A stretch of DNA of 64,000 bases from Gammaproteobacteria bacterium (GTDB lineage Bacteria; Pseudomonadota; Gammaproteobacteria; Burkholderiales; Rhodocyclaceae), in the NCBI GenBank assembly GCA_029289235.1, contig JARFTZ010000047.1, positions 1 through 64,000 on the forward strand, written 5' to 3'. How positions within the stretch are numbered: position 1 is the first letter of the stretch; every line of letters begins with the position of its first letter. Positions 1 through 64,000 of the stretch are shown in pieces. The position numbers and the translations under genes were made by a program. The notes under the pieces are model-generated. The model did not search any database, was not told the origin of the DNA, and saw nothing but the letters and a program-made list of their open reading frames with translations.

Positions 1-141
1 ATGATCCCTTCGCCTACCTGAAGGATGTCCTGTCGCGCCTGCCAACCCAGCCCTTCAGCAAAATCGCCGAACTTCTTCCTCATCGCTGGCAGAGCAACCC
101 GTCCTGAATCTCGCGTCAAGGTGAGTTCGCCGGGCGCTTAC
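1..141 (+). mobile_element. Right end of an IS66-family element: C-terminus of the TnpC transposase (stop at 105-107) and putative terminal inverted repeat ending ...CGCCGGGCGCTTAC at 141
   Basis: Frame starting at nt 3 reads DPFAYLKDVLSRLPTQPFSKIAELLPHRWQSNPS*, typical of IS66 transposase C-termini. The downstream sequence, in reverse complement, begins GTAAGCGCCCGGCGAACTCACC, which resembles IS66 ends. Confidence 0.8.
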
Positions 142-446
142 TGTGATCCGAGGGGGCAAGGCGGTTGCGGAATCTCGCCTTGCTTGAGCACTCGGTTGGA
201 TGAAGCTGATGGATAGTTCTTGTCGTAGCTGAATTGCGAAGTCGGCAGTCGGCCGCAACCGGTCTTTGGTCAATTCTGACGCCACGTCGGCAACGGAGCC
301 TCTTGCAGCCATTCACAATGGCTGCATCGTCTTGTCTTGGCTGCGAGCAGATTTGAAAATGACGTAATGATTACCCCCAGTTAGCTGAGCGGCCGATCCG
401 ATCAAGATAATGCCTCTGGGCATATCAGGAGCAATCCGGCATTTAC

Positions 447-1982
447 CTAGCCGACGACGGCGGCAGCAGACGTCTGCGCCGCGCTTGGTGGAGAAGGGAG
501 GTCGTTCATGACGACTCGGTTACGCCCGGTATTCTTGGCCACATAGAGCAAACGATCAGCATCGTGCAGCAACTCATCCAGCGTCTTGATTGCACCGACA
601 AGCATGCTGACGCCAAAACTTGCTGTCACAGCGTCCTCCGATTCACCTCGCTTGAGCGTGCTGATCATTTGGCGCACCCTTTCGGCGACACCGGTTGCAT
701 CGGCAGGATCAGTGTCTTCAAGCAGAAGGACGAATTCTTCGCCGCCGAGACGGGCGCACAGATCCCCTCGGCGAGTAACCGCAGTACAACATTGAGCGAC
801 CGATCGCAGGAGGCGATCGCCCGCATCGTGTCCATAACGATCGTTGACGAGTTTGAAATGATCCAGATCGAGCATGATCAGCGCAATATTGAAACCGTGG
901 CGATTGGCACGCGCCAAGAGCGTCTGCCCCTGTTCGAAGAAGGCTCGCCTGTTCAATACCCCCGTCAGGGGATCGTGCCATGCTTCGAACTGTGCCAACC
1001 GCCGATCATCGACTGCCGCACCGAGCATCATGCCAACAGTCATGACCACGGCGCATAGCGTCTGTACCTGAACCGGGTCCATCTGTTGCGAACCCAACAT
1101 TACGTAAGTACCTACCGCGCTGAGATTGGTCAGTATGCTGGAGATAACGCCGAAACCTAGCCCATAGGCGGTGGCCCCAATGATGACGGGGAGCAAAACC
1201 AAGTAACTATAGGTCTGCATCAAGCCGTTAGCTGTCAGGATGACGACCAACACCACCACACCAATCGCCATGGCACATAGACCAATGAGACCTGCGATCG
1301 TGTAACCGCTGGATTGCACTTGCGAAACCTGGCGCTGGTTGCGCCAAATCAGGATGACCTTGGCCGCACCGAGGAACATCAAGAGTCCGGTGAAATCACC
1401 AATCCAGAAACCGAAAAAGATACTCCTCAATACTCCGCGCAATTCGGGCAAGAAGAACCAGAAAATACCGATGGCAAGCATCGCGGAGAGAAGCGACGCG
1501 CCCAGGCTGAGGAAAACGAGGCGGATCGCCGCAGGCAGCGAATGAGCAGACAGGTTTAACCAGTTGCGGCGCTGAGCCAGCATTGCCAGTCCGCCATAGA
1601 CGAGTAATTGACGCAGCAGGTGCAAGTCATTCGATGTCTGCCGAATCAACGAGTGGTACTGACTAATGTCGACGAGCACCATGGCGAGCACGGCGGCCGG
1701 CAAACAACGCCAGCCCCTGTGGTAGAAGAAGAACATTAGCACGCCGCAGGCCGGGTAGAAGGCGCTTGCGTCAGTGGCAACATTCATAATCGAGGCAAAG
1801 TGCCAGAGTGAAAAATACAGGGCTACGATCGTTAGGGACCGGCGCAAGTCCCTCATATTGGCGCGAGGGTCGAGTAGCTCCGCAGGCATTTTCATTTCGT
1901 TCTTCGATTGGGGCTTCCGCAGGTCAGAAAGGCTGCACGTGGCAAAACTTGCTGCGTTGTTGTGCTCGCAAGCAACGACCAT
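447..1982 (-). CDS. Diguanylate cyclase with N-terminal MASE1-like membrane sensor and C-terminal GGDEF domain (start may be internal, e.g. MKMPAELL)
   Basis: Multiple hydrophobic helices at the N-terminus; RLGGEEF active site; RxxD (RRGD) I-site five residues upstream. Confidence 0.9.
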   Translation of the reverse strand: MVVACEHNNAASFATCSLSDLRKPQSKNEMKMPAELLDPRANMRDLRRSLTIVALYFSLWHFASIMNVATDASAFYPACGVLMFFFYHRGWRCLPAAVLAMVLVDISQYHSLIRQTSNDLHLLRQLLVYGGLAMLAQRRNWLNLSAHSLPAAIRLVFLSLGASLLSAMLAIGIFWFFLPELRGVLRSIFFGFWIGDFTGLLMFLGAAKVILIWRNQRQVSQVQSSGYTIAGLIGLCAMAIGVVVLVVILTANGLMQTYSYLVLLPVIIGATAYGLGFGVISSILTNLSAVGTYVMLGSQQMDPVQVQTLCAVVMTVGMMLGAAVDDRRLAQFEAWHDPLTGVLNRRAFFEQGQTLLARANRHGFNIALIMLDLDHFKLVNDRYGHDAGDRLLRSVAQCCTAVTRRGDLCARLGGEEFVLLLEDTDPADATGVAERVRQMISTLKRGESEDAVTASFGVSMLVGAIKTLDELLHDADRLLYVAKNTGRNRVVMNDLPSPPSAAQTSAAAVVG

Positions 1983-2270
1983 TTTCCAGCAGTAAGCGCC
2001 TCACTGATGGTCCGATAGTTGGGCTGCCGCTCCGGCACTCCAGCTTTTATGTGTTGCAGCATGGTTGTTTCAATCCCTTTTCCCGCAATATACATTCGGT
2101 GTGCATTTACGGTCTATGCGATTGAGCAAACTGCTAGCCATGGGGCGGGGCACTACCGTCAGGGGGGGGCAGCGCAGGCCGGGTAATTTTTCTCGTGTAT
2201 CAACACTCGTGTTTCTTGTTTAAGTTTTGCACCAAAAAAACTTGCGGCGGAAGAATAAAATGGATAGTTT

Positions 2271-2286
2271 ACTGAAACGTTACAGT
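2271..2286. promoter_or_regulatory. Putative LacI-family operator 1, ACTGAAACGTTACAGT
   Basis: Near-perfect 16-bp palindrome with central CG, upstream of dctP and in the same locus as a LacI regulator. Confidence 0.5.
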
Positions 2287-2380
2287 TAGGTTTTCAACAA
2301 GAAAAAATGGATTGAAGGCAGCAAAAGTCCTGCTGTGGAAATCTTTTGGCGATCGATGTAAGGATTTTTGTCCGCTACAG

Positions 2381-2394
2381 CTGTAACGATACAG
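2381..2394. promoter_or_regulatory. Putative LacI-family operator 2, CTGTAACGATACAG
   Basis: Imperfect palindrome sharing CTGTAACG with the reverse complement of operator 1. Confidence 0.4.
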
Positions 2395-2427
2395 GTTGAG
2401 AGTCCATCATTTCACGGAGGTATGAAT

Positions 2428-3438
2428 ATGTCGTTTTTGTCAAAGAAACGCGCACTTGTTCTTGGTGTTGCTGCGTTGCTTTCCGCATTTTCCAGCATCG
2501 CCGCAGAAAAGAAGACCGTAACCTTGAGCGCGGCATCGATGTTCGACAAGGATCATCCATTCACGCAGACCTACATAAAGTTCGAGGAACTCGTCAACAA
2601 GTATCAGGACGAGGTGAAGGTCGAACTGAAGTACAGCCTCAACAAGGCATTGGGGATTGAATCGGATTACCTGCGGTTCATGAGCCAGGGCGAGTCGGTT
2701 GATCTCGCCATCATTTCGCCGTCGCACATTGCCCAGCGGGCGCCGCGCATCGCCATCGTTGATATGCCCCTGCTCTTTAAGGATTTGGCGCACCGCAACC
2801 GGGTTCTCGACAGCGCGGTATTCAAGGATATCGAGGCCGATCTGATTAAGGTGGCCAACATCCGGCCGATCGGCTATGCAGGCGGCGCCAGTCGCAGCAT
2901 CATTTCCAACAAACCGGTCCGCAATATGGACGAACTCAAGGGGCTTCGTCTGCGCGTCCAGGGGGCCAAGATCTGGTCGAAGGTGTTTACGGCCGTCGGT
3001 GCCGCGCCGTCGGTCATCGCCTATGACGAAGTTTACTCGGCGATCCAGACGGGGGTGATCCAGGGGTTGGAGAACGAGAAGGTTGGCTACGCCCAGATGC
3101 GATTCTATGAAGTCGCGCCGTACTACACGGTCAACGAGCACGCCATCACGGTCCGCCCGCTGTTCATGTCTGAAAAAGCCTACAAGAAATTCTCGCCGAA
3201 GGTTCAGGCCGCGATTCTCAAGGCGGGCGCCGAAGCCGGCAAGTTCGGCACGGAAGTCGAACTCGCGTTGGCAGACAAGGAAATCAACGCGCTGGTAGAC
3301 AAGAAGCTTGTGACGGTACATCCGTTCTCGGACGCGGACAAGGCCAAGTTCCGCGAACTCGCGACTCCGTCGCTTCTTGAGTACGTGAAGGAAGCCAAAC
3401 TCGAGGACGTGTACGCCAAGATCCAGGCCGTCAAGTAG
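2428..3438 (+). CDS. TRAP transporter substrate-binding protein (DctP family)
   Basis: Signal peptide MSFLSKKRALVLGVAALLSAFSSIAAE; DctP-like sequence (GGASRSIISNKPVRNMDELKGLRLRV). ATG at 2428 has GGAGG at suitable spacing. Confidence 0.93.
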   Translation: MSFLSKKRALVLGVAALLSAFSSIAAEKKTVTLSAASMFDKDHPFTQTYIKFEELVNKYQDEVKVELKYSLNKALGIESDYLRFMSQGESVDLAIISPSHIAQRAPRIAIVDMPLLFKDLAHRNRVLDSAVFKDIEADLIKVANIRPIGYAGGASRSIISNKPVRNMDELKGLRLRVQGAKIWSKVFTAVGAAPSVIAYDEVYSAIQTGVIQGLENEKVGYAQMRFYEVAPYYTVNEHAITVRPLFMSEKAYKKFSPKVQAAILKAGAEAGKFGTEVELALADKEINALVDKKLVTVHPFSDADKAKFRELATPSLLEYVKEAKLEDVYAKIQAVK

Positions 3439-3537
3439 GCTGAGTCGCCGGGTGGTCTCCGCCGGGGGCGGGGACCATGCACCGAATTCGACCGGGCCGG
3501 CCCGCTGGCTGCCCGGTATCAGGGGTATCCACATCCA

Positions 3538-4020
3538 ATGAAATCGCTCGAAAAGCTCGTCGGTGGTTTGCATCGGGGCGTCTCCGTCTTCCAGGCCATG
3601 TTGATGGGCATCCTGCTCGTCATGGTGGTCTATCAGGTTGCCTCCCGTTGGATTCCGGTGTTTCCCCGAGCCATATGGACCGAGGAAATCTCCCGCTTCC
3701 TGCTGGTATGGGTCATATTCCTCGGCGGCGCCATCGGAGTCCGCGAGCGGACCCATTTCGTGCTCGAGATTCTTGGCGAACACAAATCCCGGGTCGTCAA
3801 TATCGTCTGGCAGAGCTTCATCCTGCTCATGGAAATCGCCTTCTGCGCCATATTCTTCTTCCGCGGCCTGCCGTATGCCGAAGTTCTACGCTGGGATGTC
3901 TCCGATATCTCCGAGATCTCAATGCTCTGGGTCGGTGCGGCTATTCCAGCATTCGGCGGGCTCTCGCTGATCTTTCTCGCCGAGATCGTCATCAAGAAAA
4001 TCCGCAAGGGAGCACGCTAG
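3538..4020 (+). CDS. TRAP transporter small permease (DctQ family)
   Basis: 160 aa, four hydrophobic segments, WTEEISRFLLVWVIFLGGAIGVRERTHF motif, between DctP and DctM. Confidence 0.93.
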   Translation: MKSLEKLVGGLHRGVSVFQAMLMGILLVMVVYQVASRWIPVFPRAIWTEEISRFLLVWVIFLGGAIGVRERTHFVLEILGEHKSRVVNIVWQSFILLMEIAFCAIFFFRGLPYAEVLRWDVSDISEISMLWVGAAIPAFGGLSLIFLAEIVIKKIRKGAR

Positions 4021-4022
4021 CC

Positions 4023-5321
4023 ATGGATCCTCTAGTTGCCGCTCTGGTTCTTTTCGGGCTCTTTATCGCGTTGGTGTTCCTGAGGATTCCCGTCGCCTTC
4101 GCTTTGGGACTGGCGTGCGTTCCGGTGATTCTGTTCACCGATCACGTATCCTTCTTCGCACTTATCGACAGAACCTACAACTCGTACAACTCTTTCCTGC
4201 TACTGTCGGTCCCATTTTTTCTGCTGGCCGCGAATCTGATGAATGCGACCGGAGTCACCAGCCGGCTCATCGATCTTTCCACTGCGACCGTGGGGCATTT
4301 TCCGGGCGGGCTGGGCCATATCAATGTCTTCGTGAGCATGCTTTTCGCGGGAGTCTCGGGGTCCTCGACCGCCGACGCGGCGGGCATCGGCAAGGTGCTT
4401 ATCCCGGCCATGCTCAAGCAGGGCTACGATCGGAGCTTCACGATTGCGATAACCGCCTGTTCCGCGGTCATGGGCGTGATCATTCCGCCCAGCATCCTGA
4501 TGCTGATCTGGGGCGGAACGATGTCCATTTCCGTTGGTTCGCTATTCCTGGCCGGAATCATCCCGGGGGTACTGCTCGGCCTCTCGATGATGGTGACTGT
4601 GTATTTCTACGCCGTGAAATACCAGTATCCGCGCTACGAAAAGGCCAGCTTTGCCCACTTCGTGAAATCCTTGGGCGGTGCGATTCCGGGCTTGGTGACA
4701 CCAATCATCATCCTGTTCGGGATCGCGTTCGGTGTTTTTACACCGACCGAAGCGTCGGCGATTGCCGTGGTTTACTCGATCCTGATCGGGGTCGCCAATC
4801 GCTCTCTGGATGGTCCTAAGTTCATTCATTACCTGAGCGATACGGCGAAACTCGTTGGTGTATCCCTCTTCTGCGTCGGTACGGCTTCGGTATTCAGTTG
4901 GTTGCTGGCCTTCTATCGCGTCCCGCAGGCGCTGGTCGGGATGATCGACGGGTGGGGGCTCGGTCCGAAGGGAATCATTCTGGTGATTTCTGCTGTTTTC
5001 CTTTTCGTCGGCCTGTTCATCGATGCCATTCCGGCCATCATCATCATGGGCAGCATCATGTTTCCGGTTGCGCAGGCGGCGGGTATACACCCCATTCACT
5101 TTTCCCTGGTCGGCGTCGTATCGCTGGCCTTTGGCCTGGTGACGCCTCCGTACGGCATGTGCTTGCTTATCGCGTCGCGTATCGGAGAGATGTCCATCCA
5201 TCAGGTGCTCAAGGATGTATTGATTATCTTGGCGCCAATGCTGGGAATCCTGTTACTGCTGTGCATGATCCCAGACATCATTCTCTTCCTGCCACGGTTG
5301 ATCTCGCCGCAGTTCATGTAA
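4023..5321 (+). CDS. TRAP transporter large permease (DctM family)
   Basis: FAGVSGSSTADAAGIGKVLIP and ITACSAVMGVIIPPSILM motifs; ATG at 4023 directly after dctQ. Confidence 0.95.
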   Translation: MDPLVAALVLFGLFIALVFLRIPVAFALGLACVPVILFTDHVSFFALIDRTYNSYNSFLLLSVPFFLLAANLMNATGVTSRLIDLSTATVGHFPGGLGHINVFVSMLFAGVSGSSTADAAGIGKVLIPAMLKQGYDRSFTIAITACSAVMGVIIPPSILMLIWGGTMSISVGSLFLAGIIPGVLLGLSMMVTVYFYAVKYQYPRYEKASFAHFVKSLGGAIPGLVTPIIILFGIAFGVFTPTEASAIAVVYSILIGVANRSLDGPKFIHYLSDTAKLVGVSLFCVGTASVFSWLLAFYRVPQALVGMIDGWGLGPKGIILVISAVFLFVGLFIDAIPAIIIMGSIMFPVAQAAGIHPIHFSLVGVVSLAFGLVTPPYGMCLLIASRIGEMSIHQVLKDVLIILAPMLGILLLLCMIPDIILFLPRLISPQFM

Positions 5322-5433
5322 CGAAGGCACGATCCGTGCGGACTGCACAATCATGTGAACCATCACTGTATCGACTCAGCTCGATTTGAAAGAACTCCCC
5401 GCGGGGGGCAGAATCCCGAGAGAAAGGACTAGC

Positions 5434-6630
5434 GTGAACTACCCGATCGATTTCAGGAGCCGGGATTTTTTGCTCCAGCATATCCGTCACATCTTGTCGT
5501 TCTACGACGACCGGGGGCTCGATCCGTCAGGCGGCTTCTTTCATTGCTTCATGAACAACGGAGATGTTTTCAATCCCGGTTTGAGGACGCTCGTGGCGTC
5601 GTGCCGGTTCGTCTTCAACTACGCCATGGCCGCTCGGCAATTCGACAGCCAAAGGTACAAGGAGTACGTGCTCCATGGCCTGCGCTATCTACGAAGCGTT
5701 CACAGGAACCCTGATGCCGGTGGGTATGCCTGGAAGATCAGTGACGGCAGAGTCGTCGACGCGACCAATCATTGCTACGGCCTGGCCTTCGTGATGCTGG
5801 CCTATGCGTGCTCGATGAAAGCGGGTATCGCGGAAGCCCGGGGATGGATCTACGAAACGTTCGACCTGATGGAAACCCGTTTCTGGAGCGAAAAGTTCGG
5901 GCTTTACGCCTGCGAGGCGGACAGCAACTGGAAAGTGGGCGCTTATCGCGGGCAAAACGATAACATGCACGCGTGCGAAGCGCTGATTTGCGCCTTCGAG
6001 GCGACCGGAGATGACGTGTTTCTGGACCGCGCGGCCCGGCTGGCCGCGAACATGACCGTCCGTCAACGCGCGAAAACCGGGGTGCATCTCTGGGAACATT
6101 ACACAAGTGATTGGGAACCCGACCTCGACTACAATCGCAATGACCGGAGTAACAGCATCCGCCCGTGGGGCGTTCAGACCGGTCACCAGGCCGAGTGGGC
6201 CAAGCTGCTGCTGATTCTCGATAGGCATCGACCGGAAGCGTGGCGGCTGGGGTGCGCGATCGAAATGTTCGATAGCGCCATGAAATTCGGTTGGGATCAC
6301 GAGTTCGGTGGGCTGATTTACGGATACGACCTCGCGGGCAATCCCTATGATCAGGACAAGTACTTCTGGGTTCAGGCGGAAAGTATTGCCGCGTCTGCGC
6401 TACTCGCGGACAGGACCGGCTGCGAAGTCTATTGGAACTGGTACAACAGCCTCTGGAATTACAGTTTCACGTACTTCGTGGATCACACCTATGGGGCCTG
6501 GTACCGCGTCCTGACTCGAAGCAATCTACGTTATGACGAAAGAAAGTCGTACAGCAACAAGGCGGACTACCACACCATGGGGGCTTGCTACGAGGTGCTA
6601 AACGTAATTCCGGGGCGAGTTGAGGGGTAA
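5434..6630 (+). CDS. AGE-superfamily (N-acylglucosamine 2-epimerase / mannose isomerase-like) sugar isomerase or epimerase
   Basis: GFFHCFMNNG, NDNMHACEALICAFEATGD, PWGVQTGHQAEWAKLLL and KYFWVQAESIAASALL resemble the alpha6/alpha6-barrel AGE family; GTG start at 5434 preferred. Confidence 0.85.
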   Translation: MNYPIDFRSRDFLLQHIRHILSFYDDRGLDPSGGFFHCFMNNGDVFNPGLRTLVASCRFVFNYAMAARQFDSQRYKEYVLHGLRYLRSVHRNPDAGGYAWKISDGRVVDATNHCYGLAFVMLAYACSMKAGIAEARGWIYETFDLMETRFWSEKFGLYACEADSNWKVGAYRGQNDNMHACEALICAFEATGDDVFLDRAARLAANMTVRQRAKTGVHLWEHYTSDWEPDLDYNRNDRSNSIRPWGVQTGHQAEWAKLLLILDRHRPEAWRLGCAIEMFDSAMKFGWDHEFGGLIYGYDLAGNPYDQDKYFWVQAESIAASALLADRTGCEVYWNWYNSLWNYSFTYFVDHTYGAWYRVLTRSNLRYDERKSYSNKADYHTMGACYEVLNVIPGRVEG

Positions 6631-6729
6631 TGTCGGGACCGCGACGCCACGCAGCGGCTGGTATCATCAACGGCTCAGGTCGGCGGGACCGGCCGAAATG
6701 CGAATGTTCTTTTGAAGGAGTAAGCAGTC

Positions 6730-7785
6730 GTGCGCGAACCCCGTGGCGTGACTATCCAGGATGTGGCGAAAGCCGCCGGAGTCTCTTCCACTAGCGTTTC
6801 GAACTACCTGAACGACAGGATGGGGGAAATGCGGCTGGAGACGCGTGAACGCATCGCTCGGGCGATCAGGGATCTGGGCTATACGCCGAACAGCGCGGCG
6901 CGGCAACTCAAGACCGGGCACGCGCCGATGTTAGGCCTGCTGGTCCCGACAGTCGTTAATCCCTATTACGGGGAACTGGCGGTTGCGGTGGACGCCGCAG
7001 CGCAGAAAAAGGGGTTCCGGGTAATTCTGTGCAACACGCAACGGGATCCTGATCGTGAGATGGCGTTTGTCCGGGAACTCGTGTCCTACGGGGTGCGTGG
7101 AATTCTGGCCGCATCGGTTCTGCAGAATGTGAGCGCCATGTCCGCGCTCATCAGGCGGGGAGTGGCTTTCGTGCTGTTCGAAACGCTTGGTCCCGATCCG
7201 GGAGTGGATCGTGTTGACATCGTCTCGATAAACCATGTGCTTGCTGCTGAACGAGTTGTCGACTGCCTTGTAACACAGGGACACAAATCGATCGTGTTCG
7301 TCACGGCCACTCCCTTGACGCCGCATCGCCTGACGCGCTTGCGGGGATTCCGGAACGCGATGCAACGAAATGGTCTCGGTGATGGTGTGGTCGTCACTGA
7401 CGAAGACGTTCCTGTGCAGGCGACCTCTCATAACGATGCCGACTTGGCCCAGTTCGGTCATCTCGCCGCCGCGCATGTCATGTCCATGCAACCCCGCCCG
7501 ACGGCCATCTTCGCGATGAATGATTTTTTGGCCATTGGAATGCTGTCCGGCTTTCACAAGCTGGGTGTTAAGGTGCCTGGCGATATTTCCATCGTTGGGG
7601 TGGACGATATACAACTCGCGAGTTTCACATCGCCTTCATTGACCACGGTTCGCCAACCATTCTCCCAGATCGCGGAGTCGGCAATCGACAGCATTTGCGC
7701 AAGGCTGGCCAACCCGGCGCGTGCTGGGTCGGCTACCTACCTTGAGCCGATGCTCGTTATGCGTGCGTCGACCGCGCCGATCTGA
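6730..7785 (+). CDS. LacI-family transcriptional regulator
   Basis: N-terminal HTH TIQDVAKAAGVSSTSVSNYLND; periplasmic-binding-like C-terminal domain; GTG start. Confidence 0.95.
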   Translation: MREPRGVTIQDVAKAAGVSSTSVSNYLNDRMGEMRLETRERIARAIRDLGYTPNSAARQLKTGHAPMLGLLVPTVVNPYYGELAVAVDAAAQKKGFRVILCNTQRDPDREMAFVRELVSYGVRGILAASVLQNVSAMSALIRRGVAFVLFETLGPDPGVDRVDIVSINHVLAAERVVDCLVTQGHKSIVFVTATPLTPHRLTRLRGFRNAMQRNGLGDGVVVTDEDVPVQATSHNDADLAQFGHLAAAHVMSMQPRPTAIFAMNDFLAIGMLSGFHKLGVKVPGDISIVGVDDIQLASFTSPSLTTVRQPFSQIAESAIDSICARLANPARAGSATYLEPMLVMRASTAPI

Positions 7786-8027
7786 ACGCCGTTCCCATTT
7801 TTTACAAATGAAGCGCGGATTAATTACAACACCCACCCGGCCATGAGTTGTCTTCGATAATTCTGGAAAGCCGCCCCAGCAACGACTGTTTTGAACGACG
7901 GCTTGACTCAGAGACTTGCCACTGGATGATTGAGGTGATGAGTGACGGCAGTGGTCGAAAAGAGCCAGCCAAGCGACCGTGATCGGGCGCAAGAACCTGT
8001 GGTTGGCGTGGAAAACCTCTGCAGCGT

Positions 8028-9965
8028 CTATCCTTTGCGTATTCTCCGCCAGGCGTCGATCAATTCCTCGAACGTCCTGGCGCAGCGCTCCACCAGTTCG
8101 GCGTCGCCGATCTGCCCGGTGAGCCAGTCGCGCGCCGGGTCCTGGAAGATGCTGCGGCCGACGGCGAAGCCGCGGCACGTGCGGCTGTGCCGGGCCGCTT
8201 CGAAGGAGGCGGCCAGTTGCTCGATCGGGGCGTTTTGCCCGAGCATGACGACGCCGCGGCTGTAGGGGTCGCGTTTCTCGATCAATTCGTCGATTCGGGC
8301 CCACTGCTCGGCTGTGGTTGGGGGTAGTTTCCACCAGTCCGGATGGATGTCGAGGTTGTAGAAGCGGGTCATGGTGCGCAGGATCGCGCCTGAGGGGCAA
8401 CAGCCTTTCGGCGGGATCAACTCCAGCAGCAATTCGTGCCCGGTCTGGTTGGTTGCCTCCCAAAGCGTTCTCACCTGGCTTTCCTGTGCCAGCCGCCGGT
8501 CGGGCTGGTCGTCAGGGTCGAAGAAGATCAGGCATTTGACGACCTGTTCGCGGGGCCAGTGCGCCAGCACCGAGCCGATCGAACTGCCCAGTTCGAAGAT
8601 CACGGGGTTCGAGCCGGGCCGCTCCACCGGGCGGCCGAGCCACCAGCCGCGGCCGGTGGCAGTGTGCAGCGCGTCCTCGCCGTAGCGGTCGTCGATCAGC
8701 GCGCCGATGCTGCCGTGCAGCTGGAGCCGCTCTTCGGTTCGGGCAACGGTTTCGACCAGCAGGCGCTTCAGTTCCGGCAGGCGTTTCTCCGGCGCGCCGG
8801 CCTGCCGGGCCAGGTCGTAGAGCTGGCTGCGATGGTCGAAGGCGAAGATGAAGACGTCGTTCCAGGCGCGCCGACGCGGCGTGACATGGTGCAGCCAGTT
8901 GAGGGTGCTGTCGTTGGCCGGTTCGGTCAGCGTGTCGGCGTTGTCGAGGAAGTACTGCAACTCCGCTTCGGTCGGCATGGCCGGTGCGCAGGCGTGGCGG
9001 GAGACTACCAGCGCGCCGCTGGCATTGGCGCGCCGGCAGCAGTCGCCGTAGTCGGCGCCGCGCAGCCAGCCGGCGAGGAAGCCGGCGAGGAAGCCATCCC
9101 CAGCGCCGAGCACGTTGAGTACTTCGACGCGCGGGCTGGGTACGGAAAAAGCGTCCTCGATGCGTTCCGGGATCGCTCCGTCGATGACCGCGCAACCGAG
9201 CGGGCCGAGCTTGACGACGAGCGTGGCCGCCGTTCGCTCGCGCACTACGCGCAAAGCGGCCATCAGTTCCGGCTTGCCGCCGGCGATGATGAACTCGTCC
9301 TCGGTGCCGACGATGAGGTCGAAATGGCCGAGGATCTCCTGGATCTCGCGGGTGACGACCGGGCTCGGGATGTTGCGCGTCTCGCCATCGCCGGGCGTGG
9401 TCAGGCCCCACAGCACCGGCCGGTAGTCGATGTCGAGCACGGTGCGGACGTTGTGTTTCCGCGCGTAGGTGAGGGCCAGCAGGCTGCCGGCGCGCACCGT
9501 CGGCGTGGAGAAATGCGTGCCGGTGATATGCAGTGCCTTGCAACTGGCGATGAATGACTCGTCGACGTCATCGACGCAGAAGGCCATGTCGGCGCAGTTG
9601 TTCCGATAGAACAGCAGCGGGAACGTCTGCCGGTCCTTGATGCCGAGAATGGCGAGTGCCGTCAGGCGCACGGGATCGACCTTGATCTGCGAAACGTCGC
9701 ATCCCTCGTTGGCCAGGGTCCGGAGCAGGAAACGCCCCATCTGCTCGTTGCCGACCCGGGTGATCATCGCGCTGCGCAGGCCGAGGCGGGCGCAGCCGAA
9801 TGCGAGGTTGCCGGAGGAGCCGCCGAGGTACTTGGCGAAGGATGTCGTGTCTTCGAGATTGCAACCGTACTGGTTGGCATAGAGGTCCACGGCCAGGCGG
9901 CCGATCGAGACCACGTCGTGTGTTCGCCCGCTGGCAAATCGGCTCTGATTCTTCATGCGTGCCAC
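8028..9965 (-). CDS. iolC: Fused 5-dehydro-2-deoxygluconokinase (PfkB, IolC) and C-terminal DUF2090 aldolase-like domain
   Basis: N-terminal PfkB kinase (GGSSGNLAFGCARLGLRSAMITRVG; VLGAGDGFLAGFLAGWL) joined to a roughly 300-aa C-terminal DUF2090-like region. Confidence 0.88.
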   Translation of the reverse strand: MARMKNQSRFASGRTHDVVSIGRLAVDLYANQYGCNLEDTTSFAKYLGGSSGNLAFGCARLGLRSAMITRVGNEQMGRFLLRTLANEGCDVSQIKVDPVRLTALAILGIKDRQTFPLLFYRNNCADMAFCVDDVDESFIASCKALHITGTHFSTPTVRAGSLLALTYARKHNVRTVLDIDYRPVLWGLTTPGDGETRNIPSPVVTREIQEILGHFDLIVGTEDEFIIAGGKPELMAALRVVRERTAATLVVKLGPLGCAVIDGAIPERIEDAFSVPSPRVEVLNVLGAGDGFLAGFLAGWLRGADYGDCCRRANASGALVVSRHACAPAMPTEAELQYFLDNADTLTEPANDSTLNWLHHVTPRRRAWNDVFIFAFDHRSQLYDLARQAGAPEKRLPELKRLLVETVARTEERLQLHGSIGALIDDRYGEDALHTATGRGWWLGRPVERPGSNPVIFELGSSIGSVLAHWPREQVVKCLIFFDPDDQPDRRLAQESQVRTLWEATNQTGHELLLELIPPKGCCPSGAILRTMTRFYNLDIHPDWWKLPPTTAEQWARIDELIEKRDPYSRGVVMLGQNAPIEQLAASFEAARHSRTCRGFAVGRSIFQDPARDWLTGQIGDAELVERCARTFEELIDAWRRIRKG

Positions 9966-10043
9966 ATACGCTTCGAATGTCCTCCGTTGGCGGAAACCGC
10001 ACCCGTGCTTGCCACGCGGTGATGGCGGGACGCGACCTGCGAA

Positions 10044-10901
10044 TCAGTCGCCGGCGGCGTCGCGCGTGCTTTCCAGCTTGAGTTCCAGACGATAGGCGAG
10101 CGCAATGAACAGCGATTGGGCCAGGCTCATCGTGCACGCCAGTGCCCGGAAATTGTAAACCTCCGCCTCGCGCACCGTCAGCGTGGCGGTGGCCGCGCGG
10201 GCGATCGGCGACAGCGAACTGTCGGTGATGGCCACGATACCGGCCTTGTGTTCGACGGCGATTTCGCAGCAATGGGCGGTTTCCGGGCCGTACGGAGCCA
10301 TGCTGATCGAGATCAGCACGTCGCCCTTGGCGATGCTCTCGATCTGTTCCTTGTACATCGCGCCCAGCGCGTCGACCATGATGACCCGCTTGCGCGTCTT
10401 CAACAGCACATAGCCCAGATAGCTCGCGACGGGGAACATCCGGCGGACGCCCATGATGTAGATGTGATTGGCGTTCTGCAGTAGCGTCACGGCCTTGTCG
10501 AAAGCCCGCGCATCAAGCTCCGCGCTGATCGTCGCGATACCGCTCTGGCACGCGTCCATGAAGCTGCGCGCCAGCTCGTGACTCTTCATCTGCGCCGGTT
10601 GCTTGTCGATTACGGCGCGAATCCGCTGCTGGTAACTGGCCGTCGCCGTGCCGCTGGCGTAGGCGTCGCGAAAGATGGCCTGCAGTTCCGAGAAGCCCGA
10701 GAAACCGAAATGCTGCGCGAAGCGGACGACCGCCGACGGCTGGACGCCGCAGGCGTCGGCGATGTCGCGAATGCGCACGACGACCATCTGCTGCCGGTTT
10801 TCCGTGACGAATTCCGCAATCATCTTGAGCTGCTTGGACAATTCGTCGTATTCGCTTGCGACGCGCCGGACCAGGTCGTCAACCTTGTTTTCTTGTGCCA
10901 T
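10044..10901 (-). CDS. RpiR-family transcriptional regulator (HTH + SIS), IolR-like
   Basis: HTH RIRDIADACGVQPSAVVRFAQHFGFSGFSELQ and SIS-domain sequence; MAQENK start at 10901. Confidence 0.9.
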   Translation of the reverse strand: MAQENKVDDLVRRVASEYDELSKQLKMIAEFVTENRQQMVVVRIRDIADACGVQPSAVVRFAQHFGFSGFSELQAIFRDAYASGTATASYQQRIRAVIDKQPAQMKSHELARSFMDACQSGIATISAELDARAFDKAVTLLQNANHIYIMGVRRMFPVASYLGYVLLKTRKRVIMVDALGAMYKEQIESIAKGDVLISISMAPYGPETAHCCEIAVEHKAGIVAITDSSLSPIARAATATLTVREAEVYNFRALACTMSLAQSLFIALAYRLELKLESTRDAAGD

Positions 10902-11040
10902 GACCGTTAAGGGGCGAAGGGTGGAGGGGGCGCGGGGCGCCAGGCCGGGGTTTTTTGGCGCGATTGTAGCAGTAAGCCCGTTGCCGCAAGGCGGCAAAGC
11001 GGGGGGCGGGCGAAGAACCCCGTGCCCCGTCCGGTCACTC

Positions 11041-12036
11041 TCAGCCGAGGGTGACGATACGCTTTTCGCGCCAGGAGGTCGTTGCCGCATCCGCGAGTTC
11101 GAGCGCCTTCACGCCGTCTTCGATCGAGACGCGCAGTTTTTCCTGCCCGGCGATGACGGCGACGAAGTGGTCCAGTTCGGCACGGTAGGCCTTTTCGTAA
11201 CGCTGCAGGAAGAAGTGCTCGGGCTTGTCGGTGGAGACGACGTTACCGCCGTAGGCGACGACCTCGGTCGGGCGGTGGTTCCCCGCCTGCAGCATGCCCA
11301 GGGAGCCGAGGACCTCGAAGCGCTGATCGTAGCCGTAGGCGGCGCGACGCGACGTATGGATTTGCGCCAGCTTGCCGCTGGTGGTGCGGATCGTCACCGC
11401 CGTCGTGTCGGCATCATGTGCTTCGCTGGCGATCGCCGGGTCGGTCAACGCGCTGGCCGCTGCATAGACGGTTTCGGCTTCCTCGCCGAGGATCCAGCGA
11501 AAGATGTCGAAGTCGTGGATCAGCATGTCCTTGAAGATTCCGCCGGAACGTTGCAGGTAGGCGACGGGCGGCGCGCCGGGATCGCGGCTGATGACCGAGA
11601 GCGCTTCGACCACGCCGATTTCGCCGGCGTCGATGCGCGCCTTCAGGGCGGCGAAGGTCGGGTCGAAGCGGCGCTGAAAGCCGATCAGGCAGGTCTTTCC
11701 GGAAGCCTTGACGACCGCTTCGCATTCCCGCGCGCGCGCGAGGTCGAGATCGACCGGCTTTTCGCAGAAGATGTGCTTGCCTGCCTTGGCCGAACGCTGG
11801 ATGAGTTCGGCGTGGGTGTCGGTCGAAGAACCGATGAGCACGGCGTCCACACTCGCGTCGGCGAAGATGCTGTCGACGCTGACGACCGGGGCGTCGAGTT
11901 GCGCAGCCAGTTTCTGTGCGGCTTCGGGAATGGCATCGGCGATTCCCGCGAGTTGCACGCCGGGGTTGCGCGCGGCGTTGGATGCGTGAATTTGCCCGAT
12001 TCGTCCCGCGCCGATGACTGCCAGTCTGATTGCCAT
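11041..12036 (-). CDS. iolG: Inositol 2-dehydrogenase / Gfo-Idh-MocA oxidoreductase
   Basis: AVIGAGRIGQIHASN Rossmann motif; HIFCEKPVDLDL (EKP) motif; iol context. Confidence 0.85.
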   Translation of the reverse strand: MAIRLAVIGAGRIGQIHASNAARNPGVQLAGIADAIPEAAQKLAAQLDAPVVSVDSIFADASVDAVLIGSSTDTHAELIQRSAKAGKHIFCEKPVDLDLARARECEAVVKASGKTCLIGFQRRFDPTFAALKARIDAGEIGVVEALSVISRDPGAPPVAYLQRSGGIFKDMLIHDFDIFRWILGEEAETVYAAASALTDPAIASEAHDADTTAVTIRTTSGKLAQIHTSRRAAYGYDQRFEVLGSLGMLQAGNHRPTEVVAYGGNVVSTDKPEHFFLQRYEKAYRAELDHFVAVIAGQEKLRVSIEDGVKALELADAATTSWREKRIVTLG

Positions 12037-12132
12037 GGTTTACTCCTTGAATGATTGATTGTTTGACCACTCTGTTATCACGACGGAATCCTGTATTTCG
12101 ACACCTCTCATTGTAGGGTAAAACGGCTGTTG

Positions 12133-12150
12133 GTAGAAATTTAATTCTAC
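12133..12150. promoter_or_regulatory. Inverted repeat GTAGAA-N6-TTCTAC, candidate RpiR/IolR operator
   Basis: Perfect 6-bp arms in the intergenic region between divergent iolG and mmsA. Confidence 0.4.
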
Positions 12151-12268
12151 AAAATGTAATTACAGAAAATTATTTGCATTTGTCGGCGCGGCGGCGTATT
12201 GTGAAAAGCATCCCCGGAACGGTGGTACGACGGCAGGTTTATTTGAATCCAGCGCAGAGGAAAGCGAA

Positions 12269-13786
12269 ATGTCAGAGATCAAGCGTTTGAAGTTTTGTGT
12301 GAATAACGAATGGGTTGCGTCTGCAACGACGAAGTACATGCCGGTCATGAATCCGAGCCTCGGCGTGCAGATAGCCGAAGCGCCGTGCTGTACGCAGGCG
12401 GAGGTCGACGCGGCGGTGGCGGCGGCGGCCGCCGCGTTCCCGGCGTGGTCGAATACCCCGATCCCGCAGCGCATCCAGTTGATGTTCCGCTTCAAGGCGT
12501 TGCTCGACCAGCACCTCGATGAACTGACCACGTTGCTCGCCACCGAGATGGGCAAGGTGATGTCGGAAGCCCGTGGTGACGTGCTGAAAGCCATCGAGGT
12601 CGTCGAATGCGCTTGTGCCTCGCACTACCTGATGCAGGGCGACACCTGCATGAACGTCGCCAACGGGTATGACACCGTCTCCTACCGCGAACCGCTCGGT
12701 GTCTTCGTTGGCATCGCGCCCTACAACTTCCCGGCGATGATCCCGATGGGCTGGATGCTGCCGTTCTGCATCACCACCGGCAACACCTTTGTCCTGAAGG
12801 CTGCGTCGATGGTGCCGCAGACCTCGATGCGCATGCTCGAACTGCTGATCGAAGCCGGCTTGCCGAAGGGTGTGGTCAACCTCGTCACCTGTTCGCGCGT
12901 CGAGGCCGACTCGCTGCTGACCAACCGTGCGGTCAAGGGCGTCACCTTCGTCGGTTCGACCTCGGTCGGCCTGCACATCTACCAGACCGCCGCCTCCTCC
13001 GGCAAGCGCGTGCAGGCGCTGTGCGAAGCCAAGAACCACGCCCTTGTGATGGAAGACTGCGTACTTGAGCGTACCGTCGCCGGCATCATCAACTCGACCT
13101 ACGGCTGCGCCGGCCAACGCTGCATGGCCCTGCCGGTGGTCTGCGTGCAGGAATCGATTGCCGACGAATTCGTCGCGTTGCTGAAGAAGAAAGCGATGGA
13201 GCTGAAGCTTGGCCCGGCCTATCTTGCCGACTCGCAGCTCGGACCACTGGTCTCGGCCGCGCAGAAGCAGTCGGTGGAGAACTGGATCGCCCGCGGTGTG
13301 GACGAAGGCGCGAAACTGGTCCTCGATGGCCGCAACGCCACGGTGCCGGGTGCCGAGAACGGCTACTACGTTGGCCCGACGATCTTTGATCATGTGAAAC
13401 CCGAACACGCCGTCGGCAACGAAGAAATTTTCGGGCCGGTGACCTGTGTCAAGCGCGTCAAGGACTTCGAGGAAGGCCTGGCGATCATGAACGGCAACCG
13501 CTTCGCCAACGGCTCGTGCATCTACACGAGTTCGGGCTTCCACGCCCGCGAGTTTGCCAAGCGCACGCACGGCGGCATGGTCGGGATCAACGTCGGGATT
13601 CCGGTGCCGTTCTCGATCTTCCCCTTCACCGGGCACAAGGATTCGTTCTTCGGCGACCTGCACGCCATGGGCAAGGACGGCGTCGCCTTCTTCACCGAGA
13701 CCAAGGCGGTTACTTCCGTGTGGTTCACCCAGGAGGACGCCAAGAAAACCGTTTCCACCTGGGATGGCACGCTCACGCGCAATTAA
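12269..13786 (+). CDS. mmsA: CoA-acylating methylmalonate-semialdehyde dehydrogenase
   Basis: ALDH family with YGCAGQRCMALPV and PVPFSIFPFTGHKDSFFGDLHAMGKDG, typical of MmsA/IolA. Confidence 0.95.
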   Translation: MSEIKRLKFCVNNEWVASATTKYMPVMNPSLGVQIAEAPCCTQAEVDAAVAAAAAAFPAWSNTPIPQRIQLMFRFKALLDQHLDELTTLLATEMGKVMSEARGDVLKAIEVVECACASHYLMQGDTCMNVANGYDTVSYREPLGVFVGIAPYNFPAMIPMGWMLPFCITTGNTFVLKAASMVPQTSMRMLELLIEAGLPKGVVNLVTCSRVEADSLLTNRAVKGVTFVGSTSVGLHIYQTAASSGKRVQALCEAKNHALVMEDCVLERTVAGIINSTYGCAGQRCMALPVVCVQESIADEFVALLKKKAMELKLGPAYLADSQLGPLVSAAQKQSVENWIARGVDEGAKLVLDGRNATVPGAENGYYVGPTIFDHVKPEHAVGNEEIFGPVTCVKRVKDFEEGLAIMNGNRFANGSCIYTSSGFHAREFAKRTHGGMVGINVGIPVPFSIFPFTGHKDSFFGDLHAMGKDGVAFFTETKAVTSVWFTQEDAKKTVSTWDGTLTRN

Positions 13787-13810
13787 GCGGACGATTCCCC
13801 AAGCAGTTCT

Positions 13811-13849
13811 CCCCGGAGATCAGGCCGTCAGGCCGCTCCGGGGTTTTTT
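13811..13849 (+). terminator. Rho-independent terminator downstream of mmsA
   Basis: CCCCGGAG...CTCCGGGG stem followed by a T-run; overlaps the galK stop codon. Confidence 0.8.
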
Positions 13850-15011
13850 ATGCGCCTTGTTCCGCGCAGATGCCGGCTCCGGGGGAAGGCTGGCAGACAT
13901 AGATGTCGGGTTGGAGGCCGGTGACGGCGTGATAGCGTTCGTTGACGGTGACGCGCATCGATGCGACGAGGCGGTCGGGCACCAGGGCGACGACGCAGCC
14001 GCCGAAGCCGCCGCCGGTCATGCGCACGCCACCGGCGGAACCGATGACGTCCTTGATGATCTCCACCAATGCATCGACCTGCGGGCAGGTGATTTCGAAG
14101 TCGTCGCGCATCGACGCGTGCGAATCGGCCATCAGTTGGCCGATGCGTCGCATGTCGCCGGCGGGCAGCGCTGCTGCCAGATCGACGGCACGCTGGCTGT
14201 CGGTGATGATGTGGCGCGCGCGGCGGGCGACGACCGGGTCGAGGCCGCTCGCCTTGGCTTCGTAAGTGGACAGATTCACATCGCGCAGCGCCTTGACACC
14301 GAAGAAACGCGCCGCCTCCTCGCACTGCCGGCGGCGGGTGTTGTATTCGCTGCCGATCAGCCCCCGCTGGACGTTCGAGTTGACGATCACCACGGCGATG
14401 CCGTCGGGCATGGCGACGGATTGCGTGGCCAGGCTGCGGCAGTCGATCAGCAGCGCATGCCCGGCCTCGCCGCGCGCCGAGATCAACTGATCCATGATCC
14501 CGCAGTTGCAGCCGACGAAGCGGTTCTCGGCGCGCTGACCGATCAGCGCGAGTTCGGTCGGATCGATGGCGAGGCCGCCAAGGGCTTTGAAGAGCTGACC
14601 GGTGGCGACTTCGAGTGATGCGGAGGAACTCAGCCCCGCGCCTTGCGGGACGTTGCCGCTGATCGCCAGGTCTGCGCCGCGTACGGCGTGGCCGGCTTCC
14701 TGCAGGTACTTGACGACCCCGCGCACGTAGTTGGCCCACAGGCGGTCGTCGCGCGGCGCGATGGCTCCATTCAAAACGAACTCGTCGCGTTGGTCGGCAT
14801 AGTCGGCTGCGACGACGCGCACCCGGCCGTCATCCCTTGGCGAGCCGCAGATCACCGTGCGGTAGTTGATCGCGCAGGGCAGCACGAAGCCGTCGTTGTA
14901 GTCTGTGTGTTCCCCGATCAGGTTGACACGGCCGGGTGCCTGTACCGCCAGTGTGGGTGCGGCGCCGAAGGCGGCGATAAAGGCGGTGCGGGCGTTATGC
15001 AAAGGGTCCAT
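13848..15011 (-). CDS. galK: Galactokinase
   Basis: [24 protein letters not shown] and [18 protein letters not shown] motifs; start MDPLHNA at 15011. Confidence 0.95.
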
Positions 15012-15019
15012 GAGCGGGG

Positions 15020-16051
15020 TCAGGATTCGAGGTAGTGGCGGGAACCGACCGCGCGCAACCGCTCGGCGGCCTGTTCCGGCGTGAGGTCGCGCTGCGGCTC
15101 GGCGAGCATCTCGTAGCCGACCATGAACTTGCGCACGCTGGCCGAACGCAGGAGCGGCGGGTAGAAGTGCGCGTGCAATTGCCAATGAGCATTGTCCTCG
15201 CCGTTGAACGGCGCGCCGTGCCAGCCCATCGAGTACGGAAAGGAACACTGGAAGAGATTGTCGTAACGGCTGGTCAGTTGCTTCAGCGCCACGGCCAGGT
15301 CGTCGCACCGGACATCGTCGAGGTCGGGCAGGCGTAGTGCCTGCGCCTTGGGCAGCAGCAGCGTTTCGAACGGCCAGGCCGCCCAGTACGGCACGACGGC
15401 GAGCCAGTGTTCGGTCTCGACGACAGCGCGCGAGCCGCCGGACTCGGCGGCGGCGTAGTCGAGCAGCAGCGGGCGGCCGTGCTGCGCCAGGTAGTCGCGC
15501 TGGTTGCGATCCTCGGCCGCCGGTTCGTTGGGCACGAAACTGTTGGCCCAGATCTGGCCGTGCGGGTGCGGGTTCGAACAGCCCATCATCGCCCCCTTGT
15601 TCTCGAAAACCTGCACCCAGGGGTAGGTCGCGCCGAGGTCGGTGGTCTGTTCGCACCAGGTATCGATGACGCCGCGGATCGCCGGCAGCGGCAGTTCGGG
15701 CAGGCTCTTGCTGTGGTCGGGCGAGAAGCAGATCACCCGGCTGGTGCCGCGCGCTGAAGCCGACAGGAACAGCGGGCTCGATGGGAGGGGAACGTCCGGG
15801 GCATCGGTGGTCAGGGCGGCGAAGTCGTTGGTGAACACGAAGGTGCCGGTGTAGTCGGGGTTCACTTCACCGGTGACGCGCGTGTTGCCGGCGCACAGGT
15901 AGCACTCCGGGTCATGCGCCGGGCGGGCGGAACGGTCGGGCGTCTCCTGCTGGCCCTGCCAGGGGCGCTTGGCGCGGTGCGGGGAGACCAGCACCCAGGT
16001 GCCGGTCAGCGGGTTGAAGCGACGATGCGGATGGTCGGCGGGGTCGAACAT
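15020..16051 (-). CDS. galT: Galactose-1-phosphate uridylyltransferase
   Basis: [32 protein letters not shown] active-site HPH motif. Confidence 0.96.
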
Positions 16052-16076
16052 GGAGGTTTTCCAGGGACGTTGAACG

Positions 16077-17105
16077 TTACCGGGCGGGGGCGCTTCCTTC
16101 CGCCGGTTTCTTCCAGTACGAGAAGATCGCGCCGAGGTTCGATCCGCCCTGTTCGAGCAGCCGTTGCATGAGGCAGAACGCGCAGAGCAGGACGCCGATG
16201 GCGATGCGCGTCCACCATGAACTCAACGAGCCGTCGAAGGCGATCAGCGACTGGATCACCCCGAGGATCATCACGCCGACCAGCGAACCGGCGACGTAGC
16301 CGACGCCGCCAGTGAGCAGCGTGCCACCGATTACCGCCGCGGCGATCGCGTCCATTTCCAGGCCGAGCGCATGCAGCCCGTAGCCGGAGAGCATGTAGAA
16401 GGTGACCAGCACGCCGCCGAGCGCGGAGCAGAAGCCGCTCAGGGTGTAGACCAGGATCTTGGTGCGCCCGACCGGCAGGCCCATCAGCAGGGCCGAGCGC
16501 TCGTTGCCGCCGATGGCGTAGACGGTGCGACCGAAGCGGGTGTATTGCGCAAGAAAAATGGCCAGCGCCAACGTGAGGAGGGAAATGATGGCGCTGACCG
16601 AGAGGAAGGCTTCTTCGCCGAAACTGATGCGGTATTCCGAAATGGCTGCGTAGGTCGGGTCGGTGATGGCGATCGAGTCGATGCTGATCACGTAGCACAG
16701 GCCGCGCGCGAGGAACATCCCGCCGAGCGTGACGATGAACGGCTGCATGCGGAAATAATGGATCAGCGATCCCATCAGCAGGCCGAAGAGCGAGCCGATG
16801 GCCAGCACCAGCGGCACGACGACCCAGATGCTCCAGTGCTGCTGCTCGACAAGCGCGGCGGTGACCATCGTGGTTAGGGCGACGATGGAGCCGACCGAGA
16901 GGTCGATGCCGCCGGTGAGGATCACGAAGGTCATGCCGATCGCCACGACGGCGACGAAGGCGTTGTCGATCAACAGGTTGAGGAACACCTGCACGGAAAA
17001 GAAGTTGTCGTAGGAGACCGAGCCGAAGCCGAAGAGCAGCGCGAACAGGACGCTGGTGACCAGCAGCGGCAGGGTGCGGGTGTTGATTGTTCCGGCGAGG
17101 TTCAT
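16077..17105 (-). CDS. yjfF: Sugar ABC transporter permease, YjfF-type (galactofuranose transporter family)
   Basis: [42 protein letters not shown]; adjacent to ytfTRQ homologues. Confidence 0.88.
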
Positions 17106-18154
17106 GCCGTTCCTCCGGTGCGGAATGCGTGTTTCATCAGCAGGTCGCGCAGGGCCGGCGACTGGATCAGGCAGACGCCGAAGACGACGATGGCCTTGAC
17201 GACCATGTTGATCTCCGGCGGCACGCCGAGCGAGTAGATGGCGTAGGTCAGCGTCTGGATGATCAGTGCGCCGATCAGCGTGCCGATCAGGTAGAAGCGC
17301 CCGCCGGCCAGCGAGGTGCCGCCGAGTGCGACGGCGAGGATCGCGTCGAGTTCGAGCAGCAGGCCGGCGTTGTTGGCGTCGGCGCTCTTCACGTTGGAAG
17401 TGATGATCAGCGCGGCGATGCCTGCCGTCACCGCGCAGAAGGCGTAGACCCAGAACACCAGGGCGCGGGCGCTGATGCCGGAAAAGCGCGAAGCGACCGG
17501 GTTGATGCCGACCGACTCGATGAACAGGCCGAGTGCGGTGCGTTTGGTGAGCAGGAGCAGGACGGCGAGCACGACGGCGACGATGTACAGCGACACCGGA
17601 ATGCCGAAGATGAAGCCGTTGCCGATGAAGAAAAACGGCTCGTAGTACACCGTGACGATCTGCCCCTCGGTGATCAGCTGGGCGACGCCCCGGCCGGCGA
17701 CCATCAGGATCAGCGTGGCGACGATCGGCTGCATCCCGGCGCCGGCGACGAGCAGGCCGTTCCACAGGCCGCAGAGCAGGGCAACGGCCAGTGCAGCGAC
17801 GATGGCCAGCGGCATCGGCACGTTCGAGACGTAGGTCTGCACACCGTCCTTGATCACCAGCGAGCCGCCGATCAGCGCGGCGACGACGGCGCCGGCGATG
17901 GCAACCGTGGCGCCGACCGAGATGTCGATGCCGCGCGTGGCGATCACCAGCGTCATGCCCATGGCGATCAGCATCAGCGGCGCGGCGCGGTTGAGGATGT
18001 CGATCACGCTGCCGTAGAGGTGACCGTCCTTGACCTCGATGTCGAAGAAGCCGGGGTTGAAATAGACGTTGGCCAGGCACAGCAGCACGAGCGTGACGCA
18101 GGGCCAGAACAGGTGGCTGCGGGTAAGTTGGCTGAGAGTGTTTTTCATCGTCAC
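17102..18154 (-). CDS. ytfT: Sugar ABC transporter permease, YtfT-type
   Basis: VIATRGIDISVGATVAIAGAVVAALIGG; paired with yjfF, 4-nt overlap. Confidence 0.88.
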   Translation of the reverse strand: MTMKNTLSQLTRSHLFWPCVTLVLLCLANVYFNPGFFDIEVKDGHLYGSVIDILNRAAPLMLIAMGMTLVIATRGIDISVGATVAIAGAVVAALIGGSLVIKDGVQTYVSNVPMPLAIVAALAVALLCGLWNGLLVAGAGMQPIVATLILMVAGRGVAQLITEGQIVTVYYEPFFFIGNGFIFGIPVSLYIVAVVLAVLLLLTKRTALGLFIESVGINPVASRFSGISARALVFWVYAFCAVTAGIAALIITSNVKSADANNAGLLLELDAILAVALGGTSLAGGRFYLIGTLIGALIIQTLTYAIYSLGVPPEINMVVKAIVVFGVCLIQSPALRDLLMKHAFRTGGTA

Positions 18155-18164
18155 CTCGTCATCT

Positions 18165-18236
18165 CGTCATTCCGGCGGAGGCCGGAATCCAGGTTTTCGA
18201 AGCACGGGCTGGATCCCGGCTTTCGCCGGGATGACG
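18165..18236. repeat. 72-bp REP/MITE-like palindromic element, copy A (inverted relative to copy B)
   Basis: cgtcattccggcggaggccggaatccag...ctggatcccggctttcgccgggatgacg; two internal hairpins and outer CGTCAT/ATGACG arms. Confidence 0.85.
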
Positions 18237-18259
18237 ACAGGTCGGGGCGTCATGGACGT

Positions 18260-19771
18260 TCATGCCTCGGCCCCCGCGATCATCCGGAACACGCTTTGTT
18301 CGTCGGCGGCCTTGCCGTCGATCTCGCCGACTTTCTGGCGGTCGCGCAGGACGGCGATGCGGTCGCTGACACGCAACACCTCGCTCATCTCCGACGAGAT
18401 GAACAGGATCGCCAGCCCCTTGCGGCATTGGGTCTTGACGAGGTCCATGATCTCCAGCTTGGCGGCGATGTCGATGCCGCGCGTCGGTTCGTCGAGGATC
18501 AGCATCTTCGGCTCGGTAGCCAGCCAGCGGGCGAGCAGCGCCTTCTGCTGGTTGCCGCCGGAGAGTTGGCCGATCGGCTTTTCGGCATCGGGGGTGCGGA
18601 TGCCGAGCTGCTTGATGTATTCGTCGGCCATCGCCGTCTGCACACGCTTTGGCAGGTAGCGGAAAATGCCGCGCCGCGCCTGCAGCGCCAGGATGATGTT
18701 CTCGCGGATCGACAGGTCGGCGACGATGCCTTCGGTCTTGCGGTCCTCCGGACAAAAGGCGATGCCCTGCCGGACGGCCTTGCGCGGCGAATTGAGCCTG
18801 ACCGGCGCGCCGTCGATGGCGATCGTCCCGGATTCGGCGCGGTCGATGCCGAAGAGCATGCGCGCCGTTTCAGTGCGGCCCGAGCCGAGCAGGCCGCCGA
18901 GGCCGAGCACCTGGCCCTGGTAAATGTCGAGGTCGATCGGGTGCATCCGCCCCGCCGCGCCGAGGCCCTGCACGGAGATGAACGGCCGGTCGGTCGGGCG
19001 GTCGGCGGAGGAGGCGCTTTTCGCTGCCTGTCCGGCTTCGTCGATGTCGCGGCCGACCATGGTGTTGATCAGTTCCAGGCGGCCGAGTTCGGCTGCGGGG
19101 TACTCGCCGATGAATTCGCCGTTGCGCAGCACGGTGATGCGGTCGGAAATGGCGTAGGTCTGGTCGAGGAAGTGGGTGACGAAGAGGATGGCGATTCCCT
19201 TGCGCTTCAATTCGCGCAGGGCGTCGAACAGCCGTTCGACCTCGTCCTCGTCGAGGCTGGAGGTCGGTTCGTCGAGGATCAGCACCTGCGCCTCGGTGGA
19301 CAGGGCGCGGGCGATGGCCACCATCTGCTGGATGGCGACCGGGAATTCGGACAAGGTGCGGGTGACGTCGATGTCGATGTTCAGGGCAAGCAGCGCCTTC
19401 CGCGCGTCACGCTCGATGGCCTTCCAGTCGATCGCCAGCCCGCGCATCGGGAAGCGGCCGATGAAGATGTTCTCGGCGACCGAGAGGTTGGGGCAGAGAT
19501 TGACTTCCTGGAACACCGTGCTGATGCCGAGCTTCTGCGCATCATCGACCGATTCGGGCCGGATCGGCTGGTCTTTGAGCAGGATCTGCCCGGAATCCGG
19601 CGATTCGACGCCGGTCAGCACCTTGATCAGCGTCGACTTGCCGGCGCCGTTCTGGCCCATCAGGGCGTGCACTTCGCCGGGGAACAGGCGCAGCCGCGCG
19701 TCGGTCAGCGCCTTGACCCCAGGGAACGACTTGCAGATGTCCTGCATCACGAGGACGGGGGTTGGTTTCAT
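18260..19771 (-). CDS. ytfR: Sugar ABC transporter ATP-binding protein, YtfR-type (two ABC domains)
   Basis: [16 protein letters not shown] Walker [16 protein letters not shown] signature; 503 aa. Confidence 0.92.
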   Translation of the reverse strand: MKPTPVLVMQDICKSFPGVKALTDARLRLFPGEVHALMGQNGAGKSTLIKVLTGVESPDSGQILLKDQPIRPESVDDAQKLGISTVFQEVNLCPNLSVAENIFIGRFPMRGLAIDWKAIERDARKALLALNIDIDVTRTLSEFPVAIQQMVAIARALSTEAQVLILDEPTSSLDEDEVERLFDALRELKRKGIAILFVTHFLDQTYAISDRITVLRNGEFIGEYPAAELGRLELINTMVGRDIDEAGQAAKSASSADRPTDRPFISVQGLGAAGRMHPIDLDIYQGQVLGLGGLLGSGRTETARMLFGIDRAESGTIAIDGAPVRLNSPRKAVRQGIAFCPEDRKTEGIVADLSIRENIILALQARRGIFRYLPKRVQTAMADEYIKQLGIRTPDAEKPIGQLSGGNQQKALLARWLATEPKMLILDEPTRGIDIAAKLEIMDLVKTQCRKGLAILFISSEMSEVLRVSDRIAVLRDRQKVGEIDGKAADEQSVFRMIAGAEA

Positions 19772-19820
19772 TGCCGCGGACTCCGTTGATCCCGGGGAAA
19801 AAGCATGTGGTTTCGTGCTC

Positions 19821-19892
19821 CGTCATCCCGGCGCAGGCCGGGATCCAGGCCGAACTTCGAAATCCTGGATTCCGGCCTGCGCCGGAATGACG
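19821..19892. repeat. 72-bp REP/MITE-like palindromic element, copy B
   Basis: cgtcatcccggcgcaggccgggatccag...ctggattccggcctgcgccggaatgacg; matches the reverse complement of copy A at 65/72 positions by hand alignment. Confidence 0.85.
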
Positions 19893-19904
19893 AGGGCGTG
19901 GAGC

Positions 19905-20861
19905 TCAGTACTTGCGGTTCGGGAATTCCTTGGCCGCGGTTTCCATCGGGAAGACGCCTTCCTCGGTGTTGATCCGCTTCGGCAACTGCTTGCCGGCCTT
20001 CACGTCCTTGACGATGTTCATCAGTTGCGGCCCGAGCAGCGGGTTGCATTCGACGGAGACGTTCAGCTTGCCGGCCATCATCGCTTCGAACGCGCCTTTC
20101 ACGGCGTCGATCGAGATGATCGTGATGTCCTTGCCCGGTTTCATCCCGGCGGCTTCGATGGCCTGGATGGCGCCGATGGCCATATCGTCGTTATGCGCGT
20201 ACAGCACCTGGATGTTCTTGTCGGTCTTCAGGAAGGCCTCCATGACTTCCTTGCCCTTGGCGCGGGTGAAGTCGCCGGTCTGCGAGCGGGTGATCTTGAA
20301 GCGCGGCTCGGACTTGATCACTTCCTCGAAGCCTTTCTTGCGCTCGATGGCCGGGGCGGAGCCGACGGTGCCCTGCAATTCGACAATATTCACGTCGCCC
20401 TGGCCCTTGACGTTCTCCAGCATCCACTTGGCCGCCTTGCGTCCTTCCTCGGTGAAGTCCGAGCCGATCATCGTCACGTACAGCGACGGATCCTTGGTCT
20501 CGATGCTGCGGTCTGTGAGGATGACCGGAATCTTGGCGCGCTTGGCTTCCGCCAGCACCGTGTCCCAGCCGGTGGTGACGACGGGGGCGAAGGCAATGAC
20601 GTCGACCTTCTGGGCGATGAAGCTGCGGATGGCCTTGATCTGGTTCTCCTGCTTCTGTTGCGCATCGGAGAACTTCAGGCTGATGCCGGCGGCCTTGGCC
20701 GCCTCCTTGATTGAACCGGTATTGGCGGTGCGCCATTCGCTCTCGGCGCCGACCTGGGCGAAACCGAGGGTGAGCGCCGAGGCGCTGATGGGCATGGCCA
20801 GGGTGCCGGCGACCAGGCCGGCGGCGATGGCGGAAATGACGGATCTTCTTGACGTACGCAT
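19905..20861 (-). CDS. ytfQ: Sugar ABC transporter substrate-binding protein, YtfQ-type
   Basis: Signal peptide; GFAQVGAESEWRTANTGSIKEAAK is characteristic of YtfQ. Confidence 0.92.
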   Translation of the reverse strand: MRTSRRSVISAIAAGLVAGTLAMPISASALTLGFAQVGAESEWRTANTGSIKEAAKAAGISLKFSDAQQKQENQIKAIRSFIAQKVDVIAFAPVVTTGWDTVLAEAKRAKIPVILTDRSIETKDPSLYVTMIGSDFTEEGRKAAKWMLENVKGQGDVNIVELQGTVGSAPAIERKKGFEEVIKSEPRFKITRSQTGDFTRAKGKEVMEAFLKTDKNIQVLYAHNDDMAIGAIQAIEAAGMKPGKDITIISIDAVKGAFEAMMAGKLNVSVECNPLLGPQLMNIVKDVKAGKQLPKRINTEEGVFPMETAAKEFPNRKY

Positions 20862-20961
20862 GCTGACTCTCCTTATGCTTCTGGTTGGATTGAACTACCG
20901 TGTTTGCTAAAGGCACTGCATGAATCAAAAAACCGGGGTGCGGCTATATCAGTGGAGCGTC

Positions 20962-22467
20962 CTAAGGCTGCCGCAAGCCGAAGGCCGCCTCGTTCCAGCA
21001 GATTTCGTTCTTGAACGCGGGGATCTCCGTCTTCTCGTCGATCAGCAGGAACTCGATGCCGAAAATGTCCGCGAAGATGCGCAAATGCTCGGTCGTCACG
21101 CCCTGCGTGTAGACGGTATGGTGCGCGCCGCCGGCGAGAATCCAGGCCTCGGCCGCGACGTCGAGGTTCGGCAGCGCTTTCCAGACGGCGCGGGCGACCG
21201 GCAGCTTGGGTAGCGGCTGCGGCTGCGCGACGGTTTCGACGGCGTTGACGATCAGGCGGAAGCGGTTGCCCATGTCGATCAGGCTGGCGTTCAGCGCGCG
21301 TCCCCGACGTGCCGAGAACAGCAGGCGGGCCGGGTCGGCCTTGCCGCCGATGGAGAGCGGTTGCGCGTCGAGCAGCGGGCGCGTGTCGTCGGCGATCGAC
21401 GGGCAGACTTCGAGCATGTGGGCACCGATCACCAGTTCGTTGCCCGGGGTGAAGTCGTAGGTGTAGTCCTCCATGAACGAGGTGCCGCCGGGCCGGCCGT
21501 AAGCCATGACCTTGACGGTGCGCAGCAGCGCGGCGGTTTTCCAGTCGCCTTCGGCGGCGAAACCGAAGCCCTGCTGCATCAGGCGCTGTGCCGCCAGACC
21601 GGGAAGTTGCGTCAGGCCGTAGAGGTTCTCGAAGGTCGTGGTGAAGGCCTGGAAGCCGCCATCGACGAGGAATTTCTTGATCCCCAGTTCGATGCGCGCG
21701 GCGTCGAGCAGGTGCTGGCGTTTCTCCCCTCCTTTTTGTACCGCCGGCGCCAGGTCGTAGGTCGCCTCGTATTCTTCGATCAGTCGGGCCAGTTCGGCGT
21801 CGCTGACGGCGTCGACCACCTTGACGAGATCGCCCATGGCGTAACCGTTGACTGCGTAGCCGAAGCGGATCTGCGCGGCGACCTTGTCGCCTTCGGTGAC
21901 GGCGACCTCGCGCATGTTGTCGCCGAAGCGGGCGACCTTCATCCGGCGGCTGTCGTAGACCGCGGCGGCGACGCGGATCCAGCGGTCGATGCGGGCCTGC
22001 ACCTGCGGGTTCTGCCAGTGGCCGACCACCACGCTGTACTGCCGGCGCATGCGCGCGCCGATGAAACCGAACTCGCGGCCGCCGTGTGCCGCCTGGTTCA
22101 GGTTCATGAAGTCCATGTCCATGCTGTTCCACGGGATGGCGACGTTGAACTGGGTGTGCAGTTGCATGAACGGCTTGTCGAGCACCGACAGACCGCCGAT
22201 CCACATCCTCGCGGGGGAGAAAGTGTGCATCCAGGTGATCAGGCCGATGCAGTTCTCGGCGTGATTGGCCTCGCGGCACAGCGCCACGATTTCGTCGGGG
22301 GTTTTTACAGTCGGCTTGAGCACTACCTTGACCGGGAATTTGCCTTCGGCGTTGAGCCCATCGACGACGACGCGGCTGTTCTCGGCGACCTGTTGCAGCG
22401 TCTTCGGGCCATAAAGATGCTGGCTGCCGACAACGAACCAGACTTCCAGTTGTTTGAAGAACTCCAT
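20962..22467 (-). CDS. araA: L-arabinose isomerase
   Basis: [26 protein letters not shown]-terminus; full-length 501 aa. Confidence 0.98.
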
Positions 22468-22509
22468 GGTTTGGCTTCCTGTTTTCCGGGGAAAGGGGTG
22501 GGTACGGGG

Positions 22510-23214
22510 TCAGGCGACGGGGGTTGCCTGGCCGTAATAGGCGTTGGCTCCGTGTTTGCGCAGGTAATGCTTGTCGAGCAGGTGGCTGGCGATCGGCGGA
22601 CGGGCGGGGTTGAGCATTTCGGTGTAGATCGCCATCCGCGCGACTTCTTCCAGCACTACCGCGTTGTGCACCGCCTCGTCGGGCGATTTGCCCCAGGCGA
22701 AGGGAGCGTGCTCGCAGACCAGCATGCCCGGCACCTGCAACGGATTGCGCCCGGCCAGGGTGTCGACGATGACCTTGCCGGTGTTGGCCTCGTAGGCCTC
22801 GTCGATCTCCGCTTTCGTCAGCGGCCGGGAGCAGGGGATCTCGCCGTAGAAGTAATCGGCGTGGGTCGTGCCGAAGGCCGGGATCGGGCGGCCGGCCTGC
22901 GCCCAGGCGGTCGCGTGCGTCGAATGGGTGTGGACGATGCCGCCGATGGCCGGGCATTCGCGGTACAACACGAGATGGGTCGGCGTGTCGGAGGACGGGC
23001 GCAGCGCGCCGTCGATGATCTCGCCCTGCAGGTTGAGGACCACCATGTCGGTGACGCGCATCGTCTCGTAGCTGACGCCGCTGGGTTTGATCACCATCAG
23101 GCCGCTGTCGCGGTCGATGCCGCTGACGTTGCCCCAGGTGAAGGTGACGAGGCCGTGCTTCGGCAGGTCGAGGTTGGCGCAGAGGACTTCCTCGCGCAGC
23201 TTATCGAGCAACAT
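22510..23214 (-). CDS. araD: L-ribulose-5-phosphate 4-epimerase
   Basis: [50 protein letters not shown]. Confidence 0.97.
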
Positions 23215-23216
23215 GG

Positions 23217-24908
23217 TCAGAGTCCTGGGGCGTCGGGGGCGTACAGCGGTTCCGCTTGCGCGCACCAGTGCCGGTAGCGTTGATAGAGCGATTCGAAGGC
23301 CGCGGCGCCCTGCGGGCCGGGGTCGAAGGTGCGTTCGATGCGGCTGGCCATCGCCTTTTGGGCGCTGGCGATGTCCGGGTGCTGGCCGGCGGCGACGGCG
23401 GCGAAGATCGCCGCGCCGAGCGCGCAGCACTGGTCCGAGGCGACCACGTCGATCGGCCGGTTCATCACGTCGGCGCAGACCTGCATGATTGTCGGCGACT
23501 TGCGCGCGATGCCCCCGAGCGCGACGACGTTTTCGACCGGCACGCCCTGATCGGTGAAGCATTCCATGATCGCCCGGGCGCCGAAGGCCGTCGAGGCGAT
23601 GAAGCCGCCGAACAGGGTCGGCGCGTCCGTGCCGAGATTCAGGTCGGTCACCACCCCCTTCAGGCGCTGGTTGGCGAAGGGCGTACGCCGGCCGTTGAAC
23701 CAGTCGAGCACGACCGGCAGGTTGCGGTAGTCGATGCTGCCGGCCCAGGCTTCGGTGAGCGCTGGCAGGAGATTGTCCTGGACCTGTTGCAACTGTGCGG
23801 ACAGTTCGGGGTGCCGTTGCGCGGCGTATTGCAGCGGCCAGCCAAGCAGCCGCGAGAACCAGGCGTACATGTCGCCGAAGGCGGACTGCCCCGCTTCCAG
23901 CCCGATCTTGCCGGGCAGCACGCTGCCGTCGACCTGTCCGCAGATGCCTTCGATGGCGCGGCCGCCGATCACGTGCTCGTCGGCGATCAGGATGTCGCAG
24001 GTCGAAGTGCCGATGACCTTGACCAGCGCATGGTCGCGCGCGCCGGCGCCGACCGCGCCCATGTGGCAGTCGAAGGCGCCGCCGGAGACGATCACGTTTT
24101 CCGGCAGGCCGAGCCGCGCGGCCCACTCCGGGGTGATGCGCCCGACCGGCAGATCGGCGGTGTAACTCTCGGTGAAGAGCGGGTACGCCAGCGTATCGAC
24201 CAGGCACGGGTCGAGTTCGGCGAGGAACTCGCGGCCCGGCAGGCCGCCCCATTCCGGGTGCCACAGGCTTTTGTGCCCGGCGGCGCAGCGTCCGCGACGG
24301 ATCGCTGCCGGGCGGGTGGTGCCGCTCAGCAGCGCGGGCACCCAGTCGCACAGTTCGACCCAGCTCCTCGCGGCCGCGCGCACGGCGCGGTCTTCGCGCG
24401 AAACGTGCAGAATCTTGGCCCAGAACCATTCCGAGGAGTAGACGCCGCCGATGTAGCGGCTGTAGTCCGGGTGTTTGCCGCCATGGCACAGCGCAGTGAT
24501 CTCTTCCGCTTCGGCGATCGACGTGTGGTCCTTCCACAGCACGAACATCGCGTTCGGGTTGTCGGCGAACTCGGGACGCAGGGCCAGCACGTCGCCATTC
24601 TCGTCGATCGGCGCGGGCGTCGAGGCCGTGCTGTCGACCCCGATGCCGACGATCGCTTCGCGTTGCGCGTCGGTCAGGCGGGCGACCGCCTGCCGGACAG
24701 CTTCGGTCATCGACTCGATGTAGTCCAGCGGGTGGTGCCGGAACAGATTGGCGGCAGCGTTGGTGAAGCGGCCTTCGCTCCAGCGCGGATAGTGGGTGAC
24801 GGCGGTGGACAGTTCGTCGCCGCTCTCACAGCCGACCGCTAGCGCCCTCACCGAATCGCTGCCGAAGTCGAGGCCGATGACGATTCCTTCCACGGTTTTT
24901 TCCGACAT
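23217..24908 (-). CDS. araB: Ribulokinase
   Basis: FGGY kinase: [41 protein letters not shown]. Confidence 0.97.
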
Positions 24909-24943
24909 TTGACAATCCCTGTGTAGAAGAGGTGGTGCTGTTT

Positions 24944-24964
24944 TATGGACGGAACGATATGGAC
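24944..24964. promoter_or_regulatory. Direct repeat TATGGAC-N7-TATGGAC upstream of araB; possible AraC-type half-sites
   Basis: Exact 7-bp repeat at 14-bp period; TATGGA is the complement of TCCATA. A further TATGGA lies at 25076-25081. Confidence 0.35.
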
Positions 24965-25389
24965 TAATTCCCTGCGTGCGTTAGGACGTGTCAGTCATTT
25001 ATATGCACAGAAGTGCTCTGATAAGTGAGCTAATTGCTTGAATGTGCGCCGCAATTTTGAAAAACAGGTCGTAGATATGGATAATCCTGCTTTTGTCGTT
25101 GTTTCGCGGCAGTCGCTACTTCCATAAGCCGGCCGGTTGGATGTACCGTAGTTTCGTGACCGGACGTAACGGTGTGTGACGGCCTGGGGGCGGCGAAATC
25201 CGCCGCTTCGCGACGTCGGCCAGGAGGTTGCCCGCGGGTCCGATTCCACAAGAAAAAGCAAGCAGTCCGGCAGACGGGGAGAGGGATCCGCTCCCCGGAG
25301 GTAGGCCAGGGTTATGCAAATTGCTTTGGGTGTTGGTTGCAAAAACGCATTGTCAACATTGTCAATTGAATAATTCGGAGAGGGTCGTT

Positions 25390-26454
25390 ATGCAGAGAAG
25401 AACAATGATTGCCGCTTCGCTGTTGATCGGAGCGCTGGGGCTGTCGTCGGTTGGTCAGGCGCAGGACAAGGGAATGGTCGGGATATCCATGCCGACCAAG
25501 TCGTCGGCACGCTGGATCTCGGACGGCGAGAGCATGGTCAAGTACTTCAAGGAAGCGGGCTACAAGACCGATCTGCAGTACGCCGAGGACGACATCCCCA
25601 ACCAGCTTGCCCAGATCGAGAACCTTGTCACCAAGGGCGCCAAGGTGCTGGTGATTGCCGCCATCGACGGCACCACGCTGTCCGACGTGCTGCAGAAGGC
25701 GGCCGACAGCGGCATCAAGACGATCGCCTACGATCGCCTGATCAAGAACTCGAAGAACGTCGACTACTACGCGACTTTCGACAACTTCCAGGTCGGCGTG
25801 CTGCAGGCCAACTCGCTGGTCGACGCGCTGAAGCTCAAGGAAGGCAAGGGGCCGTTCAACATCGAACTGTTCGGCGGCTCGCCGGACGACAACAACGCCT
25901 ATTTCTTCTACGACGGCGCGATGTCCGTCCTGAAGCCGTATCTGGACAGCGGCAAGCTGGTTGTGCGCAGCAAGCAGATGGGCATGGAAAAGGTCGGCAC
26001 GCTGCGCTGGGACGGCGCCGTGGCGCAGGCGCGGATGGACAACCTGCTGTCGGCCTTCTACGGCAAGGACAAGGTGCACGCGGTGTTGTCACCGTATGAC
26101 GGCCTGTCGATCGGCATTCTTTCCTCGCTGAAGGGCGTCGGCTACTGCACGGCGGAGCAGCCCTGCCCGTACGTCAGCGGCCAGGACGCGGAAGTGCCGT
26201 CCATCAAGTCGATCCTGCGCGGCGAGCAATACTCGACGGTGTTCAAGGACACGCGTGAGCTGGCGAAGGTGACGGTCAGCATGGTCGATGCGCTGCTCTC
26301 GGGCAAGCAGCCTCCGATCAACGACACCAAGACCTACAACAACGGCGTGAAGGTGGTTCCCTCCTACCTGCTCAAGCCGGTCAGCGTCGACAAGAGCAAC
26401 TGGAAACCGGTGCTGGTCGATAGCGGTTACTACAAGGAAAGCCAGTTGAAATAA
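25390..26454 (+). CDS. chvE: Multiple sugar-binding periplasmic protein, ChvE-type
   Basis: Signal peptide [54 protein letters not shown]; followed by gguA/gguB homologues. Confidence 0.93.
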
Positions 26455-26551
26455 CCCGCGGTACGCAAATTGCGCCCCGTCCCGCGGGGCGTTTCGATTC
26501 TGGCCGGCAGTCCCGGACTGCCAGCCTGTTGCCTGAAACAGAGGAGAATCG

Positions 26552-28081
26552 GTGAACGCGATTCTGGAAATGAAGGGAATCACCAAGCGTTTTCCGGGAG
26601 TTGTCGCCCTGAAGGACGTGAACCTGGCCGTGCAGCCGGGGGAAATTCACGCCATCTGCGGTGAAAACGGGGCCGGAAAATCGACCTTGATGAAGGTGTT
26701 GAGCGGGGTTTACCCGCACGGAACGTACGAGGGGGAGATCCGTTTCGAGGGGCAGGAGCAACGCTTCGAATCGATCCGCGACAGCGAGGACAGGGGGATC
26801 GCCATCATCCACCAGGAACTGGCGCTGGTGCCGCTGATGTCGATCGCCGAGAACATCTTTCTTGGCAACGAGCTTTCCAGCTCGGGGGTGATCGACAACG
26901 AGGCGACGCATTGCCGGACTGTCGAACTGCTGAAAAAGGTCGGGCTCGCCGCGTCGCCCGAGGAACTGATCACCAATCTCGGCGTCGGCAAGCAGCAACT
27001 GGTCGAAATCGCCAAGGCGCTGGCGAAGGAATGCAAGCTGCTGATCCTCGACGAGCCAACCGCCAGCCTGAACGAGAATGACAGCCAGGCGCTGCTCGAC
27101 CTGCTGCTCGAATTCAAGGCCCAGGGCATGACGATGATCATGATCTCGCACAAGCTGAACGAAATCGCGCGCGTTGCCGATTCGGTCACCGTCCTGCGCG
27201 ATGGCTCGACCGTTCGCAGCATGGATTGCGTCGACGTGCCGATCAACGAGGACGAGATCATCCGCCACATGGTCGGCCGCGAAATGGCCGACCGCTACCC
27301 GCACCGCGAGCCGAAGATCGGCGGCACGGTGTTCGAAGTCCGCGACTGGACGGTGTTCCACGAGCAGCACGCGGATCGCAAGTTCATCAAGGGCGTCAAC
27401 TTCCACGTTCGGGCCGGAGAAATCCTCGGTATCGCCGGGTTGATGGGCGCCGGGCGCACCGAGCTGGCAATGAGCATCTTCGGGCGCACCTACGGGCGCA
27501 ACATCTCCGGAAAGGTGCTGCTGCGCGGGCAGGAGGTCGATGTCAGCACCGTCGAGAAGGCGGTCAACCACGGCATCGCCTATGTCACCGAGGACCGCAA
27601 GGGCTACGGGCTGGTGCTGGAAAACGAGATCAAGCACAACATCTCGCTGGCTAACTTGCCCGGTGTGTCGAAGCGCGGGGTCATCGACGACGGGCGGGAA
27701 TACTCGGTGGCCAAGGATTTCCAGAGAAAAATGAATATCCGCTGCCCGGACGTCTTCCAGTACGTCGGCAACCTTTCGGGCGGCAACCAGCAGAAGGTGG
27801 TACTCAGCAAGTGGCTGTTCGCCGGGCCGGAAGTGTTGATCCTCGACGAGCCGACGCGGGGCATCGACGTCGGCGCGAAATACGAAATTTATTGCCTGAT
27901 GGCCGAACTGGCGCGGGAGGGCAAGTGCATCATCCTGATCTCTTCCGAAATGCCCGAACTGCTCGGGATGGCAGACCGACTCTACGTGATGAACGAAGGA
28001 GCATTCGTCGCGGAAATGGCTGTCGCCGACGCCAGCCAGGAAAAAATCATGCGTGCAATCGTCAAGGCGGGGAAGAACTGA
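26552..28081 (+). CDS. gguA: Sugar ABC transporter ATP-binding protein, GguA/XylG-type
   Basis: [28 protein letters not shown]; two ABC domains; GTG start with GAGGAG. Confidence 0.92.
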
Positions 28082-28082
28082 A

Positions 28083-29279
28083 ATGAACAGTGTCATGCAA
28101 GCGGTCGAGCCGACGACCGGAACCGTGTCGGCATCCGGATTCATCAAGAAGAACCTGCGCGAGTACGGCATGCTGCTCTCGCTGGTCGTGATCATGGTCT
28201 TTTTCGAATACATGACCGACGGCACGCTGATGCAGCCGCTGAACCTGACCAACCTGGTGCTGCAGAACAGCTACATCGTGATCATGGCCCTGGGCATGCT
28301 GCTGGTGATCGTCGCCGGCCACATCGACCTCTCGGTCGGCTCGGTGGCCGGGTTCATCGGCGGTCTTGCGGCCGTGCTTATGGTCGAGTACCACTGGCAC
28401 TACCTGCCGGCGACGCTGGCGTGCCTCGCCGCCGGGGCGCTGATCGGCGGAATCCAGGGGTATTTCATCGCCTTTCACCGGATTCCGGCCTTCATCGTCA
28501 CGCTCGGCGGGATGCTGGTATTCCGCGGATTGGCGTTGTGGCTGCTGCATGGACAGTCGGTCGGGCCGTTTCCGAAGGGCTTCCAGTTGCTCAGTTCCGG
28601 CTTCATCCCGGATCCGTTCGGTACCGACGGCCTGCGCGTGACGTCGCTGCTGCTCGGTGCAGCGGTGGCGCTCGGCTTTGTTTACATGAATCTCAAGGAG
28701 CGCGCCAACAAGATCCGCTACGGCGCGGCGGCCGAGCCGCTCGGTTTTCTGGTCGGCAAGAACCTCGCCTTCGCGGCGGCGATCATCTATCTGTGCTATC
28801 TGCTGGCTTCGTACAAGGGCATGCCCAACGTGATGGTGATCATGTTCGCCCTGATGCTGTTCTATGATTTCGTCACCAACCGCACCACGATCGGCCGTCG
28901 CGTCTATGCCCTCGGGGGCAACGAGAAAGCGGCGCGGCTTTCGGGTATCAAGACCGACCGGCTGTCGTTCTACACCTTCGTCAACATGGGCGTCCTCGCC
29001 GCACTGGCCGGGCTGATCTTTGCCGCGCGGCTGAACACGGCAACACCGAAGGCCGGCGTCGGCTTCGAACTGGACGTGATCGCCGCCTGCTTCATCGGCG
29101 GCGCCTCGGCGACCGGGGGCGTGGGCAAAGTGATGGGCGCGGTGATCGGCGCCTTCGTCATGGGCGTGATGAACAACGGCATGTCGATTCTCGGCATCGG
29201 CATCGACTGGCAGCAGGTGATCAAGGGGGTCGTGCTGGTGGCCGCCGTGTTCGTCGATGTGTATAACAAGAACAAATGA
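28083..29279 (+). CDS. gguB: Sugar ABC transporter permease, GguB/XylH-type
   Basis: [60 protein letters not shown]. Confidence 0.92.
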   Translation: MNSVMQAVEPTTGTVSASGFIKKNLREYGMLLSLVVIMVFFEYMTDGTLMQPLNLTNLVLQNSYIVIMALGMLLVIVAGHIDLSVGSVAGFIGGLAAVLMVEYHWHYLPATLACLAAGALIGGIQGYFIAFHRIPAFIVTLGGMLVFRGLALWLLHGQSVGPFPKGFQLLSSGFIPDPFGTDGLRVTSLLLGAAVALGFVYMNLKERANKIRYGAAAEPLGFLVGKNLAFAAAIIYLCYLLASYKGMPNVMVIMFALMLFYDFVTNRTTIGRRVYALGGNEKAARLSGIKTDRLSFYTFVNMGVLAALAGLIFAARLNTATPKAGVGFELDVIAACFIGGASATGGVGKVMGAVIGAFVMGVMNNGMSILGIGIDWQQVIKGVVLVAAVFVDVYNKNK

Positions 29280-29312
29280 TCAACGGAATGCCGACCCACC
29301 CGTGACGGAAGC

Positions 29313-30278
29313 TTGAAATCGATGCGCCACCATCAGGAAGCCGGACAGCAGCTCAACCCCTTGTTGCCCGGATATTCGTTCAACATCTATCTCGTCGCGG
29401 GGATGACCCCGATCATCGAGAACGGCCCGCTCGACTTCTACATCGACCGCAAGAACGGGATGAGCGGCTTCATCATCAACATGACGGTGCAGGGGCGGGG
29501 CAAGGTCTTCGAGGGGGATGACGCGTTCTACTGCAATCCGGGCGACCTGCTGCTGTTCCCGCCCGAGGCCCGCCATTTCTACGGCCGCGCCCCGGACAGC
29601 CCCGACTGGTATCACCGCTGGGTGTATTTCCGCCCGCGCGGGTTCTGGGCGCCCTGGCTGCAGTGGCGCGACCAGGTCAACAAGGTCGGGCGCATGACGC
29701 TCGCGAACGAAACCCTGGTGGCCGAGTTCGACGCGCTGTTCCAGCAGATCGAGGAAACCTACAAGGCCGGCCGCCGCTCGTCGGAAGAGCTGGCGCTCAA
29801 CCTGCTCGAACGCCTGCTGATCCGTTGCTTCGAGGAAACGCCGGAGAACAGCAACGACCCGATCGATCCGCGCATCGAGGAGGCGTGCCAGCATATTTCG
29901 CGCAATCTGGCGGCCGACCTCACGCTGGAGGATGTCGCGCGCCATGTCTGTCTTTCGCCCTCCCGGCTGGCGCACTTGTTCCGCGACCAGATGGGGGTCA
30001 ATCTCGTGCGCTGGCGGGAAGACCAGCGCATGATCCTGGCCAAGCACCTGCTGCATGCCACGCGTTTTCCGGTTGCCCGCGTGGCCAGTCTCGTCGGCTA
30101 CGATGACCAGATGTATTTTTCACGGGTCTTCCGCAAGCGCGTCGGCAGTTGCCCGACGGATTTCCGCCGGACCAGCGAGGCATCGCCGGCACCGTGCGTC
30201 GTCCCCGATGAATTCTGGGGCGGCGAGGCGGGAATCGCCGCCCTGCAGGAAAACGACCCTTTTCAGGAGAGTGTTTGA
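29313..30278 (+). CDS. AraC-family transcriptional regulator of the arabinose locus
   Basis: N-terminal cupin (arm) domain and C-terminal double HTH ([33 protein letters not shown]). Confidence 0.92.
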
Positions 30279-31313
30279 ATGAGTGCCCATGTCCGGTGTC
30301 CCGACGGAAATCCGCCGAATGTGATATCGATCGGCAGCGAAACGGGAATTCGGCTGGCCCTGATGGACTGGGGAGCGACCTGGCTTTCCTGCCGTGTTCC
30401 GGTGGGCGGCGCGACGCGTGAAGTGCTGCTCGGGTGTGGCCGAATCGAAGACTATTTCGTCCAGAAGGCGTTTCTCGGCGCGACGGTCGGGCGCTACGCC
30501 AACCGCATCGGCGGGGCGGAGTTCTCGGATGGTGACCGGCTTTTTCATCTCGTGCCAAACGAGGGGAGGAACCAGCTGCACGGCGGGCCCGAAGGGTTCT
30601 GGAACCGCCGCTGGCAGATCGCCGAGTGTTCCGGCGAGCATGTGGTGATGAGCCTGGTTTCGGCGGACGGCGACCAGGGCTTTCCCGGCACCTTGCGCGC
30701 TTCGGTCAGCGTGCGGGTGCAGGGTGCGTCGGCCGTCAGCATCGACTACGAAGCGAGCGTCGATGCACCGTGCCCGGTCAATCTCACCAATCACGCCTAC
30801 TTCAACCTTGACGGGCTGGCGAGCGATGTCCGCCGTCACGGCCTGCAGATCAACGCGGCCCATTATCTGCCGGTTGATCCGGAACTGCTCCCGGTGGGCG
30901 ATCTGGCCCCGGTCGACGGGACTGGCTTCGACTTTCGCCGCGAGAAGCCGATCGGCCAGGACTTCCTGTGCGATGCCCAGCAGGAGATTGCGCGCGGCTA
31001 CGACCACGCCTACCTGCTCGATCCCGAGTGCCCGATGCTGACCCGGGCAGCAGCGACGCTGGTGGCCGGCGACGGCGCGCTGGCGATGGATGTGTTCACC
31101 ACCAAGCCGGCGTTGCAGTTCTACAGCGGCAACTACCTCGCTGGCGTGCCGTCCCGGGATGGCGGCAGCTACGCCGCCTGTCAGGGCGTGGCGCTGGAAA
31201 CACAGTTCCTCCCGGACAGTCCGCATCATCCCGAATGGCCGCAGCCGAGTTGCTGGCTTCAACCGGGCGAAACCTATCGGCACAAGACCGTTTTGTCGTT
31301 CCGGACGGGCTGA
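30279..31313 (+). CDS. galM: Aldose 1-epimerase
   Basis: GATVGRYANRIGGAEF; NLTNHAYFNLDG; YSGNYLAG. Confidence 0.95.
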   Translation: MSAHVRCPDGNPPNVISIGSETGIRLALMDWGATWLSCRVPVGGATREVLLGCGRIEDYFVQKAFLGATVGRYANRIGGAEFSDGDRLFHLVPNEGRNQLHGGPEGFWNRRWQIAECSGEHVVMSLVSADGDQGFPGTLRASVSVRVQGASAVSIDYEASVDAPCPVNLTNHAYFNLDGLASDVRRHGLQINAAHYLPVDPELLPVGDLAPVDGTGFDFRREKPIGQDFLCDAQQEIARGYDHAYLLDPECPMLTRAAATLVAGDGALAMDVFTTKPALQFYSGNYLAGVPSRDGGSYAACQGVALETQFLPDSPHHPEWPQPSCWLQPGETYRHKTVLSFRTG

Positions 31314-31403
31314 CTGATTTCAGTGCGCAACCGGGACCGGAGCGGCTAGAGCAGGCGCCGGTCAAGGTTCTGCCGGCATCGACTATCGTTTATAGTTACG
31401 CCT

Positions 31404-33399
<1,996 letters not shown>

Positions 33400-33419
33400 G
33401 CCGAAGGCCTAACAGACAG

Positions 33420-33446
33420 AAAAGCCCGCCGCACGCGGGCTTTTTC
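33420..33446 (+). terminator. Rho-independent terminator downstream of the PII gene
   Basis: aaaagcccgc-cgca-cgcgggctttttc hairpin with T-run. Confidence 0.85.
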
Positions 33447-33570
33447 GTGCCGTTCTGCCGAGAATTTCGTTTTCTATTCATGTTGTTGCAGTCATAAAGT
33501 CAAGCCAGTATCATCTTGTCCCATAGAGCCTGAATGATTTTCTTGTGCAACTCCAGCGCGTGACCCGCCG

Positions 33571-34224
33571 ATGAATTCCAGACAATCCGAGCGAACGGCT
33601 TCCAAGGTGCACCTGATCGACGACGATCCGATGGTGACGTTCCTGTTGGTCGACCTGGTCGAGTCGGTTGACCTGCCCTATGTCGTCTATGAGAGCGCGG
33701 TGAAGTTCCTGGAGCAGGAGGGGCTGGACAGCCTGCAGGGCTGCATCGTCAGCGACCTGCGCATGCCGGGGATGAGCGGCCTGGAATTGCAGGAGACCTT
33801 GCACCGTCGTGAGATCAACCTGCCGATCATCTTCATCTCGGCGTATGCCGAAGTCCAGACCGTGGTCAGGGCGATGCGCGGCGGCGCGCTGGATTTCTTC
33901 CAGAAGCCGTTCTCCTCGCAGGAACTGGTTGAACGCATCCAGGACGGCCTGCGCATCGACAAGCAGCGGGCCGAACTGTTGAGACGGAACCGCGAGATCG
34001 GCGAGCGTGTCGCACAGCTGACGACGCGCGAGAAGGAAGTCCTGCAGGGCATCTTCGAGGGCAAGATCACCAAGGTCATCGCCGATGAACTGGGTATCGG
34101 CGTCAGGACCACCGAGACCTACCGGCAACTGATCATGCAGAAGCTGCAGGCCGGGTCGGTGGCCGAACTGGTGCGTACGGTCATCGACGTGATGCCGCTG
34201 GTGCCACAGCGTTCGTCGGAGTGA
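33571..34224 (+). CDS. FixJ-family response regulator (receiver + LuxR-type HTH)
   Basis: Receiver [23 protein letters not shown]-terminal [43 protein letters not shown]. Confidence 0.93.
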
Positions 34225-37200
34225 TCGTGGTGTTGCCGGAGTGTCCGGTCGTTTCCGGCGTTCGGGCCTTGGCTCCTTGCAGTTCGAGCAGGGCGCGTTC
34301 GTAGTCGAAGACATCGATTGCCGCGAGCAGTGTCTCGGCGGATTTCCCTAGTGCGGCCAGTAGATTTGCACTTTCCCCGCGGGCGAATTCGGTGGCGTTG
34401 ATATCGCCATCGCGCAGCAGGCGCTCGAGTTGCAGCAACACGTGCTGGTTGCGATGGCTGGAGGCGACGGGAGATGCGGGATTGCCGGAATCGTCTTCCA
34501 CAACCGGAGGAGCCTCGATCCCGGCGCCGGTATTCTCCAGCCCTTCGACGAGTTCCCGGAAAGGATCCTTGAGGGCGTTCAGGCAACCGAACAGCGCTCC
34601 CTGATGCTCCTCTCCCTTGCGCGCCGTCTCAAGCAGCGACATGGCCATGGAGGCGACCTTCATGGCGCCGAGCAGGCCGGCCGCGCCTTTCAGCGAGTGA
34701 GCTACTTGTTCGATCGTTCGCAGGTCGCTTTCCGCCAGCGCGGTGGAGATTTTCTCCAGGTCGCCGCGATGTTCCTGCAGGAAGAGCCTGACGAGTTGTC
34801 GGAACTTGTCCTCGTTGTTGCGTACCCGGGCCAGCCCGGCGTCGATGTCGATCCACGCTACGCCGGCGAGGTGTCGGCTCAGTTCCGATTCTTTCGATGC
34901 GACGGGTGCCGGCGCCGCGGCGTTTGCAGTTTCCTGTTTCATCAGTTCAGCCCCCTCCGTGTGTGGCAGCCAGCGGAGCAGCATGGCGTACAGTTTTTCG
35001 GGATCGACCGGCTTGGCGACGAAATCGTTCATGCCGGCATCTAGGCAGGCCCGCCGGTCTTCTTCGTAGGCATTGGCGGTCATGGCCAGGATCGGCGTGG
35101 CTGCCCGGCCGGGCAGCTTGCGGATGAGACGTGTGGCCTCCAGTCCGTTCATGACCGGCATCTGCACGTCCATGAGTACCAGATCGTACGGTGTGGTGCG
35201 GATCATGTCGACGGCTTCGCGGCCGTTGTGCACGGAATCGACCTCCAGTCCGGCACCGTGCAGCAGGAGCCGGGCGACCTCGAGATTGACCTCGACGTCG
35301 TCGGCCAGCAGGACGCGCGCGCCGGCATGCGTCTGCCGCAACGCGTGCTCGTGGTCGTCCGGACGGGTTGCGCTGACGTTGGGCATGATGCCGCGGCCAC
35401 GCCGCAGGCGGGCGGTGAACCAGAATGTGCTGCCCTGACCCGGCTGGCTTTCGACGCCGACATCGCCGCCCATCAGCCGCGCCAGGCGCTGCGTGATCGC
35501 CAGGCCCAGCCCGGTACCGCCGTAGCGGCGGGTGATCGACGTGTCGGCCTGCTCGAAGGCGCTGAAGATGCCGTCGATCTTCTCGGGGGGAATGCCGATG
35601 CCGGTGTCCTCCACCAGGAAGCGCACGACGAGGCCTTGCGCATCCTCCGAAAGCAGTTCCGTGCGGATCGTCACCTGGCCGTGGTCGGTGAACTTGACGG
35701 CGTTGGCGCTGTAGTTGAGCAGTGCCTGCCGCAGCCGCGTCGGGTCGCCCCGCAACCAGAGAGGAACATCGCCGAGGTCGACAGAAACGGGGAGGCGCTT
35801 CTCGCGCAGCGCGTTGGCGAGCATCGAACGGACGCTGTCGGTGATGCTTTCCAGCAGGAAGTCCGTCTCTTCAAGTTCCATCCGCCCGGATTCGATCTTG
35901 GACAGGTCGAGGATGTTGTTGATCAGCGCCAGCAGGTGGTTGGCGGCCGCGTCGATTTTGTCCAGGCGTTCGAGCTGACGCGGTGTCGGGTCGCTGTTGC
36001 GCAGCAGGTGCGTGAGGCCGACGATGGCGTTCATCGGCGTGCGGATTTCGTGGCTCATGTTGGCCAGGAAGGCGCTCTTGGCGATATTGGCAGCCTCGGC
36101 GTGAATCCGGGCTTCGGCCAGTTGTGTGGTGCGCTGCTCAACGACCTCTTCGAGGTGGAAGCGGTACTTGTCCAGTTCCGCGCCCAGGCGCTTTTTCTCG
36201 GTGATGTCCTCCTTGACGGCCACATAATGGCTGATACGGCCGTCGGCTTGGCGGATTGGGGCGACGACGGCGAATTCGACGAACAGCGTGCCGTCCTTGC
36301 GCCGGTTGTGAAACTCGCCTTTCCAGGATTCGCCCCGCATCAGCGAGGCCCACATGGCCAGGAAATTTTCCTGCGGAGTCTGTCCTGAATGGAGGATGCG
36401 CGGATTCCTGCCAAGGGTTTCCTCTCGTGTATATCCCGTCTGTCTGACGAAGGCCACGTTGACGTATTCGATGGCGCCGGTGGTGTCGGTGATCACGATC
36501 GACTCGGGGCTCTGTTCGACCGCTTCCGAGAGGATTCGCAGGCTCTGCTCCATCGTTTTGTGCAAGGTGATGTCGAGCAGCGTCAGGCGTATCACCTTCG
36601 AAGCGTCCGCGGATGACTGCAGCGAGCTGGTTGCGTTGACATGCACGATTGAACCATCCGGGCGCCGGAGCGCCAGTTCTTCGTGCTGGCCCGCGTTGCC
36701 GTGTGTGGCCCTCTCCATGAAGTGTGTCCATCGCGCCGAGGAGTCGGCGGCGAGAAACGAAGAGAACAAACGCCCGACCAGTGGGTTGGCATGGACGCCG
36801 AGCAGCGAGGCACCCATCACATTGACCCGCTCGATGATTCCGTCCGGGGAAATCGCGAAATAGGCGACCGGCGCATGTTCGTACAGATCGACAAAACCCC
36901 TGCGCGATTCTTCGAGCGCCGCCTTGGTGTTCAGCAGGTCCTCATTCTGCAGGCGGAGTTCGGTCTGGCTGCTTTTCAGTTGCGCGTTGGCGATGTTCAG
37001 CGCCATCTCGTGCATTTTCCTGGGGGTGATGTCCTCGGCCGTGGCGAACAGATGGTCGAGCTTGCCGTCGGCTTTTCGTGCCGCCTTTACTTCGGCCTTG
37101 ATGTAGATCACCGCGCCGTCCCGACGGATGATCCGGGTTTCGAAAATGATCGAGTCGCTTGCGCCCGTGCGGACCTTCAGCACGTTACCGGCGACAGCTT

Positions 37201-37633
37201 CGAGATCATCGGGATGGACCAGATCGCAGGCGGCCTTCCGTGTGAGTTCTTCGCGGGAAAACCCTGTGATGCCGCAGCACTGCTCGTTGACCCGGAGAAA
37301 ACGCCGGTTTTCCGGGCTCAGGATCGCCATGGCGATGAAGGTCTGGTCGAAGAGCTTCGAAAGCAGTTCGTCTGCTTGCGTTTCCTCCTCGAATCGCTTC
37401 GCGAAGACGGCGCGCTGTGCGAGGGCGCGGTACAGGACAAAGGTGCTGGCGAGGATGAAAAGCACTTGCAGCACGACGAGGAGCGGCGAGTCGAAAGCCG
37501 GGCGTTCGCCGGCGACCAGCTGAGGCGTTCCCAGGAAGCACAGCGCGGCCAGCAGCATGTAGAGGGCGGAACCCGTCGCCGGAGGCAGGGACGATATGCG
37601 TCGACGCAAGGACTGGAATGCGGGATGGGCCAT
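34181..37633 (-). CDS. Hybrid sensor histidine kinase: membrane helices, several PAS domains, HisKA/HATPase, receiver, C-terminal Hpt
   Basis: [91 protein letters not shown]. Confidence 0.95.
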
Positions 37634-37675
37634 GGCCTGTCTGTCGTATCCGGGCGGCGAACCGATGGCGACGGC

Positions 37676-38935
37676 TTATCCGTCAAGCCCGTAATGCAGG
37701 GCGATCGCCTCGAACTCGTGGCAGTGGGCCAGAAAAACGTCGGTGATCTCGGGGTCGAACTGCCGGTCGCGCTCGCCGGCGATGATCCGGCGGACCTCGG
37801 CGAAGGGCATGGCATCCTTGTAGACCCGCTTCGAGATCAACGCGTCGAAGACGTCGGCCACCGCCATCAGCCTTGCCGAAACGGGGATCGACTCCCCCGC
37901 CAGCTTGTCGGGGTAGCCGGTGCCGTCCCAGCGCTCGTGGTGCCAGCGCACGATTTCCTTGGCCTGGGCGAGGAAATCAGCGGAAGCATTGATGTCCTTT
38001 TCGGCCAGCGCGATGGCGTCGCAGCCGAGAGTCGTGTGGGTGCGCATGATCGCCCATTCCCCGGGGGTCAGCTTGCCCGGCTTGAGCAGGATGGCGTCGG
38101 GAATGCCGACCTTGCCGATGTCGTGGAGAGGCGCCGAACGTGCCAGCGTTTCGATGTATTTCGGTGTCAGCGAACGGGAAAAACGCGGCCGGTCGGCGAG
38201 ACGCATCGCCAGCAACTGCACATAGTTCTGCGTGCGCTGGATATGGTTGCCGGTCTCGTTGTCGCGGGTCTCCGCCAGATGGGCGAGCGCGCGAATGCTG
38301 ACGGCCTGGATCAGCTCGTTTTCCCGCATTCGCCGGTTGACTTCCGCTTCCAGCGCCTGGTTCTGGTCCTGCAGCCAGGAACGTGCGTGGCGAACCAGCA
38401 ACTGGCTGCGCACGCGGGCGAGGACGATCGAAGGACGAAACGGTTTGACGATGTAGTCGGCAATGCCGGCGGCGAAGGCGCGTTCCTCGTCCTCGTCGGT
38501 GTCCTTGGCGGTAAGAAAGATCACCGGAATGTCGCGTGTTTCCGGGTTGTTGCGCAGGTAGTAGAGGACTTCGTGGCCGTTCATGTCCTGCATCATGATG
38601 TCCAGCAGGATCAGGGCCGGCTTGGGTGCCTGGGCCGCCAGACGCAGCCCGGTGCCGCCGGAGTTCGCCACCTTGACGCGATAGCCGGCATCCTGCAGCA
38701 GGGAACCCAGTGCGCTGAGGTTTTCCGGCGAGTCGTCGACGATGAGGATGATCTCGTTGTCGGTCGAGCGGCGGCGCGGCGGGTTCGCGTGAGGATCGGG
38801 AACAATGACGTTCTCGCCGAGAATGAGCGACGACACGGTCGGGCGCGTATCCGTGAGCGGCATCGTCCGCGCACCGCTGCGCGGACGTTCTGCCGGTGGA
38901 GCGCCTTGATCGTTTCGCATCTGCGCCTCGCTCAC
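37676..38935 (-). CDS. Response regulator with HD-GYP phosphodiesterase output domain
   Basis: Receiver ILIVDDSPENLSAL (as IILIVDDSPENLSAL); HDIGKVGIPDAIL; HHERWDGTGYPDKLAGE. Confidence 0.94.
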   Translation of the reverse strand: MSEAQMRNDQGAPPAERPRSGARTMPLTDTRPTVSSLILGENVIVPDPHANPPRRRSTDNEIILIVDDSPENLSALGSLLQDAGYRVKVANSGGTGLRLAAQAPKPALILLDIMMQDMNGHEVLYYLRNNPETRDIPVIFLTAKDTDEDEERAFAAGIADYIVKPFRPSIVLARVRSQLLVRHARSWLQDQNQALEAEVNRRMRENELIQAVSIRALAHLAETRDNETGNHIQRTQNYVQLLAMRLADRPRFSRSLTPKYIETLARSAPLHDIGKVGIPDAILLKPGKLTPGEWAIMRTHTTLGCDAIALAEKDINASADFLAQAKEIVRWHHERWDGTGYPDKLAGESIPVSARLMAVADVFDALISKRVYKDAMPFAEVRRIIAGERDRQFDPEITDVFLAHCHEFEAIALHYGLDG

Positions 38936-38952
38936 GCGTGTCCCGCGGCCGG

Positions 38953-39531
38953 TCAGGCGGCGGCCTCCGTCGCTGGCAGGGGCTCGCCGGTTTGTGCAAT
39001 GCCGGAGAGCATGGCGATTTCATCGATGGACAGCACCTTGCCGATGTTCAGGATGATGACGAACTTTCCGGCAACCTTGCCCATCCCGGAAATGAAGTCG
39101 GCGCGGATCTTCGCTCCGAACGAAGGCGGCGGCTCGATTTCGCCGGGCGGAATCTCGAGGACTTCCGAAACGGCGTCGACCATGATGCCGATGTCGCTAT
39201 GCGCTTCCTGATCGATGACTTCGAGAATGACGATGCAGGTTCGCCGGCCCACTGTGGTCGGCTTGCCGCCGAAGCGTGCGGCCAGGTCGATGACCGGGAC
39301 GACGGCGCCGCGCAGGTTGATCACGCCGCGAATGAACGCCGGCATCATCGGAATTTCGGTCAGGTGGCCGAATTCGATGATCTCCTTCACGTTCAGGATG
39401 CCGACGGCGAACATTTCCCCGGCGAGCGAGAAGGTGAGGTATTGGGCCGGTGCTTCGCTCGCCCTGGCGACGGCGGTGTTCGCCGTGGCCGCGGGAAGCG
39501 GGTTGCCCCGTGCGGGGGTGAGTTGTCCCAT
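38953..39531 (-). CDS. cheW: Chemotaxis coupling protein CheW
   Basis: YLTFSLAGEMFAVGILNVKEIIEF; IRGVINLRGAVVPVIDLAARF. Confidence 0.95.
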   Translation of the reverse strand: MGQLTPARGNPLPAATANTAVARASEAPAQYLTFSLAGEMFAVGILNVKEIIEFGHLTEIPMMPAFIRGVINLRGAVVPVIDLAARFGGKPTTVGRRTCIVILEVIDQEAHSDIGIMVDAVSEVLEIPPGEIEPPPSFGAKIRADFISGMGKVAGKFVIILNIGKVLSIDEIAMLSGIAQTGEPLPATEAAA

Positions 39532-39541
39532 GATCCGCCTC

Positions 39542-41173
39542 TCAGAAACGCTCGAAGTCGCCTTCGCTGACTTGCAGCGATCCCGCCGGCGTGGCCATCG
39601 CCAGGCGCGGCGAAGTGCTCCGCGCAGCCGCGCCGGAACCGGCCGGACGGCTTGCCGGCCGGCGGCTGGAGCCCTCGTCGAGGCGGAAGAAGGTCATGGT
39701 CTGCTGCAGCTGTTCCGCCTGCGCGCCGAGTTCCTCGGCGGTCGCCGCGAGTTCTTCGGACGCGGAAGCGTTCTGCTGGGTCGCCTGGTTGAGCTGGCCC
39801 ATCGCACTGTTGATCTGCGTCACGCCGGACGACTGCTCCGACGACGCGGCGGCGATTTCCTGCACCAGGTCGGATGTCTTGCGGATCGACGGGACGATCT
39901 CGGTGAGCAGTTCGCCGGCGCGTTCGGCCTGTTTGACCGACGAGTCGGCGAGGTCGCCGATTTCCTGGGCGGCGACCTGCGAGCGCTCCGCCAGCTTGCG
40001 CACCTCGGCGGCGACGACCGCGAAGCCCTTGCCGTGCTCGCCGGCGCGGGCCGCTTCGATCGCCGCGTTCAGCGCCAGCAGGTTGGTCTGGTAGGCAATG
40101 TCGTCGATGATGCCGATCTTGCCGGCGATGCTCTTCATGTCATCGACCGTACGGCTGACCGCGTCGCCGCCCTCGGCGGCTTCCTGGGCGGCCTTCGATG
40201 CCATGCCGTCGGTGACGCGGGCGTTCTCGGTGTTCTGGGCGATCGAGGCGGTCATCTGCTCCATCGACGAGGTGGTTTCCTCGACGGAAGCGGCCTGCTC
40301 GCTCGACGATTGCGACAGCGACTGGGCCGTTGCCGACACCTGGCCGGCGGCGTTGGTCAGGTTGTCCGCCGCGGTGCGCACTTCGCCGATGATCTGGGTG
40401 AGGCGGCCGATCATGTTCTGCATGGCGGTCATCAATTGCCCGACTTCGTCCTTGCTGTCGGCATCGAGGCGCACCGTCAGGTCGCCCCCCGCCAGGCGCT
40501 CGGCGGCTTCGACAGCAGTGCGGATCGGGCGGGTGATCGAGCGGGTGATCCACCAGGCAAAGGCAAGGGCCATGACGATCGCGGCGATCGCGATCGAGAG
40601 GATCAGGGTCTGGGCGCCCGCCGCCGTCTTGTCCGCCGTTTCGCCCGATTTGACCATCAGATCGGTCTGGAAATCGATGAGTTGCGAGACCGACTTGAGG
40701 TAATCGTCTTGCGCCTTGCGCATGTTTCCCAGCAGCAAAACAGTGGCTTCTTCCCGTCTGCCGGTATTCGTCAGCTCGATCAACTTGCCGAGTTCGGACA
40801 CATACGTCTTCCGGGTTTCGCCGACGCCCTGCAGGATGCGCCTGCCTTCGTCGGAGGTGATTGTCTTTTCGAGCTTCTCCATGCGCTCGGAAATGATCTT
40901 GCTGCTTGCCGGGATGCGACCCAGTTCGGCGCGGGCCGTTTCCGGCGTGGCGGCCAGGATCGCATTGCGGGTGATCCGCGCGACGACGTTGACCTCGTTG
41001 ATGATGTCGTTGGCCTGCACGGTTTTCGGGAACTTGTCGCGGACCAGGTCGTTGATCTCGCCGTTGAGTACCCCGAGGCGCTGGTAGGCGAGGGAGGAGA
41101 CCACGATCAGCAGCGTCAGGACGAGCCCGAAGCCGACGCCGAGGCGAACACCGATTTTCAGATTCTTGAACAT
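39542..41173 (-). CDS. Methyl-accepting chemotaxis protein, C-terminal tail DFERF
   Basis: N-terminal TM, 4HB-type sensor region, [30 protein letters not shown] signalling tip. Confidence 0.95.
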
Positions 41174-41176
41174 GAT

Positions 41177-43396
41177 CTACCTTTCCGTTGGACTTGCAAT
41201 TTGAATGTTGGTGGGGGTGTTGATGGAGGATGGCGGGAGCAGACGGCTTTCCTCAGCCTGCCGGACGATCCGGACGAGCGCCGCGACGTCGAGGATCAGC
41301 GCCACGTCGCCACTGCCCAGGATCGTCGAGCCGCTGATCCCGCGCAGGTTGGCGAACAGGCGGCCCAGCGGCTTGATCACGGTCTGGAATTCGCCCATCA
41401 GCTGGTCGACGACGATGCCGGCGCGTTGTCCGGCGAACTGCACCACGACGATGCTCTCGCGGGCCGGGGCCGGGCCGTCGATCTCGAACAGTTCGCGCAG
41501 GCGGATGAAAGGCAGCGCCTCGCCGCGCAGGTTGAGGAAGTTGCGCTCGCCGCCAAGATCCCGGTGTTCGATGCACTCGACGACCGAATCGAGCGGAATG
41601 ACGTAGGAGGCCTTGCCGATGCCGACCAGGAAGCCGTCGATGATGGCCAGGGTCAGCGGCAGACGGATGGTGAAGGTCGATCCGACGCCTTCCGTGGATG
41701 CAACGTCGACCGTGCCGCGCAGCGCCTGGATGTTGCGGCGCACGACGTCCATGCCGACGCCGCGGCCGGAGAGTTTCGAGACCTGGTCGGCGGTCGAGAA
41801 GCCGGGTTCGAAGATGAGGTTGATGATCTCGCTGTCCGACAGCGCGTCAGTTGGCTGGATCAGTTCACGCTCGACGGCCTTGGCGCGGATCTTCTCGCGG
41901 TTGAGCCCGCCACCGTCGTCGGAAACCTCGATGACGATGCTGCCCGAGTCATGGAAGGCGTTGAGCGAGACGCGGCCGCAGGCCGGCTTGCCGCAGGCCA
42001 GGCGCGTCTCGACCGGCTCGATGCCGTGGTCGAGCGAATTGCGCACCAGGTGCATCAGCGGATCGCCGATTTTCTCGACGACGCTTTTGTCGAGTTCCGT
42101 ATCGGCACCGCTGATCGACAGCTCGATTTCCTTGCCGAGATCCTTGGCGACGTCGCGCACCACGCGATGGAAACGGTTGAAGGTATCGCCGATCTGCACC
42201 ATGCGCAGTTGCAGCGCGGAATCACGAATGTTTTCGACGAGGCGCGAGAGCACCGACGTCGCTTCAATCAGGTCGCCGTTGCGGCTGCGGGCGGCCAGCA
42301 GGTTGGCCGAGGCGCCGGCGATGACCAGTTCGCCGATCAGGTCGATCAGGCTGTCCAGCTTGTCGGCGTGCACCCGTACCAGCTGGGCTTCGCGCGCCTT
42401 CTTCTCGGTGACCTGGCTCTGGCGGGTGACCGCGGCGTCGATGACTTCCTTGTGCACCACCTTGCTGTCGATGAGGATTTCGCCGAGTGGCGGTGCTTCT
42501 TCCGGGGCGGCCTCCGCTGCGTTTTGCTGCGCCAGCAGGCCGCGATCGACCTCGGCCTGCGTCAGCGCGCCGCAGCGCACCAGTATTTCGCCAAGGCGCA
42601 GGGTGTCTTCGGGCAGCTCGGCGATCAGCCGGAGGTAGTCGTCAAGTTTGCTCTGCGGCGGGAGGATGCGCAGGTCGCATTCGTCGCTGACGAAATCGAA
42701 GACGCGTTCGATGTCGGCCTTGCCGGCTTTGGTCTGCAGGCGAATCTCGAAGCCCAGGTAGCACGATTCCGGGTCCATCTCCGCTGCTTCGGGAAGCGCA
42801 TCGGCGATCGTTTCGATGCCGATGATTTCGCCGAGACCGCCGAGGAAACGGATGAACGAGAGCGGGTCGGTGCCGCCGCGCATGACGTTCGGCCCGAAGC
42901 GCACCGAAACGTGCCAAGCGTCGTTGCTGACGACGCCGCCACCCGTGCTTTCGACGCTGGCGTCGTCATCGTCGGCGACGGTCAGGCTGGCGCCGGCTGG
43001 CGTGTCGGCGTTGTCGAGAATCTGTTTCAGTCGTTCGGTCAGCGCGTCGCCGCGTTCGCTCAGGGCAGCGTCCGGTTCTGCCTGTTGCGCGGCGAGGACG
43101 TCCACCAGGCTGCCCATGTGGTCGCAGCACGCCAGCAAGATGTTGGCCAGTTCGCCGCTGACGGCAAGATCGCCGTTGCGCAGGGCGTCGAGGAGGTTTT
43201 CCACGCGGTGGGTGAAATGCTCGATGTAGGCGCATTCGATGACGCCGGCGCCGCCCTTGATCGTATGCGCGGCGCGGAAGATGGCGTTGAGGTTGTCGGT
43301 GTCGTCCGGCATCTGTTCGAGGCGGAGCAGGCCGGCTTCCATTTCCGCGAGCTGTTCGCGGCATTCCTGGATATACACGCTGGTCAGTTCGTCCAT
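41177..43396 (-). CDS. cheA: Chemotaxis histidine kinase CheA with an internal MshEN/GspE-N-like tandem repeat
   Basis: P1 AAHTIKGGAGVIE; LVRNSLDHGIEPVE; ISGRGVGMDVVRRNI-like G-box (LSGRGVGMDVVRRNIQAL); C-terminal CheW-like domain. Confidence 0.96.
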   Translation of the reverse strand: MDELTSVYIQECREQLAEMEAGLLRLEQMPDDTDNLNAIFRAAHTIKGGAGVIECAYIEHFTHRVENLLDALRNGDLAVSGELANILLACCDHMGSLVDVLAAQQAEPDAALSERGDALTERLKQILDNADTPAGASLTVADDDDASVESTGGGVVSNDAWHVSVRFGPNVMRGGTDPLSFIRFLGGLGEIIGIETIADALPEAAEMDPESCYLGFEIRLQTKAGKADIERVFDFVSDECDLRILPPQSKLDDYLRLIAELPEDTLRLGEILVRCGALTQAEVDRGLLAQQNAAEAAPEEAPPLGEILIDSKVVHKEVIDAAVTRQSQVTEKKAREAQLVRVHADKLDSLIDLIGELVIAGASANLLAARSRNGDLIEATSVLSRLVENIRDSALQLRMVQIGDTFNRFHRVVRDVAKDLGKEIELSISGADTELDKSVVEKIGDPLMHLVRNSLDHGIEPVETRLACGKPACGRVSLNAFHDSGSIVIEVSDDGGGLNREKIRAKAVERELIQPTDALSDSEIINLIFEPGFSTADQVSKLSGRGVGMDVVRRNIQALRGTVDVASTEGVGSTFTIRLPLTLAIIDGFLVGIGKASYVIPLDSVVECIEHRDLGGERNFLNLRGEALPFIRLRELFEIDGPAPARESIVVVQFAGQRAGIVVDQLMGEFQTVIKPLGRLFANLRGISGSTILGSGDVALILDVAALVRIVRQAEESRLLPPSSINTPTNIQIASPTER

Positions 43397-43406
43397 TGGG
43401 GTCTCC

Positions 43407-43712
43407 TCAGCAGGCTTCGGCGGCGGGGATGACCAGCGGGTCCCCGAGTTCGCCGGCGAGGTTGCAAAAGTCGATCAGCGAGCGCACCGCCTGGCTGTGG
43501 GCAACGATGACCGCACGTTTGCCGGCGCGTTGTGCTTCCTTTTTCAGCAGCAGAAGCAACTGCAAGCCGGCGGTGTCGATCTCGTTGACCTGCGACAGGT
43601 CGAGTTCGAGTTCATCGCTCGCGGCGAGCGCGGCGAGCAGCGTCTGCTTCAGCTCCAGCGCGTGGTAGATGGTCAGGTCCTCGGCGAGGGGCAGGGTTTT
43701 GCTGGCTGGCAT
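43407..43712 (-). CDS. STAS-domain protein (anti-sigma-factor-antagonist-like)
   Basis: 101 aa; LELDLSQVNEIDTAGLQLLLLLKKEAQ STAS core. Confidence 0.88.
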   Translation of the reverse strand: MPASKTLPLAEDLTIYHALELKQTLLAALAASDELELDLSQVNEIDTAGLQLLLLLKKEAQRAGKRAVIVAHSQAVRSLIDFCNLAGELGDPLVIPAAEAC

Positions 43713-43721
43713 GACGGAGCC

Positions 43722-44231
43722 TCAGAAAAGTTCGACGCGCGGCGAGTTCAGGGCGCCTGCATCGCTCGCGGCGGCGGATGCGTGGATCGCCCGTTGCCGT
43801 TCGGTAACGTAGCTGCCGTGCAGTTGCTGCAAGCGTTCATCGCCACTCAGCAGGTTTTTCGGCGGTGTTCCGGTCCGAAGCAGTTCGGCCAGGTGGGCGC
43901 TGTGTTGTCCGAGCATCTGCAGTGCAGTCATGACGCTGCCGATCTGCTGGTGCAGCACGTCCTGGAACTGCAGCCGCGCGAGTGCGTCCCCCAGTTTGTC
44001 GGTCACCCGCTGGAAAACGTCTGCCGGGTGGCCTGGCATCTCGGGCACGATGTCGGCGAGGGAGTTATCGACGGCAATCAGGTCGTTGGTCAGCGCGATG
44101 ACCGCTTTTTCCCCCGTTTCAACGCTGTCCTGCAGTTGCCGGCAGAGGATCTCAACGAGATGGCCTGCTTCCTGGAGTTCTGTGGCGACCTGCCGGGCGG
44201 CGTCCGGGGCTGAGGGTGGGATTGGCACCAT
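43722..44231 (-). CDS. CheZ-like chemotaxis protein (putative CheY-P phosphatase)
   Basis: Helical 169-aa protein with ARLQFQDVLHQQIGSV (DxxxQ, compare CheZ QDLTGQ) immediately downstream of cheY. Confidence 0.6.
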   Translation of the reverse strand: MVPIPPSAPDAARQVATELQEAGHLVEILCRQLQDSVETGEKAVIALTNDLIAVDNSLADIVPEMPGHPADVFQRVTDKLGDALARLQFQDVLHQQIGSVMTALQMLGQHSAHLAELLRTGTPPKNLLSGDERLQQLHGSYVTERQRAIHASAAASDAGALNSPRVELF

Positions 44232-44236
44232 GGTCT

Positions 44237-44602
44237 TTAGCGCAGTACCAGCTTGATGGTGTTGAGCAGTTCGTCCGCCGTCGCCGGCTTGACGATCCAG
44301 CCGGAGGCGCCGGCAGCCTTGGCTTCGGCCTTGCGCGCCTGCTGCGATTCGGTGGTCAGGAACAGGATCGGCATGAACTTGCAGGCCGGCAGCTTCCTGA
44401 CTTCCTTGATCAGCTCGATGCCGTTCATGCCGGGCATGTTGAGGTCGGTGATCAACAGGTCGATCTTCGTTCCGTTGTTGAATTTCTTCAGGGCTTCCTC
44501 GGCGTTGGGCGCCTTTTCCACGCTGTATCCGGCCTTGCTGAGGATGCTCGAGATGCTCAGCAGGATGGTCGTGGAATCGTCTACCAGCATGATTGTGCTC
44601 AT
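44237..44602 (-). CDS. cheY: CheY-like single-domain response regulator
   Basis: IMLVDDSTTILLSISSIL; DLLITDLNMPGMNGIELI; FLTTES; GWIVKP. Confidence 0.93.
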   Translation of the reverse strand: MSTIMLVDDSTTILLSISSILSKAGYSVEKAPNAEEALKKFNNGTKIDLLITDLNMPGMNGIELIKEVRKLPACKFMPILFLTTESQQARKAEAKAAGASGWIVKPATADELLNTIKLVLR

Positions 44603-44700
44603 GGCGTCTCTTTTTCAGTCGGGTAATGAGTTGGAGGTGAAAGCGTGCGTCGATGATTCCAGAAACGCGCCGCGCTTTGCATCCGTGGAATCCGCAGGAA

Positions 44701-44728
44701 TTTGCGGGAACTACGTAGTTCCCGCAAA
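44701..44728. promoter_or_regulatory. 28-bp perfect palindrome TTTGCGGGAACTACGTAGTTCCCGCAAA upstream of cheY
   Basis: Exact self-complementarity; intergenic between HDOD stop and cheY start; degenerate copy upstream of the Hpt gene. Confidence 0.7.
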
Positions 44729-44739
44729 GCGTTGGAGTG

Positions 44740-46713
<1,974 letters not shown>

Positions 46714-46717
<4 letters not shown>

Positions 46718-47523
46718 GGCTTGCGGTAGATCGTCGGGCGCACGGTGATCAGCCGGTCGGTGATGCCGTTGAGGGTTTCCGAATGGCCGATGATCAGATG
46801 GCCGCCCGGTCTCAGGCGGGGCAGCAGGTTGTGCACGACACGGGCCTTGGTCGGCGGGTCGAAGTAGATCATCACGTTGCGCAGGAAGACGACATCGAAG
46901 TCACCGATGACCGTGTCGACCGGCTGCATCAGGTTGAGCTGGAAAAAACGGGTGCGCTGGCGCAGCTCCGGTGCGATCAGGAAGGTTCCGGCCTGCGAGC
47001 GCACGCCTTTCAGGCAGTACTTGCGCATGTAGTCGGGCGGGATGCCCTCGGTCCGCGCCAGTCCGTAATGCCCGGTCACGGCGCGCGCCAGCACGCGGGT
47101 GCAGATGTCCGAACCGACGATTTCCCAGGGCGCGTCGCCGAGCGTGTCGGCTAGCAGCATGGCGATCGAGTAGGCCTCCTCGCCGCTCGAGCTGGCGGCG
47201 CTCCACACGCGCAAGGGGGCGCCGTTGCGTCGGCGGGGGACGACCTCTGCGCGCAGGAACTCGAAATGGTTCGGTTCCCGGAAGAAATAGGTCTCGTTGG
47301 TCGTCAGCAGGTCGACCATGACCTGGACCTCGTTCGGGTGGTCGCCGGTGGCGAGCATCCGGTAGTAGCTGGCGAAGCTCGGCAGCTGGAAGTGACGCAG
47401 CCGTTTGCCGAGCCGGCCGACGAGCAAGTCCTTCTTGGTGTCGTTCAGGCTGATGCCGGCGAGCTTGTAGATCAGCCGCTGGAAGAGGGCGAATTCCTGA
47501 TCGGTGATGCGGGCGTCGCTCAT
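46714..47523 (-). CDS. cheR: Chemoreceptor methyltransferase CheR
   Basis: LTTNETYFFREPNHFEFL; VWSAASSSGEEAYSIAMLL; VFLRNVMIYFD. Confidence 0.96.
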
Positions 47524-48116
47524 CAGAACAGCTCGATCTTCTTGTCGGACGCCTGCGGCGTGCGGCGCAGCGTTTCGGCGTAGGCTCGCTCCTCGCGGGC
47601 GATGACCTCAGCGGTGGCCATGTTGGTCACCATGCGCTTGCAGAAGGCTTCGCCGTTGGTCGGCAGGAAGATGATCTTGCGCGACCACGGGCCGAGAAAA
47701 TCGGAGGAAACCAGCGGGATCCCCTCGCGTTGCAGCCACTCCTTGGCGAATCCGGCGTTGCGCAGGCCGATGCTCAGCGAGCCTTCGCCGGCGTCGATGA
47801 TCGTGCCGCCGCCGAAGGCCTTGGCTTGAAGCCGGACCTTCTTGGCCCCCTTGCCGAGCAGGGCGTTGAGCAGTGCCTCCATGGCGAAGTCGCCGGAGAG
47901 CAGCGAGTCGACGTCGCCGTTCCGGCTTCGCCCCATGTCCGGCAGCATGAAGTGATTCATGCCGCCGATCTTCAGCAGCGGATCGTAAAGGCAGACGGCG
48001 ACGCAGGAGCCCAGCAAGGTCGCCAGCGGTTGCCGCGTATCGACTGCCCAGGCGCCCGGCTGGACGTTCCTCGCCAGTCGTTCAAGTTCTCGCGGAGGAA
48101 GACCGGCATACTCCAA
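47523..48116 (-). CDS. cheD: CheD chemoreceptor glutamine deamidase, copy 2
   Basis: ATLLGSCVAVCLYDPLLKIGGMNHFMLP (Thr/Cys/His); FGGGTII; C-terminus KKIELF. Confidence 0.9.
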   Translation of the reverse strand: MEYAGLPPRELERLARNVQPGAWAVDTRQPLATLLGSCVAVCLYDPLLKIGGMNHFMLPDMGRSRNGDVDSLLSGDFAMEALLNALLGKGAKKVRLQAKAFGGGTIIDAGEGSLSIGLRNAGFAKEWLQREGIPLVSSDFLGPWSRKIIFLPTNGEAFCKRMVTNMATAEVIAREERAYAETLRRTPQASDKKIELF

Positions 48117-48134
48117 GGCACGTCCCCGGTACGG

Positions 48135-49241
48135 TCAGCAACTGCGCAACTGTTCGAGGCGGTCGTTCAGGCGCTGCAGGGTTTCCTGCGTGTGCAAGCC
48201 GCGGTTGAGCAGTTCGGCCATGCGCGCCATGAAGTCGCTGACCATGTTCTGCAGGAAGCGTTCCTGGTTGTCGGTCAGTCCCAGCTTGTAGAACGAGTTG
48301 AGCAGGGTGTCCTGCAATGCGTTGATCAGCAGGGTGCTGTCGGCGGCGTTGCGCTGGTGCGCGTCGCGAAGCTCGCGCAGGGTGTTGTTGACACTGGTCA
48401 GCGCGGACTGGATGCCTTGTTCGTCCTGCATGGCCTTGAGACGCGAATCGACCCCCTGCGCGGCGACGGAGAGATGGTCGCGGAGCCGGCCGCAGTAGTC
48501 CGGGTCTTCCAGCGGCAGGTTGTTGATCATCAGCGTGACGCGCTCGAAGTTGTGCACGCTGCGCCGGCTGAACTCGAAGATCCGTCCCTGTTTGCGCACG
48601 TGCTCGATGATCGCGACTTCCAGCGGCAGATCGACGCCGGCAGCGCTGACGGTCAGTGCCTGGTCGCCGGCGCGCGTCTGGACGACGCCATCCAGGCGGT
48701 AGCGGCGCAACAATTCCAGCAGTTCGTCGGCGATTTCGCGCTGGCTGTCCATGGCGATCAGTTTGCTCATGAACTGCAGCAGGATGCCGGTTTCGTCCAT
48801 GCTGGCCATCACCAGCGAAGAAAGCTGTTCCGCCTCGCGTACCTGTTCGGCGAGTGAGCGCTGGCTGAGGACGATGTTTTGCGCCACCTTCAGCTTGCGC
48901 AACAATTCCTCAGGCTCGAACGGCTTGACGATGAAGTCCTCCCCGCCGGCGTCATAGCCCCGGATACGTTCCTCGATCGTGTCGTGCGCCGAGACGAAAA
49001 TCACTGGCGTCTGGCGATGCTCGGGCTTTGTCTTGATGTTCCGGCAGAGGGTGAAACCATCCATGCCTGGCAGGCTGACGTCGAGGAAAAACAGGTCGGG
49101 CCGGATCGAATCCATCGCCTCCCAGCATGCTTCTGCGCTGTCGAAGGTGCGGATGTGGCAATCCGGCTCGAGGATGGTGGTGATGATCTCGAGAACAAGC
49201 GGGTCATCGTCGACGACGAATACCCTGAAAGATTCCCTCAT
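48135..49241 (-). CDS. Response regulator with C-terminal uncharacterised, possibly GAF-like, helical region
   Basis: Receiver VFVVDDDPLVLEII, LFFLDVSLPGMDGFTL, FVSAHD, FIVKPF; MRESFR start at 49241. Confidence 0.88.
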   Translation of the reverse strand: MRESFRVFVVDDDPLVLEIITTILEPDCHIRTFDSAEACWEAMDSIRPDLFFLDVSLPGMDGFTLCRNIKTKPEHRQTPVIFVSAHDTIEERIRGYDAGGEDFIVKPFEPEELLRKLKVAQNIVLSQRSLAEQVREAEQLSSLVMASMDETGILLQFMSKLIAMDSQREIADELLELLRRYRLDGVVQTRAGDQALTVSAAGVDLPLEVAIIEHVRKQGRIFEFSRRSVHNFERVTLMINNLPLEDPDYCGRLRDHLSVAAQGVDSRLKAMQDEQGIQSALTSVNNTLRELRDAHQRNAADSTLLINALQDTLLNSFYKLGLTDNQERFLQNMVSDFMARMAELLNRGLHTQETLQRLNDRLEQLRSC

Positions 49242-49287
49242 GATGGTTTCGGCTCCCGGTTCGATGGTGATTCGGCGTGGTCGATTG

Positions 49288-49680
49288 TCAGCCGGCGGAA
49301 ACCGCCAGCGCACTGGCGATGTCCTGGCACATTTCGGTGGTCGTGCGTTCGAGTTCCTCCAGCCAGAGGGCCGTCGGTTCGTGATTGCGCAGGCTCACTT
49401 CGAGCGACAGGGCGATCGAGTGGAGCTCGGACATGCCCAGCATGCCGACGCGTCCCTTCAGCGAATGAACCAGGCCGATGGCCGTGTCTCGCGTTCCGTG
49501 CGCAATCGCCTCGCGGATCTGGGCCGTTGCCGCGGGTCCGTGCGTGATGAATTCGGCCAGCCAGTGCTGGTAGCGGTTTGCATCTCCGGCGAAACGGGCC
49601 AGGGCCTCCTTCGTATGAAGCCCGCGAATCGCCAGCAGTGGATTCCCGGGTTCGCTTGCTCCCTCGTGTTGTACACCCAT
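49288..49680 (-). CDS. Stand-alone Hpt-domain protein
   Basis: 130 aa; IGLVHSLKGRVGMLGMSELHSIALSLEVSL phosphotransfer motif. Confidence 0.85.
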   Translation of the reverse strand: MGVQHEGASEPGNPLLAIRGLHTKEALARFAGDANRYQHWLAEFITHGPAATAQIREAIAHGTRDTAIGLVHSLKGRVGMLGMSELHSIALSLEVSLRNHEPTALWLEELERTTTEMCQDIASALAVSAG

Positions 49681-49785
49681 CCAGATTTCCTTCTTTTGCT
49701 CTCGTTATGAGGTGTCGGCTGTTGTCTGAACACAGGTGCGCGGCCGACTCGAACGACGGCATGTTCCCAAAGCGGGCGTTTCTTG

Positions 49786-49823
49786 TGCATCCGTAATTTG
49801 TGCAACGAATTGCGGGAACTACG
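49786..49823. promoter_or_regulatory. Composite element TGCATCCGT-N17-GCGGGAACTACG upstream of the Hpt gene; second copy of the cheY-upstream arrangement at 44678-44715
   Basis: 9-bp and 12-bp exact blocks with identical 17-nt spacing at both loci. Confidence 0.65.
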
Positions 49824-49870
49824 GAGTTCTGCCCGATTTCGGCTGCCTGGCGGCAGGCGCACACAAACAA

Positions 49871-49897
49871 AAAGGGCTTGCCATCGGCAAGCCCTTT
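49871..49897 (-). terminator. Rho-independent terminator of the HU gene
   Basis: AAAGGGCTTGCC-GAT-GGCAAGCCCTTT followed by TTGTTTG on the minus strand. Confidence 0.85.
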
Positions 49898-49917
49898 CCG
49901 CTGACAGGAGATACGGG

Positions 49918-50214
49918 TTACTTCTTCTTCTTGCCCTTGGGCGCGGCAACAGCAGCCTTGAAGGAAGCGCCGGCGGAGAACTTGGGAACGGTGGTCGCCG
50001 GGATCTTGATCTTTTCGCCCGTCTTCGGGTTCTTGCCTTCGCGGGCGGCGCGCGCGGCGGCCTTGAAGGAGCCGAAACCGACGAGGCTGATAGCGTCACC
50101 CTTGGCGACAGCCTGAACGATGGTTTCGAGGACGGCGTCAAGCGCCTTGCCGGATGCTACTTTGGACAACTCGGTTTTCTCAGCGATTGCGTCGATCAAT
50201 TCAGACTTGTTCAT
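49918..50214 (-). CDS. DNA-binding protein HU
   Basis: MNKSELIDAIAEKTELSKVASGKALDAVL; GFGSF; AREGKNPKTGEKIKIPA. Confidence 0.97.
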   Translation of the reverse strand: MNKSELIDAIAEKTELSKVASGKALDAVLETIVQAVAKGDAISLVGFGSFKAAARAAREGKNPKTGEKIKIPATTVPKFSAGASFKAAVAAPKGKKKK

Positions 50215-50366
50215 GGTATCTCCTGTTGTTGATTGTCGAGAGTCGTGGTGGAAACTCCGCAGCGATTCTTGCACTTCGTCAGCTTGAATGGAAGGGGGGG
50301 AACCCTTGAAATCGCCACGAAGCGGCAAAAAATGTTGTTTTTTTCCTCGCGCCGGGGTGGTTCCGG

Positions 50367-53213
<2,847 letters not shown>

Positions 53214-53337
53214 GAGGTGGGTGGTGAGGCCGAAAAAGCAAACCTGCTAATATACGCGGGAAATTTCGCCAATACGACCGCCTGAACACCTTCATTGTTC
53301 CAGGGTCTTTTTCCCGCCTGCGGTTGAGTCCATCCCG

Positions 53338-54534
53338 ATGCTTTCTCCCACCCACGAATCGATGAGTCCCGACGAGCGTTATTCGGGGCTGATCCTGTCC
53401 TTCGTCTTCGCCCTGCGCATGCTCGGGCTGTTCCTGATCCTGCCGGTGTTCGCCGTCCATGCGCGGCAGTTGCCGTCGGGGGATGACGTCATGCTGGTCG
53501 GCATGGCGCTGGGCGCCTACGGGCTGACCCAGGCACTGTTCCAGATCGCCTACGGTGTGGCTTCCGACCGGCTCGGGCGCAAGCCGGTGATTTTTTTCGG
53601 CCTGTTCATTTTCGCCATCGGCAGCTTCACGGCGGCGCTGTCGACGGACATCCACGGCATCATCATCGGCCGCGCCCTGCAGGGCGCCGGTGCCGTATCG
53701 GCGGCGGTGACCGCGCTGGCCGCCGATCTGACGCGACCGCAGCACTTGACCAAGGTGATGGCGATGATCGGCTCGTCGATCGGCCTGACTTTCGCGCTGT
53801 CGATGGTCGTGGCGCCGTTGCTCTATGACGGCGTCGGCATGGCCGGGATCTTCTCGCTCACCGGTTCGCTGTCGCTGTTCGGCATCTACATCGTCAAGAA
53901 GCTGGTCCCGGATGCGCCACTGGTGCCGCGCCAGCCGGGCGGCGCGAAATTCTCCGAGGTCTTGCGTGACAAGGCGCTGCTGCGCCTGAACTTCGGTGTG
54001 TTCAGCCTGCATTTCGCGCAGACGGCGATGTGGGTCGTGCTGCCGTCGGCGCTGGTCGGGGCCGGCGGGCTGCCGGTCGGCGAGCACTGGAAAGCGTATC
54101 TGCCGGCGGTGCTGCTGTCGTTCGTCGTCCTGGTGCCGGCAATCATCGCCGCGGAAAAGCATGGCCGGATGAAGTTCGTGTTCAATGCCGCCGTCGTCCT
54201 GCTGCTGGTGGTTCAAGCCGGGTTCGCGGGGCTGAGCGGCACCATCTCCGGGTTGTTCCTCTGGCTGACACTGTTTTTCGTCGCCTTCAATATCCTTGAG
54301 GCGGTGCAGCCGTCGCTGATCTCGCGCGTGGCACCGGCGCACGCCAAGGGGGCCGCGCTGGGAATCTACAACACCACCCAGTCGCTCGGACTCTTTCTCG
54401 GCGGCGTGGCCGGCGGCTGGCTGGCCCGGACGGGCGGAGCAACCGCCGTCTGGAGTGTCTGCGGCGCGATTCTGCTGGTCTGGCTGGCGCTCGGCCTGAC
54501 GATGCCGTTCCCGGTGCGCGGGCGTCAGCAGTAA
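53338..54534 (+). CDS. MFS transporter, YajR-like
   Basis: 12 hydrophobic segments; [31 protein letters not shown] signature. Confidence 0.88.
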
Positions 54535-54589
54535 CGCCAATCTCTTTTATAATCGCCGCTTTTCGAACACGATCCTTCAGGGAGTTTTC

Positions 54590-55063
54590 ATGGCCTCGGT
54601 CAATAAAGTCATTCTCGTCGGCAACCTCGGTGCCGACCCGGAAACCCGCTACATGCCGAACGGCGACGCCGTGGCCACCGTCCGCCTGGCGACGACCGAG
54701 TCCTGGAAGGACAAGGCGTCCGGCGAAAAACGCGAGATCACCGAATGGCATCGCGTCGTTTTTTTCCGCAGACTGGCCGAAATCGCCGGCCAGTACCTGA
54801 AAAAAGGCTCGTCAGTCTATATCGAGGGCCGCATCCGCACGCGAAAGTGGCAGGACAAGGAAGGCCAGGAGCGTTATACGACCGAGATCGAAGCCAGCGA
54901 GATGCAGATGCTCGGCGGCCGCCAGAGCGCCTCGTCGTCCGGCGGTGAAGTCGAATACGGCGGCAGCATGCCGTCGTCGGCGCCGTCGGGCGGCGGCAAT
55001 CGCCCGGCGCCGGCCAAGAAGGCGCCGAGCTTCGACGACATGGACGACGACATCCCGTTCTGA
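54590..55063 (+). CDS. ssb: Single-stranded DNA-binding protein
   Basis: [41 protein letters not shown]; acidic tail DDMDDDIPF. Confidence 0.98.
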
Positions 55064-55088
55064 CCGTCGTCCAAACCCGGAAATGAAG

Positions 55089-55123
55089 GACCCCGGTCAG
55101 GTTGATGACCGGGGTCTTTTTTA
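55089..55123 (+). terminator. Rho-independent terminator downstream of ssb
   Basis: GACCCCGGTCA-N5-TGACCGGGGTC followed by TTTTTT. Confidence 0.88.
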
Positions 55124-55148
55124 TTGAGACGTCGCAGGATCTCCGGCG

Positions 55149-56531
55149 TTACGGGGCCTTGGCGAGTATCGCTTTTCTTGCGGACCCAGACACTGCGTCA
55201 CGTCCGAGTACGATCCTGACGTCCGAGTTGATGCGCGCTTCCTTTGCCGGTGACAGTTGGGCGTCGAGTTGCGTGCGATGCAGCAGGGCTTTGGCCGCAT
55301 CCAGATGGCCGGGCTGGTACTCGACGAGCGTTTTCCTGAGGGTGAAAGAGGCGTAGTTGGTGATCCGGCTCACGGGGATGTGGTCCTTGCGCAGCCGGGC
55401 GCTGAACAACTTGGCGAAGCCGGTCGTTCCATTGGCGTTGGTGACCTCGACCTTGATCTGCCTGAAGTCGAACTCCGGCGTTGATTCCGCATTCCGGTCG
55501 AGCGAGGTGCCGACGACCGGTTCCGGGGCCGCGACGTTGACGGGCGGCGGCGCGGCCTTGGCCAGGACCACGGGTTCCACCGACGCTGTCACCACCGGAT
55601 CGGGTTTCTCAACCACGATCGGATTGGCCTGCGCGACGACCACGGTTTCGGGACCGGCCATCGAGACCGTTTCGGCCAGGTCGACGACCTCCCGACTGGT
55701 CGAGACCAGAACGAACGTGCCGCCATCGCTGCGCGCATCCGAAACGCTGACGGGCGGCGTGGTTTGAGTTGGCGACGTCGTAACGGCTGACACGGTGATC
55801 TCGTCCCGCCGGGCGACCTGGATCTCGCCAGCGTGCCGGTCGATGACGGTGAGAACCGGTTGCGACGGCATTGTCACCGGCTGGACCTGCACTACGCTTC
55901 CGGCGTCTGGCGTTGGAGTCGTCGGCGGCACGTGAGGCGTGGTCACGCTGCTCGCCGCGAGTGGGGCCGCCAACTCCGCGGATGCGCGAGCCAGCAGTGA
56001 AGTCGGGAGGGCGTACGTTTGTCGCGATTTCGCAGCGGCGGCCAGGCGCGTGTCGGATTGTGCCTTGGCGATCCGTTCCAGGTTGGCCCAGGCGCGCTCG
56101 AGCGACGGGTCGACCGCCAGCGCCTTGCGTATTGCCGTGTAGGCTTTTTCCATGTGCCCCAGCAGGACGTAGGCGAAGCCGAGATTGTTGTGCAGGTGGC
56201 TGGCGTCCGGGGCGATCGCCAGGGCTTTTTCGAACTGTTGTACCGACCGCTCCAGGTCTCCGCGTTCGGCATAGAGGCTGCCCAGCGCGTTGAGGGCTTC
56301 GACCTGGCTGCCGTCCAGCGAGATGGATTTCCGGTAGGCTGCTTCCGCCATGTCGTAGCGTTTCTGGCCGTGGTAATAGCGCGCCAGCTGGTAGTACGAC
56401 GTGGCGTTTAGCGTGCCGTGCTTCACGGTCGAAACAGGAGCGACCTGATACGCCAGCCGGTTCTTGTCGGTCGACGCGCAGCCTGCGCCGAGCGCTGCGA
56501 TCAGCGCCACTACGAGTATCCGAGGCTTCAT
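55149..56531 (-). CDS. TPR lipoprotein (TadD-like) with C-terminal LytR_C-like domain
   Basis: Lipobox LGAGC; TPR repeats (YDMAEAAYRKSISLDGSQVEALNALGSLYAERGD); C-terminal IKVEVTNANGTTGFAKLFSARLR. Confidence 0.8.
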   Translation of the reverse strand: MKPRILVVALIAALGAGCASTDKNRLAYQVAPVSTVKHGTLNATSYYQLARYYHGQKRYDMAEAAYRKSISLDGSQVEALNALGSLYAERGDLERSVQQFEKALAIAPDASHLHNNLGFAYVLLGHMEKAYTAIRKALAVDPSLERAWANLERIAKAQSDTRLAAAAKSRQTYALPTSLLARASAELAAPLAASSVTTPHVPPTTPTPDAGSVVQVQPVTMPSQPVLTVIDRHAGEIQVARRDEITVSAVTTSPTQTTPPVSVSDARSDGGTFVLVSTSREVVDLAETVSMAGPETVVVAQANPIVVEKPDPVVTASVEPVVLAKAAPPPVNVAAPEPVVGTSLDRNAESTPEFDFRQIKVEVTNANGTTGFAKLFSARLRKDHIPVSRITNYASFTLRKTLVEYQPGHLDAAKALLHRTQLDAQLSPAKEARINSDVRIVLGRDAVSGSARKAILAKAP

Positions 56532-56582
56532 GGCCAGTTTCCTTTCAACCTTGTCGATAGCGGTTCAGTGGACCCGGTTCGG

Positions 56583-57527
56583 CTAACCGCCGCCGCTCAG
56601 CGTCGGCAGGAGAATCCGGTAAATCTGGATGAACGCCGGGCCGAGCACCACCAGGAGCAGCGACGGGAAAATGCAGAAGATCAGGGGGAAAAGGAGTTTC
56701 AGCGCGATCTTCGCGGCAGCCTCCTCGGCGCGCTGGCGACGCTTGGTGCGCAGCATTTCCGAATGGATGCGCAGGGCCGAGGCGATGCTGGTGCCGAAGC
56801 GTTCGGCCTGGATGATCAGTGCAACCCACGCCTCAACCTCTTCGACGCCGGTGCGCGTGGCGAGGTTGCGCAGGGCCCGCTCGCGGTCGCTGCCCGCGCG
56901 CAACTCGAGGCCGACCATGCTGAGTTCTTCCGAGAGCACTTCGCTCTTGTGGCCGATATCACCGGCAACGCGGTCGATCGCCGCCTCGACGCCGAGCCCG
57001 GCTTCCACGCACACGGTCATCAGGTCGAGGGCGTCCGGAAAACTCTCGAAAATCTCGCGCTGGCGGACCATCACCAGATGCGAGAGAACCCCATTGGGCA
57101 GGTAATAGCCGACGGTGGCGGCGAGCAACAGGATCACCAGCATGCTGTTGAGTTGAATCGTCTTGCCCGAGAGAATGAAGTAGAGATAGGCAAGGCCGGG
57201 AATGCCGAGCGCCAGAATGGTTTTTGCGCCGAAGTAGACCATCGGCGCTGCGGCGCCGCGGATCCCGGCGTTCATGAATCGCGTGCGGATGCCGGACTCT
57301 TCCCACCCTTCCTCCGGGACCGACAATTTGCCGAAGCGCGCGGTCAGCTTGGCGGCACGGTCGACCCATTGGCCGGACGCCGTGGTGCTGCTGTTCGGCG
57401 AACGCGGCGTGAACTCGCGCAAACGTTCCTGGACGGGCGTCGGCCGGAAGTAGCTGATGGCAAACGCCACGGCGGCGAAAACCGAGAGGAAGACAAAGAC
57501 CAGAAAGGCGATCTGCATCAGGTTCAT
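56583..57527 (-). CDS. tadC: Tad pilus inner-membrane platform protein TadC
   Basis: FPDALDLMTVCVEAGLGVEAAIDRVAGDIGHKSEVLSEEL; LLFPLIFCIFPSLLLVVLGPAF. Confidence 0.92.
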   Translation of the reverse strand: MNLMQIAFLVFVFLSVFAAVAFAISYFRPTPVQERLREFTPRSPNSSTTASGQWVDRAAKLTARFGKLSVPEEGWEESGIRTRFMNAGIRGAAAPMVYFGAKTILALGIPGLAYLYFILSGKTIQLNSMLVILLLAATVGYYLPNGVLSHLVMVRQREIFESFPDALDLMTVCVEAGLGVEAAIDRVAGDIGHKSEVLSEELSMVGLELRAGSDRERALRNLATRTGVEEVEAWVALIIQAERFGTSIASALRIHSEMLRTKRRQRAEEAAAKIALKLLFPLIFCIFPSLLLVVLGPAFIQIYRILLPTLSGGG

Positions 57528-57566
57528 TTTTATCTCTCCCGCAACAGGGGCCGCAAGGCAGTCATG

Positions 57567-58544
57567 TCAGACGCGAATCTTGATGATCCGGCTCATCCAC
57601 CAGATGCCGAAGGCCATCATGAACAAGGCGAAATAGATCAGCTTCAGCCCGGCCGGATCGTTCCAAAGAACAGTCATGAAGCCCGGATTGACGATGTTGA
57701 TCATCAGCGCCGTGGCAAACGGCAAGAGCGACAGAATCCAGGCCGACAGCCGGCCCTCCGCCGACAGCGTGCGGATTTCGCCCATCAGCTTGATGCGCGC
57801 CCGCACGATCGCGCTGATGTTGTCCAGCAGCTCGGCCAGGTTGCCGCCGGTCTCGCGCTGGATCAGGAGCGCCACCACGAAATACTGCAGGTCGGTGCTG
57901 GGGACGCGTTCGAGCAGATTGAGCAAGGCATCCTCCAGCCTCACGCCGTAGTTGATTTCGTCGAAGAGGGTGCGGAATTCGGAACCGATCGGATCGGACA
58001 TTTCTTCGCCGACCATCTTCAGGGCATTGGGGAAGGCGTGGCCGGCGCGCATGGCGCGGCCCATCAGGTCGATGGCGTCGGGCAGCTGGTTTTCCAGCCG
58101 CTGCATGCGTTTCGTCCGGGCGCGGAAGATATAGAGGGTGGGCAGCGCGGCGAGGATGCAGCCGAGGAGGATGCCGAACAGCAGCCCGCGCCCGAGATAC
58201 ATCGGGACGAACACGCCGGCGCTGCCGAACAACAGGGTGAGCAGGATCACGTCGCCGAGCGTCACGGAAAGACCGGACTGGACGATGATCCGGTCCACAG
58301 TCTGCACATGCGGCAAGGCCAGCAGCAGCCGTTGCATCGTATCCGAGCGGCTGAGCATGCGCTGCTTGAGAATCGACAGCTGTTCGGTGCCGTGACCGCC
58401 CGCCGACGCGGCGCGCAGGCGACGAGCCATGCGCCGCGCCTCCGGTCCGCGCGTGGTGTTCCACCACATGAACAGCCCCTCGATGCCGAGCACCACGGCG
58501 ATGAACACCGCGACGGCGAAGAACAGGAAAAGCGAATCGAACAT
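57567..58544 (-). CDS. tadB: Tad pilus inner-membrane platform protein TadB
   Basis: QLPDAIDLMGRAMRAGHAFPNALKMVGEEMSDPIGSEF; T2SSF domain. Confidence 0.92.
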   Translation of the reverse strand: MFDSLFLFFAVAVFIAVVLGIEGLFMWWNTTRGPEARRMARRLRAASAGGHGTEQLSILKQRMLSRSDTMQRLLLALPHVQTVDRIIVQSGLSVTLGDVILLTLLFGSAGVFVPMYLGRGLLFGILLGCILAALPTLYIFRARTKRMQRLENQLPDAIDLMGRAMRAGHAFPNALKMVGEEMSDPIGSEFRTLFDEINYGVRLEDALLNLLERVPSTDLQYFVVALLIQRETGGNLAELLDNISAIVRARIKLMGEIRTLSAEGRLSAWILSLLPFATALMINIVNPGFMTVLWNDPAGLKLIYFALFMMAFGIWWMSRIIKIRV

Positions 58545-58565
58545 TTCCGGCTCCTTGTTGATGAA

Positions 58566-59951
58566 TCACTCGTAACGCCGCATCGGGTCGAACAGCGTGT
58601 CGGACAGCGGCAGGCCGTAGGCGCGGATGCGGTCGGAAAAGCGCGGCCGGATGCCGGTCGCGGCGAAATACCCCTGCACGACGCCGCCCTCGCCGACACC
58701 GGTCTGGCGGAAGCTGAAGATCTCCTGCATGGTGATCATGTCGCCTTCCATGCCGGTGATTTCCTGCAGGCTGACGATCTTGCGCTTGCCGTCGGTCAAG
58801 CGCGCGATCTGCACGACGACGTTGATCGCCGACGCGATCTGCGAGCGCATCACCTTCGGCAGCGAGTTGACGCCGGCCATGCCCAGCATGTTCTCCAGCC
58901 GTGTCAGCGCGTCGCGCGGGGTGTTCGCGTGGATCGTGCCCATCGAACCCTCGTGGCCGGTGTTCATCGCCTGCAGCATGTCCAGTGCCTCGGCGCCGCG
59001 CACTTCGCCGAGGATGATGCGGTCCGGGCGCATGCGCAGCGCGTTGCGCACCAGCGCGCGCTGGTTGACCTCGCCGCGGCCCTCGATGTTCGGCGGGCGG
59101 GTTTCCAGGCGGACCACGTGCGGCTGCTGCAATTGCAGTTCGGCGGCATCTTCGATGGTGATGATCCGCTCATGCGCCGGAATGAAGCTGGAGAGGATGT
59201 TCAGCAAGGTCGTCTTGCCGGTGCCGGTGCCGCCCGAGATCAGGATGTTGAGCTTCGCCTGGGTCAGTGACGCGAGCAGTTCGGCCATCTCCGGCACCAG
59301 CGTCTTGAATTCGAGCAGGTTTTCCATCGTCAGGGGGATGACCGCGAAGCGGCGGATCGACAACGTCGGCCCGTCCAGCGCCAGCGGCGGAATGATGGCG
59401 TTCACCCGCGAGCCGTCGGGCAGGCGCGCATCGACCATCGGGCTGGATTCGTCGATGCGCCGCCCGACGCGCGAGACGATCTTGTCGATGATCTTCATCA
59501 GGTGCTCATCGTCGGTGAAGCTGACGTCGGTCAATTCGATGACGCCGCGCCGCTCGACATACACCTGCTGCGAGTTGTTGACCAGGATATCCGATACCGT
59601 CGGGTCGGCCAGCAGCGGTTCCAGCGGGCCGAGGCCGAGCATTTCGTACTGGATGTCGCGAACGAGGTTGCGCCGTTCCTGTTCGTTGACCACCACGTTC
59701 TGTTCCTGCAGCAGCGTTTCGACCAGGCCGCGCAGTTCGTCGCGCAGGTTCTCGGGCGTCAGGCTCTCCATCGCCTCGAGGTCGATGCGCTCCAGCAGCG
59801 CCATGTGCATGTGGCTTTTCAGTTCCTGATAGGCCCGGGTGTTGCGCATCGAGGCCGCACGCTGCGGGATGTCCATGCGCCCCTCTGGCGGGGTGGCGCT
59901 GCCCAGTGTCTCGAGTCTCTCGCGTAGTGACACGTTCGTTTCTCCTTTCAA
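58566..59951 (-). CDS. tadA: Tad pilus ATPase TadA/CpaF
   Basis: NILISGGTGTGKTTLLNILSSFIP; RALVRNALRMRPDRIILGEVRGAEALDMLQAMNTGHEGSMGTIHANTPRD. Confidence 0.97.
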   Translation of the reverse strand: MKGETNVSLRERLETLGSATPPEGRMDIPQRAASMRNTRAYQELKSHMHMALLERIDLEAMESLTPENLRDELRGLVETLLQEQNVVVNEQERRNLVRDIQYEMLGLGPLEPLLADPTVSDILVNNSQQVYVERRGVIELTDVSFTDDEHLMKIIDKIVSRVGRRIDESSPMVDARLPDGSRVNAIIPPLALDGPTLSIRRFAVIPLTMENLLEFKTLVPEMAELLASLTQAKLNILISGGTGTGKTTLLNILSSFIPAHERIITIEDAAELQLQQPHVVRLETRPPNIEGRGEVNQRALVRNALRMRPDRIILGEVRGAEALDMLQAMNTGHEGSMGTIHANTPRDALTRLENMLGMAGVNSLPKVMRSQIASAINVVVQIARLTDGKRKIVSLQEITGMEGDMITMQEIFSFRQTGVGEGGVVQGYFAATGIRPRFSDRIRAYGLPLSDTLFDPMRRYE

Positions 59952-59987
59952 TTTCCTTTTGGCAGCATCCGACGCGCCAGTGGCTCG

Positions 59988-61154
59988 CTAACCCTTGCGC
60001 GAGAACATGCGCGACAACCAGCCGTCGCTTACCGCCTGCGCTTCTGCGGGAACGAATTCGCGTCCCATCTCGATGAGGTACTTGCTGATCGGGTCGCCCC
60101 GGTTGGCCCGGGCGATCGGCACCCCGAGATTCACCGACGCCGCTGCCGCGTGATAGCTGTTCGGCACGACGTAGGCAACCTTGGTGTCGATCGCTTTCTC
60201 CAGGTCCTGCACCGTGAACTCGCCGCCTTTCTCGTGACGATTGACGATCACCCGGATCTTCGAGCGCGGGTAGTCCAGCGAGCGGAATACCGTCAGCAGC
60301 CGCTTGCCGTCACGTACGAAAGGCAAGGTGAGTTGCATGACCGGGAAGATCGTGTCGGCCATGTCGAGTACCTGCACGCTGATGCCGTTGAGCGAACGCG
60401 GCAGATCGACGATGACGAAGTCGTAGTTCTGGCGGGCCAGGCGTACGATCGCATCGAGATGCTCGCGTCGCACCTCGACGGCCTGCTCCGGATTGTCCGG
60501 CGCGGCGAGAATGTGAAAATTCGCCGCGACCTGGAGCATCGACGCGGCCAGCAGGGAGGCGTCGAGGCGGTGGATCTGCTGCGACAGTTCGGCCAGATTG
60601 CTCGGCGGGTGCGATTCGGAGACGAACATCGCGGCATCGCCGAACTGAAGGTTGAGATCGATCAACGCCACGCGCCGGCCGAACTCGTGGGCCAGCACAT
60701 AGGCGAAATTGGCCGCGAGAAAGGTCGCGCCGCTGCCGCCCTTGCAGGAGAGGAATGCGAACACTTTTCCGTCGTTGCCGGACGGATGCTTGCCGCGCTT
60801 GTGCATGATCCGGGCCAGTGCGGCTTGCAGGATGTCCTGGCTGGCGGACGAGGGAATGACCTCGCGCACGCCGGCGCGCATCGCGTTCATCAGGAACTCG
60901 GCCGACGTGTCGGCGGAAACGAGCAGGATGTCGATGCCCGGCGAGACCAGGCTCAGCGATTCGATCGGGTTCAGGTTGGCCCGCGTCGCGTCGTCGACGA
61001 TCAGGACATCCGGCGCCGACCCGTTGATGAGCGCCGGAAGGGTGTTGTCTGCCTGCAGGCTGCCGGAGATGTCGGCGCCTGAACTCTTTTCGGCCACCGC
61101 GCGCCGGATGAACTCGAAGCGGGTGGCGTCGTTGTAGAGGACTTTTATTTTCAT
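59988..61154 (-). CDS. tadZ: Tad pilus localisation protein TadZ/CpaE
   Basis: Receiver-like N-terminus; deviant Walker A CKGGSGATFLAANFAYVL; MKIKVLYND start at 61154. Confidence 0.93.
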   Translation of the reverse strand: MKIKVLYNDATRFEFIRRAVAEKSSGADISGSLQADNTLPALINGSAPDVLIVDDATRANLNPIESLSLVSPGIDILLVSADTSAEFLMNAMRAGVREVIPSSASQDILQAALARIMHKRGKHPSGNDGKVFAFLSCKGGSGATFLAANFAYVLAHEFGRRVALIDLNLQFGDAAMFVSESHPPSNLAELSQQIHRLDASLLAASMLQVAANFHILAAPDNPEQAVEVRREHLDAIVRLARQNYDFVIVDLPRSLNGISVQVLDMADTIFPVMQLTLPFVRDGKRLLTVFRSLDYPRSKIRVIVNRHEKGGEFTVQDLEKAIDTKVAYVVPNSYHAAAASVNLGVPIARANRGDPISKYLIEMGREFVPAEAQAVSDGWLSRMFSRKG

Positions 61155-61179
61155 GGCTCGAATCTCGCGGGGGTTTCGA

Positions 61180-61647
61180 TCATTGACATATTTCGTTGCC
61201 ATCACTGTTCATGTATTCGCGTGGCAGCGTTGTCTGAAAAGGTGGCAACGGAATCGCCAGTGACACAAAGGGGATGATCGTTTGATGGGAATAGTCCTTC
61301 AGCCTGACGCGAACCTCTTTGCAGGTGTCAGCGGTGCAAGAGTTCGGAGTCGCTGGGGGATTGAGGTATTCGATATCGATCTGCGAGTTTGCTGTCAACG
61401 CTGGGAGCATCTCGCGCATCCGACCTTTTATCTTTTCAGCATCTTCCTTCGAGCAGACCACCGCGAGACGTGCTCCCAAGCGCGTGGCCTCTGCTGCGGC
61501 ATTCCACGTCCACAGTAGCCTGCCCATCTCCATGATTCCGATAAGCAACATGAAGAAAACGGAGGCGACGATTGCAAACTCAACTGCCGCCGCACCTTCT
61601 TGCTTTCCCGCTTGCGTATATCGGGGAGGAAGATAACAGTCTTTCAC
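61180..61647 (-). CDS. TadE-like pseudopilin
   Basis: GAAAVEFAIVASVFFMLLIGIMEMGRLLWTWNAAAEATRLGARLA. Confidence 0.9.
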   Translation of the reverse strand: MKDCYLPPRYTQAGKQEGAAAVEFAIVASVFFMLLIGIMEMGRLLWTWNAAAEATRLGARLAVVCSKEDAEKIKGRMREMLPALTANSQIDIEYLNPPATPNSCTADTCKEVRVRLKDYSHQTIIPFVSLAIPLPPFQTTLPREYMNSDGNEICQ

Positions 61648-62099
61648 AGTTGGCCTCGCATTGATGTGCTGATGTTGCCGAACGTAATGTCGGGCATCAC
61701 AAATTCAACTATCGAGTTGTACGGATAACCGTGGATTCGCACGACGACGAGGTTTATCGTGCCACTGCCAGTAGTCAGGGATGTAGTGACACCATTGCAG
61801 GAAAGCACTTGATCGCATGTTTCCACCATCCCGAGATTCAGTCCCGGTGCTAAAGGCGTGTCCGTATTGTCACAGGATGGCTTACCATATACGGCCATGC
61901 ATTTTGCCGTGGTGTGTTCATTGGCATCGCCCGGAGTCTGTGTGGTGAGGTAGCGGGCTGCATCGCGGACGGACTTGGTAAGCGTGTTATAGGTATAGAT
62001 GGCTCGGCCAAATTCGGTGATGCCAAAGGCAAGGACCACCAGCGGGATCAATAAGATGCCAAACTCAACCGCTGCGACGCCTTTCTCGAGTTTTTGCAT
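61644..62099 (-). CDS. TadE-like pseudopilin
   Basis: KGVAAVEFGILLIPLVVLAFGITEFGRAIYTYNTLTKSVRDAARYL; start at 62099. Confidence 0.9.
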   Translation of the reverse strand: MQKLEKGVAAVEFGILLIPLVVLAFGITEFGRAIYTYNTLTKSVRDAARYLTTQTPGDANEHTTAKCMAVYGKPSCDNTDTPLAPGLNLGMVETCDQVLSCNGVTTSLTTGSGTINLVVVRIHGYPYNSIVEFVMPDITFGNISTSMRGQL

Positions 62100-62128
62100 G
62101 TTTGGCTCCTTTGCCCATTTTTCCAGCA

Positions 62129-63451
62129 TCATTGGACGAGTGCAGGCACTAATGGGCCGACCGATGAACTGCCCCCGACTGAGCCAGATGTCGCGCACGG
62201 ACTGCCCGGCATATTGGAAGCACCAAGATATTCGGCATTTACCGTCACATCTTGGCCGGTTTTTAGGTATGGGCTTAGCATCAAGATACAGGCGTATCCG
62301 CGAATCGGAGATTGCTGGCCGCTATCGAAATCATTACATGGGACAAAAGGCACTGTTACCAGGCGCCGATCCGCTCCGTAACTGCTCAGATCACCCCCAC
62401 TCGCGGATTTCGATCCATTGGGTATTTCAGTCGCTTGCACCGGTGTGTGCGCGGCACGAGAGTCAAGAAAGTTGCTGGCTCCACCCGAGGAACTTCCACT
62501 ATAGGCATCGTGTCCAGCGGGCCAAGAAGTTGCGTTATAAGCGAAACCAGTGAAATCCGGTGGTGCCGAGGTCAGTTCGTCGGGAGATACAGTCCCGCCT
62601 CCCGGATATATGCCAAACCGCGTATTAAAGGCTTTGCCAAGCGACGTGATGTTGCCTGTTTGTCCGACGCACCCAGGTATGGGATTGCCTGGGCTGGCTC
62701 CAGTACAATTGCCAAGATTGTTCGCTGGAAGATTACATTGCCCTGCGCCCTCAAGCAGGCATGCTAATTCCTGGGCTCCCCCACCTGAACAACCGGGTGT
62801 GGTTGAACTCGGATCGAAGTCGATCCAGCGGAAATTCCCTGTCAAGCTCGAGCTGGTGCCACCAGTTTCCTTGAAATTCATTGAATACCATTGCCCTTGG
62901 ATGTAGCCAAAGCTGGGGGAAGGGCCTCCGGGATTGTCGCTACACAGGGCTAGTGGTATGGCGCAGTTTGTCTGTGCGGGGGCTAATGTGGCAGTGGCGA
63001 TGGCATTTACAGTCTGGTCGCCTATACCCAATACCTGCATAAACCACATCGTTATACCGGTACGGTCTATGGTGCATCGCACATACTTTCTGTTTTCGCC
63101 CGCTCCCGCGGACGCTGACGACCAGCTTCCACCTGAAAGGGATGTTCCGAACTGGACGGAAACACTCCCGGCCGGGATGTTAGTCCCTTGGAACCCCACC
63201 TTGTTTTGCGTAGCAACCGCGATGCCCGCATTCTCGGCCCGTTCGAAATTCTCTGCGGGAATCGGATCGCCAGTTAACTCGTAAGCGGCGGAAAGGGCAC
63301 AGGCATCCGCTGCGTTCTGTAACTCGGTCTTGGTTACATAAAGTTGCCCGGCATCTAAAGCCAGTCCGGCAAAGCCGACAAGCACGGCAATTGAAAGACC
63401 GACAATAATGGCAATTGCGCCTTTTTGCTTTCGGATATGTTTTGTTTTCAT
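62129..63451 (-). CDS. TadG-like protein
   Basis: KQKGAIAIIVGLSIAVLVGFAGLALDAGQLYVTKTELQNAADACALSAAYEL followed by a Gly/Ser/Cys-rich region. Confidence 0.85.
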   Translation of the reverse strand: MKTKHIRKQKGAIAIIVGLSIAVLVGFAGLALDAGQLYVTKTELQNAADACALSAAYELTGDPIPAENFERAENAGIAVATQNKVGFQGTNIPAGSVSVQFGTSLSGGSWSSASAGAGENRKYVRCTIDRTGITMWFMQVLGIGDQTVNAIATATLAPAQTNCAIPLALCSDNPGGPSPSFGYIQGQWYSMNFKETGGTSSSLTGNFRWIDFDPSSTTPGCSGGGAQELACLLEGAGQCNLPANNLGNCTGASPGNPIPGCVGQTGNITSLGKAFNTRFGIYPGGGTVSPDELTSAPPDFTGFAYNATSWPAGHDAYSGSSSGGASNFLDSRAAHTPVQATEIPNGSKSASGGDLSSYGADRRLVTVPFVPCNDFDSGQQSPIRGYACILMLSPYLKTGQDVTVNAEYLGASNMPGSPCATSGSVGGSSSVGPLVPALVQ

Positions 63452-63497
63452 ACACATGACTCCTCAGCGAGAGGCAGACTTGCCTTCAGCCGCTTGT

Positions 63498-63794
63498 TTA
63501 CTCGATGCCCTGCGGCTGCGATACCGAGATCGCCTGAGACTTTCCCTCCGCCTGCTTCGCTTCGCCGAAGCTCTTGCGGTACTGGTCCATCGCCGCCCGG
63601 GCGGCCTTGCCGTCGATTCCGGCGACCGGGTTGGTGTTGCGCGAAGCGTCCGGGTTTATGATCTGCTGGGCCTTGATGATGTTCACGGCCTCGCCGAGGC
63701 GTGCGTCGGTGTCCGGCGTGGTGCTGACCGGAGTGCAGCCTGCGGTGAGGATGCTGCCGATCGCCATGAGTGTTACGGCTTTCAATGCGCTCAT
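63498..63794 (-). CDS. Small predicted lipoprotein in the Tad locus
   Basis: MSALKAVTLMAIGSILTAGCTPVS lipobox; about 98 aa. Confidence 0.7.
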   Translation of the reverse strand: MSALKAVTLMAIGSILTAGCTPVSTTPDTDARLGEAVNIIKAQQIINPDASRNTNPVAGIDGKAARAAMDQYRKSFGEAKQAEGKSQAISVSQPQGIE

Positions 63795-63808
63795 TTTTCG
63801 CTCCTCGC

Positions 63809-64000
63809 TCACTTGACTTCAAAGCCGCCGCTTTGCGGGACGGCCGGGGCCGGCTCGGCCGGAATGGCCGGTGGTGGTGGGGGCGGCACATCATCCTTGC
63901 GGCCTTCAAGCCGTCCTCCGAGGATCATGTCCGAGCGTGTCGGCGGCACGTAGCCGTCGGTCGGCAGGGCGTAGTCGGGCGGCAACGGCTTGACGAGCCG
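63809..64000 (-). CDS. C-terminus of Tad secretin RcpA/CpaC (truncated by window end)
   Basis: Minus-strand frame reads ...RLVKPLPPDYALPTDGYVPPTRSDMILGGRLEGRKDDVPPPPPPAIPAEPAPAVPQSGGFEVK*, the typical RcpA/CpaC tail. Confidence 0.8.
   Translation of the reverse strand, partial: RLVKPLPPDYALPTDGYVPPTRSDMILGGRLEGRKDDVPPPPPPAIPAEPAPAVPQSGGFEVK

Follow-up and report, generated by a model that had tools for sequence, protein, structure and literature searches.

An MshEN_N-type module beside the dimerisation domain in a clade of CheA kinases, a proposed site for direct control by c-di-GMP

Based on profile comparisons, structure prediction and phylogeny, we describe here a CheA of 739 aa that carries an extra module, encoded on the minus strand at 41177..43396 of the window (the whole stretch of 64,000 nucleotides that was analysed). 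Residues ~262-338 of this protein (42383..42613, minus strand) form, according to profiles and predicted fold, a four-helix module of the MshEN_N type, located after a P2-like domain and before the P3 dimerisation domain; the homology of these residues to MshEN_N, a domain by which pilus motors bind c-di-GMP, is nearly certain. The CheAs that harbor the module constitute a single clade in a tree of their catalytic cores. We tentatively propose that this proteobacterial clade possesses a ligand-input domain of its own, in which c-di-GMP bound to the MshEN_N domain beside P3 would gate the kinase directly, although we put this complete scheme slightly below an even chance. If it is true, the kinases of the clade integrate receptor and second-messenger signals, through a domain that would have gone largely unnoticed because the Pfam MshEN model omits the motif. 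The MshEN-CheA fusion as such was already known; what is new is the clade-wide pattern, the reason why Pfam misses the module, and the residue-level case for a ligand site.

The module and its kinship with MshEN_N

The core domains of CheA are all recognized by Pfam on the minus strand: P1 (Hpt, residues 3-93, 43118..43390, E 1.5e-15), P3 (H-kinase_dim, residues 338-396, 42209..42385, E 1.3e-10), the P4 kinase domain (HATPase_c, residues 445-582, 41651..42064) and the CheW-like P5 domain (CheW, residues 588-709, 41270..41635). Residues ~160-247 (42656..42919, minus strand) have no Pfam match, and the alternating order of strands and helices in the full-length model suggests a P2-like domain. 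A preliminary description of this DNA had placed two units of 24 residues at 42415-42605, between the P1 and kinase regions. This placement is correct to within a few bases: Motif I (RLGEILVRCGALTQAEVDRGLLAQ, residues 267-290, 42527..42598) and Motif II (PLGEILIDSKVVHKEVIDAAVTRQ, residues 303-326, 42419..42490) are both in frame on the minus strand, span 42419-42598 together, and lie between the P2-like domain and P3. The linker, previously counted as 13 residues, has 12 (QNAAEAAPEEAP, 42491..42526, minus strand). cheA and the MCP gene are overlapped in antisense by a plus-strand open frame of 1405 aa (39215-43432), most likely artefactual and due to the coding bias that comes with high G+C.

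None of 20,000 shuffles of the same protein reproduces the tandem pattern, and both units are retained in all of the 80 CheA relatives fetched. The alignment referred to as A1 (80 rows) combines the window region with the corresponding part of 79 CheA relatives, in sequences that go down to 36% identity with the window CheA. Among its fully conserved columns are Gly3 and Gln24 in each motif (80/80 rows), whereas residues 22 and 23 of motif I, next to the invariant Gln24, vary freely. Unit II is less canonical than the pattern given in the preliminary description would suggest, with Pro303 at position 1 and Lys312 at position 10. The spacer of 12 residues also departs from the canonical 5. However, spacer length varies widely across the family, being 7 to 28 residues in most members and 52 in one (three values of 3 are probably mis-anchored), and is exactly 5 in two divergent CheAs (L125 and L128); the longer linker is therefore no serious objection to MshEN kinship.

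This kinship, already suspected in the preliminary description, is borne out by sequence profiles, by an NCBIfam c-di-GMP motif model and by fold comparison. Searched against the PDB, the A1 profile matched only MshEN-type ATPases: PilF (E 9.3e-13), PilB (1.6e-7 and 2.7e-6) and MshE (7.3e-5). Conversely, a profile of MshEN_N built from a hand-cut alignment of 16 ATPase domains had a single match, CheA (E 5.6e-5), among the 516 open frames in all six reading frames of the window; it also recovered every one of 81 CheAs and none of the 162 decoys made by reversal or shuffling. The profile-profile comparison of CheA with MshEN_N by hhalign gave a probability of 97.9 (E 4.3e-13), whereas no control among 50 column-shuffled profiles exceeded a probability of 29. 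The homology to known MshEN_N domains is significant in these comparisons. All 80 rows of A1 are matched by the NCBIfam model NF053729 (c-di-GMP_motif; cyclic di-GMP-binding, MshE-related). The window CheA, where the match begins at residue 267, scores 34.7 bits (E 1.1e-8), under the curated cut-off of 38, and all seven relatives examined singly score above it, at 42-51 bits.

Structure prediction points in the same direction. An AlphaFold2 model of residues 252-341, computed with 80 sequences, has a pLDDT of 87.6 and returns an MshEN four-helix bundle containing the two 24-residue motifs, with the helices in MshEN order (17-23, 29-45, 53-59 and 65-89 in fragment numbering, preceded by a short helix). 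The best eight Foldseek matches to this model in the PDB are all c-di-GMP-bound PilF GSPII-B and MshE (probability 0.94-1.00, rmsd 1.3-2.1 over 56-65 columns); their E-values of 0.3-1.1 are not significant alone, which we put down to the domain being small, and matches outside the MshEN/PilB group have a probability of at most 0.11. In the model of the whole protein, the module's final helix (316-338) is separated by five residues from the first helix of P3 (344-371), but the pTM of that model is 0.43 and the relative placement of its domains is unreliable.

Pfam is silent on the module: PF05157 (MshEN) has no match in the window CheA and its relatives with hmmscan at E up to 10. Such a search had been put forward as a refuting test and its outcome is negative, yet it is the wrong test, since what PF05157 models lies downstream of the motif. 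In bona fide MshEN ATPases, taken from the genome of the window and from others (L001, L002, L003, L084-L111), the PF05157 match starts immediately behind the tandem motif. The CheA module does not have the C-terminal MshEN subdomain, and is missed by the Pfam model because this model begins downstream of the motif. For the same reason, counts of MshEN c-di-GMP receptors based on Pfam do not test the motif, and searches relying on the Pfam MshEN model have a blind spot in which this module is overlooked. In 64 of the 80 A1 sequences (for example L070 and L075) there is a weak DUF4388 match, and DUF4388 was considered as a name for the module; it was rejected, as the four matches examined were all below its cut-off, and these matches probably reflect a shared LG...Q helical hairpin motif. 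Together with the missing PF05157 match, they are what could speak for a mere chance likeness to MshEN, either of two unrelated helical hairpins or of an element of the DUF4388 type, but this idea is extremely improbable given the concordant profile, NCBIfam and fold tests and the position of PF05157 in known MshEN proteins.

Predicted ligand site and possible control of the kinase

In the MshEN_N domain of Vibrio cholerae MshE (PDB 5HTL), as described by Wang et al. 2016 (PMC5013675), Gly3 and residue 4 form backbone hydrogen bonds to guanine, Gln24 touches ribose and phosphate, positions 2, 17 and 21 provide hydrophobic stacks, and Arg1 covers guanine. The CheA module has in common with this domain the two 24-residue motifs, the predicted four-helix bundle, Gly3 and Gln24 in both motifs (G269 and Q290, G305 and Q326), Arg1 of motif I (R267), and a hydrophobic residue (Leu, Val or Ile) at each of positions 2, 17 and 21 (L268, V283 and L287 in motif I; L304, I319 and V323 in motif II), three of these six being other than Leu. 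MshE has a spacer of 5 residues, an Arg at position 1 in both motifs and a basic patch before motif I, and its MshEN_N is followed by MshEN_C and the ATPase, whereas the stretch before motif I in CheA (ELPED) is acidic. The strict consensus of Arg (or Lys/Leu) at position 1 fits R267 but not P303, and the turn glycine of position 10 is found in motif I (G276) but replaced in motif II (K312).

P303 is the main deviation of the predicted site. A proline at this very place is also present in a binder, however: the GSPII-C domain of Thermus thermophilus PilF, which is the best PDB match of the CheA family, has P335 at position 1 of its motif II and binds c-di-GMP at ~324 nM (PMC11731258). It is for this reason that we claim homology and not membership of the strict consensus. 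GSPII-C differs from the CheA module in belonging to a traffic ATPase, in its 7-residue spacer, and in a further motif and a C-terminal subdomain. As to the latter, isolated MshEN_N of MshE without its C-terminal subdomain binds c-di-GMP with a KD of 0.35 uM (PMC5013675).

The data show the homology, the predicted fold, the conservation of the positions that contact the ligand and the place of the module within CheA; from these we infer binding of c-di-GMP, its affinity and an effect on the kinase. Binding by the CheA module is probable; that binding is accompanied by some effect on CheA is somewhat less so, though still favoured, and direct control of the kinase by c-di-GMP is a likely reading. 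P303, K312, the acidic stretch ahead of motif I, the longer spacer and the NF053729 score under the cut-off speak against it. A single c-di-GMP per module would sit between the two hairpins, motifs I and II each holding one guanine. The ligand would make the segment that links the P1/P2 arm to P3 stiffer or set it at another angle, which would in turn change the ease with which P1 is phosphorylated, and hence autophosphorylation. Direct switching of a histidine kinase by c-di-GMP has a precedent in CckA, as cited in PMC12564702, and such direct control is what CckA would share with the CheA proposed here. Regarding the direction of the effect, our guess is that kinase output would be lower at high c-di-GMP. 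CckA is not known to have an MshEN module and is not a CheA, and its c-di-GMP binding site is a different one.

The leading rival is a homologous MshEN_N bundle that does not bind the nucleotide and is kept between P2 and P3 as a structural joint or as a surface for docking. There is a known case of such a loss, the domain of XpsE (PMC5013675), and the non-consensus residues of motif II at positions 1 and 10, as well as the absence of a key residue in some divergent members of the clade, would suit this explanation. We nevertheless consider it rather unlikely, because none of the XpsE-type losses (G3, L21, Q24) is found in the window CheA, and because Gly3 and Gln24 are held constant across the 80 sequences of A1 while the two residues before Gln24 in motif I drift. 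Less likely still is a module that binds c-di-GMP for localisation or partner recruitment, or that binds another nucleotide, with no gating of the kinase. The MshEN_N domain of MshE does bind cGAMP weakly (PMC5013675), but the CheA module directly precedes P3 in the chain, a place suited to changing kinase output, which argues against this rival.

Distribution of the module and relation to known systems

The module was matched in 9 of 114 genomes of the class, including that of the window, always in frames of ~740-785 aa. CheA-type dimerisation domains occur in 59 of 108 genomes of a comparable sample of the class, so that roughly one in seven CheA-bearing genomes would have this form of CheA, the two samples being similar but not identical. 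In the genome of the window, which has four H-kinase_dim matches (one of them weak), the A1 model matches this CheA only. The MshEN_N profile matched 24 of the 24 CheAs of the positive set and none of 28 other CheAs of the class (no match, or E >0.5). In a maximum-likelihood tree of the catalytic core, with the module excluded from the alignment, the 24 MshEN-CheAs fall on one side of a 100/100 branch. By sequence, CheAs with the module group as one clade; the positives were retrieved by means of P0001 and the A1 model, so that a fusion which arose independently in a more distant CheA may have escaped notice. Of 12 members that are more divergent, three (L124, L125 and L128) each lack one key ligand-contacting residue. 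Binding may therefore not be universal in the clade, and these three are natural candidates for non-binding controls, as judged from their sequences. Two MshEN ATPases of the same genome constitute a natural comparison pair: one (L002, contig C34) retains most of the tandem motif, and the other (L001, contig C6) is without Gly3 and other key positions.

The co-occurrence of MshEN with CheA, HD-GYP, REC and CheX was noted by Wang et al. 2016 (PMC5013675). In the available text of that paper the MshEN-CheA fusions take up one clause and a supplementary table, may differ from the present clade, and come with no described binding test of a CheA. Our search of the open-access literature found no reported test of c-di-GMP binding by an MshEN-CheA. 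In a 2023 survey of CheA architectures (PMC10782961), CheA is presented as devoid of a sensor domain; a search of this survey for the terms di-GMP, T2SSE and MshEN gave no hit. An MshEN-type tandem in a non-ATPase, as in CheA, is also known from the NfrB-type glycosyltransferases, with a different output (PMC8669469), and NCBIfam NfrB models weakly match the same stretch of CheA. If the clade does bind c-di-GMP, the main messenger of the motile-to-sessile transition would feed straight into CheA and bypass adaptors such as MapZ. This idea lends itself to direct tests, as the module is small, the predicted contact residues are known and a Q-to-E precedent exists in PilF.

Gene neighborhood

The minus-strand gene run of cheA encodes CheD, CheR, a second CheD, CheB, an HDOD protein, CheY, a CheZ-like protein, STAS, CheA, MCP, CheW, a REC-HD-GYP protein and a hybrid kinase. 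The REC-HD-GYP protein (37676..38935, minus strand; Pfam Response_reg and HD_5) is, on its domains, a possible c-di-GMP phosphodiesterase. Its presence in the run had been taken as support for a c-di-GMP link; the neighbor is indeed there, but it is no constant partner of this CheA type and we set it aside as evidence. A clear REC-HD-GYP after cheW was found in only four of the relatives' loci (L005, L008, L019 and L078). In the others the REC-HD-GYP query matched receiver domains only, with many flanks too short to judge, and some relatives have CheD/CheR after cheW instead. The genome encodes 44 GGDEF domains, and c-di-GMP is thus very probably made.

Several other genes of the run deserve mention. 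The response regulator encoded at 48135-49313 (minus strand) has, beyond its receiver domain, a long C-terminal part of ~250 aa in which Pfam has no match. The 169-aa protein encoded between CheY and STAS (43722-44231, minus strand) has no match in Pfam or NCBIfam and contains a CheZ-like FQDVLHQQ stretch; it may be a divergent CheZ phosphatase. Two different CheD genes (46196-46717 and 47523-48116, minus strand) flank cheR, and the CheB encoded near them (45576-46199) is of a form devoid of a receiver domain.
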